From Acidimicrobiia bacterium (GTDB taxonomy: Bacteria; Actinomycetota; Acidimicrobiia; Spongiisociales; UBA11373), in contig CP129495.1 in assembly GCA_030584185.1 (NCBI GenBank), positions 1,533,469 through 1,597,468 on the forward strand: a stretch of 64,000 nt of DNA. Direction: 5' to 3'. The position numbers were made by a program, and so were the translations under genes. A model generated the notes under the pieces. It saw nothing but the letters and a program-made list of their open reading frames with translations, was not told the DNA's origin and ran no database searches. Below are positions 1-64,000 of the stretch, piece after piece. Every line of letters begins with the position of its first letter. Positions within the stretch are counted from its first letter, which is position 1.

Positions 1-92
1 TCGTGGAGGAGGCCGGCGCCACCACCTTCCTCGGTGAAGGGGAGCGGGCGGTGGTCCACGAGTCGGGCGCCCTCGTCGTGGAGTTGCGATGA
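1..92 (+). CDS. hyuA: Hydantoinase/oxoprolinase subunit A, 3' end only
   Basis: Only the last 29 codons lie in the window (reading frame begins at base 3, stop TGA at 90-92). The visible tail, with ATTFLGEG followed by a Gly-rich turn and VVELR, matches the usual C-terminus of HyuA/5-oxoprolinase-like ATP-dependent amidohydrolase subunits. The stop overlaps the ATG of the hyuB gene (ATGA), the standard HyuA-HyuB coupling, which supports the call more than the short sequence alone. Confidence 0.75.
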   Translation, partial: VEEAGATTFLGEGERAVVHESGALVVELR

Positions 93-1633
93 GGGTGGAC
101 GCCGTGACCCTCGAGGTGGCCCGGCATCGGTTTGCAGCCGTCGCCGAGGAGATGGGGGGCGTGCTGCGCCGCACCGCCCATTCGCCGAACATCAAGGAGC
201 GTGCCGACTGCTCGGCGGCGGTGTTCGTCGCTTCCGGGGAGATGCTCGCCCAGGCGGAGCACATCCCGGTGCATCTCGGGTCGATGCCGGCGTCGGTGGC
301 GGCGGTGATCGACCGATTCGGACCCGACGCCGAGCCGGGCGTCCAGTTCGCCGTCAACGATCCGTTCCACGGGGGCACTCACCTGAACGACCTGACGCTG
401 GTGCGTCCAGTCCATGCCGGCTCCAGGCTGGTGGGCTGGGTGGCCAACCGGGCCCATCACGCCGACGTGGGCGGCGAGGCGCCGGGTTCGATGCCCGCCC
501 ATGCCACGCGGTTGGAGCAGGAGGGCCACGTGGTGGCCCCGACCGTGGCGGTGGTCGACGGCCGCTGGGATCGGTCCTTCCTCGACGGCTTCCTCGGGGC
601 CACCCGCACCCCGAAGGAGAGAGAGGGCGATCTCGCCGCCCAGATGGGGGCCAACGAGACCGGCGCGGTGCGCCTCCTGGAGGCGTTTCGCAGCCAGGGC
701 CGGGGCTTCGAGAAGGTGACCGAGGCTCTGCTCGACTACGGCGAGGCTCGCATGCGGTCCGCTCTCACCAGCCTCCCCGACGGGTCGTTCCGGTTCGAGG
801 ACTGGATGGAGATGGGCGACGACGATCTGCCGGTGGGGGTCGAGGTGACAATCGAGGGCGACACGCTGACGGCCGACTTCGCCGGTTCGGCGCCGCAGGT
901 GGCGGGGAACCTGAACGCCGTGGAGGCGGTGACCCGCTCCTGCCTGTACTACGCGGTGCGGGTGGTCGCCGACCCGTCGATCCCGGCGAACGGCGGCTGC
1001 TACCGACCGCTACGCCTGGTCGCCCCGGCGGGGAGCATCGTGGCGGCGACACCGCCGGTGGCGGTGGCGGCGGGGAACGTGGAGACCAGTCAGCGGATCG
1101 CCGACGTGCTCCTCGGCGCCCTGGCCGCCGCCGCCCCCGATCGGGTTCACGCCGCCTCCCAAGGGACGATGAACAACGTGCTCGTCGGCGCCGGGGCGAC
1201 GGTCTACTACGAGACGATCGCCGGCGGCGAGGGGGGCGGTCCCAGGAGGCCGGGACAGTCGGGGATCCACACCGGGATGACCAACACCCAGAACACCCCG
1301 ATCGAGTCGCTGGAGACCCACTACCCCTTCAGGGTGAGTCGCTTCGGGCTGCGTCGCGGTTCGGGAGGCGAGGGCCTGCATCCGGGTGGCGAGGGTGTGG
1401 TGCGCGAGATCGAGTTCCTGGAGCCGGCCACGGTGTCGCTGATGGGGGAGCGGCGCCGGCACCGTCCCTGGGGTCTCGCAGGTGGCGGTCCCGGGGCGAC
1501 GGGTGAGGACTGGCTGGTTCGCCGGGATGGGAGGCGGGAGCGACTACCCGGGAAGGTCACCTTCGAGGCGGCTTCTGGGGAACGCCTGCTGGTGCTCACG
1601 CCGGGCGGCGGAGGCTGGGGCAGACGCGGATGA
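89..1633 (+). CDS. hyuB: Hydantoinase B / N-methylhydantoinase-type subunit B (514 aa)
   Basis: Full-length HyuB-family protein (Pfam hydantoinase_B; related to N-methylhydantoinase B, acetone carboxylase and oxoprolinase B subunits). The N-terminus has the family pattern of Leu-Glu-Val-ala-Arg-His-Arg followed by 'RRTAHSPNIKERADCSAAVF' at about residues 26-45, then a Pro-Val-His-Leu-Gly stretch. HyuA and HyuB together hydrolyse cyclic amides (hydantoins, 5-oxoproline) using ATP; the true substrate cannot be read from sequence. The start overlaps the hyuA stop, so the two are translationally coupled. A perfect hairpin overlaps the stop codon, ending the operon. Confidence 0.88.
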   Translation: MRVDAVTLEVARHRFAAVAEEMGGVLRRTAHSPNIKERADCSAAVFVASGEMLAQAEHIPVHLGSMPASVAAVIDRFGPDAEPGVQFAVNDPFHGGTHLNDLTLVRPVHAGSRLVGWVANRAHHADVGGEAPGSMPAHATRLEQEGHVVAPTVAVVDGRWDRSFLDGFLGATRTPKEREGDLAAQMGANETGAVRLLEAFRSQGRGFEKVTEALLDYGEARMRSALTSLPDGSFRFEDWMEMGDDDLPVGVEVTIEGDTLTADFAGSAPQVAGNLNAVEAVTRSCLYYAVRVVADPSIPANGGCYRPLRLVAPAGSIVAATPPVAVAAGNVETSQRIADVLLGALAAAAPDRVHAASQGTMNNVLVGAGATVYYETIAGGEGGGPRRPGQSGIHTGMTNTQNTPIESLETHYPFRVSRFGLRRGSGGEGLHPGGEGVVREIEFLEPATVSLMGERRRHRPWGLAGGGPGATGEDWLVRRDGRRERLPGKVTFEAASGERLLVLTPGGGGWGRRG

Positions 1634-1656
1634 TCCCCGGCGAGCCGGGGATCATC
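1629..1656 (+). terminator. Hairpin terminator of hyuAB
   Basis: Perfect 12-bp inverted repeat (gatgatccccgg / ccggggatcatc) with a 4-nt cgag loop, beginning two bases before the hyuB stop codon. There is no clear T-run, as is common in GC-rich actinobacterial terminators. Confidence 0.75.
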
Positions 1657-1788
1657 CGTTGTGGGGTGCCGGCCAGCCCCTGGGCGTACGTCAGCCGGCT
1701 TGGTTGTGAGACGGTGGGAAGCTCTGGATCCCCCCACCGTCGTTGCTAGCCGCATCCCCGACAGGGCCGGGGGCGGAATCCTTGGGGG

Positions 1789-1884
1789 CTAGTGACCGGG
1801 ACGCAGAATCGCCAGGGCAGGCTGTGCCCACAGGGCCAACATCGTGGCCACCGTGAGGCCGATCACTGTCAGTCTCTTGCGCAT
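1789..1884 (-). CDS. 31-aa exported micropeptide (small ORF)
   Basis: A 31-codon ORF with a strong gaggagg ribosome binding site 5-6 nt before ATG at 1884. The product starts MRKRLTVIGL, runs through a hydrophobic core (about residues 6-19) and has an AQPALA stretch typical of signal peptidase I cleavage, leaving only about six residues (ILRPGH). It follows the SARP-type regulator on the same strand after 95 nt, so the two may be co-transcribed. It could be a signal peptide-derived pheromone, a leader, or the start of a decayed gene. No family is recognised. Confidence 0.55.
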   Translation of the reverse strand: MRKRLTVIGLTVATMLALWAQPALAILRPGH

Positions 1885-1979
1885 CTGTCCTCCTCGCGTC
1901 TGAGAAGGATCAGATCGGTATCTCTCGGGCCTATCTAAAGCGCGCGAGAGAAGTGGAGGGAGACCTTGCGCTCAGATCG

Positions 1980-4900
1980 CTAACGGCTACCGCGTGTGGC
2001 GGGAGCACCACCCTGGGTGCGCAAGAGAGCCAAATCGCGCCTGATTGTCGCCTCAGACGCTCCGAGCGCCTCTGCCAAGTCGCCAATCGTGAGCGAACCA
2101 CCCTGGGCTCGCGCCTCGTCAAGGACTCGGACGATGCGTGCCTGGCGGCGACTCGCACGATTGCGGATGTCTAGATCACCGGGTGTGCTGACCGTGAGAG
2201 CAACCTCCACCAGTTCGTCTTCACGCAGCGCCCGCCCACCTGGAGCGTTCGCAGACGCGACGGTCACTTCCATTGTGATGGGCTTCTCGGAGGCCCACCA
2301 GTCGAGAATGGAGGCATGATCGGGAACACTCCGAATTGCGGGCTCCTGGTCTTCAGGTTCGAGCGTTTCGACTATCCGAACTAATACTTCGTGTGCGGCC
2401 GTGAACTGTTCGTGGCTTGCGCCGTGAAGCCCTTGGGCGTGCAACGCGAGGCCGTGGGCGTAATGGATGAGATGAGCGAGCTCGGTGCCCTCGTGGATGG
2501 AATCAACTGCCCGAGTAGTGGCTCCGAGTGCCTCTTCAGGTCGACCCAGATCAAGAAGTGCGCGACCCTGGAGACTCCAGATCCCAACGATGAGATCGTG
2601 GAGGCCCACCCTGGATGCGATCTCCTCTGCTTGTTGTGCGAGGCTGAGCGCCTCGGCAGGTTCCCCCGCCTGAAGACGTGCAATAGCGTGCTCTCGGAGC
2701 ATCTGGGTGGCGAGCCATTGATCACCGACCTCAAGTGCCTGAGTGGTCGCCGATTCGAAGCCGCTCCACGCATCAGACTCACGACCTCGACGCGCGTTGA
2801 CACTTGCGAGGACGCCCTCGCATTGGGCGATACCTCGCTTGTCGCCTATCTCTACGTAGGTTGCAAGCGCCTCCATGAGGTCGGGCTCAACCTCAGCGCC
2901 CTTGCCGAGTCGGCTGTGGCGCATCCAAGCCGCGTTGGACTGCACCAGGGCCCGTCCCCGGGCATTCCCCATCAGCCCGTAGGTGGCGGCGGCGGCATCG
3001 AACATTCTCAGCGCATCGCCCAACTGGTTGGTGATCACGTAGAGGATCCCGAGGTTCATCTGGTTGACCGCCTCCCCGTGGCGGTACCCGATTCGCTGCG
3101 AGGTCTCGATGGCCCGCAGGTAATCCTTCTCGGCGGTCTCCGGCTCGCCCCGCTCCATGCGCAGGGTCGCCAGCATCCCGTACACCTCCGCCTGCCCACG
3201 GGCGTCAGCGAGGTCGCCATAGAGGGCCAGGGCGGCGAGCAGCTGCGACTCGGCCTCACCGAACCGCTGCAAGTCGATCAGGTTCTGGCCCAGCGCGTTG
3301 CGGGCGTCGGCCTCCTGTCTGGCGTCGACGCCGCGGAAGTCGGCCGCCCGCTCCAGGTACTCGACGCCCTCGGCGGCGCGCCCGCCGAAGCAGGCGATCA
3401 TCCCCAGGGCGGTGAATGCCGCCACGATCCGCCCCGGATCGTCCTGCTCCTCGGCGGCAGCCAAAGCCTGCCGTGCGGTCTCCACGGCCTCCTCGAAGCG
3501 GTCGAGGTGCGCCAGCCACCACGCCTTGCGGGTGAGAGCATCCACCCGCTGTGCCCCCTGTGCCCAGCGTTCCATCCGCTCCACGGCGTGCTGCTGCTCC
3601 TCGCGCCGGCCCAGGACGTCGAGCACCTCGTCGAGGAGTGCCGCCACGGCGAACCGCCGATCGGCCGCCGCCTCCACCTGATCCAGGGTCGTGGACGCCC
3701 TCTCCAGATGGACGGCCGCCGTGTCGTAGGCATGGACCCGCATCGCCCGCTCGGCGGCCCGCTCCAGATAGAAGGCGGCCCGCTCGGGGATACGCGCCGC
3801 GATGAAGTGATGGGCGAGCAGCTCCACGTCTTCGGGCCGGTGCTGCTCGATGGCCAGCGCCAGGCGCCGATGCAGGTCGAGCCTGCGCGACAGAGGCTGG
3901 TCGTCGTAGACGACCCGTCGCATCAACTCGTGGCCCACCGAGTAGCCGTCCTCCGTCGACGCCACGAAGCGCCGTCGCAGCAGGTCGTCGATGGCCGCCA
4001 GGGCGGCCTGATCATCCACCTCGGCGGCGGTGACGATCTCGAACAGCGACACCTCGCCGTCGTTGGCCGCCACCAGCTCCAGGGTGCGCCGAGACGCCGG
4101 GTCCAGCCCTTCGAGCCGCTGCCGGATCATGGCGTGGACCGTCGGCGTGAGCGGCAGCCGGTCGCGCTCGGACGGTGCATCCTCGGCCTCCCGCTCTGCG
4201 GCGGCGAGGTCGTCACGCTCGTACAGGGCGCGCAGCGTCTCGACGATGAACAGGGGAATCCCGCCGGTCTCGCGATGCAGACGCTCCGAGAACTCCCCGC
4301 TCACCTCGACGATGCCCAGGCTGCGCCGAATCAGCTCCTCCGTCTGTGCCGGCGAGTACGGCGCCAGCGAGATCCGCTCGCAGTGCGCCAGGCGGTCGAG
4401 TGTCCGCAGCAGGTCCCACACCTCAGGGTGCTCCCTGGCCTCGGCGTGCCGGTAGGAGACGGCGATGAGCAGACGATCGTCATCGATCTGCTCGGCCATC
4501 TGGGCCAGGGCCTGGATGGTGTCGTCATCGGCCCAGTGCACGTCTTCGAGCACCACCAGCGTCGGGGCGAGCCCGGCCGACCTGCGGAAGGCGGTGGTGA
4601 TCGCCTCCCGCATTCGGGCCTGCTCATCCGCCCTGTGCATCGGAGCACCTTCGGGAGCGACAGCATCGCCGGCCAAGGCCGGCGCCAGCGGAGCCAGCAC
4701 CGAGCGCAGCGTTGCGGGGAGGCGGGTCACCAGTTGGCGGGCACGAAGGCCGGGAACACTGGCCAGTGCTTCGGCGATCGGGGCGAATGCACGCCCGCCG
4801 CTCGGTGCAGAACGCCCCCAGAGCACGTCCATCCCGCGCCATCGGGCGTCGGCCGCCACCTCGGCCAACAGTCGCGTCTTGCCCACGCCGGACTCGCCCT

Positions 4901-5774
4901 CGACCAGCACCAATCCCCCGCGGCCGTCGATGGCCTCGTCGAGGCGTCGCGCCAGCTGCGAGCGCTCCGGGTCGCGACCCACGATCGGGGACCGGGTGAC
5001 CTCCTCGAACAGCGGTGAGCCCTCTGCCGGGGTGATGGTGCGGCCTCCAGAGTCCCGGTCGGCGATCGTCGCCTCGTGCAACTCGATGGTCTCCGCAGAG
5101 GGCCGGCTCCCGAGTTCCTCGGCGAGGATGCGGCGGCACTCCTCGAACTGGCGGATCGCCTCGTTGTGGCGCCCGAGGAGCACGGCGATCCGCATCACCC
5201 GCCGGTGGGCCTCCTCGTCGAACTCGTCCTCCTGGGCCAGCCGGCGGGCGTGTACCAAAGCCGTCTCGTGGTCACCGCGTCCCATCTCCGCCTCGATGAC
5301 CCGCTCCAGGGCGGCCAGGAACCGGCTACGAAGGCGGTCCTGGTCGGCGAACAACCAGTCGTCGTAGAACCCGGCCAGCAGATCGCCCCGGTACAGCTCG
5401 ACTGCCCGCTGGATGGATGCCGGGTCGTCGCCCTCGAGCAGGCGCTCGAACTCCTCGACATCGAGCCACACGCCGGCTTCGGCGTTGAAGCGGACCGTGT
5501 CGGCGGTGCCGATCAGATACCGGTGCTCATCGTCACCGCCGATCGTGCTCTGGATCTGCCACAGCGCCTGGCTCAACCGGCGCCGGGCCCGGCTCTCGTC
5601 GAAGTCGGGCCAGAAGGTGCCCGCCAGCAGGTCGCGGGTGTGGGGGCGGTCCCGGTTGAGCACCAGGAAGGCGAACAGAGAACGCGCGGCGCGCAGCGGC
5701 AGCTGTTCGAGCACCCGTCCGTCCCGGGCCAGCTCGAACCCACCCAGCAGCCGGATCTCGAGCCTCGCCATCAT
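1980..5774 (-). CDS. SARP/AfsR-like regulator: BTAD + AAA ATPase + TPR + C-terminal HTH (1264 aa)
   Basis: Large multidomain transcription regulator. Residues 1-95 form an OmpR-like DNA-binding domain of SARP type, 96-235 the bacterial transcriptional activation (BTAD) repeats, 270-560 an AAA/STAND ATPase with Walker A GESGVGKT (293-300) and Walker B LVVLED (406-411), and 620-1130 TPR-like helices. The last 60 residues look like a DeoR-type winged helix (RQARIVRVLDEAR, then 'SEATIRRDLALLRTQG'), an uncommon second DNA-binding end. A -10-like TACCGT at 5780-5785 sits 5 nt from the first ATG and 8 nt from the second (5771), suggesting a leaderless start. The gene lies behind the AMIN-like exported protein and ahead of the 31-aa peptide. 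Target genes are unknown. Confidence 0.85.
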   Translation of the reverse strand: MMARLEIRLLGGFELARDGRVLEQLPLRAARSLFAFLVLNRDRPHTRDLLAGTFWPDFDESRARRRLSQALWQIQSTIGGDDEHRYLIGTADTVRFNAEAGVWLDVEEFERLLEGDDPASIQRAVELYRGDLLAGFYDDWLFADQDRLRSRFLAALERVIEAEMGRGDHETALVHARRLAQEDEFDEEAHRRVMRIAVLLGRHNEAIRQFEECRRILAEELGSRPSAETIELHEATIADRDSGGRTITPAEGSPLFEEVTRSPIVGRDPERSQLARRLDEAIDGRGGLVLVEGESGVGKTRLLAEVAADARWRGMDVLWGRSAPSGGRAFAPIAEALASVPGLRARQLVTRLPATLRSVLAPLAPALAGDAVAPEGAPMHRADEQARMREAITTAFRRSAGLAPTLVVLEDVHWADDDTIQALAQMAEQIDDDRLLIAVSYRHAEAREHPEVWDLLRTLDRLAHCERISLAPYSPAQTEELIRRSLGIVEVSGEFSERLHRETGGIPLFIVETLRALYERDDLAAAEREAEDAPSERDRLPLTPTVHAMIRQRLEGLDPASRRTLELVAANDGEVSLFEIVTAAEVDDQAALAAIDDLLRRRFVASTEDGYSVGHELMRRVVYDDQPLSRRLDLHRRLALAIEQHRPEDVELLAHHFIAARIPERAAFYLERAAERAMRVHAYDTAAVHLERASTTLDQVEAAADRRFAVAALLDEVLDVLGRREEQQHAVERMERWAQGAQRVDALTRKAWWLAHLDRFEEAVETARQALAAAEEQDDPGRIVAAFTALGMIACFGGRAAEGVEYLERAADFRGVDARQEADARNALGQNLIDLQRFGEAESQLLAALALYGDLADARGQAEVYGMLATLRMERGEPETAEKDYLRAIETSQRIGYRHGEAVNQMNLGILYVITNQLGDALRMFDAAAATYGLMGNARGRALVQSNAAWMRHSRLGKGAEVEPDLMEALATYVEIGDKRGIAQCEGVLASVNARRGRESDAWSGFESATTQALEVGDQWLATQMLREHAIARLQAGEPAEALSLAQQAEEIASRVGLHDLIVGIWSLQGRALLDLGRPEEALGATTRAVDSIHEGTELAHLIHYAHGLALHAQGLHGASHEQFTAAHEVLVRIVETLEPEDQEPAIRSVPDHASILDWWASEKPITMEVTVASANAPGGRALREDELVEVALTVSTPGDLDIRNRASRRQARIVRVLDEARAQGGSLTIGDLAEALGASEATIRRDLALLRTQGGAPATRGSR

Positions 5775-5779
5775 CTTTC

Positions 5780-5785
5780 ACGGTA
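5780..5785 (-). promoter_or_regulatory. -10 box for the SARP-type regulator
   Basis: TACCGT on the minus strand, 5-8 nt before the tandem ATG ATG start; fits the leaderless TANNNT pattern seen across the window. Confidence 0.45.
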
Positions 5786-5809
5786 GTCCCGACGATCCGG
5801 GTCCCCCGG

Positions 5810-6493
5810 TCAGTCGGAGATGTCGACCACCAGGCGCGACGGGCCGGTGAGGGTGTACACCTTGAACGGGCGGTTGGCCACGCTCAGGTTGATGGTGAAG
5901 GTCCACTCGCCCGATCCGCCTCCCATCCCGGTGTCGGTGACCGAGACGATGCTCACCGTCCCCACCGCCAGGTTGCCGGCGGTGAAGATGCCGGGGTTGG
6001 GCCCGTCGGTGGCCCACACGACCACCTGGATGTGGGTGGCGTCGAGATAGGAGACGTAACAAGCGGGGGGGTCGCCGGCGAAGTCGAAGACGATCCGCCC
6101 GAACCCTCCCTGCTGCGAGGGACGCACGTCGGTTACGGCTCCTGCCGCCGGGAAGGAGCCACCCGAGCAGTTCTTGGCGGATGTGTTGCCACCGAAGGTG
6201 GTGGTCGTCGTGGCCGCCGTGGTCGTGGTCGCCGCCATCGTCGTGGTGGTGGCCTCGGTGGTGGTGGCCGCCTCGCTGGAGGTGGTCATGGCCGCCTCGG
6301 TCGTGGTGGTCTCCGGAACCGTGGTCGCAGGGATGCTGGTCGTGGTCTCCGGCAGCGTCGTCGTCGCCGCAGTGGTGGAGTCACCCGCCGAGTCGTCGTC
6401 GCCGCCCGCGAACAGGGCCCACAGCAGTGCGAGCAGCAGCACGGCGATGATGCCGATGAGAAAGCCGAGGATCTTTCGCGAGCGCTCGTCCAC
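5810..6493 (-). CDS. Membrane-anchored AMIN-like domain protein with Thr-rich linker (227 aa)
   Basis: The N-terminus has a single membrane segment (residues about 8-30, ILGFLIGIIAVLLLALLWAL) after a short positive stretch, then a 70-residue linker made largely of Thr with Glu, Ala and Ser, then a beta-rich domain of about 120 residues. The domain (FGRIVFDF ... YVSYLDATHIQVVV ... RLVVDISD) resembles AMIN-like domains of actinobacterial surface (lipo)proteins, thought to bind cell-wall polymers. The start was chosen at GTG 6493 because the AGGAGG site lies 5-6 nt before it; an upstream GTG at 6499 has no spacing. A TATCGT box at 6515-6520 may be its -10. Confidence 0.7.
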   Translation of the reverse strand: MDERSRKILGFLIGIIAVLLLALLWALFAGGDDDSAGDSTTAATTTLPETTTSIPATTVPETTTTEAAMTTSSEAATTTEATTTTMAATTTTAATTTTTFGGNTSAKNCSGGSFPAAGAVTDVRPSQQGGFGRIVFDFAGDPPACYVSYLDATHIQVVVWATDGPNPGIFTAGNLAVGTVSIVSVTDTGMGGGSGEWTFTINLSVANRPFKVYTLTGPSRLVVDISD

Positions 6494-6563
6494 ACACACC
6501 TCCTGGTCGGGCTCACGATACCGCTACAACGGAGCCGCCTTCGGGACCATGATCGGCCCCGGG

Positions 6564-6569
6564 TAATCT
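6564..6569 (+). promoter_or_regulatory. -10 box of glcDEF
   Basis: TAATCT lies 6 nt before the glcD ATG, placing the likely transcript start at or next to the start codon (leaderless). Confidence 0.5.
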
Positions 6570-6575
6570 CGACCC

Positions 6576-8000
6576 ATGGCCGCCGGCGATGTCGTATCCG
6601 ATCTCGAGGCGGCTCTGGGCTCCGACTCCGTCCGTTCCGCCCCGGTGGACCGGCACCTGCTGGGCAAGGACGCCGGCGTCAAGCGGGGCGAGGTGGTTGC
6701 GGTGGTCCAACCGAAGGACGCCGCCACCGTTGCCCAGGTGCTGCGGGTGGCGGCCCGTCACGGGGTGCCGGTGGTGGTGCGGGGGGCGGGCACCGGCCTC
6801 GCCGGCGGGGCGGTCCCGGCGCAGCCGGCGATCGTCCTGGTCACCACCGCCATGGCGTCGCGCCGGGTCGACGTCGACAACCGGGTGGCCTGGGTCGGGC
6901 CCGGCGTCCTCAACCTCGACCTGTCCCGGTCCACCATGGGGGCGGGGCTGCACTTCGCCCCCGACCCGTCCTCCCAGGCGGCTTGCACCATCGGGGGGAA
7001 CGTCGCCAACAACTCGGGCGGGCCGCACTGCCTGGCGGAGGGAAACACCACCAACCACGTGCTCGGGCTCGAGTTCGTCGACGCTGCCGGCGACATCCAC
7101 ACCGTCGGCGGTGTCGCTCCAGACCCCCCGGGGCTCGATCTGCGTGGCGTGCTCGTCGGCTCCGAGGGAACGCTCGGAGTCGTGACCCAGGTCCTGGTCA
7201 GGCTCACCCCCAACCCGCCGGCGGTGCGCACCCTGCTGCTTGCCTTCGACCAGGTCGCCGATGCCGCCGCCACCGTCACCGAGGTGATCGCCTCCGGCGT
7301 CGTACCGGCCGCCCTGGAGATGATGGACCGCCCGCTGGTGGCGGCCGTGGAGAACTTCGTCCACGCCGGGCTTCCCATGGAGGCGGCGGCGGTGCTGCTC
7401 GCCGAAGTGGCCGGGCACCCCGCCGGGATCGAAGAGGAGGCAGCGCTGATCGAGGCTGTCGGGCGCCGTCACCGGGCCACCGAGGTGAGGGTCGCCGCCG
7501 ACGAGGCGGAAAGGGCGCTGCTGTGGAAGGCCCGAAAGTCGGCGTTCGGGGCGATCGCCCAGATCGCCCCCAACTACTACCTGCACGATACGGTGGTCCC
7601 CCGCACCCGCCTCGTCGAGGTCCTCGAGGCGATCTACGAGATCGCCGAACGGCACGGGCTGCGGGTGCTCAACGCCATCCACGCCGGGGACGGCAACCTG
7701 CATCCCAAGTTCGTCTACGACGCCGCCGACGCCGATGAGGCGAGGCGGGTCGTCGAGGCGGCATCGGAGGTGGTGTCGCTCTCCATCGCCATGGGAGGCA
7801 CCCTGAGCGGTGAGCATGGGATCGGCCTGGAGAAGCGCGACCTGATGCCCCTGGTCTTCACGCCGGTCGACCTCGACGCACAGGCCCGCCTGCGCGAGGC
7901 CTTCGACCCCGACGGTGTGTTCAACCCGGGCACCTTGCTGCCCCGGGGCTCACGTTGTTTCGACTTCGGACGCCAGGTGCCGGAGGGCGCCTGGGTGTGA
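6576..8000 (+). CDS. glcD: Glycolate/lactate-type FAD-linked oxidase, GlcD subunit (474 aa)
   Basis: FAD-binding type 4 (PCMH) oxidase. The FAD-binding half (about residues 40-215) has the family signature VVVRGAGTGLAGGAVP and IGGNVANNSGGP; the second half carries the FAD-oxidase C-terminal domain ending with the HGIGLEKR-type motif near residue 425. GlcD oxidises glycolate (or D-lactate) to the 2-oxo acid. It is the first of three overlapping genes (glcD-glcE by GTGA, glcE-glcF by GTGA), which is the known GlcDEF arrangement. Substrate specificity between glycolate and D-lactate is not decided by sequence; no glcB or regulator is adjacent. Confidence 0.9.
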   Translation: MAAGDVVSDLEAALGSDSVRSAPVDRHLLGKDAGVKRGEVVAVVQPKDAATVAQVLRVAARHGVPVVVRGAGTGLAGGAVPAQPAIVLVTTAMASRRVDVDNRVAWVGPGVLNLDLSRSTMGAGLHFAPDPSSQAACTIGGNVANNSGGPHCLAEGNTTNHVLGLEFVDAAGDIHTVGGVAPDPPGLDLRGVLVGSEGTLGVVTQVLVRLTPNPPAVRTLLLAFDQVADAAATVTEVIASGVVPAALEMMDRPLVAAVENFVHAGLPMEAAAVLLAEVAGHPAGIEEEAALIEAVGRRHRATEVRVAADEAERALLWKARKSAFGAIAQIAPNYYLHDTVVPRTRLVEVLEAIYEIAERHGLRVLNAIHAGDGNLHPKFVYDAADADEARRVVEAASEVVSLSIAMGGTLSGEHGIGLEKRDLMPLVFTPVDLDAQARLREAFDPDGVFNPGTLLPRGSRCFDFGRQVPEGAWV

Positions 8001-9106
8001 CCGCTTTGCGCTCCACCGTCGCCCGTCGGTTCGGGGGTCTGCTCGCCGAGCTCCCCGGGGCGCCCGAGGCCGAGTTCACCTTTGCCCCAACCTCGGCCGA
8101 GGACGTGGCCGCCGTGCTCGACTTCGCCTCGGAGCACGGCCTCGCCGTCCTCCCCTGGGGTGCAGGCACCCATCAGCACGGGGACGCCGTCGATGCCGCC
8201 ATCGTCCTGGGCACCGGTGGGCTTCAGGGCCTCGACTGGCGGCCCGACGACCTCACCGTCGTGGCCGGGGCCGGTGTCCCCGTAGCCGATCTCGAAGCGA
8301 GGCTGGCGGAGCGAAACCAGTCGGCGGTCCTCCCCGAAACTCCGGGGGCTGCCACCGTCGGGGGTGTGGTGGCCGCCGGGGTGTCCGGATATCGACGCCT
8401 CCGCTTCGGGCCGACACGGGACCGCATGCTCGAGGTCCAGGTCGCCACCGGCGACGGCCGCCTGGTGCGGGGCGGTGGCCAGGTGGTGAAGAACGTGACC
8501 GGATACGACCTCCCCCGGCTGTTCACCGGGTCGTACGGATCGTTGGGGGTGATCACCCGCATCTGCCTGAAACTCTGGCCGGTGGGCAACGCCACCGCAA
8601 CGGTCGCCGTGGACGACCCGGAGATGGCGCTCGCCGTCGCCCACCGCCCGCTTGCCGTGCTGGAGGCACCGGACGGCACTCGTGTGTACCTGTCGGGCAC
8701 GGCCGGAGAGGTCGAGGCCCAGTCGGCGTCGCTGGGCGGATCCCCGCAACCGGGCCTGGCCTGGCCGGAACCACCTTCGGGCGCGGTGATCCTCTCGATC
8801 CGGGTCCCGCCGGTCGCCGTGGGCGAGGCGGTTCGGATGGCTTCCCCCCTGGGTCGGTTCGTCGCAGCCCACGGGGTCGGGGAGGTGGTGGTAGAGGGCG
8901 ATCGGATCGGCGTCGCCGGGGTCGCCGAACTCCGCGCCTGGGCGGCTGCCATCGGCGGGTGGGTGGTCGTCCTCACCGCCCCACCGGAACTCGGCCTCGA
9001 CCCCTGGGGGATGCAACCGCCTGCCCTCGACCTGCAGCGGCGCATCAAGGCGGCGTTCGACCCCTGCCGGGTGATGGTCCCCGGCCGGCTGCCTGGGGCA
9101 CTGTGA
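7997..9106 (+). CDS. glcE: Glycolate oxidase FAD-binding subunit GlcE (369 aa)
   Basis: A shorter relative of GlcD with the same FAD-binding fold: LPWGAGTHQHG near residue 52 and TVGGVVAAGVSGYRR near residue 118 replace the GlcD signatures, and VKNVTGYDLPRLFTGSYGSLG is the GlcE-typical segment. GTG 7997 overlaps the glcD stop (GTGA) and matches the family N-terminus; a reading frame open further upstream lies inside glcD and is not used. GlcE partners GlcD and GlcF in the membrane-associated complex passing electrons to the quinone pool. Confidence 0.88.
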   Translation: MTALRSTVARRFGGLLAELPGAPEAEFTFAPTSAEDVAAVLDFASEHGLAVLPWGAGTHQHGDAVDAAIVLGTGGLQGLDWRPDDLTVVAGAGVPVADLEARLAERNQSAVLPETPGAATVGGVVAAGVSGYRRLRFGPTRDRMLEVQVATGDGRLVRGGGQVVKNVTGYDLPRLFTGSYGSLGVITRICLKLWPVGNATATVAVDDPEMALAVAHRPLAVLEAPDGTRVYLSGTAGEVEAQSASLGGSPQPGLAWPEPPSGAVILSIRVPPVAVGEAVRMASPLGRFVAAHGVGEVVVEGDRIGVAGVAELRAWAAAIGGWVVVLTAPPELGLDPWGMQPPALDLQRRIKAAFDPCRVMVPGRLPGAL

Positions 9107-10305
9107 CCGGCTTCACAACGCCCTGGGCGCCCACTTCCGCCGAGCTCGCCGCCTGCATCGAGTGCGGGCTGTGCCTGCCGCACTGCCCGACCTTCCGGCT
9201 GACCGGGGACGAGCGACTCTCTCCGCGAGGGAGGATCAACGCGCTTCGCGCCGTCGGGGGCGGCGTCCTGACCATTGAGCCGTCGGTGGCGGAGGTGCTC
9301 GAATCCTGTCTGCAGTGTCGCTCCTGCGAGGCGGCATGCCCTTCGCTGGTCCCCTTCGGTCGCATCATGGAGGGCGGTCGAGCCGAGCTCGCCGCCGCCC
9401 TGCCCAGGGCCCGCATCCGCCGGGCGATCGCCGGCCGGTGGATGAGGCGACGCCGCCTCCTCCGTGTCGCCACATTCTTCGCCGCCGTCGGCCAGCGCCT
9501 GGGGGGGCGTCGCTGGCTCCCCAAGCGGCTCCGGGTCGGCATGAGGGGCCTGCGGCCTCTGCCCTTTCGATCGGAGCGCTTCGTCGGACGGGAGTTCGCA
9601 CCCGATGGCGAGGCACGGGGCACTGTCGGGCTGCTCGCCGGATGCGTGATGGAGCCCTGGTTCGGCGGGGTACACCGCGCCTTGATCGCAGTGCTCACCG
9701 CCGCCGGGTACCGGGTGGTGGTGCCGAAGGCACAGACCTGCTGCGGCGCCCTGGCGGTGCACGAGGGCCGCGCCGCCGACGCCGACCGGATGCGGGAGGC
9801 GAACCGTGCCGCCTTCGCCGGGGTAGACCTGGTGGTGGTCGACTCGGCAGGATGTAGCGCCCACATGCGCGAGCACGAGGTGGGTGTGCCCGTCGAGGAT
9901 GCCGTGGCCATGGTCGACCGCCTCATCATCGAAGGCCTGCTTCCGCGGGTCTCGGGCGGCGGCGTTCGGGTCGGAGTCCAGGACCCGTGCCATCACCGCC
10001 ACGTGCAGAAGATCGTCGCCGAGCCGCGGCGCATCCTGCGAGCCGGAGGGTTCGAGCCCATCGATGTCGACCCACACGGCACCTGTTGCGGGGCTGCCGG
10101 GCTGTACTCGGTCGCCCAGCCGGCGACCTCGACGATGCTCGGCCGGCGCCGGGCAGGGCAGGCGGCGGACGCCGACGTGGCGGTGATCGCCACCGCCAAC
10201 CCGGGATGCGAGATGCAGCTGCGGGGCCACATGGAGACACCGGTGCGGGTGGCCCATCCGATCGAGCTGTACGCCGAGGCGGTGGGCCTGATGGGAGCGC
10301 AGTAG
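9103..10305 (+). CDS. glcF: Glycolate oxidase iron-sulfur subunit GlcF (400 aa)
   Basis: Two 4Fe-4S ferredoxin motifs near the N-terminus (CIECGLCLPHCP at about 18-29 and CLQCRSCEAACP at about 68-79) are followed by two cysteine-rich CCG domains (CCGALAVHEG and CCGAAGLYSV), the signature of GlcF/heterodisulfide-reductase-D-like electron transfer subunits. It carries electrons from the flavin subunits. The GTG start at 9103 overlaps the glcE stop (GTGA). Confidence 0.9.
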   Translation: MTGFTTPWAPTSAELAACIECGLCLPHCPTFRLTGDERLSPRGRINALRAVGGGVLTIEPSVAEVLESCLQCRSCEAACPSLVPFGRIMEGGRAELAAALPRARIRRAIAGRWMRRRRLLRVATFFAAVGQRLGGRRWLPKRLRVGMRGLRPLPFRSERFVGREFAPDGEARGTVGLLAGCVMEPWFGGVHRALIAVLTAAGYRVVVPKAQTCCGALAVHEGRAADADRMREANRAAFAGVDLVVVDSAGCSAHMREHEVGVPVEDAVAMVDRLIIEGLLPRVSGGGVRVGVQDPCHHRHVQKIVAEPRRILRAGGFEPIDVDPHGTCCGAAGLYSVAQPATSTMLGRRRAGQAADADVAVIATANPGCEMQLRGHMETPVRVAHPIELYAEAVGLMGAQ

Positions 10306-10310
10306 TAGCC

Positions 10311-11198
10311 ATGGGAGCCCGCAGCAGTTCCGGGCCGTTCCTCGTGCTCGCAGCCGCCACGTTATGGGGCACCACAGGCACCGCCCAGGCGCTGGGCCCG
10401 GATGGCATCACCCCGGCGACGGTGGCGCTGGTGCGAATGGCGGGAGGCGCCACGCTGCTGGCTCACGCCGTCACCCGCCACCGAACCGTCCCGCTCCGCT
10501 CCCTCTGGGGATGGCCGCTGTTCTTCGCGTTGGCGACCATGGCCGGCTCACAGCCACTGTTCTTCGGAGGGGTGGCTCGAACCGGGGTGGCGGTGGGCAC
10601 GATCGTGACCATCGGCAGCGGTCCCATCCTCGCCGGGCTGCTCGCCTGGGCGATCCGCCGGGAGCGCCCCGGTCCTCGCTGGCCAGTGGCCACGACGCTG
10701 GCGGTGGGTGGTGCGGTCCTGTTGGTGTCGGGGGGCGATGCGGCCGGGATCGATCCGGTGGGCCTCCTCTTCGCCGGCGGCGCCGGCCTCGCCTGGGCGG
10801 TGTACCTGGTGGCCGCCAAGTCGCTGTTCGAGGAGCACCCTCCGGTGTTCGTGGCCGGGGTCGTGTTCGCCGGGGCGGCGGTGATCCTCTCCCCGGTCCT
10901 GATCGCCGGCGACGTCGCCTGGCTGGGCTCCGGGCACGGGATCGTCACGGCCCTCTGGCTGGGAATCGTGGCGACCGCCCTCTCGTACGTGGCGTTCGCC
11001 ACCGGCCTGGGAACCACGCCGGTGGCCGCTGCTGCCACCCTCACCCTGGCCGAACCGCTCACGGCGGCGGTGCTCGGTATGACCGTGCTGGGCGAGCCGG
11101 CGAGGCTCACCACGATCGGTGGGATGGCGCTCATCGCCGCCGGGATCGCCCTGCTGGCACTGGAGGGAAGGGCGGACCCGGCGCCCCTACCCGGCTAG
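10311..11198 (+). CDS. EamA/DMT-superfamily membrane transporter (295 aa)
   Basis: About ten hydrophobic helices in two repeats of five, with EamA signatures: an N-terminal AATLWGTTGTAQALGPDG and, in the second half, AGLAWAVYLVAAKSLF and a terminal TLAEPLTAAVLGMTVLGE. These are inner-membrane exporters of amino acids or metabolites. It starts 5 nt after glcF, so it is likely in the glc operon; transport of glycolate or its product is possible but unproven. A weak GC-rich hairpin follows (about 11203-11234). Confidence 0.85.
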   Translation: MGARSSSGPFLVLAAATLWGTTGTAQALGPDGITPATVALVRMAGGATLLAHAVTRHRTVPLRSLWGWPLFFALATMAGSQPLFFGGVARTGVAVGTIVTIGSGPILAGLLAWAIRRERPGPRWPVATTLAVGGAVLLVSGGDAAGIDPVGLLFAGGAGLAWAVYLVAAKSLFEEHPPVFVAGVVFAGAAVILSPVLIAGDVAWLGSGHGIVTALWLGIVATALSYVAFATGLGTTPVAAAATLTLAEPLTAAVLGMTVLGEPARLTTIGGMALIAAGIALLALEGRADPAPLPG

Positions 11199-11284
11199 GG
11201 ACTTCCGGCCCCAGGCCGGGACCACCGGCCCTGGCGGTCTGCGTGTGAAATGGGCAGAGTCTGTCCGGTACGGAGGGGACGCAA

Positions 11285-14200
11285 ATGGGTCGACCCGTGA
11301 TCACGGTCGATGGCAACGAAGCCGCCGCCTGGGTGGCGCACCGCCTCAGCGAGGTGGTCGCCATCTATCCCATCACGCCCGCATCGCCCATGGGGGAGCT
11401 CTCCGACACCTGGTCGGCGGCGGGACGCCCCAACCTGTGGGGCGAGGTGCCCACGGTCGTCGAGCTACAGAGCGAGGGTGGCGCCGCCGGGGCGCTTCAC
11501 GGGGCCATCCAGTCGGGCGCCCTGACCACCTCGTTCACCGCCTCTCAGGGTCTGCTGCTGATGCTCCCCAACATGTTCAAGATCGCCGGCGAGCTGACCG
11601 GCACCGTGGTCCATGTCGCCGCCCGCTCGATCGCCACACACGCCCTCTCCATCTTCGGCGACCACAGCGACGTGATGGCCGCCCGCACCACCGGGTTCGC
11701 CATGCTGGCCTCGTCCTCGGTGCAGGAGGCCCAGGACCTGGCCGCCGTCGCCCATGCGGCCACGCTGGAGGCGCGGATGCCCTTCGTCCACTTCTTCGAC
11801 GGGTTCCGCACCTCGCACGAGGTGGCCAAGATCGAGCGTCTCACCGATGCCGATCTCACCGCTCTGCTCGACCCGGCGGCGATCGCCGCCCATCGTGCCC
11901 GGGCCCTGGACCCGGAGCACCCGGTGCTGCGGGGCACCGCGCAGAACCCGGACGTCTTCTTCCAGGCCCGGGAGGCCTCCAACCCCTACTACGACGCCGT
12001 ACCCGGGGTGGTAGACGCCGTGATGCAGCGTCTCGCCGGGCTGGTGGGACGCCGCTACCGGCTGTTCGACTACCAGGGACATCCCGAGCCGGAGCGGGTG
12101 ATGGTGCTCATGGGCTCGGCAGCCGGGGCGGCCGGCGAGGCCGTGGACGCCCTGATCGCCTCCGGCGACAGGGTGGGTCTTTTGACCGTTCGCCTGTACC
12201 GCCCCTTCGACGGCGCCGCCTTCCTCGAGGCGCTCCCCCTTTCGGCGAAGGTGGTTGCGGTTCTCGACCGCACCAAGGAGCCGGGCGCCAGCGGCGAGCC
12301 GCTGCTCCAGGACGTGTCCACCGTGCTCGCCGGCGCCGCCGCCGACGGGCGGCCACTCCCCCGGATCATCGGCGGTCGCTACGGGTTGTCCTCCAAGGAG
12401 TTCACCCCGGCCATGGCGCGGGCGGTGTTCGACGAGGCCTCCCTGGAGCGGCCCCGCCCCCGGTTCACCGTCGGGATCGAAGACGACGTCACCGGCCTCT
12501 CCCTCGATGTCGACGCGTCGTTCCGGGCCGAGCCCAAGGGTGTGGTCGGAGCCATGTTCTACGGCCTGGGTAGCGACGGAACGGTCTCGGCCAACAAGAA
12601 CACGGTCAAGATCATCGGCGAGCACACCCCGCTGCACGCCCAGGGTTATTTCGTGTACGACTCCAAGAAGGCGGGGTCGGTGACCGTGTCCCACCTTCGC
12701 TTCTCGCCGGTGCCGATCCGCTCCACATATCTGGTGCAGGAGGCCGACTTCATCGGGTGCCACCAGTTCGGGTTGCTGGAGAAGATGGACGTCCTGGAGC
12801 GAGCCGCCGTGGGGGCAACCGTCCTGGTCAACACTCCCCACGGCGACGCCACCTGGGGACGCATCCCGCTGGAGGCCCAGCAGCAGATCATCGACGACAA
12901 GCTGCGCCTGTTCGGCATCGACGCCGACGCCGTGGCCCAGGCGGCGGGACTGGGCAACCGGGTCAACACCGTCTTGCAGACCTGCTTCTTCGCCCTCACC
13001 GACCTGCTTCCCATCGAGCAGGCGATCAACGCCATCAAGACCTCGATCCGCAAGAGCTACGGGAGGCGGGGCGAGGCGGTCCTGGAGCGCAACTACGCCG
13101 CCGTGGATGGCGCCCGTGCTGCGCTCTTCGAGATCCCGATCCCCTCCGAGGTGGAAGGGTCCGTCCGTCGCCGTGCTCCGGTGCCCGCATCCGCACCCGA
13201 GTTCGTGCAGCGGGTCACCGGTGAGATCATCGCCGGCAGGGGCGATCGGCTCCCTGTGAGTGCACTACCCGTCGACGGCACATTCCCCACCGGCACCACC
13301 CGCTGGGAGAAGCGCACCATCGCCGCCGAGATCCCGATGTGGGACCCGGAGATCTGCATCGACTGCGGACGATGCGCCCTGGTGTGCCCGCATGCCGCCA
13401 TCCGTATCGCCTACGTCGACGAGGCCGACCTGGCCGGGGCGCCCGAAGGGTTCCTGCACCGCGACCCCGTGGGCCGCGACTTCCCCGGGAAGCGCCTGGT
13501 GGTGCAGGTGGCCCCCGACGACTGCACCGGCTGTTCCGTCTGCGCCGAGGTGTGCCCGGCGCACAGCAAGGAGGTGGTCCGCCACAAGTCCCTGGACATG
13601 GTGCCCATCGGGGAGCGTCTCGAAGTGGAGCGGGAGCGATTCGATTTCTTCCTGGGGCTGCCCGAACCGGAGCGGCGGTCCATCCCGGTGGCCTCGGTGA
13701 AGGGCTCGCAGGCGATCCAGCCCCTCTTCGAGTTCTCGGGAGCCTGCTCGGGATGCGGCGAGACGCCGTACCTGAAGCTGCTCACCCAGATGTTCGGCGA
13801 CCGGCTGGTGGTGGCCAACGCCACCGGGTGCTCTTCGATCTACGGGGGCAACCTGCCGACCACGCCGTGGACGGTGGGGGTCGACGGCCGCGGTCCCGCC
13901 TGGTCGAACAGCCTGTTCGAGGACAACGCCGAGTTCGGCCTCGGTCTGCGGCTCGGGGCGGATGCCCGTTTCGAGGCAGCCGCCCGGGCGGTTCGCGGCC
14001 TGGGTGGGGTGTTGGGGGACGAACTGGTGAGGGGTCTTGTCGGGGCCGATCAGAGCGACGATCAGGGGATCTTCGAGCAGCGACAGCGGGTGGCCGCCGC
14101 CCGCGAGCGGCTGGTGGGCGAGGACACGCCCGAGGCCGCCGCAGCCCTTCCCCTGCTCGACGCCCTGGTGCGCAAGAGCGTGTGGGCGGTCGGGGGCGAC

Positions 14201-14848
14201 GGGTGGGCTTACGACATCGGGTTCGGCGGGATGGATCACGTCTTCGCCACCGGGCGCGACGTCAACATCCTGGTCCTCGACACCGAGGTGTACTCCAACA
14301 CCGGCGGCCAGGCGTCGAAGGCGACCCCCAGGGGGGCGGTGGCCAAGTTCGCCGCCTCCGGCAAGTCCACCGCCAAGAAGGACCTGGGGATGATCGCCAT
14401 GGCCTACGGCAACGTGTACGTGGCGCAGATCGCCATGGGCGCCAACATGACCCAGACCGTGAAGGCGTTCGCCGAGGCGGAGTCGTACCCCGGGGTGTCC
14501 CTGATCATCGCCTTCAGCCCCTGCATCGCCCATGGTTACGACCTGGGCGAGATGATGGCCCACCAGAAGGCGGCGGCCGCTTCCGGCTACTGGCCGCTGT
14601 ATCGGTTCGACCCCCGTCTCGCCGCATCCGAGGAGCATCCCTTCAAGCTCGACTCCCGTGCCCCTGAGATCCCGTTCGCCGAGTACGCCCGCACCGAGGC
14701 GCGCTTCTCGATGCTCACCGCCTCGCATCCGGATCGAGCCGAGGAGCTGATGAAGGCCGCCCAGGAGGACATCGACGAACGCCGCCGCTACTACGAGCAG
14801 CTGGCCGGCCTGGCTCGGGGGCTGCCCGGCGACGAGGTGACCGGATGA
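11285..14848 (+). CDS. nifJ: Pyruvate:ferredoxin (flavodoxin) oxidoreductase (1187 aa)
   Basis: Single-chain homodimeric-type PFOR that cleaves pyruvate with CoA to acetyl-CoA, CO2 and reduced ferredoxin. All domains are present: N-terminal pyrimidine-binding domain (YPITPASPMGE near residue 28), CoA-binding domains, PFOR linker, two 4Fe-4S clusters (CIDCGRCALVCP near 690, CTGCSVCAEVCP near 746), and a C-terminal ThDP domain with the proximal cluster cysteines (CSGCGETPY, TGCSSIYGGNLP) and DTEVYSNTGGQ near 1000. Length matches the family. A ggagggg site lies about 6 nt before the ATG. The stop overlaps the DHOD-like gene (ATGA). Confidence 0.96.
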   Translation: MGRPVITVDGNEAAAWVAHRLSEVVAIYPITPASPMGELSDTWSAAGRPNLWGEVPTVVELQSEGGAAGALHGAIQSGALTTSFTASQGLLLMLPNMFKIAGELTGTVVHVAARSIATHALSIFGDHSDVMAARTTGFAMLASSSVQEAQDLAAVAHAATLEARMPFVHFFDGFRTSHEVAKIERLTDADLTALLDPAAIAAHRARALDPEHPVLRGTAQNPDVFFQAREASNPYYDAVPGVVDAVMQRLAGLVGRRYRLFDYQGHPEPERVMVLMGSAAGAAGEAVDALIASGDRVGLLTVRLYRPFDGAAFLEALPLSAKVVAVLDRTKEPGASGEPLLQDVSTVLAGAAADGRPLPRIIGGRYGLSSKEFTPAMARAVFDEASLERPRPRFTVGIEDDVTGLSLDVDASFRAEPKGVVGAMFYGLGSDGTVSANKNTVKIIGEHTPLHAQGYFVYDSKKAGSVTVSHLRFSPVPIRSTYLVQEADFIGCHQFGLLEKMDVLERAAVGATVLVNTPHGDATWGRIPLEAQQQIIDDKLRLFGIDADAVAQAAGLGNRVNTVLQTCFFALTDLLPIEQAINAIKTSIRKSYGRRGEAVLERNYAAVDGARAALFEIPIPSEVEGSVRRRAPVPASAPEFVQRVTGEIIAGRGDRLPVSALPVDGTFPTGTTRWEKRTIAAEIPMWDPEICIDCGRCALVCPHAAIRIAYVDEADLAGAPEGFLHRDPVGRDFPGKRLVVQVAPDDCTGCSVCAEVCPAHSKEVVRHKSLDMVPIGERLEVERERFDFFLGLPEPERRSIPVASVKGSQAIQPLFEFSGACSGCGETPYLKLLTQMFGDRLVVANATGCSSIYGGNLPTTPWTVGVDGRGPAWSNSLFEDNAEFGLGLRLGADARFEAAARAVRGLGGVLGDELVRGLVGADQSDDQGIFEQRQRVAAARERLVGEDTPEAAAALPLLDALVRKSVWAVGGDGWAYDIGFGGMDHVFATGRDVNILVLDTEVYSNTGGQASKATPRGAVAKFAASGKSTAKKDLGMIAMAYGNVYVAQIAMGANMTQTVKAFAEAESYPGVSLIIAFSPCIAHGYDLGEMMAHQKAAAASGYWPLYRFDPRLAASEEHPFKLDSRAPEIPFAEYARTEARFSMLTASHPDRAEELMKAAQEDIDERRRYYEQLAGLARGLPGDEVTG

Positions 14849-15849
14849 AGCCGGCGCTGCACACCACCTACCTGGGGATGAGGCTGCGCAACCCGTTCGT
14901 GCTCTCCGCCTCGCCGATCGGGAGCGACGTCGACCGGCTCCTGCGTTACGAGGAGGCCGGTGCCGCTGCCGTGGTGCTCCCGTCGCTGTTCGAAGAGCAG
15001 ATCGACCACGACGCCATGCGGATCCACGCCGCCCTGGAGCGGGGAAGCCACTCGTTCCCCGAGGCGCTCACCTTCCTCCCCGAGATGGAGGCGTACAACA
15101 CCGGGCCGCAGAGGTACCTGGACCTGGTGCGCCGCGCCCGAGCCGAGCTGGGCATCCCGGTGATCGCCTCCCTCAACGGGGACTCTCCGGGCGGCTGGAC
15201 ATCCCATGCCCGCCGCATCGAGGATGCAGGCGCCTCGGCGCTGGAGCTCAACGTGTACCTGATCGCCGCCGATCCCGAGGAGACCTCGGAGCACGTAGAG
15301 CGGCGTTACCTGGATGTGGTGGAGGGGGTGCGTCGCGCCACCACACTGCCGCTGGCGGTCAAGGTCGGCCCGTTCTTCTCGGCGATGGCCAACATGGCGC
15401 GGCGCATCGTCGATGCGGGGGCCGACGGGCTGGTGCTGTTCAACCGCTTCTATCAGCCCGACATCGACCTGGAGCACCTGGTGGTGAGGCCCGACGTGCA
15501 GTTGAGCCAGCCCGCCGACCTGAGGCTTCCGCTGCGCTGGATCGCCATGCTTCACGGCCGGGTGGAGGCATCGCTGGCGGCCACATCGGGTGTGCACGAC
15601 CACAGCGACGCCATCAAGCTGCTGCTCGCCGGGGCGGACGTGACGATGATGGCCTCTGCCCTCCTCCGTAACGGCCCGGAACGCCTGGCGGAGTGCGTCG
15701 CAGGACTGGGTGACTGGCTCGCCGAGAGGGAGTACACCTCGGTGGAGCAGATGCAGGGCTCGATGTCATGGAAGGGCGCCCCCAACCCGGGGGCGTTCGA
15801 AAGGGCCAACTACATGGAGACCCTGGCGTCGTATCACCTGGACGCCTGA
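14845..15849 (+). CDS. Dihydroorotate dehydrogenase-like flavoprotein (334 aa)
   Basis: TIM-barrel protein of the PyrD superfamily, beginning TTYLGMRLRNPFVLSASPIG and containing ASLNGDSPGGW (about residues 110-120), ALELNVYL and LAVKVGPFF segments for FMN binding. Proteins of this type are often encoded next to nifJ; here they overlap by four bases, so the product probably acts with PFOR rather than in pyrimidine synthesis. The reaction is not known. carAB, a pyrimidine/arginine pathway pair, lies immediately downstream on the opposite strand, convergent, and is probably separate. Confidence 0.85.
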   Translation: MKPALHTTYLGMRLRNPFVLSASPIGSDVDRLLRYEEAGAAAVVLPSLFEEQIDHDAMRIHAALERGSHSFPEALTFLPEMEAYNTGPQRYLDLVRRARAELGIPVIASLNGDSPGGWTSHARRIEDAGASALELNVYLIAADPEETSEHVERRYLDVVEGVRRATTLPLAVKVGPFFSAMANMARRIVDAGADGLVLFNRFYQPDIDLEHLVVRPDVQLSQPADLRLPLRWIAMLHGRVEASLAATSGVHDHSDAIKLLLAGADVTMMASALLRNGPERLAECVAGLGDWLAEREYTSVEQMQGSMSWKGAPNPGAFERANYMETLASYHLDA

Positions 15850-15874
15850 CCGGTGCCGCCGCCCCTTGTGGCCC

Positions 15875-20262
<4,388 letters not shown>

Positions 20263-20450
20263 CGAGGCGCTCGCAGTGGCGGGAGGGCGGTGAATGCGGA
20301 GCGGGCCGCCTTCGGTGGCGGGTGGTGCACTCCTCTGGCGGGCCGGCGCGCCGCCACGACTCCTCCGCTGCTTGCAGTGCCCCGGGCAGGCTGCTCGGGG
20401 TCGTTGCCTGCGGACGGTAGCAGCGCCCGCGCGCGCTCCCGGCCTTGGTC

Positions 20451-21314
20451 TCAGAGAGCCAGGGCGTACACCCCGAGGGGAAGCATCTCGAACCCGAGCC
20501 GCACCAGGGGGCCCTCCAGCCAGGGCAGCGCCGGGATCATCACCTTGATCTTGGCCGCCCGTTGCCCGGCAGCCAGGTCCACCAGGGCCAGCGCCATGGC
20601 GTGGGCGTCGTCAGGGGTGGTCTCCAGCCAGTTGACCTCCAGCGCCTCGTCGTCCGGGGCGGCCATCGCCCAGCCGGGCCGGCCCTCGAAGAGACTGCGG
20701 CTGCGGGCTGCCGCCAGGAGGTGGTCGACCGAGAGGCGGCGCCACACCCATCCCGTGGCGAACAGGCCGTGGGCCGCCCGGGCAAGCTCGCCGCCCGACC
20801 AGGAGAGAAGGGCGGGCTCGGCCTCGGCCGATGGTGCGGTCGAGAGGCGCTCGCTCGGCGGGACCCGTCTTCCGCCGTTGCCCTCGGGGACCGGAGAGCC
20901 CTCACCAACGGCTCTCCATCCCCGCCTGAAGTCGGCGACCCTGCGGAATCCCATCTTCTCGGCCTGGGTGCGAGCAGCAGTGTTGGTGTCCTCGGTGGCG
21001 AGCCGGGCCACGGTGGCGCCCTGGCCGGCCGCCCACTCCCACAGCGACCGGGTGATGGCGCCGGCGAGGCCCTTTCGCCTGTGGTCGGGATGCACCCGGG
21101 TGCCCTGCAGCCAGCATTCGTTGGCGCCGACCATCTGGGTGCGGCCCACGGCGACCACGTCGCCTTCTACCTCGGCCACCAGCACCCGAGAGTCGGGAGC
21201 CTCCATCCACTCCGGGATGGCCTCGGCCACGTAATCGCCCCATGCGAACGTGTCCGTCGTCCACGAGGCGATGCGGGGAACGTCTTCGAGTCGAGCAGGG
21301 CGGATCAGCATCAC
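20451..21314 (-). CDS. GNAT-family N-acetyltransferase (287 aa)
   Basis: The first 140 residues are a GNAT domain: [20 protein letters not shown] (about 83-102) is the acetyl-CoA pyrophosphate loop (motif A) and [14 protein letters not shown] is motif B. The second half, about residues 150-287, is less conserved and may be a degenerate second GNAT domain ([15 protein letters not shown] end). Substrate unknown. Start codon may be GTG 21314 or ATG 21311; a -10-like TAATAC 7 nt upstream fits a leaderless start. Confidence 0.8.
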
Positions 21315-21321
21315 CGTCAGG

Positions 21322-21327
21322 GTATTA
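21322..21327 (-). promoter_or_regulatory. -10 box for the GNAT gene
   Basis: TAATAC on the minus strand, 7 nt before GTG 21314; leaderless spacing. Confidence 0.45.
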
Positions 21328-21353
21328 CCGGCCCGGGAGGCGATCGACGGAGG

Positions 21354-23384
21354 TCAGTACTCGGCGAGTGCCCGCGCCCGAGCGACGATCCCGGCGACGT
21401 TGGGCATGAGCTCCTCCTCGAGGGCGCCGGCGAACGGGAAGGTGGGAACGTCCGGCGTGGCGTACCGGCGCACCGGGGCATCGAGCCACTCGAACGACTT
21501 CTCCCCGATCTGCGCCGCCACCTCGGCTCCGAACCCGCCGAACTCGTTGTCCTCGTGGACGATGAGCACCTTCGAGGTGCGCCTCACCGCAGCCTCGATC
21601 GACGGCCAGTCGAGCGGCTTGATCGAGCGCAGGTCGAGAACCTCAGCTTCGATCCCCTCGGCGGCGAGGATCTCGGCAGCCTCCATCGAGTAGTAGGCCA
21701 TGGTTCCGTAGGCGATGATGGTGATGTCGCGACCGGACCGCCGCAACGCCGCCTTCCCCAGCGGCACGCGGTACTCACCCCGGGGGAACGGGCCCTTCGC
21801 CAGGCGGTACAGCTTCTTCGGCTCCAGGATCATCACCGGGTCCGGGTCCTCGAACGCCGCCCACAACAGCCCCTTGACGTCCGCCGGAGTGGACGGCACC
21901 ACCACCTTGAGGCCGGGGACGTGGGCATAGAAGGCCTCGATCGATTGGCTGTGGTACAGCGCCCCGTGGATCCCCCCGCCGTACGGAGTGCGGATCACGA
22001 TCGGGCAGTTCCACTGTCCCGCGGTCCGATAGTTGAGGCGGGCCGCCTCGGAGACGATCTGGTCGAAGGCGGGGTGGATGAAGTCGGCGAACTGGATCTC
22101 GGCCAGCGGCCGTCCCCCCGCCGCCGCCATCCCGATGGCGGTCCCCACGATCTGCGACTCGGCCAAAGGCATGTTGAAGCAGCGATCCGGTCCGAAAGCC
22201 TCGGTGAGCCCGACCGTCGCCTTGAACACCCCACCCTTGGGATCGGCCACATCCTCACCGAACACTGTGGCGCGCTCGTCGGCGGCGAGGATCTCGTGGA
22301 GGGTCTTGTTGACCGCTCCGATCAGGTTGGTCTCCTCACCTTCCGGGGAAGGCTCGGGAGCCGACGCGCCTTCCGTGGGTCGGAACGGCGCCGCGTAGAC
22401 GTGGGCGTGTGCATCGACGGGATCCGGTGCCGACTCCGACCGCTCCACGGCGGCGCTCACCTCGGCCAGGCACTCCTCGTCGACGGCAGCCTCCGCCTCG
22501 GCGTCGAGCAGGCGGTTCTCCACCAGGTACTGCTTGAGGACCCCGATCGGGTCGCGCTTGCGCCAGGTCTCCACCTCCTCAGCCGATCGGTACAGCTTGT
22601 CGTCGTCGTCCGAGGTGTGGGCGTAGTGGCGATAGGTCCGGGCCTCGATGAAGCTGGGACCACCGCCTGTGCGGGCCCTCTCCACCGCCTGGGACGCCGC
22701 CCGGTAGACCTCGAGGATGTCGTTGCCGTCGATCGACTCCGAGTGGATGCCGTAGGCGGCGGCTCGGTCGGCGAGTGAGCCCGCCACCTCTTGGATCACA
22801 GGGACCGAGATGGCGTACTGGTTGTTCTCGATGACCACGACAACTGGGAGGCGGTGGATGGCGGCCACGTTGAGGGCTTCGTGGAAGTCGCCCTCGGAGG
22901 TGGAACCCTCGCCGCCCCACACCATGACCACCCCATCGTCACCGGTGCGGCGGAGTTCCATGGCGATTCCGGTGGCGTGCGGGTACTGGGTGGCGATCAC
23001 CGACGAGTGGCTGAAGATGTTCAGGGCCCGATGCGACCAGTGGTTGGGCATCTGCCGACCCCCGCTGTTGGGATCGGCGGCCTTGGAGAACACGCCGAGG
23101 AAGAGCTCCTCGGCGGTCATCCCGAGGGCGAGGGCGGCAGCCACATCCCGGTAGTAGGGCAGAGCCCAGTCCCTGCCCCGCTCCAAGGCGAGGGCGGTGC
23201 CCACCTGAGCCGCCTCGTGTCCCGCCGACGACACCACGAACGGCGCCCGGCCCTGCCGGTTGAGCGCCCACATCCGGTCGTCCACCCGGCGCGCCAGCAC
23301 CATCGTCCGGTACATGTGCAGTGTGTCGTCGTCGCTCAGCCCGAGGGAGAGATGATCGTGTGTCGACTCGATTCCGATGGCCAA
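21354..23384 (-). CDS. Branched-chain 2-oxoacid dehydrogenase E1, fused alpha-beta (676 aa)
   Basis: One chain joins E1 alpha (about 15-320) and E1 beta (about 350-676). The alpha part has the ThDP/Mg motif GGEGSTSEGDFHEALN (157-172) ending in VIENN; the beta part has FGEDVADPKGGVFKAT and PYGGGIHGALYHSQS. Such E1 enzymes decarboxylate the oxo acids of Leu, Ile and Val and pass the acyl group to E2. The TTG start at 23384 is preceded by GGAGG 7 nt upstream. The gene follows leucine dehydrogenase after 13 nt, so the pair covers the first two steps of branched-chain amino acid breakdown. No E2 or E3 gene is in the window. Confidence 0.9.
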   Translation of the reverse strand: MAIGIESTHDHLSLGLSDDDTLHMYRTMVLARRVDDRMWALNRQGRAPFVVSSAGHEAAQVGTALALERGRDWALPYYRDVAAALALGMTAEELFLGVFSKAADPNSGGRQMPNHWSHRALNIFSHSSVIATQYPHATGIAMELRRTGDDGVVMVWGGEGSTSEGDFHEALNVAAIHRLPVVVVIENNQYAISVPVIQEVAGSLADRAAAYGIHSESIDGNDILEVYRAASQAVERARTGGGPSFIEARTYRHYAHTSDDDDKLYRSAEEVETWRKRDPIGVLKQYLVENRLLDAEAEAAVDEECLAEVSAAVERSESAPDPVDAHAHVYAAPFRPTEGASAPEPSPEGEETNLIGAVNKTLHEILAADERATVFGEDVADPKGGVFKATVGLTEAFGPDRCFNMPLAESQIVGTAIGMAAAGGRPLAEIQFADFIHPAFDQIVSEAARLNYRTAGQWNCPIVIRTPYGGGIHGALYHSQSIEAFYAHVPGLKVVVPSTPADVKGLLWAAFEDPDPVMILEPKKLYRLAKGPFPRGEYRVPLGKAALRRSGRDITIIAYGTMAYYSMEAAEILAAEGIEAEVLDLRSIKPLDWPSIEAAVRRTSKVLIVHEDNEFGGFGAEVAAQIGEKSFEWLDAPVRRYATPDVPTFPFAGALEEELMPNVAGIVARARALAEY

Positions 23385-23397
23385 GGGTGTTCCTCCG

Positions 23398-24480
23398 TCA
23401 GTTGCGGTCGTCGCCGTCGCGGCGGAACAGCCGCAGGTTGCCGATCTCGGAGATGCGCTCCTCGGCGAGGTCGACGGCGGCCCGGTGCGGGGTCACACCC
23501 CTCTCCCGGGAGTTCTCCAGGATCCGCAGCGTGTTGTCGAAGATCTTGTCGATGCGGGCCGCCGCCTTGTCCACCGTGTAACCGCGCAGCTCCTCGCTCA
23601 CGTTGATCAGACCGCCGGCGTTCACCACGAAGTCGGGGGCGTAGAGGATGTCGCGCTCGGCCAGCCGGTCGGCGTCTTCGGGTTCGGTCAGCTGATTGTT
23701 GGCGGAGCCGACGATCGCCTGGCACCTGAGACGGGGAATGGTCTCGGCGTTGAATGCGCCGCCCAACGAGCACGGTGAGAAGACGTCGCATTCGACGTCG
23801 AAGATCTGGTCGGGCTCGACCACGGTCACCGATGGGAAGCGCCGCCTGATCGCCTCGACGGCAGGGGGATACACGTCGGCGACCGTGACCCGGCCTCCCT
23901 GCTCCACGAATCGGCGCACCAGGTCCGATCCGACCTTTCCGACCCCGAGCACCGCCATGTGACGACCGGTGATCTCCTCCCTATCGAGAAAGCGCAACAC
24001 CGCTCGAACCGCCGCCATGAGCCCGCGGGCCGTGGCCGGGGACGGGTCGCCCGATCCCCCCTCCTCGACCGGAGTGCCCACCACCCACCTGGTCTCGCGT
24101 CGGATGAGTTCCATGTCGGAGGCGTCGGTGCCCACGTCCTCGGCGGTGATGTAACGGCCCCGCAGCGAGTCGACCACGCGCCCGTAGGCGCGCCACAAGC
24201 GTTCCGACTTGATCTTGCGCGGGTCTCCGATGATCACCGACTTGCCCCCGCCCAGGTCGAGACCAGCGGCGGCAGCCTTGAGGGTCATCGCACCCGACAG
24301 CCGCAGGACGTCGTCGAGGGCGTCGGCTTCGGATCCGTAGGGAAAGAAACGGGTCCCGCCGAGGGCGGGACCCAGTGCCGTGGAGTGGATGGCGATGATC
24401 GCCTTGAGGCCCGATACGGGATCGGATCCGAAGACGACCTCCTCGTGACCGCGATCACCGAGAGCATCGAACACACCCAA
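23398..24480 (-). CDS. Leucine (Leu/Val/Phe) dehydrogenase (360 aa)
   Basis: Glu/Leu/Phe/Val dehydrogenase family. GLKAIIAIHSTALGPALGGT near the N-terminus and the two active-site lysines in MTLKAAAAGL and GGGKSVI match leucine dehydrogenase; the NAD-binding Rossmann motif is VLGVGKVGSDL. It oxidatively deaminates branched-chain amino acids to 2-oxo acids, feeding the E1 gene behind it. Start chosen at TTG 24480 because AGGAAAGGA lies 7 nt before it and the protein then aligns with family N-termini; an in-frame ATG further upstream (24540) would add a poorly conserved extension; GTG 24474 is an alternative. Confidence 0.88.
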   Translation of the reverse strand: MGVFDALGDRGHEEVVFGSDPVSGLKAIIAIHSTALGPALGGTRFFPYGSEADALDDVLRLSGAMTLKAAAAGLDLGGGKSVIIGDPRKIKSERLWRAYGRVVDSLRGRYITAEDVGTDASDMELIRRETRWVVGTPVEEGGSGDPSPATARGLMAAVRAVLRFLDREEITGRHMAVLGVGKVGSDLVRRFVEQGGRVTVADVYPPAVEAIRRRFPSVTVVEPDQIFDVECDVFSPCSLGGAFNAETIPRLRCQAIVGSANNQLTEPEDADRLAERDILYAPDFVVNAGGLINVSEELRGYTVDKAAARIDKIFDNTLRILENSRERGVTPHRAAVDLAEERISEIGNLRLFRRDGDDRN

Positions 24481-24514
24481 GGCCGGTTCCTTTCCTGACG
24501 AGGACGACTCCGAG

Positions 24515-24520
24515 TCTATA
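24515..24520 (-). promoter_or_regulatory. -10 box of the leucine dehydrogenase operon
   Basis: TATAGA on the minus strand about 34 nt before TTG 24480. This transcript would have a short leader with its own ribosome binding site, unlike most promoters here. No good -35 is seen. Confidence 0.4.
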
Positions 24521-24566
24521 CCCGGGGTCGCCGGTGGCACCCGGGGAGATGGTCACCGGCGTTGGG

Positions 24567-24572
24567 TACGAT
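24567..24572 (+). promoter_or_regulatory. -10 box for the 24579 gene
   Basis: TACGAT, 6 nt before ATG 24579; it decides this start over ATGs further upstream (leaderless spacing). Confidence 0.5.
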
Positions 24573-24578
24573 GAGCGG

Positions 24579-25352
24579 ATGGCGGTCGCCTCGTACCTCC
24601 GCGTCTATCTGCCGGCCGAAAGGGTCGAGGACCTGCTCGAGCACGTGGCCGAGGGGAAGCGGGTCGCTCCGGTGCTCACCCGCGGCGAGTTCGGTTTGTG
24701 GTCGGAATCGTCTCGTGACGACGCCTTCGTGATCGAGTTCGAGGGTCGCCGGTACGTGTGCCCCCGACATGCCCGCCTCCGCATGCTCGAAGGCCTGCTC
24801 GCATTCCGCAACGCCTACGGCGGATCGCCGGTCGAAACCCTGGTGCCGGAGGGCACGGCGGCCCGTGCCGCCGACGAGCTGGAGCACATCCGGCATCGGC
24901 TCCCCGGTGTGCGCAGTCAGATCCTCACCAGCCCGTTCTACGTGCCGCTTCGTTGGTTCGCCGCCTTCGACCCGGGTGAGCGCATGTTGGTCCAGGAGGA
25001 CGGCGAGGTGGTCTCGATCCTGCATCGCACCCTTGTGCGGCGAGCGTCACGCCGCCTGCGACGGGTGGCCGAGGTCCTCGAGGCGGTGGGTTTCGAGGAT
25101 CCGGTCGTCGAGCAGATCGAAGATCTTGCCCGCTGGGTGGGCGCATTCCCCGGCGAGGCCGTGCTCGAGCTGGACTACGGGAGCGTCGCGATGCTGTTCA
25201 CGGCAGCCGAGCTGGCGGTGGACGAGACGGCGGCAGAGGTGGCAGCCTCCATAGACGCCCTCGAGGAAGACGACTTCGAACAGGCGGGCGAGCGCTACGC
25301 CGTCGCCGCTTCTCGCTGGGCCCATGCCCAGTCGTTGGGACATGTCAACTGA
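24579..25352 (+). CDS. Conserved actinobacterial protein of unknown function (257 aa)
   Basis: Soluble, acidic protein starting MAVASYLRVYLPAERV. It contains a segment rich in Arg and His (RRYVCPRHARLRMLEGLLAF), a central 'RSQILTSPFYVPLRWFAAF' stretch and an acidic C-terminal third. No signal peptide or membrane helix is seen. I recognise the overall style as a conserved actinobacterial hypothetical but cannot assign a function. The start is supported by the adjacent TACGAT box. It overlaps the next gene by 11 nt and is divergent from the leucine dehydrogenase operon. Confidence 0.75.
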   Translation: MAVASYLRVYLPAERVEDLLEHVAEGKRVAPVLTRGEFGLWSESSRDDAFVIEFEGRRYVCPRHARLRMLEGLLAFRNAYGGSPVETLVPEGTAARAADELEHIRHRLPGVRSQILTSPFYVPLRWFAAFDPGERMLVQEDGEVVSILHRTLVRRASRRLRRVAEVLEAVGFEDPVVEQIEDLARWVGAFPGEAVLELDYGSVAMLFTAAELAVDETAAEVAASIDALEEDDFEQAGERYAVAASRWAHAQSLGHVN

Positions 25353-25674
25353 CGGCTACGTCGATCCGGTGGAGCGGCAGATCCGGGCTGCCATCGAGCG
25401 GGGGGATTTCGACCACCTGCCTGGAGCCGGCAAGCCGATCCCCGATCTGGCCCGGGAGTACGAGCCCGGATGGTGGGCCAAGCGCTTCCTGGAGAGGGTG
25501 AAGGTCGAAGACGCCGCCCGCGACCTGCGGGCGCTGATCCGCAGCGAGATGCCGAAGCTGCGGGTGATGCAGGACCGGGAGGCGGCCATGCAACGCATCG
25601 CCGAGATCAACGAGATGGTGGACGAGGTCAATGCCCGGCTTCCCGAGGGCGAGAAGGTCGGCCGGGTCGAGTGA
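25342..25674 (+). CDS. DnaJC28-like DUF1992 protein (110 aa)
   Basis: Small protein with the DUF1992/DnaJ homologue subfamily C member 28 signature: VDPVERQIRAAIERGDFDHL followed by PGAGKPIPDL and EPGWWAKRFLER, then a helical tail. The family motif 'G.FD.LPG.GKPL' is clear. Function is unknown; in other organisms the domain accompanies J-domains. ATG 25342 overlaps the end of the preceding gene, so the two are probably translationally coupled; an ATG 18 nt upstream is possible. Confidence 0.85.
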   Translation: MSTDGYVDPVERQIRAAIERGDFDHLPGAGKPIPDLAREYEPGWWAKRFLERVKVEDAARDLRALIRSEMPKLRVMQDREAAMQRIAEINEMVDEVNARLPEGEKVGRVE

Positions 25675-25695
25675 TCGAGTCTGTGGCCACCGGCG

Positions 25696-25768
25696 TGGTC
25701 AGGGCCAGGATCGAACTGGCGACCTCCGGTTTTTCAGACCGGCGCTCTCCCAACTGAGCTACCTGACC
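25696..25768 (-). tRNA. tRNA-Phe (GAA)
   Basis: Cloverleaf on the minus strand: acceptor GGTCAGG pairs with CCTGACC, discriminator A; anticodon stem CCGGT/ACCGG with loop CTGAAAA gives anticodon GAA; T-arm has GTTCGATC. CCA is not encoded. Third in a Glu-Asp-Phe cluster. Confidence 0.95.
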
Positions 25769-25772
25769 GTGG

Positions 25773-25847
25773 CGGGGACGACGGGATTTGAACCCGCGAC
25801 CTCCGGCTTGACAGGCCGGCGTGAACTCCAGGCTTCACCACGCCCCC
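25773..25847 (-). tRNA. tRNA-Asp (GTC)
   Basis: Acceptor GGGGGCG pairs with CGTCCCC (one G-T pair); anticodon stem CCGGC/GCCGG with loop CTGTCAA gives GTC; T-loop GTTCAAATC. It lies 4 nt upstream (5') of tRNA-Phe on the transcript. Confidence 0.95.
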
Positions 25848-25850
25848 AAG

Positions 25851-25923
25851 TGCCCCCAACGGGATTCGAACCCGTGTTTCCGGCTTGAAAGGCCGGCGTC
25901 CTGGGCCGCTGGACGATGGGGGC
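25851..25923 (-). tRNA. tRNA-Glu (TTC)
   Basis: Acceptor GCCCCCA pairs with TGGGGGC, discriminator A; anticodon stem CCGGC/GCCGG with loop CTTTCAA gives TTC; T-loop GTTCGAATC. First tRNA of the minus-strand Glu-Asp-Phe cluster, a common actinobacterial order. Confidence 0.95.
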
Positions 25924-25976
25924 TGGCCCCGGGCGAGGATACCTGGCCCTCCGTCGTCCGGCCCGAAGGCCCGGCG

Positions 25977-25982
25977 AGTATA
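25977..25982 (-). promoter_or_regulatory. Probable -10 box of the tRNA Glu-Asp-Phe cluster
   Basis: TATACT within an AT-rich island (gtatatact) in otherwise GC-rich DNA, 53 nt before tRNA-Glu. A TTCACC 15 nt upstream is a weak -35. Confidence 0.4.
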
Positions 25983-26007
25983 TACGTCGCCAGGCCCGGT
26001 GAAGGCG

Positions 26008-26034
26008 GAGGGCGGCCCCCAAGGGGCCGCCCTC
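26008..26034 (-). terminator. Terminator of the 26.1-26.4 kb gene
   Basis: Perfect 12-bp stem (gagggcggcccc / ggggccgccctc) with a 3-nt loop, 26 nt downstream of the membrane-protein stop and upstream of the tRNA promoter. Being symmetric it could act in both directions. Confidence 0.75.
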
Positions 26035-26060
26035 TCGCGACACATTGCTTCGGTTTCGCC

Positions 26061-26431
26061 TCAGGCGGTCTTGCGTCCCATGAGGAGGCCGACCAGCCCT
26101 GCGATCGCCCCGGCGATCATGATCCACATGCCGATGCCCATCGAGACACCCTCGGTCCCCATGATGTCGAAGAAGTTGAGCAGTGCCACGCCGGCACCGA
26201 TGAGCAACCCCAGCCAGCCCACCCAGATGGGGAGTGACTTGCCGGAGAACGTCATGTAGCCGGCGGCGGCGAGCACAACGCCTCCGATGAGTGTGAACCA
26301 ACCGTCGCCACCGTCCATGCCCGAGACGCTGAGGCCCAGCCCAGCGAGTCGGTGGCCCATGACAGGAACGAACCGATTGCCAGGGCGGCACCCCCGATGA
26401 TCGTGAGGCCGGCAGCCTGCTTGCTGTCCAT
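26061..26431 (-). pseudogene. Frameshifted small membrane protein gene
   Basis: The ATG at 26431 has an aaggggaag ribosome binding site and opens MDSKQAAGLTIIGGAALAIG then SFLSWAT, a first membrane helix. That frame then drifts into non-membrane sequence, while the next frame continues with GLGLSVSGMDGGDGWFTLIG and three more helices to GLLMGRKTA. The join must lie around 26320-26350. The span is 371 nt, so a single missing base would explain it. Together the halves make a plausible 4-TM protein of about 123 aa with an SVSGMDGGDG-type loop. This may be a real mutation, an assembly error, or recoding; a shorter independent ORF (ATG 26360) is the alternative. Function unknown. Confidence 0.65.
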
Positions 26432-26551
26432 AGAAGTCTTCCCCTTCCTAGGTGTCGGACTTGGACATGCTACCGACCTCATAGGGGCGGCGCGGTAGGA
26501 CCTCGAAGTGGCCTTGCTCGCCTCCAGCCGGACTCGCCAGAGGGTCGACGG

Positions 26552-27274
26552 TCAGGGGCCGATCACCGGTCCGGTCGGCTCGAAGTCCTCGTCGGTGGGG
26601 GTGGCGTACTCGAGGAGCTCCATCACCCGGGTCGTGCCGCCTCCCGACAGGCTGGTCTCCATGAGCAAGGTGAACCCGAGTTGGTCGTCGATGCACTGGC
26701 GGTAGGTCTCGGTGGTGCCGGGCGGCGTGTACTGCCAGCAGATTCCGGTTCGTCCGGCGATGGTTCCGTCCATCGCCACAAGTGAGGAGCCGGGGACGTC
26801 GTTGCCGGTCGACAAGAGGAGGAAGGAGGCGGCGAACGGCCCCAACAGCCCCTGGATCAGCGCATCGGCGGTCACTCCCGCGAGGACGATGCATTGACCG
26901 TCCTCACACATCATCGTCTCCTCACCGTTGGAGATGATCTTCGCCTCCCCGGTGATGATGGAGCTTCGGATGGGGTCGGATGTGGGGTCTTGGGCCATGA
27001 CCACCGTCTCGGGGTCCTCGTCCTGATCACCCATCAGGTAGGTGAGTCTCAGCGGCGTGGAGGCGTACACGTCGAGCAGCGCCTGGATGTCGCCGCCAAC
27101 CGTTCCAGAGCCGCCTGCCGCCGTGGTGTCGGTCGCGCCGCCTGCCGCCGTGGTGGCGGTGCCGCTGTCTGCGGCCGTCGTAGCCGCCCCGGCGCCGGTC
27201 GTGGTGGTGGCGTCGTCGTCTCCGCAAGCGGCGACGACGAGGACTAGGGCGAGGGCGATCGAGAAGCGGCGCAT
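26552..27274 (-). CDS. Secreted lipoprotein of unknown function (240 aa)
   Basis: Type II signal peptide: MRRFSIALALVLVVAAC with lipobox VAAC, Cys17 to be lipidated. A 40-residue linker rich in Thr, Ala and Gly follows, then a domain of about 185 residues resembling actinobacterial LppX/LprG-like or 'hypothetical lipoprotein' folds only in general style; its paired cysteines (MCEDGQC, ICWQY, QCID) may form disulfides. A ggagtg ribosome binding site precedes the ATG. The Thr linker resembles the one in the AMIN-like protein at 6 kb. Confidence 0.75.
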   Translation of the reverse strand: MRRFSIALALVLVVAACGDDDATTTTGAGAATTAADSGTATTAAGGATDTTAAGGSGTVGGDIQALLDVYASTPLRLTYLMGDQDEDPETVVMAQDPTSDPIRSSIITGEAKIISNGEETMMCEDGQCIVLAGVTADALIQGLLGPFAASFLLLSTGNDVPGSSLVAMDGTIAGRTGICWQYTPPGTTETYRQCIDDQLGFTLLMETSLSGGGTTRVMELLEYATPTDEDFEPTGPVIGP

Positions 27275-27434
27275 GAGTTCACTCCGTTGGTCGTCGGCGA
27301 CAGCCGAGCGTAACCCAAGGCCCGGGCTGCACCCGCCATTTCCGGCCTCAGGCCCGCCGGGTACCTGATGCGCTCGGCGTGTCCGGAGTGTGGCACTGGT
27401 TACGCTGCTGCTCCTGGCCGTCTTGGGCGACGCC

Positions 27435-27511
27435 GGGCCGGTAGCTCAACCAGGCAGAGCAGCGGGCTTTTAACCCGAAGGTTGTGGGTTCGATTCCCAC
27501 CCGGCCCACCA
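27435..27511 (+). tRNA. tRNA-Lys (TTT), CCA encoded
   Basis: Acceptor GGGCCGG pairs with CCGGCCC, discriminator A and genomic CCA (27509-27511). Anticodon loop CTTTTAA on a GCGG/CCCG-based stem gives TTT; the outer stem pair is G-A. T-arm GTGGGTTCGATTCCCAC is perfect. Unlike the other three tRNAs it encodes CCA. A TACGCT box at 27401-27406 may be its -10. Its 3' half is repeated downstream (see the tandem repeat). Confidence 0.93.
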
Positions 27512-27528
27512 GCGGTTTCGCTCCTCTC

Positions 27529-27555
27529 GGCCCGATCCCTGCCCGGGATCGGGCC
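27529..27555 (+). terminator. tRNA-Lys terminator hairpin (copy 1)
   Basis: Perfect 11-bp stem ggcccgatccc / gggatcgggcc with a 5-nt loop, 18 nt after the tRNA CCA. No T-run. Confidence 0.65.
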
Positions 27556-27696
27556 TCGTCACAGGTGTCGTCATCGAGGGTTGCGTCCCGGCGTTTGGTG
27601 TTCGGGTCGCCGCTTGGGGTCGTTGTGGGGGGCTGTGGCGGGGCGATAGAAGACGGTTCGATTCCCACCCGGCCCACCAGCGGTTTCGCTCCTCTC

Positions 27697-27723
27697 GGCC
27701 CGATCCCTGCCCGGGATCGGGCC
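27697..27723 (+). terminator. Duplicate of the tRNA-Lys hairpin (copy 2)
   Basis: Identical hairpin 168 bp downstream, carried by the second repeat unit. Confidence 0.55.
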
Positions 27724-27852
27724 TCGTCACAGGTGTCGTCATCGAGGGTTGCGTCCCGGCGTTTGGTGTTCGGGTCGCCGCTTGGGGTCGTTGTGGGGGG
27801 CTGTGGCGGGGCGATAGAAGACGGTTCGATTCCCACCCGGCCCACTTCGTTC

Positions 27853-27871
27853 CTCCCCCCGCAGGGGGGAG
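27853..27871. terminator. C/G-run hairpin between the repeat and the 27937 gene
   Basis: ctcccccc / ggggggag with a gca loop, inside a poly-C/poly-G tract. It could terminate the minus-strand gene ending at 27937 or simply be low-complexity sequence. Confidence 0.35.
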
Positions 27872-27936
27872 TACCCCGGAGGGGGGAGGGGGGCAGACCC
27901 TGACCGACCTTTGTCGCGTGTTGCCACCGCGCTCCG

Positions 27937-28443
27937 TCACACCACCAACCGTGCCACGGCTCGGAGCGACCGCGGCTCCGCCGCCGCCTCCCATGGTCGA
28001 GCCACCACCTGCCAGGCGAGGGCGAGTGCCCATGCTGGCAGCGAGACGTCGGCCCGGACGGTGAGCCGGTTGTACGACCAGGGGGTCCCGGAGATCGTGG
28101 CCACCGGAAAGGCACCGACACGGAGCGACCAACGGCGAGGCCTCGGCTCGCTCACCAGATCGAAGCCGTACCCGGATCCCGAGATCTCCCAACGGCGGCC
28201 CCACCACGACCTCCGCACGATCCTGCCCAGCTCTCGGCCGTCCTCGAGGAACACCACCGTCCCCCAGCCTTCGGGACGCATCTCGACGGGCACTGCGCCG
28301 ATCCGCCCCTGGGACAGGTGGCGGGAAGGGAGGCGAACGAAGGTGCCGATCACCTCTCCTGCGATCAGATCCCAGCGGTTGGAGAGGAACCGGGAGGCGA
28401 ACCGGGCGTCGCCCATGATCATGGGATGCCTGCGCACCGTCAT
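27937..28443 (-). CDS. Hypothetical protein (168 aa)
   Basis: Basic, Trp- and Arg-rich soluble protein (MIMGDARFASRFLSNRWDLI at the start, then RRSWWGRRWEISGSGYGFDL). I recognise no family. No signal peptide. ATG 28443 is preceded by cggagg immediately upstream and a TACATT box 6 nt before the start, so both a leader-dependent and a leaderless reading are possible. The reading frame has the strong third-position GC of its neighbours, which supports it being real. Confidence 0.6.
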   Translation of the reverse strand: MTVRRHPMIMGDARFASRFLSNRWDLIAGEVIGTFVRLPSRHLSQGRIGAVPVEMRPEGWGTVVFLEDGRELGRIVRRSWWGRRWEISGSGYGFDLVSEPRPRRWSLRVGAFPVATISGTPWSYNRLTVRADVSLPAWALALAWQVVARPWEAAAEPRSLRAVARLVV

Positions 28444-28449
28444 CCTCCG

Positions 28450-28455
28450 AATGTA
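28450..28455 (-). promoter_or_regulatory. -10 box for the 27937-28443 gene
   Basis: TACATT on the minus strand, 6 nt before the ATG. Confidence 0.45.
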
Positions 28456-28486
28456 GCCAGGTCGGGCCGCCCCGAGAGGCGACGAA

Positions 28487-28945
28487 TCACTCCGCCGGCC
28501 TGCCCGGCGACGTCGGCTGATGAAGCACGTACCAGGCAGCCCATGCCCACACCGCCGCCAGGATCCCCCGGGCGACGGGATGGGGCAGCACCCACACCAT
28601 CGAGTATCCGAAGGCCAGGCTCATCGCCGCCACCGCCACGACCTTGGTGCGAAGCGGGATCCCCCGGCCGTCGTAGAAATCGGAGATGAAGCGGCCGAAG
28701 CGGCGGTGGTTCACCAGCCAGGAGTGGACCCGGTTCGAGGACCGGGCCAGGAGGTAGGCGGCGAGAAGCAGTGGCCCCGTGGTGGGGATCAAGGGAAGGA
28801 ACGCCCCGGCGACCCCGATGCCCAGGAACCCGACCCCCAGTACGAAGTACACCGGTCGCAGCCATCTACGGATCTCGGCCTCGTGTCCCTTCACGACGGC
28901 CGAGGGTATCGGCGCCTTTTTCGACGGGGATTCGGCATAAGCCAC
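28487..28945 (-). CDS. DUF454/YbaN-family membrane protein (152 aa)
   Basis: Matches the YbaN pattern: 'GAFLPLIPTTGPLLLAAYLL' followed by ARSSNRVHSWLVNHRRFG and a short RGIPLRTK loop, with about four hydrophobic segments (37-53, 55-72, 108-122, 126-142). Cell-membrane protein of unknown role. The GTG start at 28945 abuts the stop of the upstream YczE-like gene (TGAGTG), so it is translationally coupled to it. Confidence 0.85.
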   Translation of the reverse strand: MAYAESPSKKAPIPSAVVKGHEAEIRRWLRPVYFVLGVGFLGIGVAGAFLPLIPTTGPLLLAAYLLARSSNRVHSWLVNHRRFGRFISDFYDGRGIPLRTKVVAVAAMSLAFGYSMVWVLPHPVARGILAAVWAWAAWYVLHQPTSPGRPAE

Positions 28946-29560
28946 TCAGGCGGCTTCGGGCAGAGGCTCCATCGAGAGTCGGACCAGGAAGAACTGGACC
29001 ACTGGCCCCACGCCCAGGCTGAAGAGGACGGTTCCCACACCGACGGTGCCGCCGAGGAGCCACCCGGCGGCGAGGACGGTCACCTCGATGAATGTGCGTA
29101 CCACTCCCACGGACACTCCCCGCCGGGCCAGGCCGGTCATGAGACCGTCGCGGGGACCCGGTCCCATTCCGGCCCCTATGTAGAAGCCGGAGCCGGACCC
29201 GATCAGCAGCAGGCCCGCCACCAGGAACCCCCAACGCAGGACCATCGCCTCCGGCTGCCGCAACCAGAGCAGGGTGAGGTCGATGGCCACTCCTATCAGG
29301 ACGGCATTGAGCAAAGTGCCCACGCCGACGCGTTCGCGCAGCGGGATCCACAACAGCAGGACCAGGAGCCCGGTGATGATCCCGACGGTTCCCAGCGGAA
29401 TCGGGACATGGCGTGAGATCCCCTGGTGGAGCACCTCCCACGGCGGCAGGCCCAGCCCTGAGGCGACCATCAGGGCCAGACCCAGGCCGAACTCGACGAG
29501 ACCGAGAAACAGGCGCGGAAGGCGCCGGGCGAGTTCGTGTCGATCGGGGAACGGAAGCAC
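28946..29560 (-). CDS. YczE/YitT-type integral membrane protein (204 aa)
   Basis: Five to six hydrophobic helices with the YczE-family features: GLVEFGLGLALMVASGLGLP followed by PWEVLHQGIS near residue 42, and the 'GFYIGAGMGPGPRDGLMTGL' repeat near residue 125. Function is unclear in the family (some members are linked to uptake or lipopeptide control). GTG start at 29560 with a TAGCAT box 6 nt upstream. It is divergent from the exonuclease gene. Confidence 0.82.
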   Translation of the reverse strand: MLPFPDRHELARRLPRLFLGLVEFGLGLALMVASGLGLPPWEVLHQGISRHVPIPLGTVGIITGLLVLLLWIPLRERVGVGTLLNAVLIGVAIDLTLLWLRQPEAMVLRWGFLVAGLLLIGSGSGFYIGAGMGPGPRDGLMTGLARRGVSVGVVRTFIEVTVLAAGWLLGGTVGVGTVLFSLGVGPVVQFFLVRLSMEPLPEAA

Positions 29561-29566
29561 GGGTGG

Positions 29567-29572
29567 ATGCTA
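29567..29572 (-). promoter_or_regulatory. -10 box for the YczE-like operon
   Basis: TAGCAT on the minus strand, 6 nt before GTG 29560; leaderless spacing. Confidence 0.45.
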
Positions 29573-29610
29573 CGACGACACTCGCCGGACCCCGCCCGAC
29601 GCCGACGGCG

Positions 29611-29616
29611 TACGCT
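29611..29616 (+). promoter_or_regulatory. -10 box for the 5'-3' exonuclease gene
   Basis: TACGCT, 6 nt before GTG 29623; supports that start over the longer upstream frame. Confidence 0.5.
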
Positions 29617-29622
29617 TCCCGG

Positions 29623-30489
29623 GTGCGACTGCACCTGATCGACGGCACATACGAGCTGTTCCGCTCCCACTTCGGAGCGCCGTCCCGCACCTCACCCACC
29701 GGCCAGCAGGTGGCCGCCGTCCACGGGATCATGTCCAGCACACTCGCCCTGATCGATGGCGGAGCGACCCACCTCGCGGCCGCCTTCGACACGGTGGTCC
29801 GGTCCTTTCGCAACGACCTCTATCCCGGTTACAAGACCGAGTCGGGCGTCCCGGAGGAACTGCTCGCCCAGTTCCCCCTGGCCGAGGAGGGGCTCGAGGC
29901 CATGGGCGTGGTGGTGTGGCGGATGGAGGAGTACGAGGCCGACGACGCCATCGCCACCGCGGTTCGTCTCTTCGGTGACGCCTTCGAACAGGTGGTGATG
30001 ATGTCGCCCGACAAGGACCTGACCCAGTGCGTCGTCGGATCGCGGGTGGTCTCGTTCGACCGGCGCCGGGGCGCCTTCGTCGACGAGGCGGGCGTGATCG
30101 AGAAGTTCGGGGTGCCTCCCGGATCCATTCCCGACTACCTGGGCCTGGTGGGCGACGCCTCGGACGGGTTTCCCGGCGTGCCCGGCTGGGGTGCCAAGTC
30201 GGCCGCCGCGGTCCTCTCCCGATACCGGCACATCGAGCAGATCCCGCTCGAACCCGAGCGCTGGGAGGTCGAGGTGCGGGGGGCGCAGCGGCTCGCCGCG
30301 GCGCTACGCGCCAACCTGGCCGATGCCCTCGTCTTCAGGTTTCTCGCCCGCCTGCGCGACGACGTGCCCCTCGACACCACCCTCACCGACCTCGAGTGGC
30401 AGGGGGTGCCGCGATCAGCCTTCCTCGCCTTCTGCGAGCGGATGGGGTTCGAGTCGCTCGCTGGGAGGCCGCAGCGATGGCTCGACTGA
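29623..30489 (+). CDS. 5'-3' exonuclease / flap-endonuclease-like protein (288 aa)
   Basis: Stand-alone relative of the DNA polymerase I 5' nuclease domain. Metal-binding features: LIDGTYELFRSHFG (Asp near 6), a YPGYKTESG helical arch segment, 'EEYEADDAIATAV' (acidic cluster near 105-110), MMSPDKDLTQCV, and the H3TH region GLVGDASDGFPGVPGWGAKS near 170-190. It removes 5' flaps or RNA primers in replication and repair. GTG 29623 chosen from the adjacent TACGCT box and the family N-terminus; the long upstream extension is out of pattern. Confidence 0.85.
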   Translation: MRLHLIDGTYELFRSHFGAPSRTSPTGQQVAAVHGIMSSTLALIDGGATHLAAAFDTVVRSFRNDLYPGYKTESGVPEELLAQFPLAEEGLEAMGVVVWRMEEYEADDAIATAVRLFGDAFEQVVMMSPDKDLTQCVVGSRVVSFDRRRGAFVDEAGVIEKFGVPPGSIPDYLGLVGDASDGFPGVPGWGAKSAAAVLSRYRHIEQIPLEPERWEVEVRGAQRLAAALRANLADALVFRFLARLRDDVPLDTTLTDLEWQGVPRSAFLAFCERMGFESLAGRPQRWLD

Positions 30490-30503
30490 ACCTTTCGACG
30501 GTC

Positions 30504-30509
30504 TAGGGT
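30504..30509 (+). promoter_or_regulatory. -10 box for the LLM oxidoreductase
   Basis: TAGGGT, 7 nt before ATG 30517. Confidence 0.4.
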
Positions 30510-30516
30510 CGAGGCC

Positions 30517-31479
30517 ATGAAGTTCGGAGCATTCGTCCCCCAGGGTTGGCGCATGGATCTTGTCGGGATTCCCGTGGCCGAGCAGTGGCCGGTCATGCTC
30601 GCAGCGGCGAAGCGGATCGAAGATCTCGGATACCACACCGCGTGGGTGTACGACCACTTCCACACGGTCCCCGAGCCCACTCAGGAGTCCACCTTCGAGT
30701 GCTGGACCCTCATGGCAGCACTGGCGGCCACGACGCAGCGGGTGAGGCTCGGTCAGATGTGCACGTGCAACTCGTACCGCAACCCGGCATACATGGCCAA
30801 GGTGGCGTCGAGCGTCGACGTGATCTCCGGCGGTCGCCTCGAGTTCGCCATCGGGGCCGGCTGGTACGAACACGAGTACCTGGCTTATGGGTACGGGTTT
30901 CCCTCGGCGGGCACCCGAATCGCCCAGCTGGCCGAGGCCGTCGAGATCATCAAGCGGATGTGGACCGAGGACGAGGCGACCTTCGAGGGCCGGCACTACT
31001 CGGTGCACGGTGCGATCAACCGTCCGCGGCCCATCCAGGAGCCGCACCCGCCCCTCTGGGTCGCCGGCGGGGGCGAGCGCAAGACGCTGCGGGTCGTCGC
31101 CGAGCACGCCGACTTCTCCAACTTCGCCGGCACCCCCGAGGCCTTCAGAGAGAAGAGCGCCATCCTCGACAGGCACTGCGAGGAGGTGGGCCGAGATCCC
31201 GCCGAGATCGGGCGGACGATCCACTTGCTGATCACGGTGGCGCCCGATGAGGCGACCCTCCAACCGGTGCTGGAGCGCGTCGCGTCCCAGGCGGGAAGGC
31301 CGGTCGAGGCCTATCTGCGCAGCAGCCAGGTCGTGGCGGGCACGCCACAGCAGGTGATCGACCGGCTCGGCGAGTACGCCGATGCCGGGTGTGTCGATGT
31401 GACCGGATACTTCGGCGACGCCGTCTGGGGTGAGTCCCTGGATGTGTTCGCCTCCGAGGTCGCTCCCGCACTCCGGTAG
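30517..31479 (+). CDS. LLM-class, F420-dependent-type oxidoreductase (320 aa)
   Basis: Luciferase-like monooxygenase fold (TIM barrel). Family features: RIEDLGYHTAWVYDHFHTVP (about 33-52), TQRVRLGQMCTCNSYRNPAY, SGGRLEFAIGAGWYEHEY near 109-126, and PLWVAGGGERKTLRVVAEHA near 180-200. The sequence type matches the F420-dependent subfamily common in Actinobacteria (TIGR03560-like); cofactor use is inferred. Reaction unknown. Confidence 0.87.
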   Translation: MKFGAFVPQGWRMDLVGIPVAEQWPVMLAAAKRIEDLGYHTAWVYDHFHTVPEPTQESTFECWTLMAALAATTQRVRLGQMCTCNSYRNPAYMAKVASSVDVISGGRLEFAIGAGWYEHEYLAYGYGFPSAGTRIAQLAEAVEIIKRMWTEDEATFEGRHYSVHGAINRPRPIQEPHPPLWVAGGGERKTLRVVAEHADFSNFAGTPEAFREKSAILDRHCEEVGRDPAEIGRTIHLLITVAPDEATLQPVLERVASQAGRPVEAYLRSSQVVAGTPQQVIDRLGEYADAGCVDVTGYFGDAVWGESLDVFASEVAPALR

Positions 31480-31545
31480 TGCCGGCGTCGGTCGGGGAGA
31501 TCGATGCCGACCCCGGGCCAGTCCTCCGCCCCAGGGAGTGGCGAC

Positions 31546-31551
31546 TACACT
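31546..31551 (+). promoter_or_regulatory. -10 box for the DrrAB-like ABC operon
   Basis: TACACT, 8 nt before GTG 31560. Confidence 0.45.
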
Positions 31552-31559
31552 CGCCCGCC

Positions 31560-32459
31560 GTGAGCGCCATCGCGATTCGGGGACTGGTCAAGACCTACGG
31601 GGAGGTCGAGGCGGTGCGCGGCATCGACCTCTCGGTGGCAGCGGGCGAGGTGTTCGCCCTGCTTGGGCCCAACGGCGCCGGCAAGACCACCACGGTGGAG
31701 ATCTTGGAGGGCCATCGGGATCGCACCGAGGGGGAGGTCGAGGTGCTGGGGCACGACCCGGGACGCGCCGGGCGGGAGTTCCGGGAGCGGATTGGGATCG
31801 TCCTGCAGACCTCGGGGATCGATGGCGAGCTGTCGGTGCGCGAGACCCTGCAGATGTACGGAGCCATGTATCCGCGGCGCCGCAAGGTGGACGAGGTGAT
31901 CGAGATCGTCGGGCTCGGCGAGAAGGCCGACGCCTGGGTGAAGACCCTCTCCGGGGGCCAGAAGCGTCGCGTCGACCTCGCTCTGGGCATCATCGGCGAT
32001 CCCGACCTCATCTTCCTCGACGAGCCCACCACCGGATTCGACCCGTCTGCCAGGCGTCGATCCTGGGAGCTGGTCGACAACCTGCGGTCCCTGGGAAAGA
32101 CCATCCTGCTCACCACCCACTACATGGACGAGGCGCAGAACCTGGCGGACCGGGTGGCGGTGATCGCAGGGGGCAGGATCGTGGCCGAGGGCGCTCCCGA
32201 CACCCTCGGTGGTCGCCAGGAAGCCCATACCCGGGTGTCGTTTAGAGCCATCCCCGGTTCCACTCCCCCCGCACCCTTCGATGTCCCGCCAGGCAGTGAT
32301 GGCATGGTGCATGCGGGAGTGGTCGACCCGACGCGAGCCCTGCACGAGCTCACCGATTGGGCGCTGCGGCAGGGGGTGGTGCTCGATTCGCTGGCGGTGA
32401 CGCGACCGTCGCTCGAGGACGTCTACCTGCAGCTCACCGGCGAGGGCGACCATGGTTGA
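31560..32459 (+). CDS. ABC transporter ATP-binding protein, DrrA/CcmA type (299 aa)
   Basis: Complete ATPase: Walker A LGPNGAGKTTTVEIL, Q-loop VLQTSG, signature TLSGGQKRRVDLAL, Walker B LIFLDEPTTGFDP and switch His in LLTTHYMDEAQ. The C-terminal 70 residues are the DUF4162-like extension typical of ABC-2 exporters for drugs or lipids. GTG 31560 chosen from the TACACT box; the open frame further upstream lacks similarity. It overlaps the permease gene by 8 nt. Confidence 0.9.
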   Translation: MSAIAIRGLVKTYGEVEAVRGIDLSVAAGEVFALLGPNGAGKTTTVEILEGHRDRTEGEVEVLGHDPGRAGREFRERIGIVLQTSGIDGELSVRETLQMYGAMYPRRRKVDEVIEIVGLGEKADAWVKTLSGGQKRRVDLALGIIGDPDLIFLDEPTTGFDPSARRRSWELVDNLRSLGKTILLTTHYMDEAQNLADRVAVIAGGRIVAEGAPDTLGGRQEAHTRVSFRAIPGSTPPAPFDVPPGSDGMVHAGVVDPTRALHELTDWALRQGVVLDSLAVTRPSLEDVYLQLTGEGDHG

Positions 32460-33288
32460 GGGTCGGGTCTCCACAAGGGTGCTGGCCTGGCAGCAGGTCC
32501 GCTACCAGAACCGGCTCTTCTGGCGTACGCCCCTGGCCGCCTTCTTCACCCTCGCCTTCCCGCTCATGTTCCTGCTGCTGTTCGCCACCCTGTTCGGTAC
32601 GGAGAAGATAGAGATCCCCGGTCGGGGCACCTTCTCGGTGGCTCAGTTCTACGCCCCGGCGCTGGCCGTGTTCGCCGCCGCCACCGCCACCTACACCAAC
32701 ATAGGGATTCAGACCGCCATCGCTCGGGACCAGGGAATCCTCAAGCGGTTCCGGGGAACCCCGCTTCCCTCCTGGACCTACATGGCGGGACGGATCGGGT
32801 CGGGCGTATGGATCGCCTTCCTGGCGGTGGCGATCATGGTCGGCGTCGGCGTGCTCGCCTACGACCTGACCCTGGACCCCGCCAAGCTTCCCGCCCTGCT
32901 GCTCACCTTTGCCGTGGGCGCAGCCTGCTTCGCCGCCCTCGGGCTGGCCCTGGCTGCGGTTGCTCCCAACGGCGACTCCGCCCCGGCGATCGCCAACGCC
33001 ACGATCCTCCCGCTGGCGTTCGTCTCCGACGTGTTCATCGCCATGGGGGATCCCCCACAGTGGCTGACCATCCTCGGCAACATCTTTCCCTTGAAGCACT
33101 TCGTGCGGGCGTTCCAGGACGCCTTTCAGCCCACGGTCGATCCGCCTGCCTTCGCCTGGGACCACCTGGCGGTGATGGCCGCCTGGGGGGTTGCTGGGGC
33201 GCTGTTCGCCATCCGCTTCTTCACCTGGGAGCCGAGGGAGTCCTCAGGCGGCCGGCGGCTCCGGCGACGCAAGATCGCCGCCGGGTGA
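32452..33288 (+). CDS. ABC-2 type transporter permease (278 aa)
   Basis: Six membrane helices with ABC-2 features: RYQNRLFWRTPLAAFFTLAF, FKRFRGTPLPSWTY-like coupling region (LKRFRGTPLPSWTYMAGRIG) and a final 'PPQWLTILGNIFPLKHFVRA' loop. It forms the membrane part of the exporter with the preceding ATPase, whose stop it overlaps. Substrate cannot be predicted. Confidence 0.88.
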   Translation: MVEGRVSTRVLAWQQVRYQNRLFWRTPLAAFFTLAFPLMFLLLFATLFGTEKIEIPGRGTFSVAQFYAPALAVFAAATATYTNIGIQTAIARDQGILKRFRGTPLPSWTYMAGRIGSGVWIAFLAVAIMVGVGVLAYDLTLDPAKLPALLLTFAVGAACFAALGLALAAVAPNGDSAPAIANATILPLAFVSDVFIAMGDPPQWLTILGNIFPLKHFVRAFQDAFQPTVDPPAFAWDHLAVMAAWGVAGALFAIRFFTWEPRESSGGRRLRRRKIAAG

Positions 33289-33365
33289 CATGCGGTCCGT
33301 ATCCGGTTGGAGTCGGGGTCACCGGCGGATAGCGTGGCGCCGCACGCTTCTCACGGGGGAGTCAG

Positions 33366-34094
33366 ATGTCTGAGTACGCCGCCAGGGTGGAGAACGCCAC
33401 CAAGGTCTACGGAGAGGGCAACGCCGCCGTCCGGGCTCTGGACGGCATCAGCGTCGCCTTCGAGCAGGGGAGGTTCACGGCGATCATGGGGCCCTCCGGC
33501 TCGGGCAAGTCAACCCTCCTGCACTGCGTCGCCGGGCTCGATGACCTCACCGACGGCTCGGCGTACATCGGCGACGTCCGCCTCGGCGACCTCTCGGATC
33601 GCCAGCTCACCATGCTGCGTCGTGAGAGCGTCGGCTTCATCTTCCAGGCCTTCAACCTGATCCCCACGCTCGATGCTTCGGAGAACATCACGCTGCCGGT
33701 GGACATCGCCGGGAGGCGGGCCGACCCGGCGTGGTTCGACACCGTGGTCGACACCATCGGGCTGCGTGACCGGCTGTCTCACCGTCCCTCCGAGCTCTCG
33801 GGTGGTCAGCAACAGCGGGTGGCGGCGGCACGTGCCCTGGTCTCCCGTCCCGAGATCGTGTTCGCCGACGAGCCATCGGGGAACCTCGACTCCCGATCGG
33901 GTGCCGAACTGCTCGGGTTCATGCGCCAGGCCGTCGACGAGTTCGGCCAGACGATCGTCATGGTGACCCATGACCCGATGGCGGCCGCCTACGCCGACCG
34001 CGTGGTGTTCCTCGCCGACGGTCGCGCTGTCGGTGAGCTCCGCCAGCCAACAGCCGAGGGGATCCTGGAGCACCTCAAGTCGATGGCGGGCTGA
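33366..34094 (+). CDS. ABC transporter ATP-binding protein, MacB/LolD type (242 aa)
   Basis: Walker A MGPSGSGKSTLLHCVAGLD (about 38-56), Q-loop FIFQAFNLIPTLDASEN, signature ELSGGQQQRVAAARAL, Walker B IVFADEPSGNLD and switch His VMVTHDPMAAAYADRV. The VFADEPSGNLDSRSG wording is typical of the MacB/LolD/FtsE-like group that drives mechanotransmission permeases. A gggggag ribosome binding site lies 5 nt before the ATG. It is 3 nt from the permease gene. Confidence 0.92.
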   Translation: MSEYAARVENATKVYGEGNAAVRALDGISVAFEQGRFTAIMGPSGSGKSTLLHCVAGLDDLTDGSAYIGDVRLGDLSDRQLTMLRRESVGFIFQAFNLIPTLDASENITLPVDIAGRRADPAWFDTVVDTIGLRDRLSHRPSELSGGQQQRVAAARALVSRPEIVFADEPSGNLDSRSGAELLGFMRQAVDEFGQTIVMVTHDPMAAAYADRVVFLADGRAVGELRQPTAEGILEHLKSMAG

Positions 34095-34097
34095 GCG

Positions 34098-36632
34098 GTG
34101 GCGATGATCGGACTCGGGCTGAAGAGCGTCCTGGCGCACAAGGTGCGGCTGGCGATGACCGCCCTGGCGATAGTGCTCGGCGTCGCCTTCGTCGCCGGCA
34201 CGTACGTGTTCACCGACAGCATCAAGGCGTCCTTCGACAGCCTCTTCTCCGACGTCGACCAGGGCGTCGACCTCTACGTGCGCGGCGTGACAGAGTTCGG
34301 ATTCTCCATCCCCATGATCGACGAGGGCCTGGTCGCAGAGGTGGCGGCGGTTCCGGGCGTGCAGCGGGCGGTGCCATCGGTCGACGGCCTCGCTCAGCTG
34401 GTGGGGAAGGACGGCAAGCCGATCGGTGGCAACGGCCCTCCGACGCTCGGATTCTCCTATCTGCCGGAGGGGGAGGGTCTCACGCCGGTGGCGTTGCGCG
34501 AGGGGGACTGGCCCCGGGACTCCGGCGACCTGGTCATCGACTCCTTCGCCGCCGATGCGAACGGAATAGTCGTCGGGGACGAGATCGAGGTGATCGTTCC
34601 CGCAGGGGTGGAAACGTTCACGGTCACCGGGATCGTCACCTTCGGAGACGCCGACAACCTCCTGGGTGCGACGCTGGCCATCTTCGAGTTCGAGACCGCC
34701 CAGCGACTCTTCGACGCCACCGACCTGGTGACCTCGATCGCCGTGGTCATCGAAGAGGGGTTCGATGGCGATGCCGTCGGGCTGTCCATCGCCGCCCTGC
34801 TGCCAGAGCGGGTCGAGGTGGTGACCGGCGAGCAGCAGACTGCCGACAACCTGGAGGAGGTCAACGAGGGGCTCGGGTTCCTCAACACGATCCTCCTGGT
34901 GATCGCAGGCGTGGCGGTGTTCGTCGGCGCCTTCCTGATCCAGAACACCTTCCGGATCATCGTGGCGCAGCGGACCAAGGAGCTGGCGATGCTCCGCGCC
35001 GTGGGCGCCACCGGTCGCCAGGTCACCGGGATGGTCGGGATCGAGGCGCTGGCGGTCGGCGTCGTCGCCTCGGCAGTCGGAATCCTCGTGGGGGTGCTCA
35101 TCGCCATCGGGCTCAGGGGAGCGTTCTCCAGCTTCGGTTTCGGGATTCCGGCGTCAGGCCTGCTGGTCAAGCCCCGCACCATCGTCGTCGGGATGACGGT
35201 CGGAGTGGTGGTCACCGTCGTGGCCGCCCTGCTCCCCGCCTGGAAGGCTTCCCGGGTGCCGCCGGTTGCGGCCCTGCGCGAAGTTGCCGCACCACCCCGC
35301 TCGCTCGGGCGGCGCATCGTCGCCGGGATGCTGGCCACCGCCCTCGGTGCCGCGTTGCTCCTCGTCGGCCTGATCGCCAAGCCGGGGAACGCCATCACCC
35401 TCGTGGGGGTCGGCGCCCTGGTGGTGTTCATTGGGGTCTCGATGCTGGCTCCGCTGGTGGCGCGGCAGTTCGCCCGGTTCGTGGCGGCTCCCCTGGCGAA
35501 GCGCTCCCTGGTCGCACGCCTGGCCCAGGAGAACGTGATGCGCCAGCCTCGCCGGACGGCGGCGACCGCATCGGCCCTGATGATCGGTGTCGCCCTGGTG
35601 AGCGTCATCGCCGTGTTCTCCGCCTCGGCCAAGGCCGGCGTGTCCCAGGTGTTCGAGGAGGATTTCGCCACCGATTTCCAGATCAGGCTCGAGGGGTTCT
35701 CCGATCCCAGGATCACGGGCATGCCGCCGACCCTCGTCGACGAGCTGCGGCTGCTCCCCGAGCTGGGTCTCGTCGTGCGGGACCGGGTGGGCGAGTTCCG
35801 GTGGGATGAGACGTCCGCCGAGACGTTCCTCCTCGCCGTCGACGGGCCGTTTCACGAGGTGGTCAACATCGAGATGGCCGAAGGTTCTGCAGCCGACCTG
35901 GGACCGGGCCGGGCACTGATCGCCCTGGCCGATGCCGAGCGGCTCGGTGTGGGCGTCGGCGACACGGTCACGTTCCAGGTGACCTCCCTCGAGAAGGTCG
36001 AGGTGGAGGTGGCGGGTGTGTTCGACGACGAGGCGCTCGGGGTTCCGCTGATCATCGACATGACCACCTACGAGCAGGTGATCTCGTTCCGGCTCGATCG
36101 GTTCGTCTACATCCAGGTGGCCGAAGGCGTCGACCCGGCTGCGGCCAGAGCCGCCATCGAGACCGTCACCGATCGCTACCCGAACGCCGATCTCACCGAC
36201 ACCGAGGAGCTGATCGGGGACATCGAGTCCCAGATCGACGGGCTGCTCAATCTGCTGGTGGTCCTGCTCGGGTTTGCCATCGTGATCGCCCTCCTCGGGA
36301 TCGTGAACACCCTGGCCCTCTCCATCTCGGAGCGGAAGCGCGAGATCGGCCTGCTGCGGGCGGTGGGCATGTCGCGTCGTCAGGTGAAGCGCACCATTCG
36401 AATCGAGGCGATCCTCATCGCCCTGTTCGGAGGGCTGCTCGGCCTGGTCGTGGGGGCGATCCTCGGAGCGGCCGTGGTGCTGGCCGTCGGCCAGGGACTG
36501 AAGCTGACCCTTCCCGCCGGCCAGATGTTCGGTTACCTGGTGGCCGCCGCCCTGGTAGGGGTGCTGGCGGCGATGGTCCCGGCCCGACGCGGTGCCAGAA
36601 TGGACATCCTCGAGGCGATCTCCTACGAGTAG
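34098..36632 (+). CDS. FtsX-like ABC transporter permease, two-domain (844 aa)
   Basis: Large MacB/FtsX-type permease with duplicated modules. One N-terminal helix (about 15-35) and an extracellular MacB periplasmic-core-like domain (40-255) precede three helices (about 265-400); a short cluster of helices at 405-460 leads to a second extracellular domain (490-700) and three final helices. FtsX signatures occur twice: RTKELAMLRAVGATGRQVTG and ERKREIGLLRAVGMSRRQVK, each after a helix. Works with the preceding ATPase, probably moving lipoproteins, peptides or drugs outward. GTG 34098 or ATG 34104 could be the start. Confidence 0.9.
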   Translation: MAMIGLGLKSVLAHKVRLAMTALAIVLGVAFVAGTYVFTDSIKASFDSLFSDVDQGVDLYVRGVTEFGFSIPMIDEGLVAEVAAVPGVQRAVPSVDGLAQLVGKDGKPIGGNGPPTLGFSYLPEGEGLTPVALREGDWPRDSGDLVIDSFAADANGIVVGDEIEVIVPAGVETFTVTGIVTFGDADNLLGATLAIFEFETAQRLFDATDLVTSIAVVIEEGFDGDAVGLSIAALLPERVEVVTGEQQTADNLEEVNEGLGFLNTILLVIAGVAVFVGAFLIQNTFRIIVAQRTKELAMLRAVGATGRQVTGMVGIEALAVGVVASAVGILVGVLIAIGLRGAFSSFGFGIPASGLLVKPRTIVVGMTVGVVVTVVAALLPAWKASRVPPVAALREVAAPPRSLGRRIVAGMLATALGAALLLVGLIAKPGNAITLVGVGALVVFIGVSMLAPLVARQFARFVAAPLAKRSLVARLAQENVMRQPRRTAATASALMIGVALVSVIAVFSASAKAGVSQVFEEDFATDFQIRLEGFSDPRITGMPPTLVDELRLLPELGLVVRDRVGEFRWDETSAETFLLAVDGPFHEVVNIEMAEGSAADLGPGRALIALADAERLGVGVGDTVTFQVTSLEKVEVEVAGVFDDEALGVPLIIDMTTYEQVISFRLDRFVYIQVAEGVDPAAARAAIETVTDRYPNADLTDTEELIGDIESQIDGLLNLLVVLLGFAIVIALLGIVNTLALSISERKREIGLLRAVGMSRRQVKRTIRIEAILIALFGGLLGLVVGAILGAAVVLAVGQGLKLTLPAGQMFGYLVAAALVGVLAAMVPARRGARMDILEAISYE

Positions 36633-36669
36633 CCGCCGGCGTCTGAGCCGTTTCGCCACCGGGCTGGCT

Positions 36670-36675
36670 TAACCT
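36670..36675 (+). promoter_or_regulatory. -10 box for the SRAP gene
   Basis: TAACCT, 7 nt before ATG 36683; leaderless spacing. Confidence 0.5.
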
Positions 36676-36682
36676 CGACGCC

Positions 36683-37357
36683 ATGTGCGGCCGTTTCGTC
36701 CAGGCCCAGAGCCCCCGGGCCTACGCATCCCACTTCGGTGCCGAGGTGGCCGGCGAGGACTCGCCTTCGCCGTCGTGGAACGTGGCGCCAACCCGAAAGG
36801 TCGGTGTCGTCCTGGAGCGTGACGGGCGTCGGCTGTTCGCACCACTGCGTTGGGGCCTCATCCCCGGCTACGCCAAGGACCCGTCGATCGGCTCGCGCCT
36901 CATCAACGCCCGTGCCGAGACCCTCGCCGAGAAGCCGACCTTCAAGGGGGCGTTGCGGACCCGACGCTGCATGGTGCCAGCCGATGGCTTCTACGAGTGG
37001 GAGAGGCGAGAGACCGGCGGAAAGCTGCCCCACTACGTGCACTCGGCCGACGGGACCCCGCTTGCGCTCGCCGGCTTGTGGGGAAGGTGGCGGGCGCCCG
37101 ATGGGGAGCTCATCGATTCCTTCACCATCGTCACCACCCGTCCCAACGCCGTCCTGGCTCCGATCCACGATCGCATGCCGGCGATTCTCCCGCCGGAGAA
37201 CTGGGAGGCCTGGCTGGACCCCGGCTTCGACGACGTCGAGGCCCTCACCGCAATGCTGGCGCCTGCAACCGAGGGATCCCTCACCGAGCACCCAGTCTCC
37301 ACGCTGGTGAATCGCGTCGAGAACGACTTCCCCCGGTGCGTCGCTCCGCTGGAGTGA
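36683..37357 (+). CDS. SRAP-domain abasic-site protein (HMCES/YedK family, 224 aa)
   Basis: All catalytic residues of the SRAP family are in place: Cys2 (exposed after Met removal, which forms the thiazolidine crosslink with abasic DNA), Asn33 and Asn75 with Arg77, Glu105 in GFYEWERR, and His162 in PIHDRMPAIL. It shields abasic sites in single-stranded DNA as a DNA-protein crosslink. Length is normal. The start must be this ATG because Cys2 is required. The gene ends one base before the convergent hydrolase gene. Confidence 0.95.
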   Translation: MCGRFVQAQSPRAYASHFGAEVAGEDSPSPSWNVAPTRKVGVVLERDGRRLFAPLRWGLIPGYAKDPSIGSRLINARAETLAEKPTFKGALRTRRCMVPADGFYEWERRETGGKLPHYVHSADGTPLALAGLWGRWRAPDGELIDSFTIVTTRPNAVLAPIHDRMPAILPPENWEAWLDPGFDDVEALTAMLAPATEGSLTEHPVSTLVNRVENDFPRCVAPLE

Positions 37358-38236
37358 TCAGCGCCGGAACGGCACCGAGTGCTCCCAGTCGGCTAGCAGG
37401 GTGCGCAGGGCGGTGACGAAGGAGAGCGGCTGATCGAGGATGAGGTGGTGGTGCGCCTCGGGGATGGTCACCACGGGGGAGACCCGACCCATGAGCTCGT
37501 ACATGTACTCGGCGGTGTCCTGGGGGACCACCACCGAGTGCTCGCCGCGCAGCAGCGCCACCCGGCATCGAACCGCTGCCAGCTGCTCGTTCATCGCCAC
37601 CAGGGAGTGCGAGAAGAGGTGGTGGTCGAACTTCCAGGTCCAGCCGGCCGCGGTCTCTCGTAGCGAGTTGCGGGCGACGTGGTCCAGCACCCACGGGTCG
37701 GGCTCCGGCTGCGGCGGGATCAGGTGAAAGTGGGTGAGGGCGGTCTCCAGGTCGGGGTAGGTTCCCGGGGCCCGGAAGGCGCCGCCTCGGCTGCCCTCCT
37801 CCGACTCGGGGTCTGGCTTGCGCACAGGGGCGTCCAGGATCACCGCTCCGGCAAGCAGGTCGCCGTAGGTGGCGGCGGTCTGGATCGTGACCAGCCCCCC
37901 GAGGGAGTGGCCGACCAGCACCGGTGGTCCCGGGAAGCGCATCTCCTCGCATACCGCCATCACCTCACGTGCCCACTGCGGATGGGAGTAGCGCTCCCTG
38001 CGTCCACTCTCGCCGTGACCGCTCAGGTCAATGGCGACCACGTGGTGCTCGTCGGTGAACATCGGCGCCAGGTGAGCCCACCACTCTGCGTGGGCGGCTC
38101 CGCCGTGGACCAGAACCAGCCCGGGACGGTCGGGCTCTCCCCACTCGATGAGGTTGATCCGGCAGCCGTCGACCTCCACCTGGCGCCGACGGCGGTCGGC
38201 ACCCAGGGCACGCTTGAACCAATCAGGCGCCGGCAT
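37358..38236 (-). CDS. Alpha/beta hydrolase (292 aa)
   Basis: Alpha/beta-hydrolase fold: oxyanion region VLVHGGAAHAEWWAHL (about 41-56), DLSGHGESGRR, nucleophile elbow VGHSLGGL with Ser111, a lid region around 140-210, and catalytic His in PEAHHHLIL near 270. The acid is probably in LLRGEHSVV. ATG 38236 chosen because the protein then starts in family style; the longer open frame runs into the MBL gene. It overlaps the MBL-fold gene by 14 nt, so the two hydrolases are co-transcribed. Confidence 0.85.
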   Translation of the reverse strand: MPAPDWFKRALGADRRRRQVEVDGCRINLIEWGEPDRPGLVLVHGGAAHAEWWAHLAPMFTDEHHVVAIDLSGHGESGRRERYSHPQWAREVMAVCEEMRFPGPPVLVGHSLGGLVTIQTAATYGDLLAGAVILDAPVRKPDPESEEGSRGGAFRAPGTYPDLETALTHFHLIPPQPEPDPWVLDHVARNSLRETAAGWTWKFDHHLFSHSLVAMNEQLAAVRCRVALLRGEHSVVVPQDTAEYMYELMGRVSPVVTIPEAHHHLILDQPLSFVTALRTLLADWEHSVPFRR

Positions 38237-39041
38237 CTGCCACCTCCAACTGGGCCCAGGCACGGGCGAAAGCACCCGCGAGCACCTCGGGAGAGTAGGG
38301 GCCGCCCGCTGCTGCCGCCTCCTGTGGCGACATGCCCTCGGCGTGTCGCTCCCGGGCCAGCCTGGCCACGACACGCAGCTCCTCCTGCTGGGTGGCGACG
38401 AACTCGGCGTCGACGGTGTCGCCATGTCCGGGCACGACCACCCCGCCGCCCAGAGAGACCACCGCATCCAGCGACGATGGCCAGTCGAGAGGGAAGGAGT
38501 CGCCGAATGCAGGGGGGGCTCCCTCTTCGATCAGGTCGCCGGCGAAGAGGACGTCCTTGCCGGTGAGCGAGATCACGATGTCGTTGTTCGTGTGACCGCG
38601 GCCCGGATGCAGCATCTCGACGGGGACACCGCCCAGCGAGACCGTGGCCCGGCTGGAGAAGGTGAATGCGGGCGGTGTCACCACGACCTCGTCCATCGCC
38701 TCGGCCAGGTCGGGAGCGAGGCGCTTCACCTCCTGGCGCATCTGTTCGCCATGCTCGACGAGGGTGGCGGCACAACGCTCGTGGCCCCAGATGGCGGCAT
38801 CGGGGAACACCTGGTTGCCGAAGGTGTGGTCCCAGTGGTGGTGGGTGTTGATCACCCATCGAACCGGCAGCCGGCTGATCTGGCGCAGGCTGGCTGCCAG
38901 GTCCCGTCCCTGGGCGCGGTTGGCCCGGGTGTCCACGATCAGCATCCCACCGTCGCAGACGACGGCCCCGACGTTCAGGTCCAGGGAGCGATGCCGCCGC
39001 ACCCACACCCGGTCGGCGATCTCACGCCACTTCTCCGTCAT
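38223..39041 (-). CDS. MBL-fold metallohydrolase (272 aa)
   Basis: Metallo-beta-lactamase fold with the zinc motif THHHWDHTFG (His67-His69, Asp71, His72), a further His in GRGHTNNDI, the bridging Asp in LFAGDLIEEG and the final VVPGHGDTVD. The wording is close to quinoprotein-relay or SoxH-like MBL hydrolases. Substrate unknown. It leads a two-gene minus-strand operon with the alpha/beta hydrolase and has a TACCCT box 6 nt before its ATG. Confidence 0.88.
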   Translation of the reverse strand: MTEKWREIADRVWVRRHRSLDLNVGAVVCDGGMLIVDTRANRAQGRDLAASLRQISRLPVRWVINTHHHWDHTFGNQVFPDAAIWGHERCAATLVEHGEQMRQEVKRLAPDLAEAMDEVVVTPPAFTFSSRATVSLGGVPVEMLHPGRGHTNNDIVISLTGKDVLFAGDLIEEGAPPAFGDSFPLDWPSSLDAVVSLGGGVVVPGHGDTVDAEFVATQQEELRVVARLARERHAEGMSPQEAAAAGGPYSPEVLAGAFARAWAQLEVADAGA

Positions 39042-39047
39042 GGGCCA

Positions 39048-39053
39048 AGGGTA
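39048..39053 (-). promoter_or_regulatory. -10 box for the MBL-hydrolase operon
   Basis: TACCCT on the minus strand, 6 nt before ATG 39041. Confidence 0.5.
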
Positions 39054-39098
39054 TCGGCGGGCGAGGCACCCCCGTCCAGGAGCCGTCGCAGGCGGGGT

Positions 39099-39104
39099 TA
39101 CGAT
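39099..39104 (+). promoter_or_regulatory. -10 box for the CaCA antiporter
   Basis: TACGAT, 6 nt before GTG 39111; divergent from the MBL promoter 46 bp away. Confidence 0.5.
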
Positions 39105-39110
39105 CGCCCG

Positions 39111-40043
39111 GTGATCCTGGCCGTGATCCTCCTCGTCTCCGGATTGGTCGCCCTCACCCTCGGCGCCGACCGCTTCGTGCTCGCCGCCGGCCGGCTGGCC
39201 CGGATCTGGGGACTGTCACCGGTTCTGATCGGTGCTCTGGTCATCGGGCTGGGGACGTCGGCACCCGAGATGCTGGTCTCGGCGCTGGCGGCGGGGCGGG
39301 GCGAGATCGACATCGCCATGGGCAACGTCGTCGGGTCGAACGTGGCCAACATGACCCTGGTGCTCGGCGCCGCTGCCCTCATCGCTCCGGTGTCCTCACG
39401 GGTCCACACCATCCGGCGCGAGGGCTTCGCCATGGCGGGCGGCCTGCTGCTGTTGAGCGTCCTGCTTTGGAACCTGGAGCTGGTGCGGTGGGAGGCGGCG
39501 ATCCTGATCGCGGGGATGTTGGCGGTGGGCGTGGTCCTGGTCGCATGGGCCCGTGACGACGCCGCCAAGGGGCGGCTTCCCGAGGAGCATCGTGTCCCCT
39601 GGCGGGGTTCGGTGCGCCTGGAGGCGCTGATCGGAGTGGCGACACTTGGGATCACCCTGCTCGGGGCCGACCTTCTGGTGCGGGGGGCATCGGACCTGGC
39701 TCACCGGGCCGGGATATCGGCCGCCTTCATCGGGCTGGTGATCGTCTCGGTGGGAACCTCCCTTCCCGAGTTGGCCACCGCCCTGGCGGCGGCGCGCCGT
39801 TCCGAGTCCGACCTGGTGCTGGGCAACGTCCTTGGCTCCAACCTGTTCAACTCGCTCGCCGTGGCCGGCACCGCCGGGATGGTCGGTCCGGGCGTGGTCG
39901 ACGCCACCTTCCGCAACGCCCTCGGGTTCATGGTCGTCACCGGCATCATCGCCGGCATCTTCGCCCGCACCGGTCGCATCGAGCGATGGGAGGGCCTGGT
40001 CTTGCTGGCGGTGTTCCTCGGGTTCGTGGTTCTCGTGGCGTGA
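39111..40043 (+). CDS. CaCA-family calcium/sodium antiporter (310 aa)
   Basis: About ten membrane helices in two inverted halves. Both alpha-repeats are clear: GLGTSAPEMLVSALAA with GNVVGSNVANMTLVLG in the first half and SVGTSLPELATALAA with GNVLGSNLFNSLAVAG in the second, giving the paired acidic residues of the cation site. YrbG-like exchanger, inner membrane. GTG 39111 is chosen because the first helix begins at once and a TACGAT box lies 6 nt upstream. Confidence 0.92.
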   Translation: MILAVILLVSGLVALTLGADRFVLAAGRLARIWGLSPVLIGALVIGLGTSAPEMLVSALAAGRGEIDIAMGNVVGSNVANMTLVLGAAALIAPVSSRVHTIRREGFAMAGGLLLLSVLLWNLELVRWEAAILIAGMLAVGVVLVAWARDDAAKGRLPEEHRVPWRGSVRLEALIGVATLGITLLGADLLVRGASDLAHRAGISAAFIGLVIVSVGTSLPELATALAAARRSESDLVLGNVLGSNLFNSLAVAGTAGMVGPGVVDATFRNALGFMVVTGIIAGIFARTGRIERWEGLVLLAVFLGFVVLVA

Positions 40044-40079
40044 GGGAGTCGGCCTCCTCACCGATCGGCCGCGAAACCG

Positions 40080-40085
40080 TACCCT
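40080..40085 (+). promoter_or_regulatory. -10 box for the WS/DGAT gene
   Basis: TACCCT, 10 nt before ATG 40096; a very short leader is expected. Confidence 0.4.
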
Positions 40086-40095
40086 TGCGGTTGCG

Positions 40096-41505
40096 ATGAC
40101 CGATTACGAGCGGCTGTCCTTCCTGGACAACACCTTCCTCGCCATGGAAGGGCCCACCAATCCGATGCACGTGGGTGCCACCCTGTCGTTCGCCCCGGGT
40201 GGTCTCGCCACCGCCGACGGAGGGGTGGACATCGACTCCGTCCGGGCGTTCATCGGCAACCGACTCCAGTACGTCCCGCGCTACCGGCAGCGGTTGGAGT
40301 GGATTCCCATCGAGCGCCATCCGGTCTGGGTGGACGACGCCCACTTCGACCTCACCTACCACGTGCGCCACACCGCCCTGCCCCGTCCCGGCACCGAGGA
40401 GCAGCTGCGGATGCTGGCCGGACGCATCCTCAGCCAGCGCCTCGATCGGAACCGTCCCCTGTGGGAGGTGTGGGTGGTGGAGGGCCTCGCCGACGGGGGC
40501 TTCGCCCTGGTGAGCAAGGTTCATCACTGCATGATCGACGGCCTTTCGGGGGTCGACCTGCTCAAGGTGCTGCTGGCGCCGTTCCCATCCGACGACCTCG
40601 GGGAGCCCGACGACTTCAGGCCGCGACCGGCTCCGACGCCGGCACGGCTGCTCGGCGAGGAGTTGGGGCGTCGCATGCGGAGTTCCCGCGAGGCGGTGCG
40701 CGAGGCGCGGCGCTTCGCCCGGGAGTCACGACTCCTCGGTGACGAGGCGAGACAGCGCATCGGCTCCATGGTGCAGTCGGCCCGCTCGGGGTGGCTCACC
40801 CGAGCCTCCGAGACCCCGCTCAACCCGCACATCGGACCGAACCGCCGGGTCGACTTCCTGGTCACCGACCTCGAGGAGGTGAAGAAGGTCAAGAACGCCC
40901 TGGGCGGAACGGTCAACGACACGGTGATCGCCGCCGTGTCCGGGGCGGTGCGATCGTTCCTGGTCGAGGAGAGGGGTTTCGACGTCGAGGGGATCGACTT
41001 CCGGGCGATGGTTCCGGTGTCGACCAGAGACGGGTCCGGCGCGGACCTCCCCGGCAACGCCGTCACCATGTGGCTGGTGCCGCTTCCCATCGACCTCGCC
41101 GGAGCCCGGGAGCGCCACGCCGCAGTCGTGGAGCGCACCACCCATCTCAAGGTCACCGATCAGGCCACCGGGGCCGCCCTGCTCACGCAGTCGGCGTCGT
41201 TCACGCCGTCGACGCTGCTGTCCCTGGCCGCCCGAGTGGCGGCGGCCACGATCCGGCCGTTCAACCTGACCGTCACCAACGTGCCCGGACCCCAGGTTCC
41301 GTTGCACCTGCTCTCTGCTCGACTGCGTCGGATCTTCCCGATGGTCCCCCTCTGGGTGAACCACGGACTCGGTGTGGCGCTGTTCTCTTACGACGGGACC
41401 CTCAACTGGGGGCTGGTGTCGGACTTCGACTCGGTACCCGACATCGACCGGTTTGCCGGCCACCTGCGGCGGGCACTCGACGAGCTGTTGGAAGCGGCAG
41501 GCTGA
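40096..41505 (+). CDS. Wax ester synthase / diacylglycerol acyltransferase (469 aa)
   Basis: WS/DGAT (Tgs-like) enzyme that esterifies acyl-CoA to diacylglycerol or fatty alcohols for storage lipid. The catalytic HHxxxDG motif is HHCMIDG (143-149). Other family marks are SFLDNTFLAMEGPTNPMHVG at the start, PLWEVWVVEGL before the active site, and a C-terminal NVPGPQVPLHLLSARL. Length is normal. The ATG gives the family N-terminus; a longer open frame overlaps the antiporter and is not used. Confidence 0.92.
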   Translation: MTDYERLSFLDNTFLAMEGPTNPMHVGATLSFAPGGLATADGGVDIDSVRAFIGNRLQYVPRYRQRLEWIPIERHPVWVDDAHFDLTYHVRHTALPRPGTEEQLRMLAGRILSQRLDRNRPLWEVWVVEGLADGGFALVSKVHHCMIDGLSGVDLLKVLLAPFPSDDLGEPDDFRPRPAPTPARLLGEELGRRMRSSREAVREARRFARESRLLGDEARQRIGSMVQSARSGWLTRASETPLNPHIGPNRRVDFLVTDLEEVKKVKNALGGTVNDTVIAAVSGAVRSFLVEERGFDVEGIDFRAMVPVSTRDGSGADLPGNAVTMWLVPLPIDLAGARERHAAVVERTTHLKVTDQATGAALLTQSASFTPSTLLSLAARVAAATIRPFNLTVTNVPGPQVPLHLLSARLRRIFPMVPLWVNHGLGVALFSYDGTLNWGLVSDFDSVPDIDRFAGHLRRALDELLEAAG

Positions 41506-41512
41506 GCGACGC

Positions 41513-43018
41513 TCACCAGGAGCGATCGCCGATGGCGTACAGCCAGCCTTCGAGGGTGCCGACCAGGATGACGCCGTTGGGCGCCACCGCCGGGGAGGAG
41601 AGGATCGAGTAGGAGTCCTCGGGTCCCCACTGGCAGAACTCGGCCCCGAACTCGGGCGGGAAGGTCCCGGGCCCGCCATGGTCGCCGAGGAAGATTCTCC
41701 ACTCGACCTGCCCTGTCACCACCGAGACCGCATAGAGGCCGCCGTCGTGGCGGGGAAGCACCACCTGGCCCGAGACCACGACCGGGGAGGGCCAGTGCGG
41801 GTAGCAGTACGAGCCGGTGACCGTGTCCCACACGGTGTCCCCGCTGAGGGCGTCGAGGGCGATCAGCCGGTCCGAGTAGGCCTCGCCGTAGACCAGGAGG
41901 TCGCCGACGTGGGCCGGCGAGGATCGGATGTTCCCCCAGTCGTTCTTGAGGCCGGCGGCATCGCGTGCCCGCCACACCTCATCGCCGGTTGCCTTGTCGA
42001 GGGCGGCGATGGCGGGCTCGGCGAACAGGTCCTCGCGCAGCAGGGTGATCACCACCAGGTCGCCGACGATGGTCGGTGCGGCGTAGATGCGGGCCAGCGC
42101 CCCGGCGGTGTCCTGGCTGCGCACCTCGCGGCGCCACACGATCTCGCCCGAGAGGTCGAACGCCACCACGTCGCGGTTCTCACCGGCCACGACGATGATC
42201 TCGCCATCCGTGCTGGCTCCGCCCCGGACCGCACCGTCCACCTGCTTCTGCCACAGGCGCGTGCCGGTGCGAATCTCGTAGGCGGTGACGTATCCGTCGG
42301 CATCGCCCACGACCACCATGTCGTCGATGACCAGGGGGTGGCCGAACACCGCCACCCCGAGCTGCTCCTCCCAAACCAGTTCCATGTCGGATGCCGACAG
42401 GCCCCAGACCCGACCCTCGTCTCCGGTGGCGACGACGATCCCGTTGCCGAAGGCCACACCGTTGACGTCATGGGTGGCCTGGAAGTAGGCCTTGCGCTCT
42501 CCCGTGCCGAGGTCGATGGCGTACACCCCGTCGAGACGGTCCGGGACTCCCTGGAGGACGCCCGCGCTCCCCACGTAGACGGTGTTGTTGGCCACGATCG
42601 GACTGTTCAGCCACCCGCTGATCCCCACCTCCTGGCTCCACATGATCTTGGGCGTGGTGATCGTCGGAGCGTCCGTGCACCCCTCTCTGGAGCCCGAGCC
42701 CTGGAAAGTGGGCCACTGCTCGGGCGTGGTCTCGCACTCGATGGATACTCCGGCGAGGAGGAGCCCGGCATCGTCCACTGCGACGCCCGCCGGCAGCAGG
42801 AGCGTGGGGATGGTGGCGTCTTCCAGCGTGAGCACCCTTCCCACGTCGTCGTCGGCGTCGCGAAACCCCCACCAGTAGATGGACACCGCCAGGAAGGCGA
42901 CGATCACCAGGGGCAGCACGAGGCGCCCGATCCCGATGTCGCCCTCGAACCCGGCCACGGATCCGCGGGTGCGCCCGCCGTCGGTGAGGAAGCTGGCGTA
43001 GTGGTGTCGTCGAGCCAT
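41513..43018 (-). CDS. Membrane-anchored PQQ-like beta-propeller protein (501 aa)
   Basis: One membrane helix near the N-terminus (IGRLVLPLVIVAFLAVSIYW) after about 30 cytoplasmic residues, then an external domain made of repeated PQQ-type blades: VYVGSAG, VVATGDEGRVWGL, VVVGDADGYVTAYE, VVAGENRDVVAFDL, LVYGEAYSDRLIALDA, ILVGTLEGWLYAIG. Such quinoprotein-like propellers often serve as scaffolds rather than dehydrogenases; the PQQ-binding residues cannot be judged. ATG 43018 chosen because TAACCT lies 8 nt before it; an upstream in-frame start has no signal. Confidence 0.82.
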   Translation of the reverse strand: MARRHHYASFLTDGGRTRGSVAGFEGDIGIGRLVLPLVIVAFLAVSIYWWGFRDADDDVGRVLTLEDATIPTLLLPAGVAVDDAGLLLAGVSIECETTPEQWPTFQGSGSREGCTDAPTITTPKIMWSQEVGISGWLNSPIVANNTVYVGSAGVLQGVPDRLDGVYAIDLGTGERKAYFQATHDVNGVAFGNGIVVATGDEGRVWGLSASDMELVWEEQLGVAVFGHPLVIDDMVVVGDADGYVTAYEIRTGTRLWQKQVDGAVRGGASTDGEIIVVAGENRDVVAFDLSGEIVWRREVRSQDTAGALARIYAAPTIVGDLVVITLLREDLFAEPAIAALDKATGDEVWRARDAAGLKNDWGNIRSSPAHVGDLLVYGEAYSDRLIALDALSGDTVWDTVTGSYCYPHWPSPVVVSGQVVLPRHDGGLYAVSVVTGQVEWRIFLGDHGGPGTFPPEFGAEFCQWGPEDSYSILSSPAVAPNGVILVGTLEGWLYAIGDRSW

Positions 43019-43026
43019 CGGGAAAA

Positions 43027-43032
43027 AGGTTA
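43027..43032 (-). promoter_or_regulatory. -10 box for the beta-propeller gene
   Basis: TAACCT on the minus strand, 8 nt before ATG 43018. Confidence 0.45.
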
Positions 43033-43071
43033 GGGGCACCTGGGGCAATCGGATCTGAGGGATCCGGCGAG

Positions 43072-43077
43072 TACGCT
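43072..43077 (+). promoter_or_regulatory. -10 box for the NYN-LOTUS gene
   Basis: TACGCT, 7 nt before ATG 43085. Confidence 0.5.
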
Positions 43078-43084
43078 GATCGGC

Positions 43085-44116
43085 ATGGACGTCTCAGAGG
43101 AGCGCATCGCCCTCTTCATGGACTTCGAGAACCTGGCGATCGGAGCCCGCGAGGACCTCGGCGGCGCCCGTTTCGAGATGAAGCCGGTTTCGGATGCGCT
43201 TGCCGAGCGGGGGCGTGTCGTCGTGCGGCGTGCCTACGCCGACTGGAACCTCTTCGAGGACTCTCGGCGCATGCTGGCCGAACACCACGTCGAGATGATC
43301 GAGATCCCGCAGCGGATGGGAGCGAGCCGCAAGAACGCCGCCGACATCAAGATGGCGGTGGACGCCATCGAGCTCTGCTTCGAGCGGGATTACATCACGA
43401 CGTATGTGATCGCCACCGGGGACAGCGACTTCACCCCGCTGGTCCACAAGCTGCGTGAGCTGAACCGGAGGGTGGTGGGGATCGGCCTGCGGGCCTCCAC
43501 ATCGGCGATGCTTCCCCCGGCCTGCGACGAGTTCCTCTTCTACGAGACCCTGGACGGTGTCGAGTTGCCGCAGCGGGCCGCCCGCAAGCCGCGCCGAGAG
43601 GCGGCGCCCGCCCAGTCGCAGTCGAAGTCCCCCGACGTCGGGGCCGACCTGGAGCGCCTGGTCACCCAGACCCTCTCCGGCCTGCAGCGGTCGGGGAGTG
43701 GCGTGGTACTCGCCTCGAGCCTGAAGCGCGCCCTGTTGCGCAAGGACCCGACCTTCTCCGAGGCGGATCACGGATTCCGCACCTTCGGCGAGTTGTTGCG
43801 TCACCTCGCCGACCGGGGCGTGGTGGACCTGGCCGAGAGCGGGGCGCGCGGCGATCCCGAGGTCACCTTCAAGGCGTCGGGGGGTCAGGACGAGCACGCC
43901 TTCGAGTTGTTGCGTCAGGTGGTGGCCAAGGGGAAGGGCCCGGCGGCACTCTCCGGGCTCAAGGATCGGATCCGCAAGATCGAGCCGGCGTTCTCCGAGA
44001 AGGACTACGGCTACGGCGGATTCCTGCAGTTCTCCAAGGCGGCGGCGGCCAGGGGCGTGGTCGAGATGGCCTGGTCCGACGACGCCGAGGAGTACCTGCT
44101 CACTCTCCCCGAATGA
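43085..44116 (+). CDS. NYN-domain nuclease with two OST-HTH/LOTUS domains (343 aa)
   Basis: The N-terminal PIN-like NYN domain (7-155) keeps its acidic residues: LFMDFENL (Asp13), KNAADIKMAVDAIE (Asp87) and ATGDSDFTPLVHKLRE (Asp113, Asp115). After a basic linker there are two OST-HTH/LOTUS winged helices (about 182-258 and 265-340), with the repeated pattern FSEADHGFRTFGELLRHL and FSEKDYGYGGFLQFSK. LabA/MARF1-like proteins of this layout are predicted RNases or RNA-binding regulators. It overlaps the next gene by four bases (ATGA). Confidence 0.9.
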   Translation: MDVSEERIALFMDFENLAIGAREDLGGARFEMKPVSDALAERGRVVVRRAYADWNLFEDSRRMLAEHHVEMIEIPQRMGASRKNAADIKMAVDAIELCFERDYITTYVIATGDSDFTPLVHKLRELNRRVVGIGLRASTSAMLPPACDEFLFYETLDGVELPQRAARKPRREAAPAQSQSKSPDVGADLERLVTQTLSGLQRSGSGVVLASSLKRALLRKDPTFSEADHGFRTFGELLRHLADRGVVDLAESGARGDPEVTFKASGGQDEHAFELLRQVVAKGKGPAALSGLKDRIRKIEPAFSEKDYGYGGFLQFSKAAAARGVVEMAWSDDAEEYLLTLPE

Positions 44117-44898
44117 GCCGGCCCATGGCGCTGGTGCGCGCCGTGCCCGATTCCTTCTCCGACTGCGTGACCGCTGCCCCGCCGGTGCCTCCGCTGGACC
44201 CGGTCGTGGCGCGAGAGCAGCACCACTGCTACGCGGCGGCACTGGAGGCGGGGGGCTTCGCAGTCGTCACGATCCCTGGCGACGAGGCCCATCCCGACTC
44301 GCCGTTCATCGAGGACACGGCGGTGATCATCGACGATGCCGCCCTCCTCACCCACCCGGGCAACCCCTCCCGACGCGGAGAGGTGGCCGGCACCCAGGAG
44401 GCTCTGGCCGGCCTGGTCGCCGTGGAGCGGATGCCGGTCGTCGGAACCCTCGACGGTGGCGACGTGCTCCAGGTGGGCCGGACCGTCCTCATCGGGTTGA
44501 GCCGCAGGACCGACCAGGCCGGGGCCGACACCCTCGAGGCGTTCGCCCGGGCGCGCCATCGATCGGTGCGGCGGGTTCCGGTGCGCTCGACCCTGCACTT
44601 GAAGTCGGGGTTGTCGGCCGTCGACGACGAGACGGTCCTCTGGCATCCGGCGGCCTGCGACCGGGACCTGCTCGACGGCCTGCGGGTGGTCGAGGTGCCG
44701 GGAGACGATCCGGAGGCGGCCAACGTGGTCCGGCTTCCCGACGGCGCCGTCCTGGTCGCCGCACACCAGCCTCGCAGTGCCGAGCTGGTCGCCGGCCTGG
44801 GGCTGCGACCCGTGGCAGTGGACGTGTCCGAGTTCGCCCGTGCCGATGGCGGCCTCACCTGCCTGTCGCTCCGGATGAGGTCGGTGTACCGGGCATGA
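44113..44898 (+). CDS. Dimethylarginine dimethylaminohydrolase-like protein (261 aa)
   Basis: Guanidino-group-modifying (pentein) fold. Catalytic Cys250 in GGLTCLSLR, His162 in STLHLKSG, and acidic residues in FIEDTAV match DDAH, which hydrolyses methylated arginine to citrulline and a methylamine; related enzymes act on arginine or other guanidines. The family GTLDGGDVLQVG motif is present. Overlap with the NYN-LOTUS gene indicates one operon. The role next to an RNase and a proteasome activator is unclear. Confidence 0.87.
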   Translation: MSRPMALVRAVPDSFSDCVTAAPPVPPLDPVVAREQHHCYAAALEAGGFAVVTIPGDEAHPDSPFIEDTAVIIDDAALLTHPGNPSRRGEVAGTQEALAGLVAVERMPVVGTLDGGDVLQVGRTVLIGLSRRTDQAGADTLEAFARARHRSVRRVPVRSTLHLKSGLSAVDDETVLWHPAACDRDLLDGLRVVEVPGDDPEAANVVRLPDGAVLVAAHQPRSAELVAGLGLRPVAVDVSEFARADGGLTCLSLRMRSVYRA

Positions 44899-44904
44899 GG
44901 GTCG

Positions 44905-44910
44905 TATCCT
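44905..44910 (+). promoter_or_regulatory. -10 box for bpa
   Basis: TATCCT, 7 nt before ATG 44918. Confidence 0.5.
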
Positions 44911-44917
44911 CCCGACG

Positions 44918-45373
44918 ATGACCGACAGCGAGACGGCGGTACCCGCCGAAGTGATTGAGGAGCCGGAGCCGGACCCGTCTTTCGTGAAGGCGCCCAAGCT
45001 GATGCGGATCGCCTCCATGACCAGGGCGATGCTCGACGAGATCCGCCAGGCGCCGCTCGACGACGCCGGCCGGCGGCGTCTCGCCGACATCTTCGACAAC
45101 TCCATCATGGAGCTTCAGGACGTGCTCAGCCCCGACCTGCGCCAGGAGCTCGACGGGCTGTTCATTCCGTTGGCGGCGGAGACCGTCACCGAAGCCGAGC
45201 TTCGAGTGGCTCAGGCTCAGCTGGTGGGATGGCTGGAGGGGCTGTTCGCCGGGATCCAGGCGACCCTTTGGAGCCAGCAGGCGGCGGCCGCCAGCCAATT
45301 GGAGCAGATGCGGGTGCGGGCGCTCGAAGCGGGCCGTGCCCGCCCGGGTGACGTGCCCGGGCAGTACCTCTGA
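44918..45373 (+). CDS. bpa: Bacterial proteasome activator Bpa/PafE (151 aa)
   Basis: DUF2587 family. The helical core (KLMRIASMTRAMLDEIRQAP, ELQDVLSPDLRQEL, AQLVGWLEGLFAGIQATLW) and the last four residues GQYL, which dock into the 20S proteasome, match mycobacterial PafE (Rv3780). It forms ATP-independent rings that open the proteasome to unfolded proteins. Its presence implies a 20S proteasome elsewhere in this genome. Own promoter likely (TATCCT box); PlsC-like gene overlaps by one base. Confidence 0.93.
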   Translation: MTDSETAVPAEVIEEPEPDPSFVKAPKLMRIASMTRAMLDEIRQAPLDDAGRRRLADIFDNSIMELQDVLSPDLRQELDGLFIPLAAETVTEAELRVAQAQLVGWLEGLFAGIQATLWSQQAAAASQLEQMRVRALEAGRARPGDVPGQYL

Positions 45374-46356
45374 TGGACCGCCGCCGGCTGCTGCGCCGGC
45401 TGCGAACCGTCCCGACAGTCCTCCTGCTCTTCTTGTTGGTGACGATCACGGCGCCGCTGTGGCTGGCGGTCGGGCTGGTGGTCGACCTGTTCCGTCGGAT
45501 CGGCACCGGCAGGCCGTTCATGGCGGTGAGGATCTTCGCCTTCGGATGGGTGTACCTGGCGGTCGGCGTCGGCGGCCTGGTGCGTCTCCTGTGGGACTGG
45601 TTGGTGACCGGCTTCGGCAGGAACGGGGAGGCCCTGTTGGATCGCACCTATCGGATCCAGGAGTGGTGGGCCATCACCCTGTTCGGGGCGGTCCGGCGCA
45701 TCTTCGGGCTGACCGTTTCCGTGGACGGCCTCGACGATGTCGCTCCGGGCCCCGTGATCGTGATGATGCGCCACGCCTCGATCATCGACACCCTGCTGCC
45801 CAACGTGTTCGTGACGACGGGTGCCGGGATCCGACTTCGCTACGTGCTGAAGAAGGAGCTGCTCGCCGACCCCACGCTCGACATCGCCGGGAACCGGCTG
45901 ATCAACCACTTCGTGGATCGGGCGGGCGACTCGGCCGCCGAGGTGCGAGCGGTCCTCGCCCTGACCGACGGCCTCACGGCGTCCGAGGGGGTGCTCATCT
46001 ACCCCGAAGGCACCCGGTTCACCGAGGAGAGGCGTCGGCGGATCATCGAGAACCTCGAGGGCCGGGCATCGGAGCTGGCGGCGAAGGCGCGCAGCCTGCG
46101 CCGGGTGCTGCCACCGCGGGTCGGAGGCTCGACGGCGTTGCTGGAGAGTGGCCACGACGTCGTGGTCGCCGCCCACACCGGGCTGGAGCCGCTGGCGACC
46201 ATCCCGGACGCCTGGTCGGGGCGAATCGTCGGCTCGGAGCTGCGTATCCGGCTCCGCCGTTTTCCTGGCGCGTCGATCCCCGAAGGCAGGAGAGGGCGCG
46301 TCGATTGGCTCTTCGAGCGATGGGCGGAGGTGGACGCCTGGGTGGGCAGGGCGTGA
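45373..46356 (+). CDS. PlsC-like acyltransferase (327 aa)
   Basis: 1-acylglycerol-3-phosphate O-acyltransferase family. Two or three membrane segments in the first 85 residues are followed by the acyltransferase domain with the HX4D motif as RHASIID (about 136-142), a substrate Arg/Gly region and the YPEGTRF motif near 213-219. It probably makes or remodels phosphatidic acid at the membrane. The ATG overlaps the bpa stop (TGATG), so translation is coupled. A hairpin overlaps its stop codon. Confidence 0.85.
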   Translation: MDRRRLLRRLRTVPTVLLLFLLVTITAPLWLAVGLVVDLFRRIGTGRPFMAVRIFAFGWVYLAVGVGGLVRLLWDWLVTGFGRNGEALLDRTYRIQEWWAITLFGAVRRIFGLTVSVDGLDDVAPGPVIVMMRHASIIDTLLPNVFVTTGAGIRLRYVLKKELLADPTLDIAGNRLINHFVDRAGDSAAEVRAVLALTDGLTASEGVLIYPEGTRFTEERRRRIIENLEGRASELAAKARSLRRVLPPRVGGSTALLESGHDVVVAAHTGLEPLATIPDAWSGRIVGSELRIRLRRFPGASIPEGRRGRVDWLFERWAEVDAWVGRA

Positions 46357-46380
46357 GCACCGGCGTTTCGCCGGCTGCTC
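46355..46380 (+). terminator. Terminator of the bpa-PlsC operon
   Basis: Hairpin gagca-ccggcg / cgccgg-c-tgctc, ttt loop, one bulged base, starting inside the stop codon of the PlsC-like gene. Confidence 0.6.
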
Positions 46381-46414
46381 GAGTGGATGGCTGCCAGGCC
46401 AGGGACCGCCTGTC

Positions 46415-46699
46415 TCAGGCGAAGCTCGCCGAGCCGATGTACTCCACCAGCACCCGGTCGTCATCGTCATCGTCAACCGACCAGAGGATGACCCAGGCTT
46501 CTCCCGAAGCGTCAAGCATGACACACCACAACGGTGGGTCCTGGAATCTGTGTGCGCGCAGCCACGCTTGGCCGGGGTTCTCCTCGAGAGCATCCAGGAT
46601 CTCGTCGACGCGGTCGAGCACCTTGTGCCTGCGAGGATCTTCCCTCAAGCGGTCGTATTGGAGGAGGGCAATCTCTGGGCTCAAGAAGACTTCGGCCAC
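46415..46699 (-). CDS. RelE/ParE-like toxin candidate (94 aa)
   Basis: Small protein with the pattern of RelE/ParE folds: helix LSPEIALLQYDRLREDPRRH, helix VLDRVDEILDALEENP, then beta strands LWCVMLDASGEAWVILWSV and RVLVEYIGSASF. The SVDDDDDDRV acidic turn is unusual. GTG 46699 is the first possible start (an in-frame stop lies just upstream), and TAGTGT 6 nt before it fits a leaderless transcript. It is divergent from the AbrB-like gene with shared regulatory DNA, not the usual tandem toxin-antitoxin order. Confidence 0.6.
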   Translation of the reverse strand: MAEVFLSPEIALLQYDRLREDPRRHKVLDRVDEILDALEENPGQAWLRAHRFQDPPLWCVMLDASGEAWVILWSVDDDDDDRVLVEYIGSASFA

Positions 46700-46705
46700 A
46701 AGCCG

Positions 46706-46711
46706 ACACTA
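46706..46711 (-). promoter_or_regulatory. -10 box for the RelE-like gene
   Basis: TAGTGT on the minus strand, 6 nt before GTG 46699. Confidence 0.45.
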
Positions 46712-46719
46712 CCACAATG

Positions 46720-46763
46720 CCCCACTACCCTACTACCCAGTTGCCGTATTGTATCTAGTGGGG
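46720..46763. promoter_or_regulatory. Operator-like inverted repeat between the divergent pair
   Basis: ccccacta (46720-46727) and tagtgggg (46756-46763) are exact inverted repeats; further ctaccc/actaccc copies lie at 46724-46738. The right arm sits between the -35 and -10 of the plus-strand promoter, the left arm just upstream of the minus-strand -10, so one repressor could control both genes. Confidence 0.55.
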
Positions 46764-46769
46764 TAGAGT
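46741..46769 (+). promoter_or_regulatory. Promoter of the antitoxin-like gene
   Basis: TTGCCG at 46741-46746, 17-bp spacer, TAGAGT at 46764-46769; the spacer contains the right operator arm. A gaaaggggaa ribosome binding site follows. Confidence 0.5.
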
Positions 46770-46791
46770 GCTCGAAGAAAGGGGAACCCGG

Positions 46792-47031
46792 ATGTCAGCC
46801 GAAGCCGTAATGGTTGAGCTCGATCAGCGACGCCGACTCAGTCTTGGCAAGATCGGTCATGCGGGTCACAACCGGTACTTGGCGAGCGTCGAGCCCGACG
46901 GGACCATCATCTTGAGGCCCGCTGTCGTGATGACCGAACTCGAGGCATCGTTCCTCAGCAACGGCAAGCTCGTCGAGTCGATCCGTCGCCAGCGGAAGGA
47001 TCCAGGCGCCTACGTGAAGCGACCAAGGTAG
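46792..47031 (+). CDS. AbrB-like / antitoxin-type small protein (79 aa)
   Basis: The short chain VELDQRRRLSLGKIG, then YLASVEPDGTIILRPAVVMT, resembles the swapped-hairpin or ribbon-helix-helix antitoxins where 'D..GRISLGKI' leads to 'YLAEVEPDGTIVLRP' followed by a helix. ATG 46792 chosen for its aaaggggaa site 5-6 nt upstream; the upstream in-frame GTG overlaps the -10 box. It is divergent from the RelE-like gene and likely its repressor-antitoxin; this pairing is inference. Confidence 0.6.
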   Translation: MSAEAVMVELDQRRRLSLGKIGHAGHNRYLASVEPDGTIILRPAVVMTELEASFLSNGKLVESIRRQRKDPGAYVKRPR

Positions 47032-47103
47032 GCCGTCCCCCGGCCCGGTGTTCGGGGCGGGCATGTACCCGGGAATCGCCACCCCACGGAGTCCGTTCGG
47101 CCG

Positions 47104-47613
47104 TCAGGGGCCGGTGACCGTCACCGAATCGATCGTCGGCGGGTCGGCGGGGCGATCCTGGGCGTCGGTGGGCAGGGCGGCGATGGCGTCGACCACCTCC
47201 ATCCCGGAGGTGACCTTCCCGAAGATCGTGTAGGCCTTGGGGAGCCGCAGGTCTCCGAGGCACACGAAGAACTGGGAGCCGTTGGTGTTGGGCCCGGCGT
47301 TGGCCATGGCCACGGTGCCCCGGGTGTATCCGCGGGGGTCTTCGAGCTCGTCGCGGAAGGTGTAGCCGGGTCCGCCTCTTCCGGTGCCGGTCGGGTCGCC
47401 GGCCTGGATCACGAACCCGGGCACGATCCGATGGAAGATCACGCCGTCGTAGAAGCCGTCGCTGGCGAGAAAGAGAAAGTTGTTGACGGCCCGGGGCGCC
47501 TCGGCCGGGAAGAACTCGATGGTGACTTCGCCGAGCGAGGTGTGCAGGGTGGCCGAGTACTCGCCATCGAGGTCGATGGTGAGGTCCGGCGCCGCGGAGT
47601 AGGTCTGGGCCAT
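47104..47613 (-). CDS. Cyclophilin-type peptidyl-prolyl isomerase (169 aa)
   Basis: Complete single-domain cyclophilin: FHRIVPGFVIQAGDP (catalytic Arg in FHR), ANAGPNTNGSQFFVCL (substrate-binding Gln/Phe), and YTIFGKVTSGMEVVDAI. It lacks a signal peptide, so it acts in the cytoplasm in protein folding. A gaaagg site lies about 6 nt before the ATG. Confidence 0.94.
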   Translation of the reverse strand: MAQTYSAAPDLTIDLDGEYSATLHTSLGEVTIEFFPAEAPRAVNNFLFLASDGFYDGVIFHRIVPGFVIQAGDPTGTGRGGPGYTFRDELEDPRGYTRGTVAMANAGPNTNGSQFFVCLGDLRLPKAYTIFGKVTSGMEVVDAIAALPTDAQDRPADPPTIDSVTVTGP

Positions 47614-47687
47614 GGGCCGCCTTTCGGATGGGGCGGAGAACCCTAGCCCCCATCTGATGCCGGCTCGCCCACGAATGACAAAATCGT

Positions 47688-47712
47688 CTTACGCGTCAGT
47701 TTGACGCGTAAG
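47688..47712. promoter_or_regulatory. 11-bp perfect palindrome between acyl-CoA dehydrogenase and cyclophilin genes
   Basis: cttacgcgtca-gtt-tgacgcgtaag. It lies 39 nt after the acyl-CoA dehydrogenase stop and is followed on the minus strand by acgattttgtc, so a rho-independent terminator is the simplest reading; an operator for the cyclophilin gene is possible. It is notably richer in A/T than nearby hairpins. Confidence 0.55.
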
Positions 47713-47751
47713 GGGTGCCGTCGACGCCGAGGTCGAGCGGATTCGGGCTGC

Positions 47752-49533
47752 TCAGGCGCCGGGGAAAGCCTCCTGCGGGATGGCGAACACGCTCGCCCCC
47801 CCGGCGAGAACGCCCGCACTCCGGCAGGGGACCCCGGTGAGGATTCGCTCGGCGTAGAAGCGAGCGGTGGCTATCCGGCCCTCCAGGAAACCCTCCGGGT
47901 AGCCATCGGGCCCGGTGGCGGCGGCGATGGCACCTCGCAGCAGCATCCATCCGCCGAAGGTGTCACCGACCATGTCCAGGAAGTCGGTGGCTCCGGCCAG
48001 GGAGTCGATTCGTTCCATCGCCTGCAGGCGGTCTGCGGTGTCGGCCACGGCGTCGAGCGCGTATAGAAGTTGTGCCGCTACGTCGGAGAGGCGCTCGGGA
48101 GCCGCCTTCGCCTCAGCCCGGGCCTCCTCGATCAACTCCCGGAATGCGTCGCCGCCGCGCAGCGGGAGCTTCCGGGCGACCAGGTCGATCGCCTGGATCC
48201 CGTTGGTGCCCTCGTAGATCGGGGCGATGCGCGAGTCGCGCCACCACTGGGCGATCCCGGTGTCCTCGATGTACCCCATCCCGCCATGGATCTGGATTCC
48301 CAATGAGGTCATCTCGACCCCGAGGTCGGTTCCCCAGGCCTTGGAGATGGGCGTGAGGATTGCGGCGATCTCCGCCTCCCGCTCTCGCACCTTGGCCTCG
48401 GGATGCCGCTCGGCGAGTTCGACGGCGACGGCGTTGCGGTACATCACCCCCCTCATCGCCTCGATCCGGCTGCGCATGGTCATCAGCATGCGGCGCACGT
48501 CGGGATGACGGATGATCGCCGCGTCGTCGGAGCGTTCGCCTTCGGGGCGCCCCTGCCGCCGCTCCTGGGCGTATGCGGCGGACTGCTGGTAGGAACGCTC
48601 GGAGAGGGCCAGGCCCTGGAGTCCGGTCGAGAGGCGGGCGTGGTTCATCATGGTGAACATGTAGCGCATGCCCTGGTGCTCCTCGCCTACCAGGTAGCCG
48701 ACGGCGCCTTCTCCGCCGTCGCCGAAAGACAGCACGCAGGTGGGGCTGCCGTGGATACCCACCTTCTCCTCCAGCGACACACAGGTGACGTCGTTGCGCC
48801 GATCGGGCTTGCCGTCGGGGCCGAGGAGGAACTTGGGGACGATGAAGCAGGAGATGCCCCTGGTGCCGGGGGGTGCCCCCGGCGTCCGCGCCAGCACCAC
48901 GTGGACGATGTTGTCCGCCATGTCGTGCTCGCCCCAGGTGATGAAGATCTTGGAGCCGGTGATCCGCCAGGTGCCGTCGTCCACGGGTACCGCCCGGGTG
49001 CGCAGGGCCCCCACGTCGGACCCGGCCTGGGGCTCGGTGAGCACCATGGTGGCGGTCCAATCCCCGGGCACCAGGCGGGGGAGCCAGGTGGCCTTCTGCT
49101 CGTCGGTCCCGTGAGCCATCAGCAGGGCGTCGGCGCTGTAGATGAGCATGGGGCACAGGGCGAACGCCATGTCGGCCGACATCACCATCTCCTGGAGACC
49201 GACTCCGACCGCTCGAGGCAAGCCTCCGCCACCCCACTCCTCGGGAAAGGCGGCCCCGACCCAGCCGGCATCGACCATGCTCCGATACGCCTGGCGGTAC
49301 CCGGGGGCGGTGGTCACTGAACCGTCCGGTTCGTGCACGCTGCCGGTGCGGTCGGCATCCCTGGCCAGAGGGGCGATCACCTCGGCGAAGAATCGGCCCG
49401 CCTCCTCCAGGGCGCCGGTGAGCAGGTCGCTGTCGAGGTGGGCGAACTCGGGGAGCGAGGTGAGCCGGCCGAGCCCTGCGACGTGCTCCAGGGTGAAACG
49501 GATGTCGGTGATGGGGGGGCGATAGCCGCTCAT
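47752..49533 (-). CDS. Acyl-CoA dehydrogenase, large (DmdC-type) subfamily (593 aa)
   Basis: The about 590-residue class of acyl-CoA dehydrogenases that includes DmdC. FAD-site motifs are MVLTEPQAGSDVGALRT (about 160-176) and ITGSKIFITWGEHD; the C-terminal half has QIHGGMGYIEDTGIAQWWRD and the catalytic base region IYEGTNGIQAIDL. A helical tail of about 120 residues follows, typical of this subfamily. It oxidises acyl-CoA to enoyl-CoA. ATG 49533 overlaps the YbaK stop (ATGA). A far longer open frame upstream is an artefact of GC-rich DNA. Confidence 0.92.
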   Translation of the reverse strand: MSGYRPPITDIRFTLEHVAGLGRLTSLPEFAHLDSDLLTGALEEAGRFFAEVIAPLARDADRTGSVHEPDGSVTTAPGYRQAYRSMVDAGWVGAAFPEEWGGGGLPRAVGVGLQEMVMSADMAFALCPMLIYSADALLMAHGTDEQKATWLPRLVPGDWTATMVLTEPQAGSDVGALRTRAVPVDDGTWRITGSKIFITWGEHDMADNIVHVVLARTPGAPPGTRGISCFIVPKFLLGPDGKPDRRNDVTCVSLEEKVGIHGSPTCVLSFGDGGEGAVGYLVGEEHQGMRYMFTMMNHARLSTGLQGLALSERSYQQSAAYAQERRQGRPEGERSDDAAIIRHPDVRRMLMTMRSRIEAMRGVMYRNAVAVELAERHPEAKVREREAEIAAILTPISKAWGTDLGVEMTSLGIQIHGGMGYIEDTGIAQWWRDSRIAPIYEGTNGIQAIDLVARKLPLRGGDAFRELIEEARAEAKAAPERLSDVAAQLLYALDAVADTADRLQAMERIDSLAGATDFLDMVGDTFGGWMLLRGAIAAATGPDGYPEGFLEGRIATARFYAERILTGVPCRSAGVLAGGASVFAIPQEAFPGA

Positions 49534-50051
49534 GGCGACGAGGGTAGATCGCCCGGTGTCGGATCGGGGCGGACGGCAAGGCCTTCGACCACCTCGGCGC
49601 CGGGGAGGCGGCGGAACGCCTCGGGGTCGAGGGACACCTTCATCGCCCGGCTCCCGCCGCCGACGATGCAGCGGGACAGGTCCATCACGGCGGCGTCGAC
49701 CAGCACGCGCAGGCCGTCGGGAAGGCCGAACGGGGTGACCCCGCCGATCTCCATGCCGGTCACCTGGCGGGTGAGATCGGCGGGGGCGAAGGAGAGTCGC
49801 TGTACCCCCAATAGGCGGCGCACGGCGTGGTTGACGTCGAGGCGGGTGGTGGCGAGGGCGACACACACGGCGTGGACGCCCTCGGGCTTCTTCGATGCCA
49901 CCAGGATGGCGTTGGCCGACTCGTCGAGGCGGTAGCCGTAGTGCTCGCAGAAGGCGGCGGTGTCGGCGAGGTCGGGGTCGATGGTGAGGGTCTCGAACTC
50001 GGCATCCAGCGCCTGGAGTGCCTCCACGACCCGGGTGGCTGTCGGATCCAT
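49530..50051 (-). CDS. YbaK/EbsC-type aminoacyl-tRNA deacylase (173 aa)
   Basis: YbaK fold with AILVASKKPEGVHAVCVALA (about 48-67) and the family segment MEIGGVTPFGLPDGLRVLVD near 100-120, followed by VGGGSRAMKVSLDP. Members hydrolyse mischarged Cys- or Ala-tRNA-Pro. Precise substrate cannot be told. Divergent from the AI-2E transporter, with TACCCT boxes for each gene 22 bp apart. The next gene overlaps by four bases. Confidence 0.9.
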   Translation of the reverse strand: MDPTATRVVEALQALDAEFETLTIDPDLADTAAFCEHYGYRLDESANAILVASKKPEGVHAVCVALATTRLDVNHAVRRLLGVQRLSFAPADLTRQVTGMEIGGVTPFGLPDGLRVLVDAAVMDLSRCIVGGGSRAMKVSLDPEAFRRLPGAEVVEGLAVRPDPTPGDLPSSP

Positions 50052-50057
50052 GGGGTG

Positions 50058-50063
50058 AGGGTA
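50058..50063 (-). promoter_or_regulatory. -10 box for the YbaK/acyl-CoA dehydrogenase operon
   Basis: TACCCT on the minus strand, 6 nt before ATG 50051. Confidence 0.5.
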
Positions 50064-50085
50064 TCCGCCCGGTGGGTCGTCCCGT

Positions 50086-50091
50086 TACCCT
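50086..50091 (+). promoter_or_regulatory. -10 box for the AI-2E transporter
   Basis: TACCCT, 6 nt before GTG 50098. Confidence 0.5.
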
Positions 50092-50097
50092 TCGCCC

Positions 50098-51210
50098 GTG
50101 ACCCAGCGCCCCGCCCGCGACCTCAAGGGGATGCCGCCATGGGTGCCGCGCCTGCTGGCCACCATCGTGGGCATCGTGGTCGGCATGTGGGTCACCTACA
50201 ACGTGATCCGCGCCCTGCGCGACCTGATCGTCATCCTGCTGATCAGCCTGTTCCTCTCGGTGGCTCTCGAGCCGGGGGTCAACTTCCTGTCCCGGAAGGG
50301 CTGGCGCCGGGGCCTGGCCACCGGGGCCATGTTCCTGGCCCTGGTGCTCTCGGCAGGACTGTTCATCGGGCTGATGATCCCGCTTATCGTCGACCAGGTT
50401 TCCCTGCTGGTGGAACGACTCCCCGGGTACATCGAGGACATCTCGGCGTTCCTCGCCCGTTTCGGCATCGACTTCTCGGGGGAGCGCATCGCCGACGCCA
50501 CCGGGCAGCTGGGCGGCGACCTGAGCAGCTTCGGGAGCGACATCGCCGGGAGCATCTTCGGTGTGGGCAAGACCCTGCTCAACACGGTGTTCCAGCTGCT
50601 CATGATCGGCCTGTTCACCTTCTACATGACCGCCGAAGGCCCGCGCTTCCGCAGGGCGGTGTGCTCGGTGCTGCCCCCCAGCCGGCAGATGGAGGTGCTG
50701 CGGGCCTGGGACATCGCCATCGACAAGACCGGCGGGTACTTCTACTCGCGGGCGCTGCTCGCCGGGATCGGAGCGCTGGCCGCCTGGGCGACCTTCCGGG
50801 TGGTCGGGGTGCCCTTCGCCCTGGCCCTGGCGTTGTGGATGGCGCTGCTCTCCCAGTTCGTCCCGGTGATCGGGACCTACCTGGGCGGGGCGCTGCCCCT
50901 GCTCATCGCCCTGCTGGAGAGCCCGGGCAAGGCGCTGGCGGTAGCCATCTACGTGTTGGTGTACCAACAGCTGGAGAACTACCTGCTGGCCCCGAAGATC
51001 ACGGCGCGCACCATGGCCCTGCACCCGGCGGTTGCGTTCGGGGCGGCGATAGCCGGAGGCACCCTGCTGGGCGCTCCGGGGGCGATCATGGCCCTGCCCG
51101 TCGCCGCCACCGTCCAGGCGTTCGTCGCCACCTACATCGAGCGCCACCAGGTGGTCGAGTCGCCGCTGACCATCGAGCCGCCCGACGACGAAGAGGACGG
51201 CGAGGCGTAG
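50098..51210 (+). CDS. AI-2E family transporter (370 aa)
   Basis: Seven to eight hydrophobic helices with family features: LIVILLISLFLSVALEPGVN near the start, a soluble loop around 105-160, FTFYMTAEGPRFRRAV, and ALWMALLSQFVPVIGTYLGG near 255-275 leading to YQQLENYLLAPKI. The family (TqsA/YdiK-like) includes exporters of autoinducer or other small molecules and sodium antiporters; function here is open. GTG start fits the TACCCT box 6 nt upstream. Confidence 0.88.
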   Translation: MTQRPARDLKGMPPWVPRLLATIVGIVVGMWVTYNVIRALRDLIVILLISLFLSVALEPGVNFLSRKGWRRGLATGAMFLALVLSAGLFIGLMIPLIVDQVSLLVERLPGYIEDISAFLARFGIDFSGERIADATGQLGGDLSSFGSDIAGSIFGVGKTLLNTVFQLLMIGLFTFYMTAEGPRFRRAVCSVLPPSRQMEVLRAWDIAIDKTGGYFYSRALLAGIGALAAWATFRVVGVPFALALALWMALLSQFVPVIGTYLGGALPLLIALLESPGKALAVAIYVLVYQQLENYLLAPKITARTMALHPAVAFGAAIAGGTLLGAPGAIMALPVAATVQAFVATYIERHQVVESPLTIEPPDDEEDGEA

Positions 51211-51216
51211 CCGCCC

Positions 51217-51987
51217 TCAGCCGAGGGGACGACAGGCTGTGCAGGCCCGGTATCCGGCGGCGGCCGCCTCGGCGGCGCTCCCGAACTCGACCCGGTGTGC
51301 TCTGGTGATCCGGCGGGCGTGGCGGCAGGTGGGGTGGCAGAACACCCCGGTCCTGGCGGCGGCGACGAACCGCACCCCTCGCGCCGCCAGCCGCTCGAGC
51401 TCAGGCAGGTCGAGGCCCTCGTGCTCGAGCAGCACGCCCTTGTTGGACGGGTCGCCCAGGGAGTAGTCGCCGAGCCGCCCATCGGCCCGCACCACCCGGT
51501 GGCAGGGGATGATGATCGGGACCGGGTTGGAGGCGAGGGCGGTCCCCACCGCCCGCATCGCCCCGGGTCGTCCCAGCCTGCCGGCGATCCATCCGTAGGA
51601 GCGCACCTCGCCGCGGGGGATGGTGGCGGCCACCCTCAGCACCTCGGCCTGGAACGGCGTGACGCCGCTCAGGTCGACGGCGAGCCGCCCGGGACGGCCG
51701 GCCTCGATGGCGGCGTCGAGGTGGCGGGCGATCGGGTCCGGCGGGGCGGGCAGGGCCAGTGCCTGGCGGCCCCTCTGGCGGAGGTACTCGTCGGGGTCGA
51801 ACTCGTTGGCGAGGCCGACCGAGGTGACACCGCGAGGGCCGAAGGCGACCAGGAGTTCTCCGACGACGCTGGGGCGGGTGACGAAGCCGTCGGCGATCCC
51901 GGCGCCGGTGAGGACGGCGGGCAGCAGGTGGTCGGGGGCGGTGGCGCCGAGGCCGGTGAGGGCTTCGAGGATCGGGTCGCGGGTCAT
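51217..51987 (-). CDS. MGMT-Ada fusion with reversed domain order (256 aa)
   Basis: Residues 1-95 form an Ada-type N-domain; 108-190 the O6-methylguanine-DNA methyltransferase domain with the PCHRVV acceptor Cys162; and the C-terminal 55 residues are an Ada zinc-type methyl-phosphotriester domain with all four cysteines (FCHPTC: Cys217 and Cys221; ACTAC: Cys249 and Cys252). In E. coli Ada the zinc domain is N-terminal and joined to AraC helices; here it is at the other end and the AraC part is missing. It repairs alkylated bases and could sense phosphate methylation. The ATG overlaps the sigma factor stop (ATGA). Confidence 0.88.
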   Translation of the reverse strand: MTRDPILEALTGLGATAPDHLLPAVLTGAGIADGFVTRPSVVGELLVAFGPRGVTSVGLANEFDPDEYLRQRGRQALALPAPPDPIARHLDAAIEAGRPGRLAVDLSGVTPFQAEVLRVAATIPRGEVRSYGWIAGRLGRPGAMRAVGTALASNPVPIIIPCHRVVRADGRLGDYSLGDPSNKGVLLEHEGLDLPELERLAARGVRFVAAARTGVFCHPTCRHARRITRAHRVEFGSAAEAAAAGYRACTACRPLG

Positions 51988-52544
51988 CGGTCGACCTCCT
52001 GGGGGATGGTGCGGCGCAGGCGGGCGAGGCCGCGATGGACGTCGGACTTCACCGTCCCCACCGGCCGGCGGAGCACCTCGCCGATCTCCTCGTAGGGGAG
52101 GCCGACGACGTGGCGGAGAACCACGGCGCGGCGCATCTCCCAGGGGAGTTCGGCCAGGTGCCGGGCCAGGGCGTCTCCGAGGTGGCGGTTCGCGGCCTCG
52201 TCCTCGGGGGTGCGATCACTCGCGGCGAGGTCGTCGGGAAGCGGCGAGGGGGTGCCCCGGCGCGCCCGGGTGCGGTAGTGGTTGCGACACAGGTTGATGG
52301 CGATGGTCCACACCCACGGGGCGGGCCGCAGGTCGCGGATCCGCTCGGGTGGGTAGGTGCGCAGCGCCCGGTAGGCGCGCAGGAAGGCCTCCTGGGCGAT
52401 CTCCTCGGCGTCGTGGGAGTCGCCCACCATTCGCAGGACGCCCGAGTAGACGCCGTCCTGGAGGGCCGACACAAGTCGGGGGAAGGCGGCGTCCAGGTCG
52501 CCGGCCAGGTCCGCCGGGAGGGTGTCGATCTCCATCGTCGTCAT
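51984..52544 (-). CDS. ECF RNA polymerase sigma factor (186 aa)
   Basis: Sigma-70 region 2 at about 25-95 (HDAEEIAQEAFLRAYRAL, then 'APWVWTIAINLCRNHYRTRA') and region 4 at about 125-180 (LPYEEIGEVLRRPVGTVKSD). It directs RNA polymerase to a small regulon. No anti-sigma gene is adjacent; instead it overlaps the MGMT-Ada gene by four bases, so the regulon probably concerns DNA alkylation damage. A tgggagc site precedes the ATG. Confidence 0.92.
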   Translation of the reverse strand: MTTMEIDTLPADLAGDLDAAFPRLVSALQDGVYSGVLRMVGDSHDAEEIAQEAFLRAYRALRTYPPERIRDLRPAPWVWTIAINLCRNHYRTRARRGTPSPLPDDLAASDRTPEDEAANRHLGDALARHLAELPWEMRRAVVLRHVVGLPYEEIGEVLRRPVGTVKSDVHRGLARLRRTIPQEVDR

Positions 52545-52582
52545 GCTCCCATGAACCCCGTGCCTTGGCTCGGGGTTGCACC

Positions 52583-52588
52583 TACCGT
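52583..52588 (+). promoter_or_regulatory. -10 box for the methyltransferase gene
   Basis: TACCGT, 6 nt before ATG 52595. Confidence 0.45.
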
Positions 52589-52594
52589 GAGGCC

Positions 52595-53239
52595 ATGGCC
52601 GGATGCTGTGATCCCCGGGGCTATCGCATGGTGTTCTCCGAGCGCGAGGCGAGGCGAGCCGTGAGGCGCTTCGAGCGCAAGGGCCTCGACGCCACCGCCC
52701 GCCTCATGGTCGACGCGCTGAGCAAGCGGGGGATCGAGGGCGCCACGGTGCTGGAGGTTGGGGCAGGTTCGGGAACCGCCCAGGTGGCGCTGCTCGAGGC
52801 GGGAGCGCAGCGCTCCACGGCTTACGACATCTCCCCGTCGTACGAGCGGGTGGCGGGTGCACTTCTCGCCGGCAGGGGGCTCACGGATCGGGTCGACTGG
52901 CACACCGGCGACTTCACGGCCGCCGCCGACGCTCCCGAGGCGGCGGTGGTGTTCGCCAACCGGGTGGTGTGCTGCTACCCGGAGATGGAGCCTCTGGTCG
53001 ACGCCGCCACCGGTCGTTCCCGGAGGCTGCTGGCTCTCGCCTACCCCCGTGACCGCCTGCGGGTCCGTTTTGGGGTGAAGGTGGTGAACCTGTTCCTGCG
53101 CATGCGCAAGGTCCCGTTCCGGGTGTTCGTCCACGACCCCGACTCGATCGCTGCTCGCGTGGAGGCGGCGGGCCTGTTGCCGGTGGCGGGGGGCGAGACC
53201 GCCCTGTGGCATTGGAGGGTGTGGGAGCGGGCGGCCTGA
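52595..53239 (+). CDS. Class I SAM-dependent methyltransferase (214 aa)
   Basis: Rossmann-type methyltransferase: motif I VLEVGAGSGTAQVALLEAGA (about 52-71), motif II acidic residue in STAYDISPSY, and GDFTAAADAPEAAVVFANRV. It starts MAGCCDPRGYRMVFSE, a small-protein pattern shared by several uncharacterised actinobacterial enzymes. No substrate is suggested by neighbours; it is divergent from the sigma factor-repair operon. ATG 52595 fits the TACCGT box. Confidence 0.82.
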   Translation: MAGCCDPRGYRMVFSEREARRAVRRFERKGLDATARLMVDALSKRGIEGATVLEVGAGSGTAQVALLEAGAQRSTAYDISPSYERVAGALLAGRGLTDRVDWHTGDFTAAADAPEAAVVFANRVVCCYPEMEPLVDAATGRSRRLLALAYPRDRLRVRFGVKVVNLFLRMRKVPFRVFVHDPDSIAARVEAAGLLPVAGGETALWHWRVWERAA

Positions 53240-53335
53240 GGGCCACCTGGGACGGTCCGGATTCGTAGGATCGTCTCCTCACGGGCCGCTTGACACGGGA
53301 GAAGCGCAGCGAGAGCGGGGGAGGTGGGACGGCGA

Positions 53336-53896
53336 ATGGCAGTGGGCGATCCAACCGCGGCGGACAGATACCGAGAGTACTGGGCCTATCTAAGGCACGT
53401 TGAGAGCCTTCGCTTCCAAATGGCTGGTGTTGTGTCAGTTCTGGCCGGTGCCGTCCTGGGGTGGGTTCTCACCGACGATGAAGGGCTGATCGGTAGGTTC
53501 GGCTATTCCTGGTCGCTTGCACTGCTCGCGGGGATGGAGCTTTTCATCGCGTTCGCTGGTGCCTACATCGTGGAGCACAAGAACAACTACACCTGGTTTC
53601 TGGAGCGGATGCGAAGAACCGACCCGGGTGAGGTGTGGCAGAAGCCTCACTTCGAGGTGTTCGGCTGGCTGATGGCCATGTTGGGTCTGGTCGAGGCGGC
53701 ATTCGCGGTGGCAGGGATCGGGGCGTTCGGCCGCCAGCACTTCTGGTGCCACGGCGCATCGTTAGCAGCCGTGTGGGTGCTCACGATCCTCTACTGGTGT
53801 TTCCGGTATCACTGTGGACTGTGCTCGGCACATCCCATCAAAGCGAATGGCAGGTCGCGATGTTGTCCGAAGCGCTGCCGGCCACTTGCCGATTGA
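53336..53896 (+). CDS. Predicted membrane protein of unknown function (186 aa)
   Basis: Four likely membrane helices (about 29-45, 56-76, 109-128 and 140-157) with short polar ends; the C-terminal tail is rich in Cys and Arg (YHCGLCSAHP, RSRCCPKRCRP). No family recognised. A gggggagg site is near the ATG. Base composition is visibly lower in GC than the genes before it, marking the start of the accessory region, so transfer is likely. Confidence 0.6.
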   Translation: MAVGDPTAADRYREYWAYLRHVESLRFQMAGVVSVLAGAVLGWVLTDDEGLIGRFGYSWSLALLAGMELFIAFAGAYIVEHKNNYTWFLERMRRTDPGEVWQKPHFEVFGWLMAMLGLVEAAFAVAGIGAFGRQHFWCHGASLAAVWVLTILYWCFRYHCGLCSAHPIKANGRSRCCPKRCRPLAD

Positions 53897-53948
53897 TAGC
53901 CGCCACACCTGAGACGATCTCCGTCCAGTTCGCGACGAGGGGGCAGTG

Positions 53949-54401
53949 ATGTGCGACGGTGAGCCCACGGTCGACGGGTATCTGGCTTCCTTGCCGCCTG
54001 ATCGACGCCCGGCGATGGAGGAGGTGCGGCGGGTCATCCTCGACAGCTTGCCCGACGGGTACGAAGAGGCGGTGGAGTGGGGGATGCTCTCCTATCGGGT
54101 GCCACTCTCCGTGTACCCGGACACCTACAACGGGAAGCCCTTGCTCTACGCCGGTCTCGCCTCGCAGAAGCGCCACATGGCGGTATACCTGATGGCGGTG
54201 TACCTGGACGAGGCGGTACGGGCGACCTTCGAGGAGGAGTACCGAGCAACCGGGAAGCGCTACGACGCAGGGAAGTCGTGCATCCGATTCAAGAGGCTCG
54301 AAGACCTCCCGCTCGAACTGGTCGCCCGGGCTATCGCCAATCTGCCGGTCGAGGAGTTCGTGGCCCGGGCCAGGGCGGCCCGGGAGGCGAGAAGAAGATG
54401 A
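53949..54401 (+). CDS. DUF1801/YdhG-type protein (150 aa)
   Basis: Pattern VDGYLASLPPDRRPAMEEVR (about 8-27), then 'EAVEWGMLSYRVP' and GLASQKRHMAVYLM, closing with GKSCIRFKRLEDLPLELVARAI: the DUF1801 layout, iron-sulfur-scaffold-like fold of unknown role. Start is ATG 53949 or the GTG three bases earlier. It lies between the membrane gene and the convergent TcmP gene. Confidence 0.8.
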   Translation: MCDGEPTVDGYLASLPPDRRPAMEEVRRVILDSLPDGYEEAVEWGMLSYRVPLSVYPDTYNGKPLLYAGLASQKRHMAVYLMAVYLDEAVRATFEEEYRATGKRYDAGKSCIRFKRLEDLPLELVARAIANLPVEEFVARARAAREARRR

Positions 54402-54408
54402 GGTGGTG

Positions 54409-55350
54409 TCAGGTCCGGCGCCTCTCGGGGGAGCCGTAGGGTGCCAGGGGCGGCTCGTGTCGGTACTCGGCTGACTCGGGAGCCACTGTGAACAGGACCC
54501 CCTGTGCGGATCGCCGCTGCTTGGCCTCTTGGGCCATCTGAGGGAACCGGGCCGCGAACTTTCGGTAAGTGTCGCCCATGATTCGGTGTCCCGCTGAGTG
54601 GTCCGTAGCGAAGATCATGTCATACAGCGGACCCCGCGACGTGCGAACGGTATAGGCATGCGTGTAGGTGTAACCGAGGATCCTTTCGACTCGCCAGCGC
54701 ATGAGGTTGACGTACTCGAACCGGGCCGCACGCGGCCTGATCCGACCTCGCACTCTCTCTTTGTAGATTCGCTGCCAATCATCGGTGCCGAACACGCGCG
54801 TGATCCTGTCGGCGAAGTCCGGGCGAAGGGTTCCAGTCTTCTTGAGGAGCCGTGTCATCGAGGCGTGAGGGAACAGCATCCATAGCTCGACCTTGTACTT
54901 GCTGGTCGACTGCTTGAACTCTGCGATGGTCCTGAGCGTGGACCACCAGCAATCGGGTCCATCGGGATCGATGAACGCAAACGTCGGTGCCCACGGAGGT
55001 AGGTCGCCCTTCGCGAGTATTGCTCTCAGCTCTTCGTTGCAGTCGCCCTGGATGACCTCGAGGTCTCTACCGGGGAAGCGGGATCCCAGGTCGGCGGCGA
55101 GTTCGTCGGCTCGAGTGAGTTCGAATAGCCGAAGGTGAGTGAATGGGGGGTCGACCTCCAGGGCGATCTCCGCGCCGCTCTGGAGCGGCTCGCGTGTCTC
55201 ACGGCTGCGGCTCCCCGGTGTCCCAGCAAAGAGGTCGAGGTAGGTTGTCTCGCTCACCGATTTCGACGCCGTGGTGAATGCGGACAGGTAGTCACGCAGC
55301 AATTCCAGCTTCCACTCGGTCCACCATCCCCAGAGGCGCTCGCCGCTCAC
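54409..55350 (-). CDS. Three-Cys-motif partner protein TcmP (313 aa)
   Basis: The start SGERLWGWWTEWKLELLRDY, the TYLDLFAGTPGSRSR segment (about 38-52) and the AFIDPDGPDCWWSTLRTI segment near 127-144 match the TcmP family, a methyltransferase-like fold without known activity. Members are named for being encoded next to three-Cys (Gp37/Gp68, DUF5131) proteins, exactly as here. GTG 55350 overlaps the DUF5131 stop (GTGA); an open frame further upstream is not used. The role in a mobile or defence context is unsettled. Confidence 0.85.
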   Translation of the reverse strand: MSGERLWGWWTEWKLELLRDYLSAFTTASKSVSETTYLDLFAGTPGSRSRETREPLQSGAEIALEVDPPFTHLRLFELTRADELAADLGSRFPGRDLEVIQGDCNEELRAILAKGDLPPWAPTFAFIDPDGPDCWWSTLRTIAEFKQSTSKYKVELWMLFPHASMTRLLKKTGTLRPDFADRITRVFGTDDWQRIYKERVRGRIRPRAARFEYVNLMRWRVERILGYTYTHAYTVRTSRGPLYDMIFATDHSAGHRIMGDTYRKFAARFPQMAQEAKQRRSAQGVLFTVAPESAEYRHEPPLAPYGSPERRRT

Positions 55351-56096
55351 GACGCCACCGGGACCCGGGGCATCCCGTCGTGAAGGCGGCCGGCGAGGAG
55401 GCGGCCACCCGCTTTCGGGGTGCGCCCGCCCCACTGCTTGAAGAAGAAGGGGACCTCGGCAGCGGCACATTGGTCGCGGATATCGAGGGCCCATTGCTCA
55501 CGCATCGGACGGGCCTGGGGTCCACTCTCGCCACCTACGATGACCCAATCGATGCCTTCCAGGTCCAGCCCCGGCAGCGCACCGAGGAGCGGCTCGAGGC
55601 TGAGGAACCGCACTGCGGCCGGCACCCGACGCAGATGGTCGACCCGGAACCGGTAGGCGATGGTCTCCACGCTCACTCCCATCCACACATTCGGCGGCCA
55701 GGTCAGCTCCGGTCCGAGCGTGGCCAACCGCTTGGAACGCTTGGTAAGGATCTGATAGGTGTGCCGCGGCGTCGCCGCCATCACCTCGAATACCTCGTAG
55801 ACGAACGACTCGGGTACCTCCGGGTGGAACAGGTCGCTCATCGAGTTGACGAACACGATGCGCGGCCTCACCCACCGGTGGGGCAGGTCGAGGGTGTCGG
55901 GGTGGAGCGTGAGCCCGAACCCGGGTCCCGAGGTGCGTGGGTCGCCGTCCCGCTGGTACTTGGTCGACCCCATCGCCTTGAGCCGCTTGGCGAGGGTGAG
56001 CGCGTAACAGTTGTCGCAGCCAGGTGAGACCCGGTCGCATCCGGTCGTCGGATTCCAGGTCGCCTCGGTCCATTCGATGCCGGTGCCGTTGCTCAT
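55347..56096 (-). CDS. DUF5131 / phage Gp37-Gp68-like three-Cys protein (249 aa)
   Basis: IEWTEATWNPTTGC opens the protein and the three-Cys motif is Cys20, Cys27 and Cys30 (CDRVSPGCDNCYA), followed by FVNSMSDLFHPEVP, YQILTKRSKRLA, 'MGVSVETIAYRFRVDHLR' and WVIVGGESGPQARPM with PFFFKQWGG near the end. This is the phage Gp37/Gp68 family, with a possible radical SAM-like cluster site; the reaction is unknown. It is paired with TcmP. ATG 56096 chosen for family fit; ATG 56117 adds seven residues. Confidence 0.88.
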   Translation of the reverse strand: MSNGTGIEWTEATWNPTTGCDRVSPGCDNCYALTLAKRLKAMGSTKYQRDGDPRTSGPGFGLTLHPDTLDLPHRWVRPRIVFVNSMSDLFHPEVPESFVYEVFEVMAATPRHTYQILTKRSKRLATLGPELTWPPNVWMGVSVETIAYRFRVDHLRRVPAAVRFLSLEPLLGALPGLDLEGIDWVIVGGESGPQARPMREQWALDIRDQCAAAEVPFFFKQWGGRTPKAGGRLLAGRLHDGMPRVPVAS

Positions 56097-56160
56097 CGTG
56101 GCCTGTGCCCCTTCCATTGGCGCAACGTATGCCGTGGCCGTGACACGTTCCGAACGTTGG

Positions 56161-58851
56161 TCACCCCACCTCGTAGACCTTCATCACTTCGTCGCCGTAG
56201 TGGTTGATCACCTTGACGGCGATCTTGCCGGTCGACGGCTTGGGGAAGGGGCGGCTCTCGGTGCGGTAGAGGGTGGACCAGGCTTCCTCGTCGATCTCGG
56301 CCTTGAGCGCCTTCTTCAGGCGGTCGTAGGGTTCGTCGGCACCGGTGAAGTAGGCGTGGCGGACGAAGAACGACTCGCCGTTGTAGTCGGTGTCGATGAA
56401 CCACACCGCGATGTCGTCCACCGTGTCGGAGCGAATCTCGCCGGTGGTGGGGTCGTAGACGTCGATGCCCCTGACCTCGGCGACCACCTGGCCGTCCTTG
56501 CCCACCTCGATGCGGATGTCGGGTTCGCCGAACACCATGAACAGGTTGCCGGCGCCGGTCTTCTTGAGCAGGTCGTCGCCCATGGCCAGGTCGGGGTTCA
56601 TGCGGGTGGGGAGGATGGTGAGGTCGCCGAACTGGCCGACCATCTGGTCCACCGAGGCGTCGAAGGCGAAGCCGCACACGACGAGCACATCGAACCCGAC
56701 GCCCTTGACCGCCTCCTTGGCGGCCTCCTTCACCTGCAGCGGTCCCACCGTGCCGTGTTCGGGGCCCACCGAGATCGCCACCCGGCGGGTCTCGCCGGTG
56801 GCGTCGGTGTAGGTGGCGGCGCCCTGGATCCACTCGCCGGCGTGAGGCTCGAGGGTGTCGAACGTCATCCGCTCCTGCTTCACCCGGTTCTGGACACCGG
56901 CCTTGCGCAGGTTGGCGAGGATCATTGGCACATAACCCTCGCGGCGGGGGTCCTGTTCGGCGGACACTTCGGCGGCGGTGCGTTCCACCGCCTCGGGGTC
57001 GAGCACCCGGTGGGGCGACAACGACTCGACGGTGAACCGCCCGGTCACCCTCACCCGCTTGTTGTCCTCGTAGGGTTGGTCGACGAGGAGTTCCTGGTCG
57101 GCGTGGCGGGCGATGGCGGCGTCGATCTCCTCGCGGGTCATGCCCTCCGTGATGTCCGGGTTGTTGGCGATCGTGGTGGACGTGATGTGGAGGGCCCGCT
57201 TGTAGACGAATCCCTGCTTGATGTCGTCGCCGGTGGGCGAGTCGGCCGGAGGGACATGGGTGATCTCCGCCTCCTGCAGTCGACCCTCCCTCGAGTCGGT
57301 AAGCAGGTACCAGGGGTAGCGGGCGGACATCAGCCGGGTGCGGGCCAGGGCGATCGCCACCCGGGAGGTATCGATGGTGATCCAGCGCCGTCCCCACTGT
57401 TCGGCTGCGTAGGCGGTGGTGCCCGAACCGCAGGTGGGGTCGAGGACGAGGTCGCCGGGGTCGGTGGTCATGAGGATGCACCGTTCGACCACCGTCGTGT
57501 TGGTTTGCACCGCGTAGATCGGGTCGGCAGCACCGCCGAGGTTGTCCCACCAGTTGTCAAGGGCGACAAAGGGGAAATCGTCGTAATACCTTCTGTATCG
57601 CCAGGTTGTCTCGGCTGCCAGCAGCCGTCCGGCGAGTCCGAGTCTTGCCATCCCAGGCAACGCGCCGTCATCCGTGATGGCGGAGTGCTTCCACGAGTTC
57701 CCCTGCTTTGGCGAGTAGGTCATACCCTCCCAACTGAAAGGGACAGCCTGCGTTCGATAGACGCCTCCCCCAGTGAGGTTCTCCGAAGTCAGTAGGCGTG
57801 CTCCTGGTGCCACCCTCGCCAGGCGACTCGGGTCCAGCCGCAGGTCGGCAAGTTCCCCGGTCTCCGCGGCTGGCACAGCCGAGATGGTCGTGATTGTGCC
57901 GTCGGGCATCTCGACGAGCCTGAATGTCCTCAAGACGTCGCCTGAATAGCCGCGAGGTGCGAATAGGGGCCGGAACTTTGGACCGGGCCTCGCGCTCCTC
58001 GGCTCCTTGGTGTACCAAAGCAGGTAATCGTTAACAGGATCGATGTAGCCAGACCTCTGTGACCCCTTCTTCTTGAATGGAATCGTGACCACGAAGCTTT
58101 CGGTGCCAAACACCTCGTCCATCAGGCTGCGAACCACATGCAGATTCGCGTCTCCGATCTGCACGAACACGCTGCCCGACTCCGTGAGCAACTCCCGCGC
58201 TGCAACCAGGCGGTCGCGCAGGTAGGCGAGGTAGGAGTGGATGCCTTTCTCCCAGGTGTCGCGGAAAGCCTTGACCTGCTCTGGTTGTCGAACCAAGTCT
58301 TTCGCCTCACCGTCGCGCACGTCGCGATCCCGTGTACTCACCTGCCAATTCGATCTGAACTCGATGCCGTAGGGTGGGTCGAGGTAGATCATCTGCACCT
58401 TGCCCCGCAGGTGCTCCTTCTCGGCGAGGCTGGCCATCACCAGCAGCGAGTCGCCCAGGATCATGCGGTTCGACCAGTTGGCGCCGTGGTGGTAGAAGTC
58501 GAGGACATGCTCGGGTTCGACCCCGTCGAACTGGGCGAACAGGCTCATCTCGGGTTCGCGCTGTGACGAGTCGCGGCGGAGGTCGTCGATGATCACCCGG
58601 GGTTCGATCTTCTCCTGGATGTAGATCGGGACGACCGGGACGGCGAGGTCGGCGGCGTCCTGTTCGTCCTTGCCCTGCCACACCAGTTGCGGGTCGAGGG
58701 AGGGGTCGCGGGGGTAGAGCATGGTGGAGGGGTGCTTCTCGTGGTCGGCGGCAAAGTCGGCGAGTTCGGCGGTCGGGATGTTGGGACGGGTGTCGCCGTG
58801 GCGGAGGGTGTCGACCTGCTTGGTGGTCTTCTTACGGGGCGTGCCGGCCAT
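56161..58851 (-). CDS. Beta-class DNA methyltransferase of a type III-like R-M system (896 aa)
   Basis: N6-adenine/N4-cytosine methyltransferase with motif IV DPPYGIEF (158-165) before motif I DPTCGSGTTAYAAE (471-484), the beta-class order found in type III Mod subunits. The region between them (about 190-440) holds the target recognition domain. After motif I a further 400 residues follow, longer than a typical type III Mod, with no recognised catalytic motif. It begins two bases after the Res stop codon, so the two are one operon. The recognition-domain stretch of the gene (about 57530-58350) is clearly poorer in GC than its ends, as seen when recognition domains are exchanged. Confidence 0.9.
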   Translation of the reverse strand: MAGTPRKKTTKQVDTLRHGDTRPNIPTAELADFAADHEKHPSTMLYPRDPSLDPQLVWQGKDEQDAADLAVPVVPIYIQEKIEPRVIIDDLRRDSSQREPEMSLFAQFDGVEPEHVLDFYHHGANWSNRMILGDSLLVMASLAEKEHLRGKVQMIYLDPPYGIEFRSNWQVSTRDRDVRDGEAKDLVRQPEQVKAFRDTWEKGIHSYLAYLRDRLVAARELLTESGSVFVQIGDANLHVVRSLMDEVFGTESFVVTIPFKKKGSQRSGYIDPVNDYLLWYTKEPRSARPGPKFRPLFAPRGYSGDVLRTFRLVEMPDGTITTISAVPAAETGELADLRLDPSRLARVAPGARLLTSENLTGGGVYRTQAVPFSWEGMTYSPKQGNSWKHSAITDDGALPGMARLGLAGRLLAAETTWRYRRYYDDFPFVALDNWWDNLGGAADPIYAVQTNTTVVERCILMTTDPGDLVLDPTCGSGTTAYAAEQWGRRWITIDTSRVAIALARTRLMSARYPWYLLTDSREGRLQEAEITHVPPADSPTGDDIKQGFVYKRALHITSTTIANNPDITEGMTREEIDAAIARHADQELLVDQPYEDNKRVRVTGRFTVESLSPHRVLDPEAVERTAAEVSAEQDPRREGYVPMILANLRKAGVQNRVKQERMTFDTLEPHAGEWIQGAATYTDATGETRRVAISVGPEHGTVGPLQVKEAAKEAVKGVGFDVLVVCGFAFDASVDQMVGQFGDLTILPTRMNPDLAMGDDLLKKTGAGNLFMVFGEPDIRIEVGKDGQVVAEVRGIDVYDPTTGEIRSDTVDDIAVWFIDTDYNGESFFVRHAYFTGADEPYDRLKKALKAEIDEEAWSTLYRTESRPFPKPSTGKIAVKVINHYGDEVMKVYEVG

Positions 58852-58853
58852 GG

Positions 58854-61814
58854 TCAAGCCCCCCGTGCCCCGGCAAGCACGCCGCGAATGGGGCCTTCGG
58901 CGTCCCAGGGGTCGGTGATCTCGACGAAGGCCCAGCGGCCGAAGCCGCCGTGGCGGTTGACCGCCGGCACCCACAGGCTGCGGGTCGTGTCCACCTTGGC
59001 CTCCTTGTCGCGCTTGCGTTCCCCCGACACCTCGACGATCAGGTTGAGTCCGTCGTCGAGCACTGCGATGAAGTCGGGGTAGTAGGAGCGGTGCTGCCCG
59101 TCGATGGTGTAGGGGATGGCGAAGCCGAGAGCCTGGTTCTTCACGTAGCGGTCCACCTCGGGCATCGTCTCGAGCACCTGGGCCATCTTCTGCTCCCACG
59201 ACTCGGTGTCGGCCACCACATGCGAGATGTGGCACCTGTCGGCGGCAGTGGCGTACACCGGTTTGGTGGTGTCGAAGTCCACGAACGCGGTGGTGCCGAC
59301 GGCGTCGTTGGGCAGCACCACGGCCTCGATGCGGAGGTCGCCGTCCTCGGACCCGGCGACGGCCCGGTAGATCTTGTCGAGGGCGTCGGACTCGTAGCGG
59401 CCGATGCGCAGCAGTTGCGGGAAGGCGCCGTCGGCCAGGTGGACGCACTCGGCTATCCACTGTCGCACGATGCGCAGCAGCTGCGGGAACAGCCAGGGCT
59501 TGTCGGCCTCGTCCTCGGTGCGGAAGCAGCGCATCGCCAGCCGCCGGGCGAGGGCGAACTCCACCTGCTGCATCCGCCACTGCTTGATGTCGTCGAGGGT
59601 GTGGGTGGCGGTCTCGCCGACGATCCCGGCCACCTCCACCTTCGTCGGCAAGTCGCGGGCGGTGAGGGTGAGATGGTGTTCGGGGGCGAAGTCGGCGTCG
59701 AGACGCTCCCCGTCGAGGCGGTAGCGGTAGCCGATGACCCGGGGGAAGGCGATCTCGCGGTCGGCGCGGTCGGGCAGGGCCCGCACCCGGGTGGGCATCG
59801 GTCCCGGCTTGGGGTCGGTGGTCTGCCCGGCGGCGGGGATGAACGAGAACGGCACCCCGTACACCTCGGCGTATTCGGCGTCGAAGCGGCCCTCGTCGTT
59901 GAGGGTGTAGGCGCGGCGGCGCAGGCCGCGGCCGATCACCTGCTCGCACAGCAACTGGGTGGAGAACGCCCGCACCCCGAGGATGTGGGTGACAGTGTTG
60001 GCGTCCCAGCCCTCGGTGAGCATCGACACCGACACCACGCACTTCACCTGCTCGCCGAGGCGGCCCGGCTTGCCCACCGTGTTCATCACCTCACGCAGCA
60101 GATCCTCGTCGGTCATCTCGTCGGGGTCGCGGCCGGGGAAGCGCAGACGGATCTCCCGCTTGAACTCCTCGATCTCCGCAGCGGCCGCAGCCTTGAACTC
60201 GGCCGACATCGCGTCGCCCGACTCCAACTGCTTGGAGTCGATGAGGATGGTGTTGGGCCGGTCGATCCAGGCACCCCGCTCGGCGTTGGAGAAGATCGGC
60301 AACTCGCCGGCCTGCACCACCGTGCCGCCGTCGGGGCCGGGCACCGCGCGGCCGGCGATCCAGTCGTAGACCATCTTCGACACCGAGGTGTTGTTGCACA
60401 CCACGATGAACACCGGCGGGGTCGACCCGTCGTGGGTGCGGGCCGCGGAGTCCTCCCAGCGGCGGTAGGCCTTCTCATAGTCCGAGTACAGGCTGTGGAG
60501 GGCGCCTTCGAGTTCGGCGGGCAGCACATCGGCCTCGGCGTCGGAGGCCTTGCGGCCCTTCCTGGGCAACTGGTCGCGGATGCGGACCCACAGATCGCGG
60601 TAGGCAACCCCGTCACCGGCCATCTGGTCGTCGGACACCGGCACCCGGGGCACCTTGACCACCCCGGCCTCGATGGCATCGATCAGCGAGAAGTCCGACA
60701 CCACCCACGGGAACAGCGTCCCCTCCGAGTACCCCGAGCCGCGCAGGAAGAACGGGGTGGCCGACAGGTCGTACACCGTCTTGATGCCCAGTTTTGCCTG
60801 CACCCCCTCCAGGCCCGACAACCACACCCGGGCCTCCTTCTCGCGGGTCTCGGCCTCCTTGCGGTCGTCACCCACCAGTTTCGGCTCGTCGGGCACCGGG
60901 TCGGGCTTGCTGCGATAGCAGTGGTGGGCCTCGTCGTTGATCACAACGATCTGCTTCGACGAGGTGCCGAGTTCCCGGGTGACCCGGCGCACCATCTCGT
61001 CGGGTGACTCCACGAATGCGCCTTCGGGGAGCAGCGCCTTGTGCACCTTCGACAACTGCTGCTTGGCCCGCTGCTGGAAGGCGTGGAAGTTGGTGATCAC
61101 GATCCGGGCCCGGCCCAGGTGCTCCCGCAACTCGGGCGGTACCAGGTCCATGACCCGGTAGTAGTTGTTCGGGTCGGACGGCAACACCACCCGCAGCCGA
61201 TCGCGGATGGTGATACCCGGAGTGACGATCAGAAAGCGATCGGTGAACCGGGCATCCTGCGGCGAGGCCGCCTTGTTCAGCGTATGCCAGGCGATGAGCA
61301 TCCCCATCACCACCGTCTTGCCCGACCCGGTGGCCATCTTGTGGGCCACCCGGTGGACGCCGGGGTTGGCGTTGGCGGACTCCTCGGCCAGCAGGTTGGG
61401 GATCCAGGCGTCACCGACCTTGGTGGCGACCTCGGTGATGTAGATCGCGGTCTCCAGCGCCTCGATCTGGGCGAAGAAGAGGCGGCGCTCCCGTTCGGGG
61501 TCGCTCCAGTACTCGAGGAGGCGGCGCGTGGTCGGGGTGACATGAAGCCAGCCGCCGCGGTGCCATAGATCGACCCGCTCCCGGATCCGGTTGATGGTCG
61601 GGTTGGGTTCCACGCGGTCGGCGGTCCACTCGGTGTCGAATGCTCGCTGCCCACCCTTCCGCTTCGCCGCCGGGATCGGTACGAAGTACGAGGAGGGTCG
61701 GCGGAACTCGGCGATCTCGTCGGTGATCCCGTCGTCGTCGAACTTGTGATGGCGGCTGGGCGCGTCGAACGGCGAGTTCAGAATCGGATTGTCGATACGA
61801 ACATCCCGCGCCAC
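58854..61814 (-). CDS. Type III-like restriction helicase-nuclease, BPTD_3080-type (986 aa)
   Basis: SF2 helicase: Walker A ATGSGKT (161-167), DEAH box INDEAHHCY (293-300), LSATPFF, and motif VI VIGRGLRRR near 630. The C-terminus has a PD-(D/E)xK-like site, YYPDFIAVLDDGLNLIVEVS (911-930), with the usual ExK replaced by E-V-S followed by GERKRDK. The start RIDNPILNSPFDAPSRH matches the family N-terminus, which favours GTG 61814; earlier in-frame starts overlap the XRE-ImmA gene. Res lies ahead of Mod, the reverse of the classic mod-res order. It cuts or translocates DNA lacking the cognate methylation. Confidence 0.85.
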   Translation of the reverse strand: MARDVRIDNPILNSPFDAPSRHHKFDDDGITDEIAEFRRPSSYFVPIPAAKRKGGQRAFDTEWTADRVEPNPTINRIRERVDLWHRGGWLHVTPTTRRLLEYWSDPERERRLFFAQIEALETAIYITEVATKVGDAWIPNLLAEESANANPGVHRVAHKMATGSGKTVVMGMLIAWHTLNKAASPQDARFTDRFLIVTPGITIRDRLRVVLPSDPNNYYRVMDLVPPELREHLGRARIVITNFHAFQQRAKQQLSKVHKALLPEGAFVESPDEMVRRVTRELGTSSKQIVVINDEAHHCYRSKPDPVPDEPKLVGDDRKEAETREKEARVWLSGLEGVQAKLGIKTVYDLSATPFFLRGSGYSEGTLFPWVVSDFSLIDAIEAGVVKVPRVPVSDDQMAGDGVAYRDLWVRIRDQLPRKGRKASDAEADVLPAELEGALHSLYSDYEKAYRRWEDSAARTHDGSTPPVFIVVCNNTSVSKMVYDWIAGRAVPGPDGGTVVQAGELPIFSNAERGAWIDRPNTILIDSKQLESGDAMSAEFKAAAAAEIEEFKREIRLRFPGRDPDEMTDEDLLREVMNTVGKPGRLGEQVKCVVSVSMLTEGWDANTVTHILGVRAFSTQLLCEQVIGRGLRRRAYTLNDEGRFDAEYAEVYGVPFSFIPAAGQTTDPKPGPMPTRVRALPDRADREIAFPRVIGYRYRLDGERLDADFAPEHHLTLTARDLPTKVEVAGIVGETATHTLDDIKQWRMQQVEFALARRLAMRCFRTEDEADKPWLFPQLLRIVRQWIAECVHLADGAFPQLLRIGRYESDALDKIYRAVAGSEDGDLRIEAVVLPNDAVGTTAFVDFDTTKPVYATAADRCHISHVVADTESWEQKMAQVLETMPEVDRYVKNQALGFAIPYTIDGQHRSYYPDFIAVLDDGLNLIVEVSGERKRDKEAKVDTTRSLWVPAVNRHGGFGRWAFVEITDPWDAEGPIRGVLAGARGA

Positions 61815-61890
61815 GGAGCGGAGGGTAGTTACTGGGAGAAGAGGGGGGCGGAGTAACTGTCCATGCCCGGGCGTCGCCTGACGCGCTGTC

Positions 61891-62994
61891 TCACGCACTC
61901 TCCCAGGGTCCATCTGGACGGGCCGAGGGGAGAGCGGGTTCCAATGCTGCAATGTCCGCGATTACGCGGACTGGTACTTGGCTGGCGTCAGCTAGCTGTT
62001 CAAGCGTGCGGCCGGAAGAGATGTAGAGGTCGACCGCATTGCGGATAAGCGTGGGGCGCTCAGCGGTGCCAACGGGCCCGGGCTCAGTGCGGCGGCCGAA
62101 CTGGGAGCTGAACGCCGCCATGGAACGACGGAATCCAGAGTCTGAAACCCGGCCCAAAGTGCGGCACCGGTATAGCAGCGCTTGGATCGAGACACCCCAT
62201 CGGCCCTTGAGTTCGATGAACCGCGGTAGGTCATACCGGCTGGGCAGCTCATCGCGGATATCGCCCTCGGGCATGAGGAACGCGGCAGCGAACGAGTTGG
62301 CCTGTCGCTCCGCATCTGGATTGGCCGGCTCAGCATCCTGGTGCATGACCAGGTGCCCCAACTCATGCGCTGCATCGAACCTTGACCGTTCCTTGTTGTT
62401 CTTGTCAGCCGCTAGTACGACCATCGGACGGCTGCCAATGTCACACGAGAACGCGTTTACGCGTTCGGTATCGAGGGTTAGGCGCGTGACCAGGGTCCCT
62501 TTCGCCTCAAGATGTCGGACGACATTCGAGACGGGACCGGGTGCGATGCTCCACTCCTGTCGGGTGACAGCTGCTATCTCCTCAATCACCTCGAGACCGG
62601 CACCCGCACCAACGTCGAACTGCGGAATACCGACATCGGGGAACTCGACAGACTTCGCGAGTTCCTGTACTAGATCCCAAAGCAGGACTGCATGTGCCAG
62701 CGCCATTCTCCGTTCGCGCTGCGTCGTGGATCGGAGGCTCCGGAAATGGGCAGCGCTCCCGACCTCTGGGACGGCGTGCCGGTGAGCGAAGAAAGTTGGC
62801 GGAAAGCCCAGCGCGAGCGCTAGTCGCTGCACTGTGATGGGACTCGGTCGAGCAAGCCCGGCCTCGAATTGCGACACGGCCGAAGGCGTTACCTGGATCA
62901 TGGCCGCGAGGTCCTTCTTCAGGATCCCCGCCGCCGTTCTCGCGAGCTCAAGACGCCGCGGATCGAAAGCCGCAGCAATCGCACGGGCCTTCAT
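61891..62994 (-). CDS. XRE-HTH / ImmA-IrrE metallopeptidase regulator (367 aa)
   Basis: N-terminal XRE helix-turn-helix (about 12-66: GILKKDLAAMIQVTPSAVSQ) joined to a COG2856/ImmA-IrrE zinc peptidase with His210-Glu211-x-x-His214 (DAAHELGHLVMH) and a downstream acidic ligand in NPDAERQANSFAAAFLMPEGD. Such proteins cleave repressors or antitoxins and often gate mobile-element or defence genes. It starts 8 nt after the 222-aa gene and ends 76 nt before the restriction gene, all on one strand. Confidence 0.88.
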   Translation of the reverse strand: MKARAIAAAFDPRRLELARTAAGILKKDLAAMIQVTPSAVSQFEAGLARPSPITVQRLALALGFPPTFFAHRHAVPEVGSAAHFRSLRSTTQRERRMALAHAVLLWDLVQELAKSVEFPDVGIPQFDVGAGAGLEVIEEIAAVTRQEWSIAPGPVSNVVRHLEAKGTLVTRLTLDTERVNAFSCDIGSRPMVVLAADKNNKERSRFDAAHELGHLVMHQDAEPANPDAERQANSFAAAFLMPEGDIRDELPSRYDLPRFIELKGRWGVSIQALLYRCRTLGRVSDSGFRRSMAAFSSQFGRRTEPGPVGTAERPTLIRNAVDLYISSGRTLEQLADASQVPVRVIADIAALEPALPSARPDGPWESA

Positions 62995-63002
62995 GACCTC
63001 TC

Positions 63003-63671
63003 CTAATGCTTCAGGCGAAGTTCGACTTGCGGTTCCTGCAGTTCGTCGTGGGAGGGTAGCTGCGGTGGGGTCCGATCATCCCAGATGCGGCTCGTGCCGC
63101 CCCGCTCATCGTCGAGCGCCCACACTCGTTCCACCCATCCCCAGGTTTCGTTGCCGAGGTACATGGTGGGCGCGCCAAGGTGGATGTGCTGGCACCCACC
63201 GAGCAGGGGATCGCCGTAGTGGACGAGATGAAGCTCTCTGAGGTCGGCAGGGTTCGATGCCTTCCGCTGGAGCCCCGCCAGATACGCCTCGTCCCATAGT
63301 GGCTGATTGGATCGCGCCGCGTGGGCACGTCGGGGCGTTCGCGAGAAATCATAGGCGTATGGATCCTTGCCCATCATCGAGTTGCCGGTGTACACCCCGA
63401 TCGTGTGGTGACCGACGATCACCCTGAACGACTCGCCAGGGACGCCGGGAACACGACGCACCGTCGACACCCCCGGGATTCCAGCGACCTCCTGCTCAAT
63501 GTGGTACCAGGCGAGCCGGTACGCACTCGTCCCATAGGTCTGGTTGTCGTAGCCGTCTTCGAGCACATGATCATCGGCCGCCAGGTCGTGTGCCCGTCGC
63601 ACGGCCTGGATCATGGACGGCAGGAGCCCGGGTGGGAGGTGTATTGGGATCGAGATAATGTCCTCGTACAT
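63003..63671 (-). CDS. Unknown 222-aa protein, partner of the XRE-ImmA gene
   Basis: No family recognised. The sequence has several conserved-looking polar motifs (YDNQTYGTSAYRLAWYHIEQ, then 'GESFRVIVGHHTIGVYTGNS', YAYDFSRTPRRAH, QHIHLGAPTMYLGNETWGW, then VERVWALDDERGGTSRIWDD), many Trp, Tyr and His, and no membrane helix or signal peptide. The layout, a gene of this size immediately ahead of an XRE-ImmA gene, resembles toxin-antitoxin or toxin/protease modules. ATG 63671 fits a promoter 7 nt upstream, so a leaderless transcript is likely. Confidence 0.6.
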   Translation of the reverse strand: MYEDIISIPIHLPPGLLPSMIQAVRRAHDLAADDHVLEDGYDNQTYGTSAYRLAWYHIEQEVAGIPGVSTVRRVPGVPGESFRVIVGHHTIGVYTGNSMMGKDPYAYDFSRTPRRAHAARSNQPLWDEAYLAGLQRKASNPADLRELHLVHYGDPLLGGCQHIHLGAPTMYLGNETWGWVERVWALDDERGGTSRIWDDRTPPQLPSHDELQEPQVELRLKH

Positions 63672-63678
63672 GGGCAAA

Positions 63679-63707
63679 AGTGTAGTAGGACCGTGCAATC
63701 AACGCAA
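63679..63707 (-). promoter_or_regulatory. Promoter of the defence-island operon
   Basis: On the minus strand: TTGCGT at 63702-63707, 17-bp spacer, TACACT at 63679-63684, then 7 nt to ATG 63671. It lies in the AT-richer 60 bp between nrdJ and the island and could start transcription of the whole minus-strand block. Confidence 0.55.
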
Positions 63708-63731
63708 GAAACTAAAGCGAGTTGCAACCGA

Positions 63732-64000
63732 CTACGAGCACCCCATCGAGTTGCCGCAGTTCAGGCACCGGTAGCACGACCCGTTGCGCACCGTGATGTG
63801 CCCGCAGGTGTCGCACAGCGGGGCGTCCCCCATCATGTCGCTCAGCGCCGCCTGCACCGAGGCCATCTGGGTGGCGGTGGCGGTCCTCACCGCCACGACT
63901 CCCTCCCTGGCCACGGTGTGCCCGTTGCCGTTGGAGTGACCGTTCCCATTTGCGGTCTCCACCGGCTCCGGGGCCACCGCCGGGTGGCTGATCGGGGCGG
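63732..64000 (-). CDS. nrdJ: Vitamin B12-dependent (class II) ribonucleotide reductase, C-terminal end
   Basis: Runs off the window edge; only the last 89 codons are seen. The end MMGDAPLCDTCGHITVRN followed by GSCYRCLNCGNSMGCS is the zinc-ribbon and redox tail of NrdJ enzymes: two CxxC pairs and the terminal Cys that shuttles reducing power to the active site. A Gly-Asn-His-rich linker (NGNGHSNGNGH) precedes it. Class II RNRs make deoxynucleotides without oxygen. The defence island follows directly on the same strand. Confidence 0.93.
   Translation of the reverse strand, partial: APISHPAVAPEPVETANGNGHSNGNGHTVAREGVVAVRTATATQMASVQAALSDMMGDAPLCDTCGHITVRNGSCYRCLNCGNSMGCS

Follow-up and report, generated by a model that had tools for sequence, protein, structure and literature searches.

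What is a tRNA 3′ end that recurs behind its own gene at exact intervals, and how does it come to be there? The locus lies in a 64,000-nt stretch of an Acidimicrobiia genome (contig CP129495.1, positions 1,533,469 to 1,597,468), hereafter the window, in which an intact tRNA-Lys gene with an encoded CCA (anticodon TTT; 27435-27511, forward strand; ARAGORN, and Rfam RF00005 with 71 bits) leads into a tandem array. Tandem Repeats Finder placed the array at 27487-27845 with a period of 168, 2.1 copies, 100% matches, and a score of 718. The exact 168-bp repeat reported in the preliminary description was confirmed: two identical units of 168 bp (27487-27654 and 27655-27822) are followed by a 23-bp third copy (27823-27845).

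The array has the layout tRNA-R-X-R-X-R on the forward strand, where R is the 23-nt tRNA end GGTTCGATTCCCACCCGGCCCAC, found at 27487, 27655, and 27823, and X is a 145-bp non-coding spacer. R1 (27487-27509) is the tRNA-Lys gene's own 3′ end, running from the GG at the T-stem/T-loop border to C74; R2 (27655-27677) is an exact second copy, and R3 (27823-27845) is a terminal partial copy of 23 nt that forms the right end of the array. The two spacers, X1 (27510-27654) and X2 (27678-27822), are identical. Each opens with a strong GC hairpin (27529-27555 in X1 and 27697-27723 in X2), continues as spacer, and terminates in ..GAAGACGG, so that a GAAGAC box (27649-27654 and 27817-27822) forms the end of X and abuts the GGTTCGA of the next tRNA-end copy. 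R starts with the last two bases (GG) of the 5′ T-stem strand, and the duplicates are 3′ ends only. Since nothing 5′ of these two bases is repeated, the copies cannot form a T-stem; of the T-arm that had been described as repeated, the loop and the 3′ part are therefore present and the stem is not.

A terminator had likewise been described as part of the repeat. The element in question is the hairpin, which is strong and terminator-like but carries no T-run, and no consensus terminator was found in the tRNA-Lys array. The X1 hairpin shows one compensatory pair change relative to the homologous tRNA-Tyr unit described below, and consensus folding of the unit supported this first hairpin only, with few compensatory changes. 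The tRNA-Lys unit folded no better than shuffled sequences (z 0.14), and the tRNA-Tyr unit folded better than its shuffles (z -2.9). We rejected the idea that the unit as a whole has a conserved RNA fold, as the first hairpin alone was supported and the tRNA-Lys unit resembled its shuffles. Protein coding was also rejected, since open frames are the default in a unit of 168 bp, which is divisible by 3; no reading frame is conserved across units, the tRNA-Tyr unit of 166 bp not being divisible by 3, and no plausible gene was seen. An Rfam search of the array with E values up to 1 returned the tRNA and a weak, below-cut-off plastid match over the tRNA itself, and nothing else.

All 45 tRNA genes of this genome (G000, a single contig, C1, of 2.21 Mb) were examined with their flanks, revealing sister arrays. 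The tRNA-Tyr(GTA) gene is followed by 5.1 copies of a 166-bp unit (L035, 3929-4780) and the tRNA-Pro(GGG) gene by 4.3 copies of a 130-bp unit, and the tRNA-Ala(GGC) gene heads a mixed array that an 18.8-kb island now interrupts. The sister arrays vary internally, with SNPs and a 1-bp deletion. The spacers of the Lys and Tyr arrays and the spacer "X" of the Ala array are homologous, with identities of 0.76-0.78 and z scores of 10.5-12.7 against shuffles (X1 and the tRNA-Tyr spacer are 77% identical, z 10.9); the tRNA-Pro spacer is unrelated to them. The tRNA ends are local: the Lys array carries the Lys end and the Tyr array carries the Tyr end.

An AAGACGG box directly before TTCRA is present in both the Lys and the Tyr array; it also occurs in the second Y unit of the Ala array and at an orphan tRNA-end copy (C1:1431813). 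The combination AAGACGG|TTCRANTCC occurs nine times in this genome, eight of them in arrays, and four times elsewhere in the order (137 other genomes), where the sole real occurrence is in the tRNA-Ser array of G002. The box was rejected as a genome-wide element in the order, the matches in G053, G107, and G029 falling in coding sequence. The orphan copy, on the minus strand, is tRNA-Met-like, is preceded by GGCAAGACGG, and has no tRNA within 4 kb; it is perhaps the end of a decayed element.

Similar arrays occur in relatives. Of 131 tRNAs surveyed across the order, 11 had a copy of their own 3′ end within 600 bp downstream (Lys in 3 of 29 relatives, Tyr in 2 of 29, Met in 3 of 28, and 3 of 45 genes in the own genome). 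Reversed or reverse-complemented queries gave 0/131 and upstream flanks 1/131, and the downstream copies are thus far beyond chance. Full tRNA scans of G010 and G015, in which the query was anchored 3′ of the T-loop and the left edge left free, found downstream copies behind 10 of 45 tRNA genes in G010, which belongs to the same family, and behind 2 of 45 in G015, against 0/135 for the reversed control over three genomes. The spacings in G010 are 171 bp (Met), 171 (Lys-CTT), 147 (Gly), 169 (Lys-TTT), 171 (Ala), 169 (Pro-TGG), 137 (Pro-GGG), 172 (Arg), 213 (Leu-TAA), and 168 (Leu-CAA), seven of the ten lying at 168-172 bp. The spacers of this genome include one family behind Met, Lys-TTT, Arg, and Leu-CAA (z 7-13) and another behind Lys-CTT, Pro-TGG, and Leu-TAA (z 2.7-7.3); the Ser and Tyr spacers of G002 are also related (z 6.2). 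Together with the Lys, Tyr, and Ala arrays of the window's genome, these homologies indicate that three genomes each have a spacer family distributed among different tRNAs, with tRNA ends that are local. The bodies of the tRNA-Pro(GGG) arrays in G000 and G010 are unrelated.

The presence of an array is volatile between relatives. The preliminary description had raised the case of the same fixed array in distant relatives, and the comparison gave the opposite picture: the tRNA-Lys array is present in G009, G010, and G040 and is missing in most relatives. The G009 array (C25; L107, 2130-2850) contains a DUF559 endonuclease-like gene between two spacer copies that are 85% alike. In G025 (C70; L339) and G038 (C177; L338), the repeated part of 67-bp arrays behind tRNA-Met begins as early as the anticodon stem, and it includes so much of the tRNA that ARAGORN calls false tRNA genes within the array. 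In many relatives a tRNA-Tyr gene lies about 350 bp from a contig end. We rejected the reading of these ends as assembly breaks caused by arrays, because Thr-Met tRNAs are present downstream; no tRNA-end copies were found behind these tRNA-Tyr genes, and a duplicated tuf gene would be the likelier cause. When the tRNA-Tyr array pattern was searched, among the matches listed (80 loci) isolated tRNA-Tyr 3′-end copies were seen in 27 and none in the rest, several of which are tandem full tRNA-Tyr genes.

The edges of the duplicated piece fall at tRNA landmarks, the T-loop and the mature 3′ end, and its usual extent is from GG|TTCRA to C74. Measured from TTC, the left edge lies at -2/-3 in the Lys and Tyr arrays of this genome, Ser and Tyr of G002, Lys of G009, most arrays of G010, and Thr of G048. 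It lies at -14, in the 3′ strand of the anticodon stem, in the Met arrays of G015, G025, and G038 and the Lys array of G040; the Pro(GGG) arrays have it at -10. The right edge is C74 in most arrays. Such a pattern is not expected of random breakpoints, with the qualification that arrays in one genome are not independent and that the T-loop, as a universal motif, is usable as microhomology.

The tyrT repeats of Escherichia coli have long been known and little understood, and were until now an oddity of one locus. In strain K-12, 3.1 copies of a 178-bp unit stand behind tyrV; the unit starts with AATCCTTCCCCCACCACCA, the tRNA-Tyr 3′ end, and goes by the names of tyrT repeats and RtT RNA (rttR, Rfam RF00391). 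The array is variable over 5,426 complete E. coli genomes, with 0 to 4 RtT units among the examples listed. RF00391 matches in three further enteric genomes are located behind the tRNAs for Tyr, Pro, Lys, Ser, and Arg; the local 3′ end is nearly always duplicated downstream, mostly at 131-182 bp, and the duplicated pieces begin at or 3′ of A58. The tRNA-Lys array shares with this system the tandem units behind a tRNA, the tRNA's own 3′ end in each unit, and the terminal partial unit, and in both the Enterobacteriaceae and the present lineage related units stand behind several tRNAs, each duplicating the local 3′ end. In contrast, the duplication begins at A58 in K-12 tyrT and at G52/G53 here, and the spacer and GC content are unlike; neither a sequence match nor a covariance-model match to RF00391 was found in the tRNA-Lys array. 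The architecture is thus of the tyrT/RtT kind without sequence similarity. RtT has been described as an RNA that is set free from the transcripts of tyrT and other tRNAs, with a reported effect on the stringent response (PMC4986893, PMC2965389).

A family of X spacers therefore stands behind different tRNA genes of one genome, with nearly identical units and an R that is nearly always local. We propose, at slightly less than an even chance, that a portable tRNA trailer cassette is copied between tRNA genes via the universal T-loop motif and is multiplied by unequal recombination. In the R-X-R-X-R array, R is the own 3′ end (G52 to C74), and X, of ~145 bp, would be the portable cassette. DNA synthesis or repair at tRNA A would switch at the mature 3′ end into the cassette of tRNA B, copy X, and return to tRNA A at the GGTTCRA motif following X. 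Such a switch back at the T-loop would necessarily duplicate the recipient's own 3′ end, and the direct repeats so formed would allow expansion and contraction of units by unequal recombination. We infer that X is a tRNA trailer or terminator, and by analogy with RtT it may release a small RNA. Two arrays speak against cassette copying: the Pro array, with its left edge at -10 and its unrelated body, could be a plain duplication, and the Ala array holds a foreign R, that of tRNA-Met, which better fits cassette integration.

The Ala array links integration to these repeats. Its order is the tRNA, R(Ala)-Y, R(Met), the island, R(f)-X, R(Ala)-Y, and R(Ala′). The island of ~18.8 kb (C1, about 578,000-596,840; L104, L105) is situated at the tRNA-Met end copy and encodes a large serine recombinase (C1:595146-596969; PF00239, PF07508, PF13408), a TraG-like ATPase, and type I restriction-modification genes, the last identified by sequence features and not by family search; its ATPase-helicase pair may be Gabija-like. 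A collinear homolog in G008 (C7:1749-21180; 82-87% over long matches) is situated in the tRNA-Met gene itself, which its recombinase gene (83% protein identity) abuts. Comparison of the junctions of G000, G008, G012, and G003 placed the crossover within GGCCCAC, with constant element sides CAGACACG on the left and GGTTCGCGTTCYRTCCNGTYAGGCCCAC on the right. The left R(Met) in the Ala array matches the 3′ end of the genome's own tRNA-Met exactly over 25 nt. The junction sequences support, in this one case, an R(Met) that was resident in the Ala array and was used by the island as attB; at this one locus, a spare tRNA end appears to have been usable as an attachment site by an integrative element, sparing the tRNA gene. 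Behind the tRNA-Met of G003 lies an integrase-less 100-bp unit with the attR-type end GGTTCGCGTTCYRTCCNGTYAGGCCCAC, and in G012 a related unit lies between two such right-type ends, adjoining a broken serine integrase, which suggests accretion of integrase-less units at tRNA-Met; in G025 this end closes the 67-bp array. A second large serine recombinase gene (C1:279086-280255) lies near tRNA-Leu(GAG) (280486), possibly in another island, and a transposase-like helix-turn-helix gene (L312) begins right after the tRNA-Met at C1:470765.

These integration events raise a rival account, in which each R-X-R is a non-autonomous integrative element or deleted remnant with attL and attR at the tRNA 3′ end, accreted in tandem by site-specific integration. 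Such cis-mobilizable elements (CIMEs) and their tandem accretion at tRNA genes have been described (PMC5704250), and the arrays share with them integrase-less DNA between direct repeats of a tRNA 3′ end (here the 23-bp, attL/attR-like repeats at 27487, 27655, and 27823), the tandem arrangement, and a full island that uses an array copy as its attachment site. The account gains from the common sites of arrays and islands (the Ala-array island and its G008 homolog in tRNA-Met), from the recurrence of GGTTCGCGTTCYRTCCNGTYAGGCCCAC in tRNA-Met-type units of G003, G012 (twice), and G025, from left edges quantised at -2/-3 or -14, and from the DUF559 gene in the G009 unit. However, X measures merely 145 bp and, except in one G009 unit, has no cargo; no related autonomous element was found for the Lys/Tyr spacer, whose ends are by inspection unlike the G000/G008 island ends (only the G003/G012 tRNA-Met units share an attR-type end); and no recombinase gene, integrase and resolvase included, lies within 90 kb of the Lys or Tyr array. 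Moreover, both Rs are local nearly everywhere. Simple att-site integration of a circle that brings in a donor tRNA end would be expected to place this end at one border of the unit, and only the Ala array has a foreign end. AICEs at tRNA 3′ ends can have multiple attL copies (PMC3218068) and so resemble the arrays in having a series of direct repeats that begins in the tRNA 3′ end, but they are tens of kilobases long with integrase genes; tRNA-targeting serine recombinases are known but rare (PMC3218068). The array integration suggested in the preliminary description thus applies to the Ala-array island and in appearance to G003 and G012, but hardly to tRNA-Lys, and we place the CIME-like account second, as rather unlikely. 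Template switching and integration may nevertheless both contribute, and the T-loop edge could be an integrase crossover.

A plain, chance tandem duplication of a tRNA 3′ end with its trailer, which slippage or unequal crossing-over then amplified without movement between genes, would explain the identical units within an array, the unrelated bodies of the Pro arrays of G000 and G010, and the variable copy number in E. coli. A unit so formed derives from local sequence only, and we consider this account improbable, since homologous spacers stand at different tRNAs in three genomes, among them the Lys, Tyr, and Ala arrays here, and edges fall at fixed tRNA landmarks in many independent arrays. 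Recurrent slippage, named earlier as a possible cause, fails on its own for the same reason: with homologous spacers at different tRNAs, it probably changes copy number only. Selection for a small-RNA or terminator array, whose trailer regulates or terminates and whose tRNA-end copies are decoys for tRNA processing or sRNA targets, agrees with the conserved position of the hairpin right after the tRNA, the reported release and effect of RtT (PMC4986893, PMC2965389), and the folding of the tRNA-Tyr unit. The volatile presence of arrays, the shuffle-like folding of the Lys unit with its few compensatory changes, and the Rfam result make this quite improbable. As for an artefact of metagenome assembly, which the identity of the Lys units had brought to mind, the one-contig genome, the variants inside sister arrays, and the same architecture in independent genomes, including complete E. 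coli chromosomes, render it highly improbable. Closest to the data among the earlier suggestions is a minimal satellite-like element, in the sense that a spacer of ~145 bp forms a dispersed family behind several tRNAs of one genome.

This study adds to the tyrT/RtT picture a spread over many tRNAs in a second lineage, fixed edges, and an island that appears to have landed in an array copy. Since the same architecture recurs without sequence similarity in an unrelated lineage, at up to 10 of 45 tRNA genes, the origin of the repeats becomes testable by strain comparison. We suggest, tentatively and with more doubt than confidence, a general and so far unrecognised class of portable tRNA-trailer cassettes, present in two or more distant bacterial lineages and spread by T-loop copying, of which RtT would be one branch and whose spare ends would be decoy sites that divert integrating islands from essential tRNA genes. 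Routine use of array copies as attachment sites would affect how genomic islands reach tRNA loci, and the annotation of attL and attR beside a tRNA gene would have to take into account tRNA-end copies that were already there.

Other repeats occur near the tRNA-Lys array. Right after it, at 27846-27900 of the window, lies a GC-rich imperfect palindrome (CCTCCCCCCGCAGGGG..CCCCGGAGGGGGGAGG) that recurs many times in this genome and its relatives and is a dispersed REP-like repeat. At 27110-27212, a degenerate 27-bp tandem repeat lies in a putative lipoprotein gene (26552-27274, minus strand), where it encodes a Thr/Ala-rich segment close to the start.
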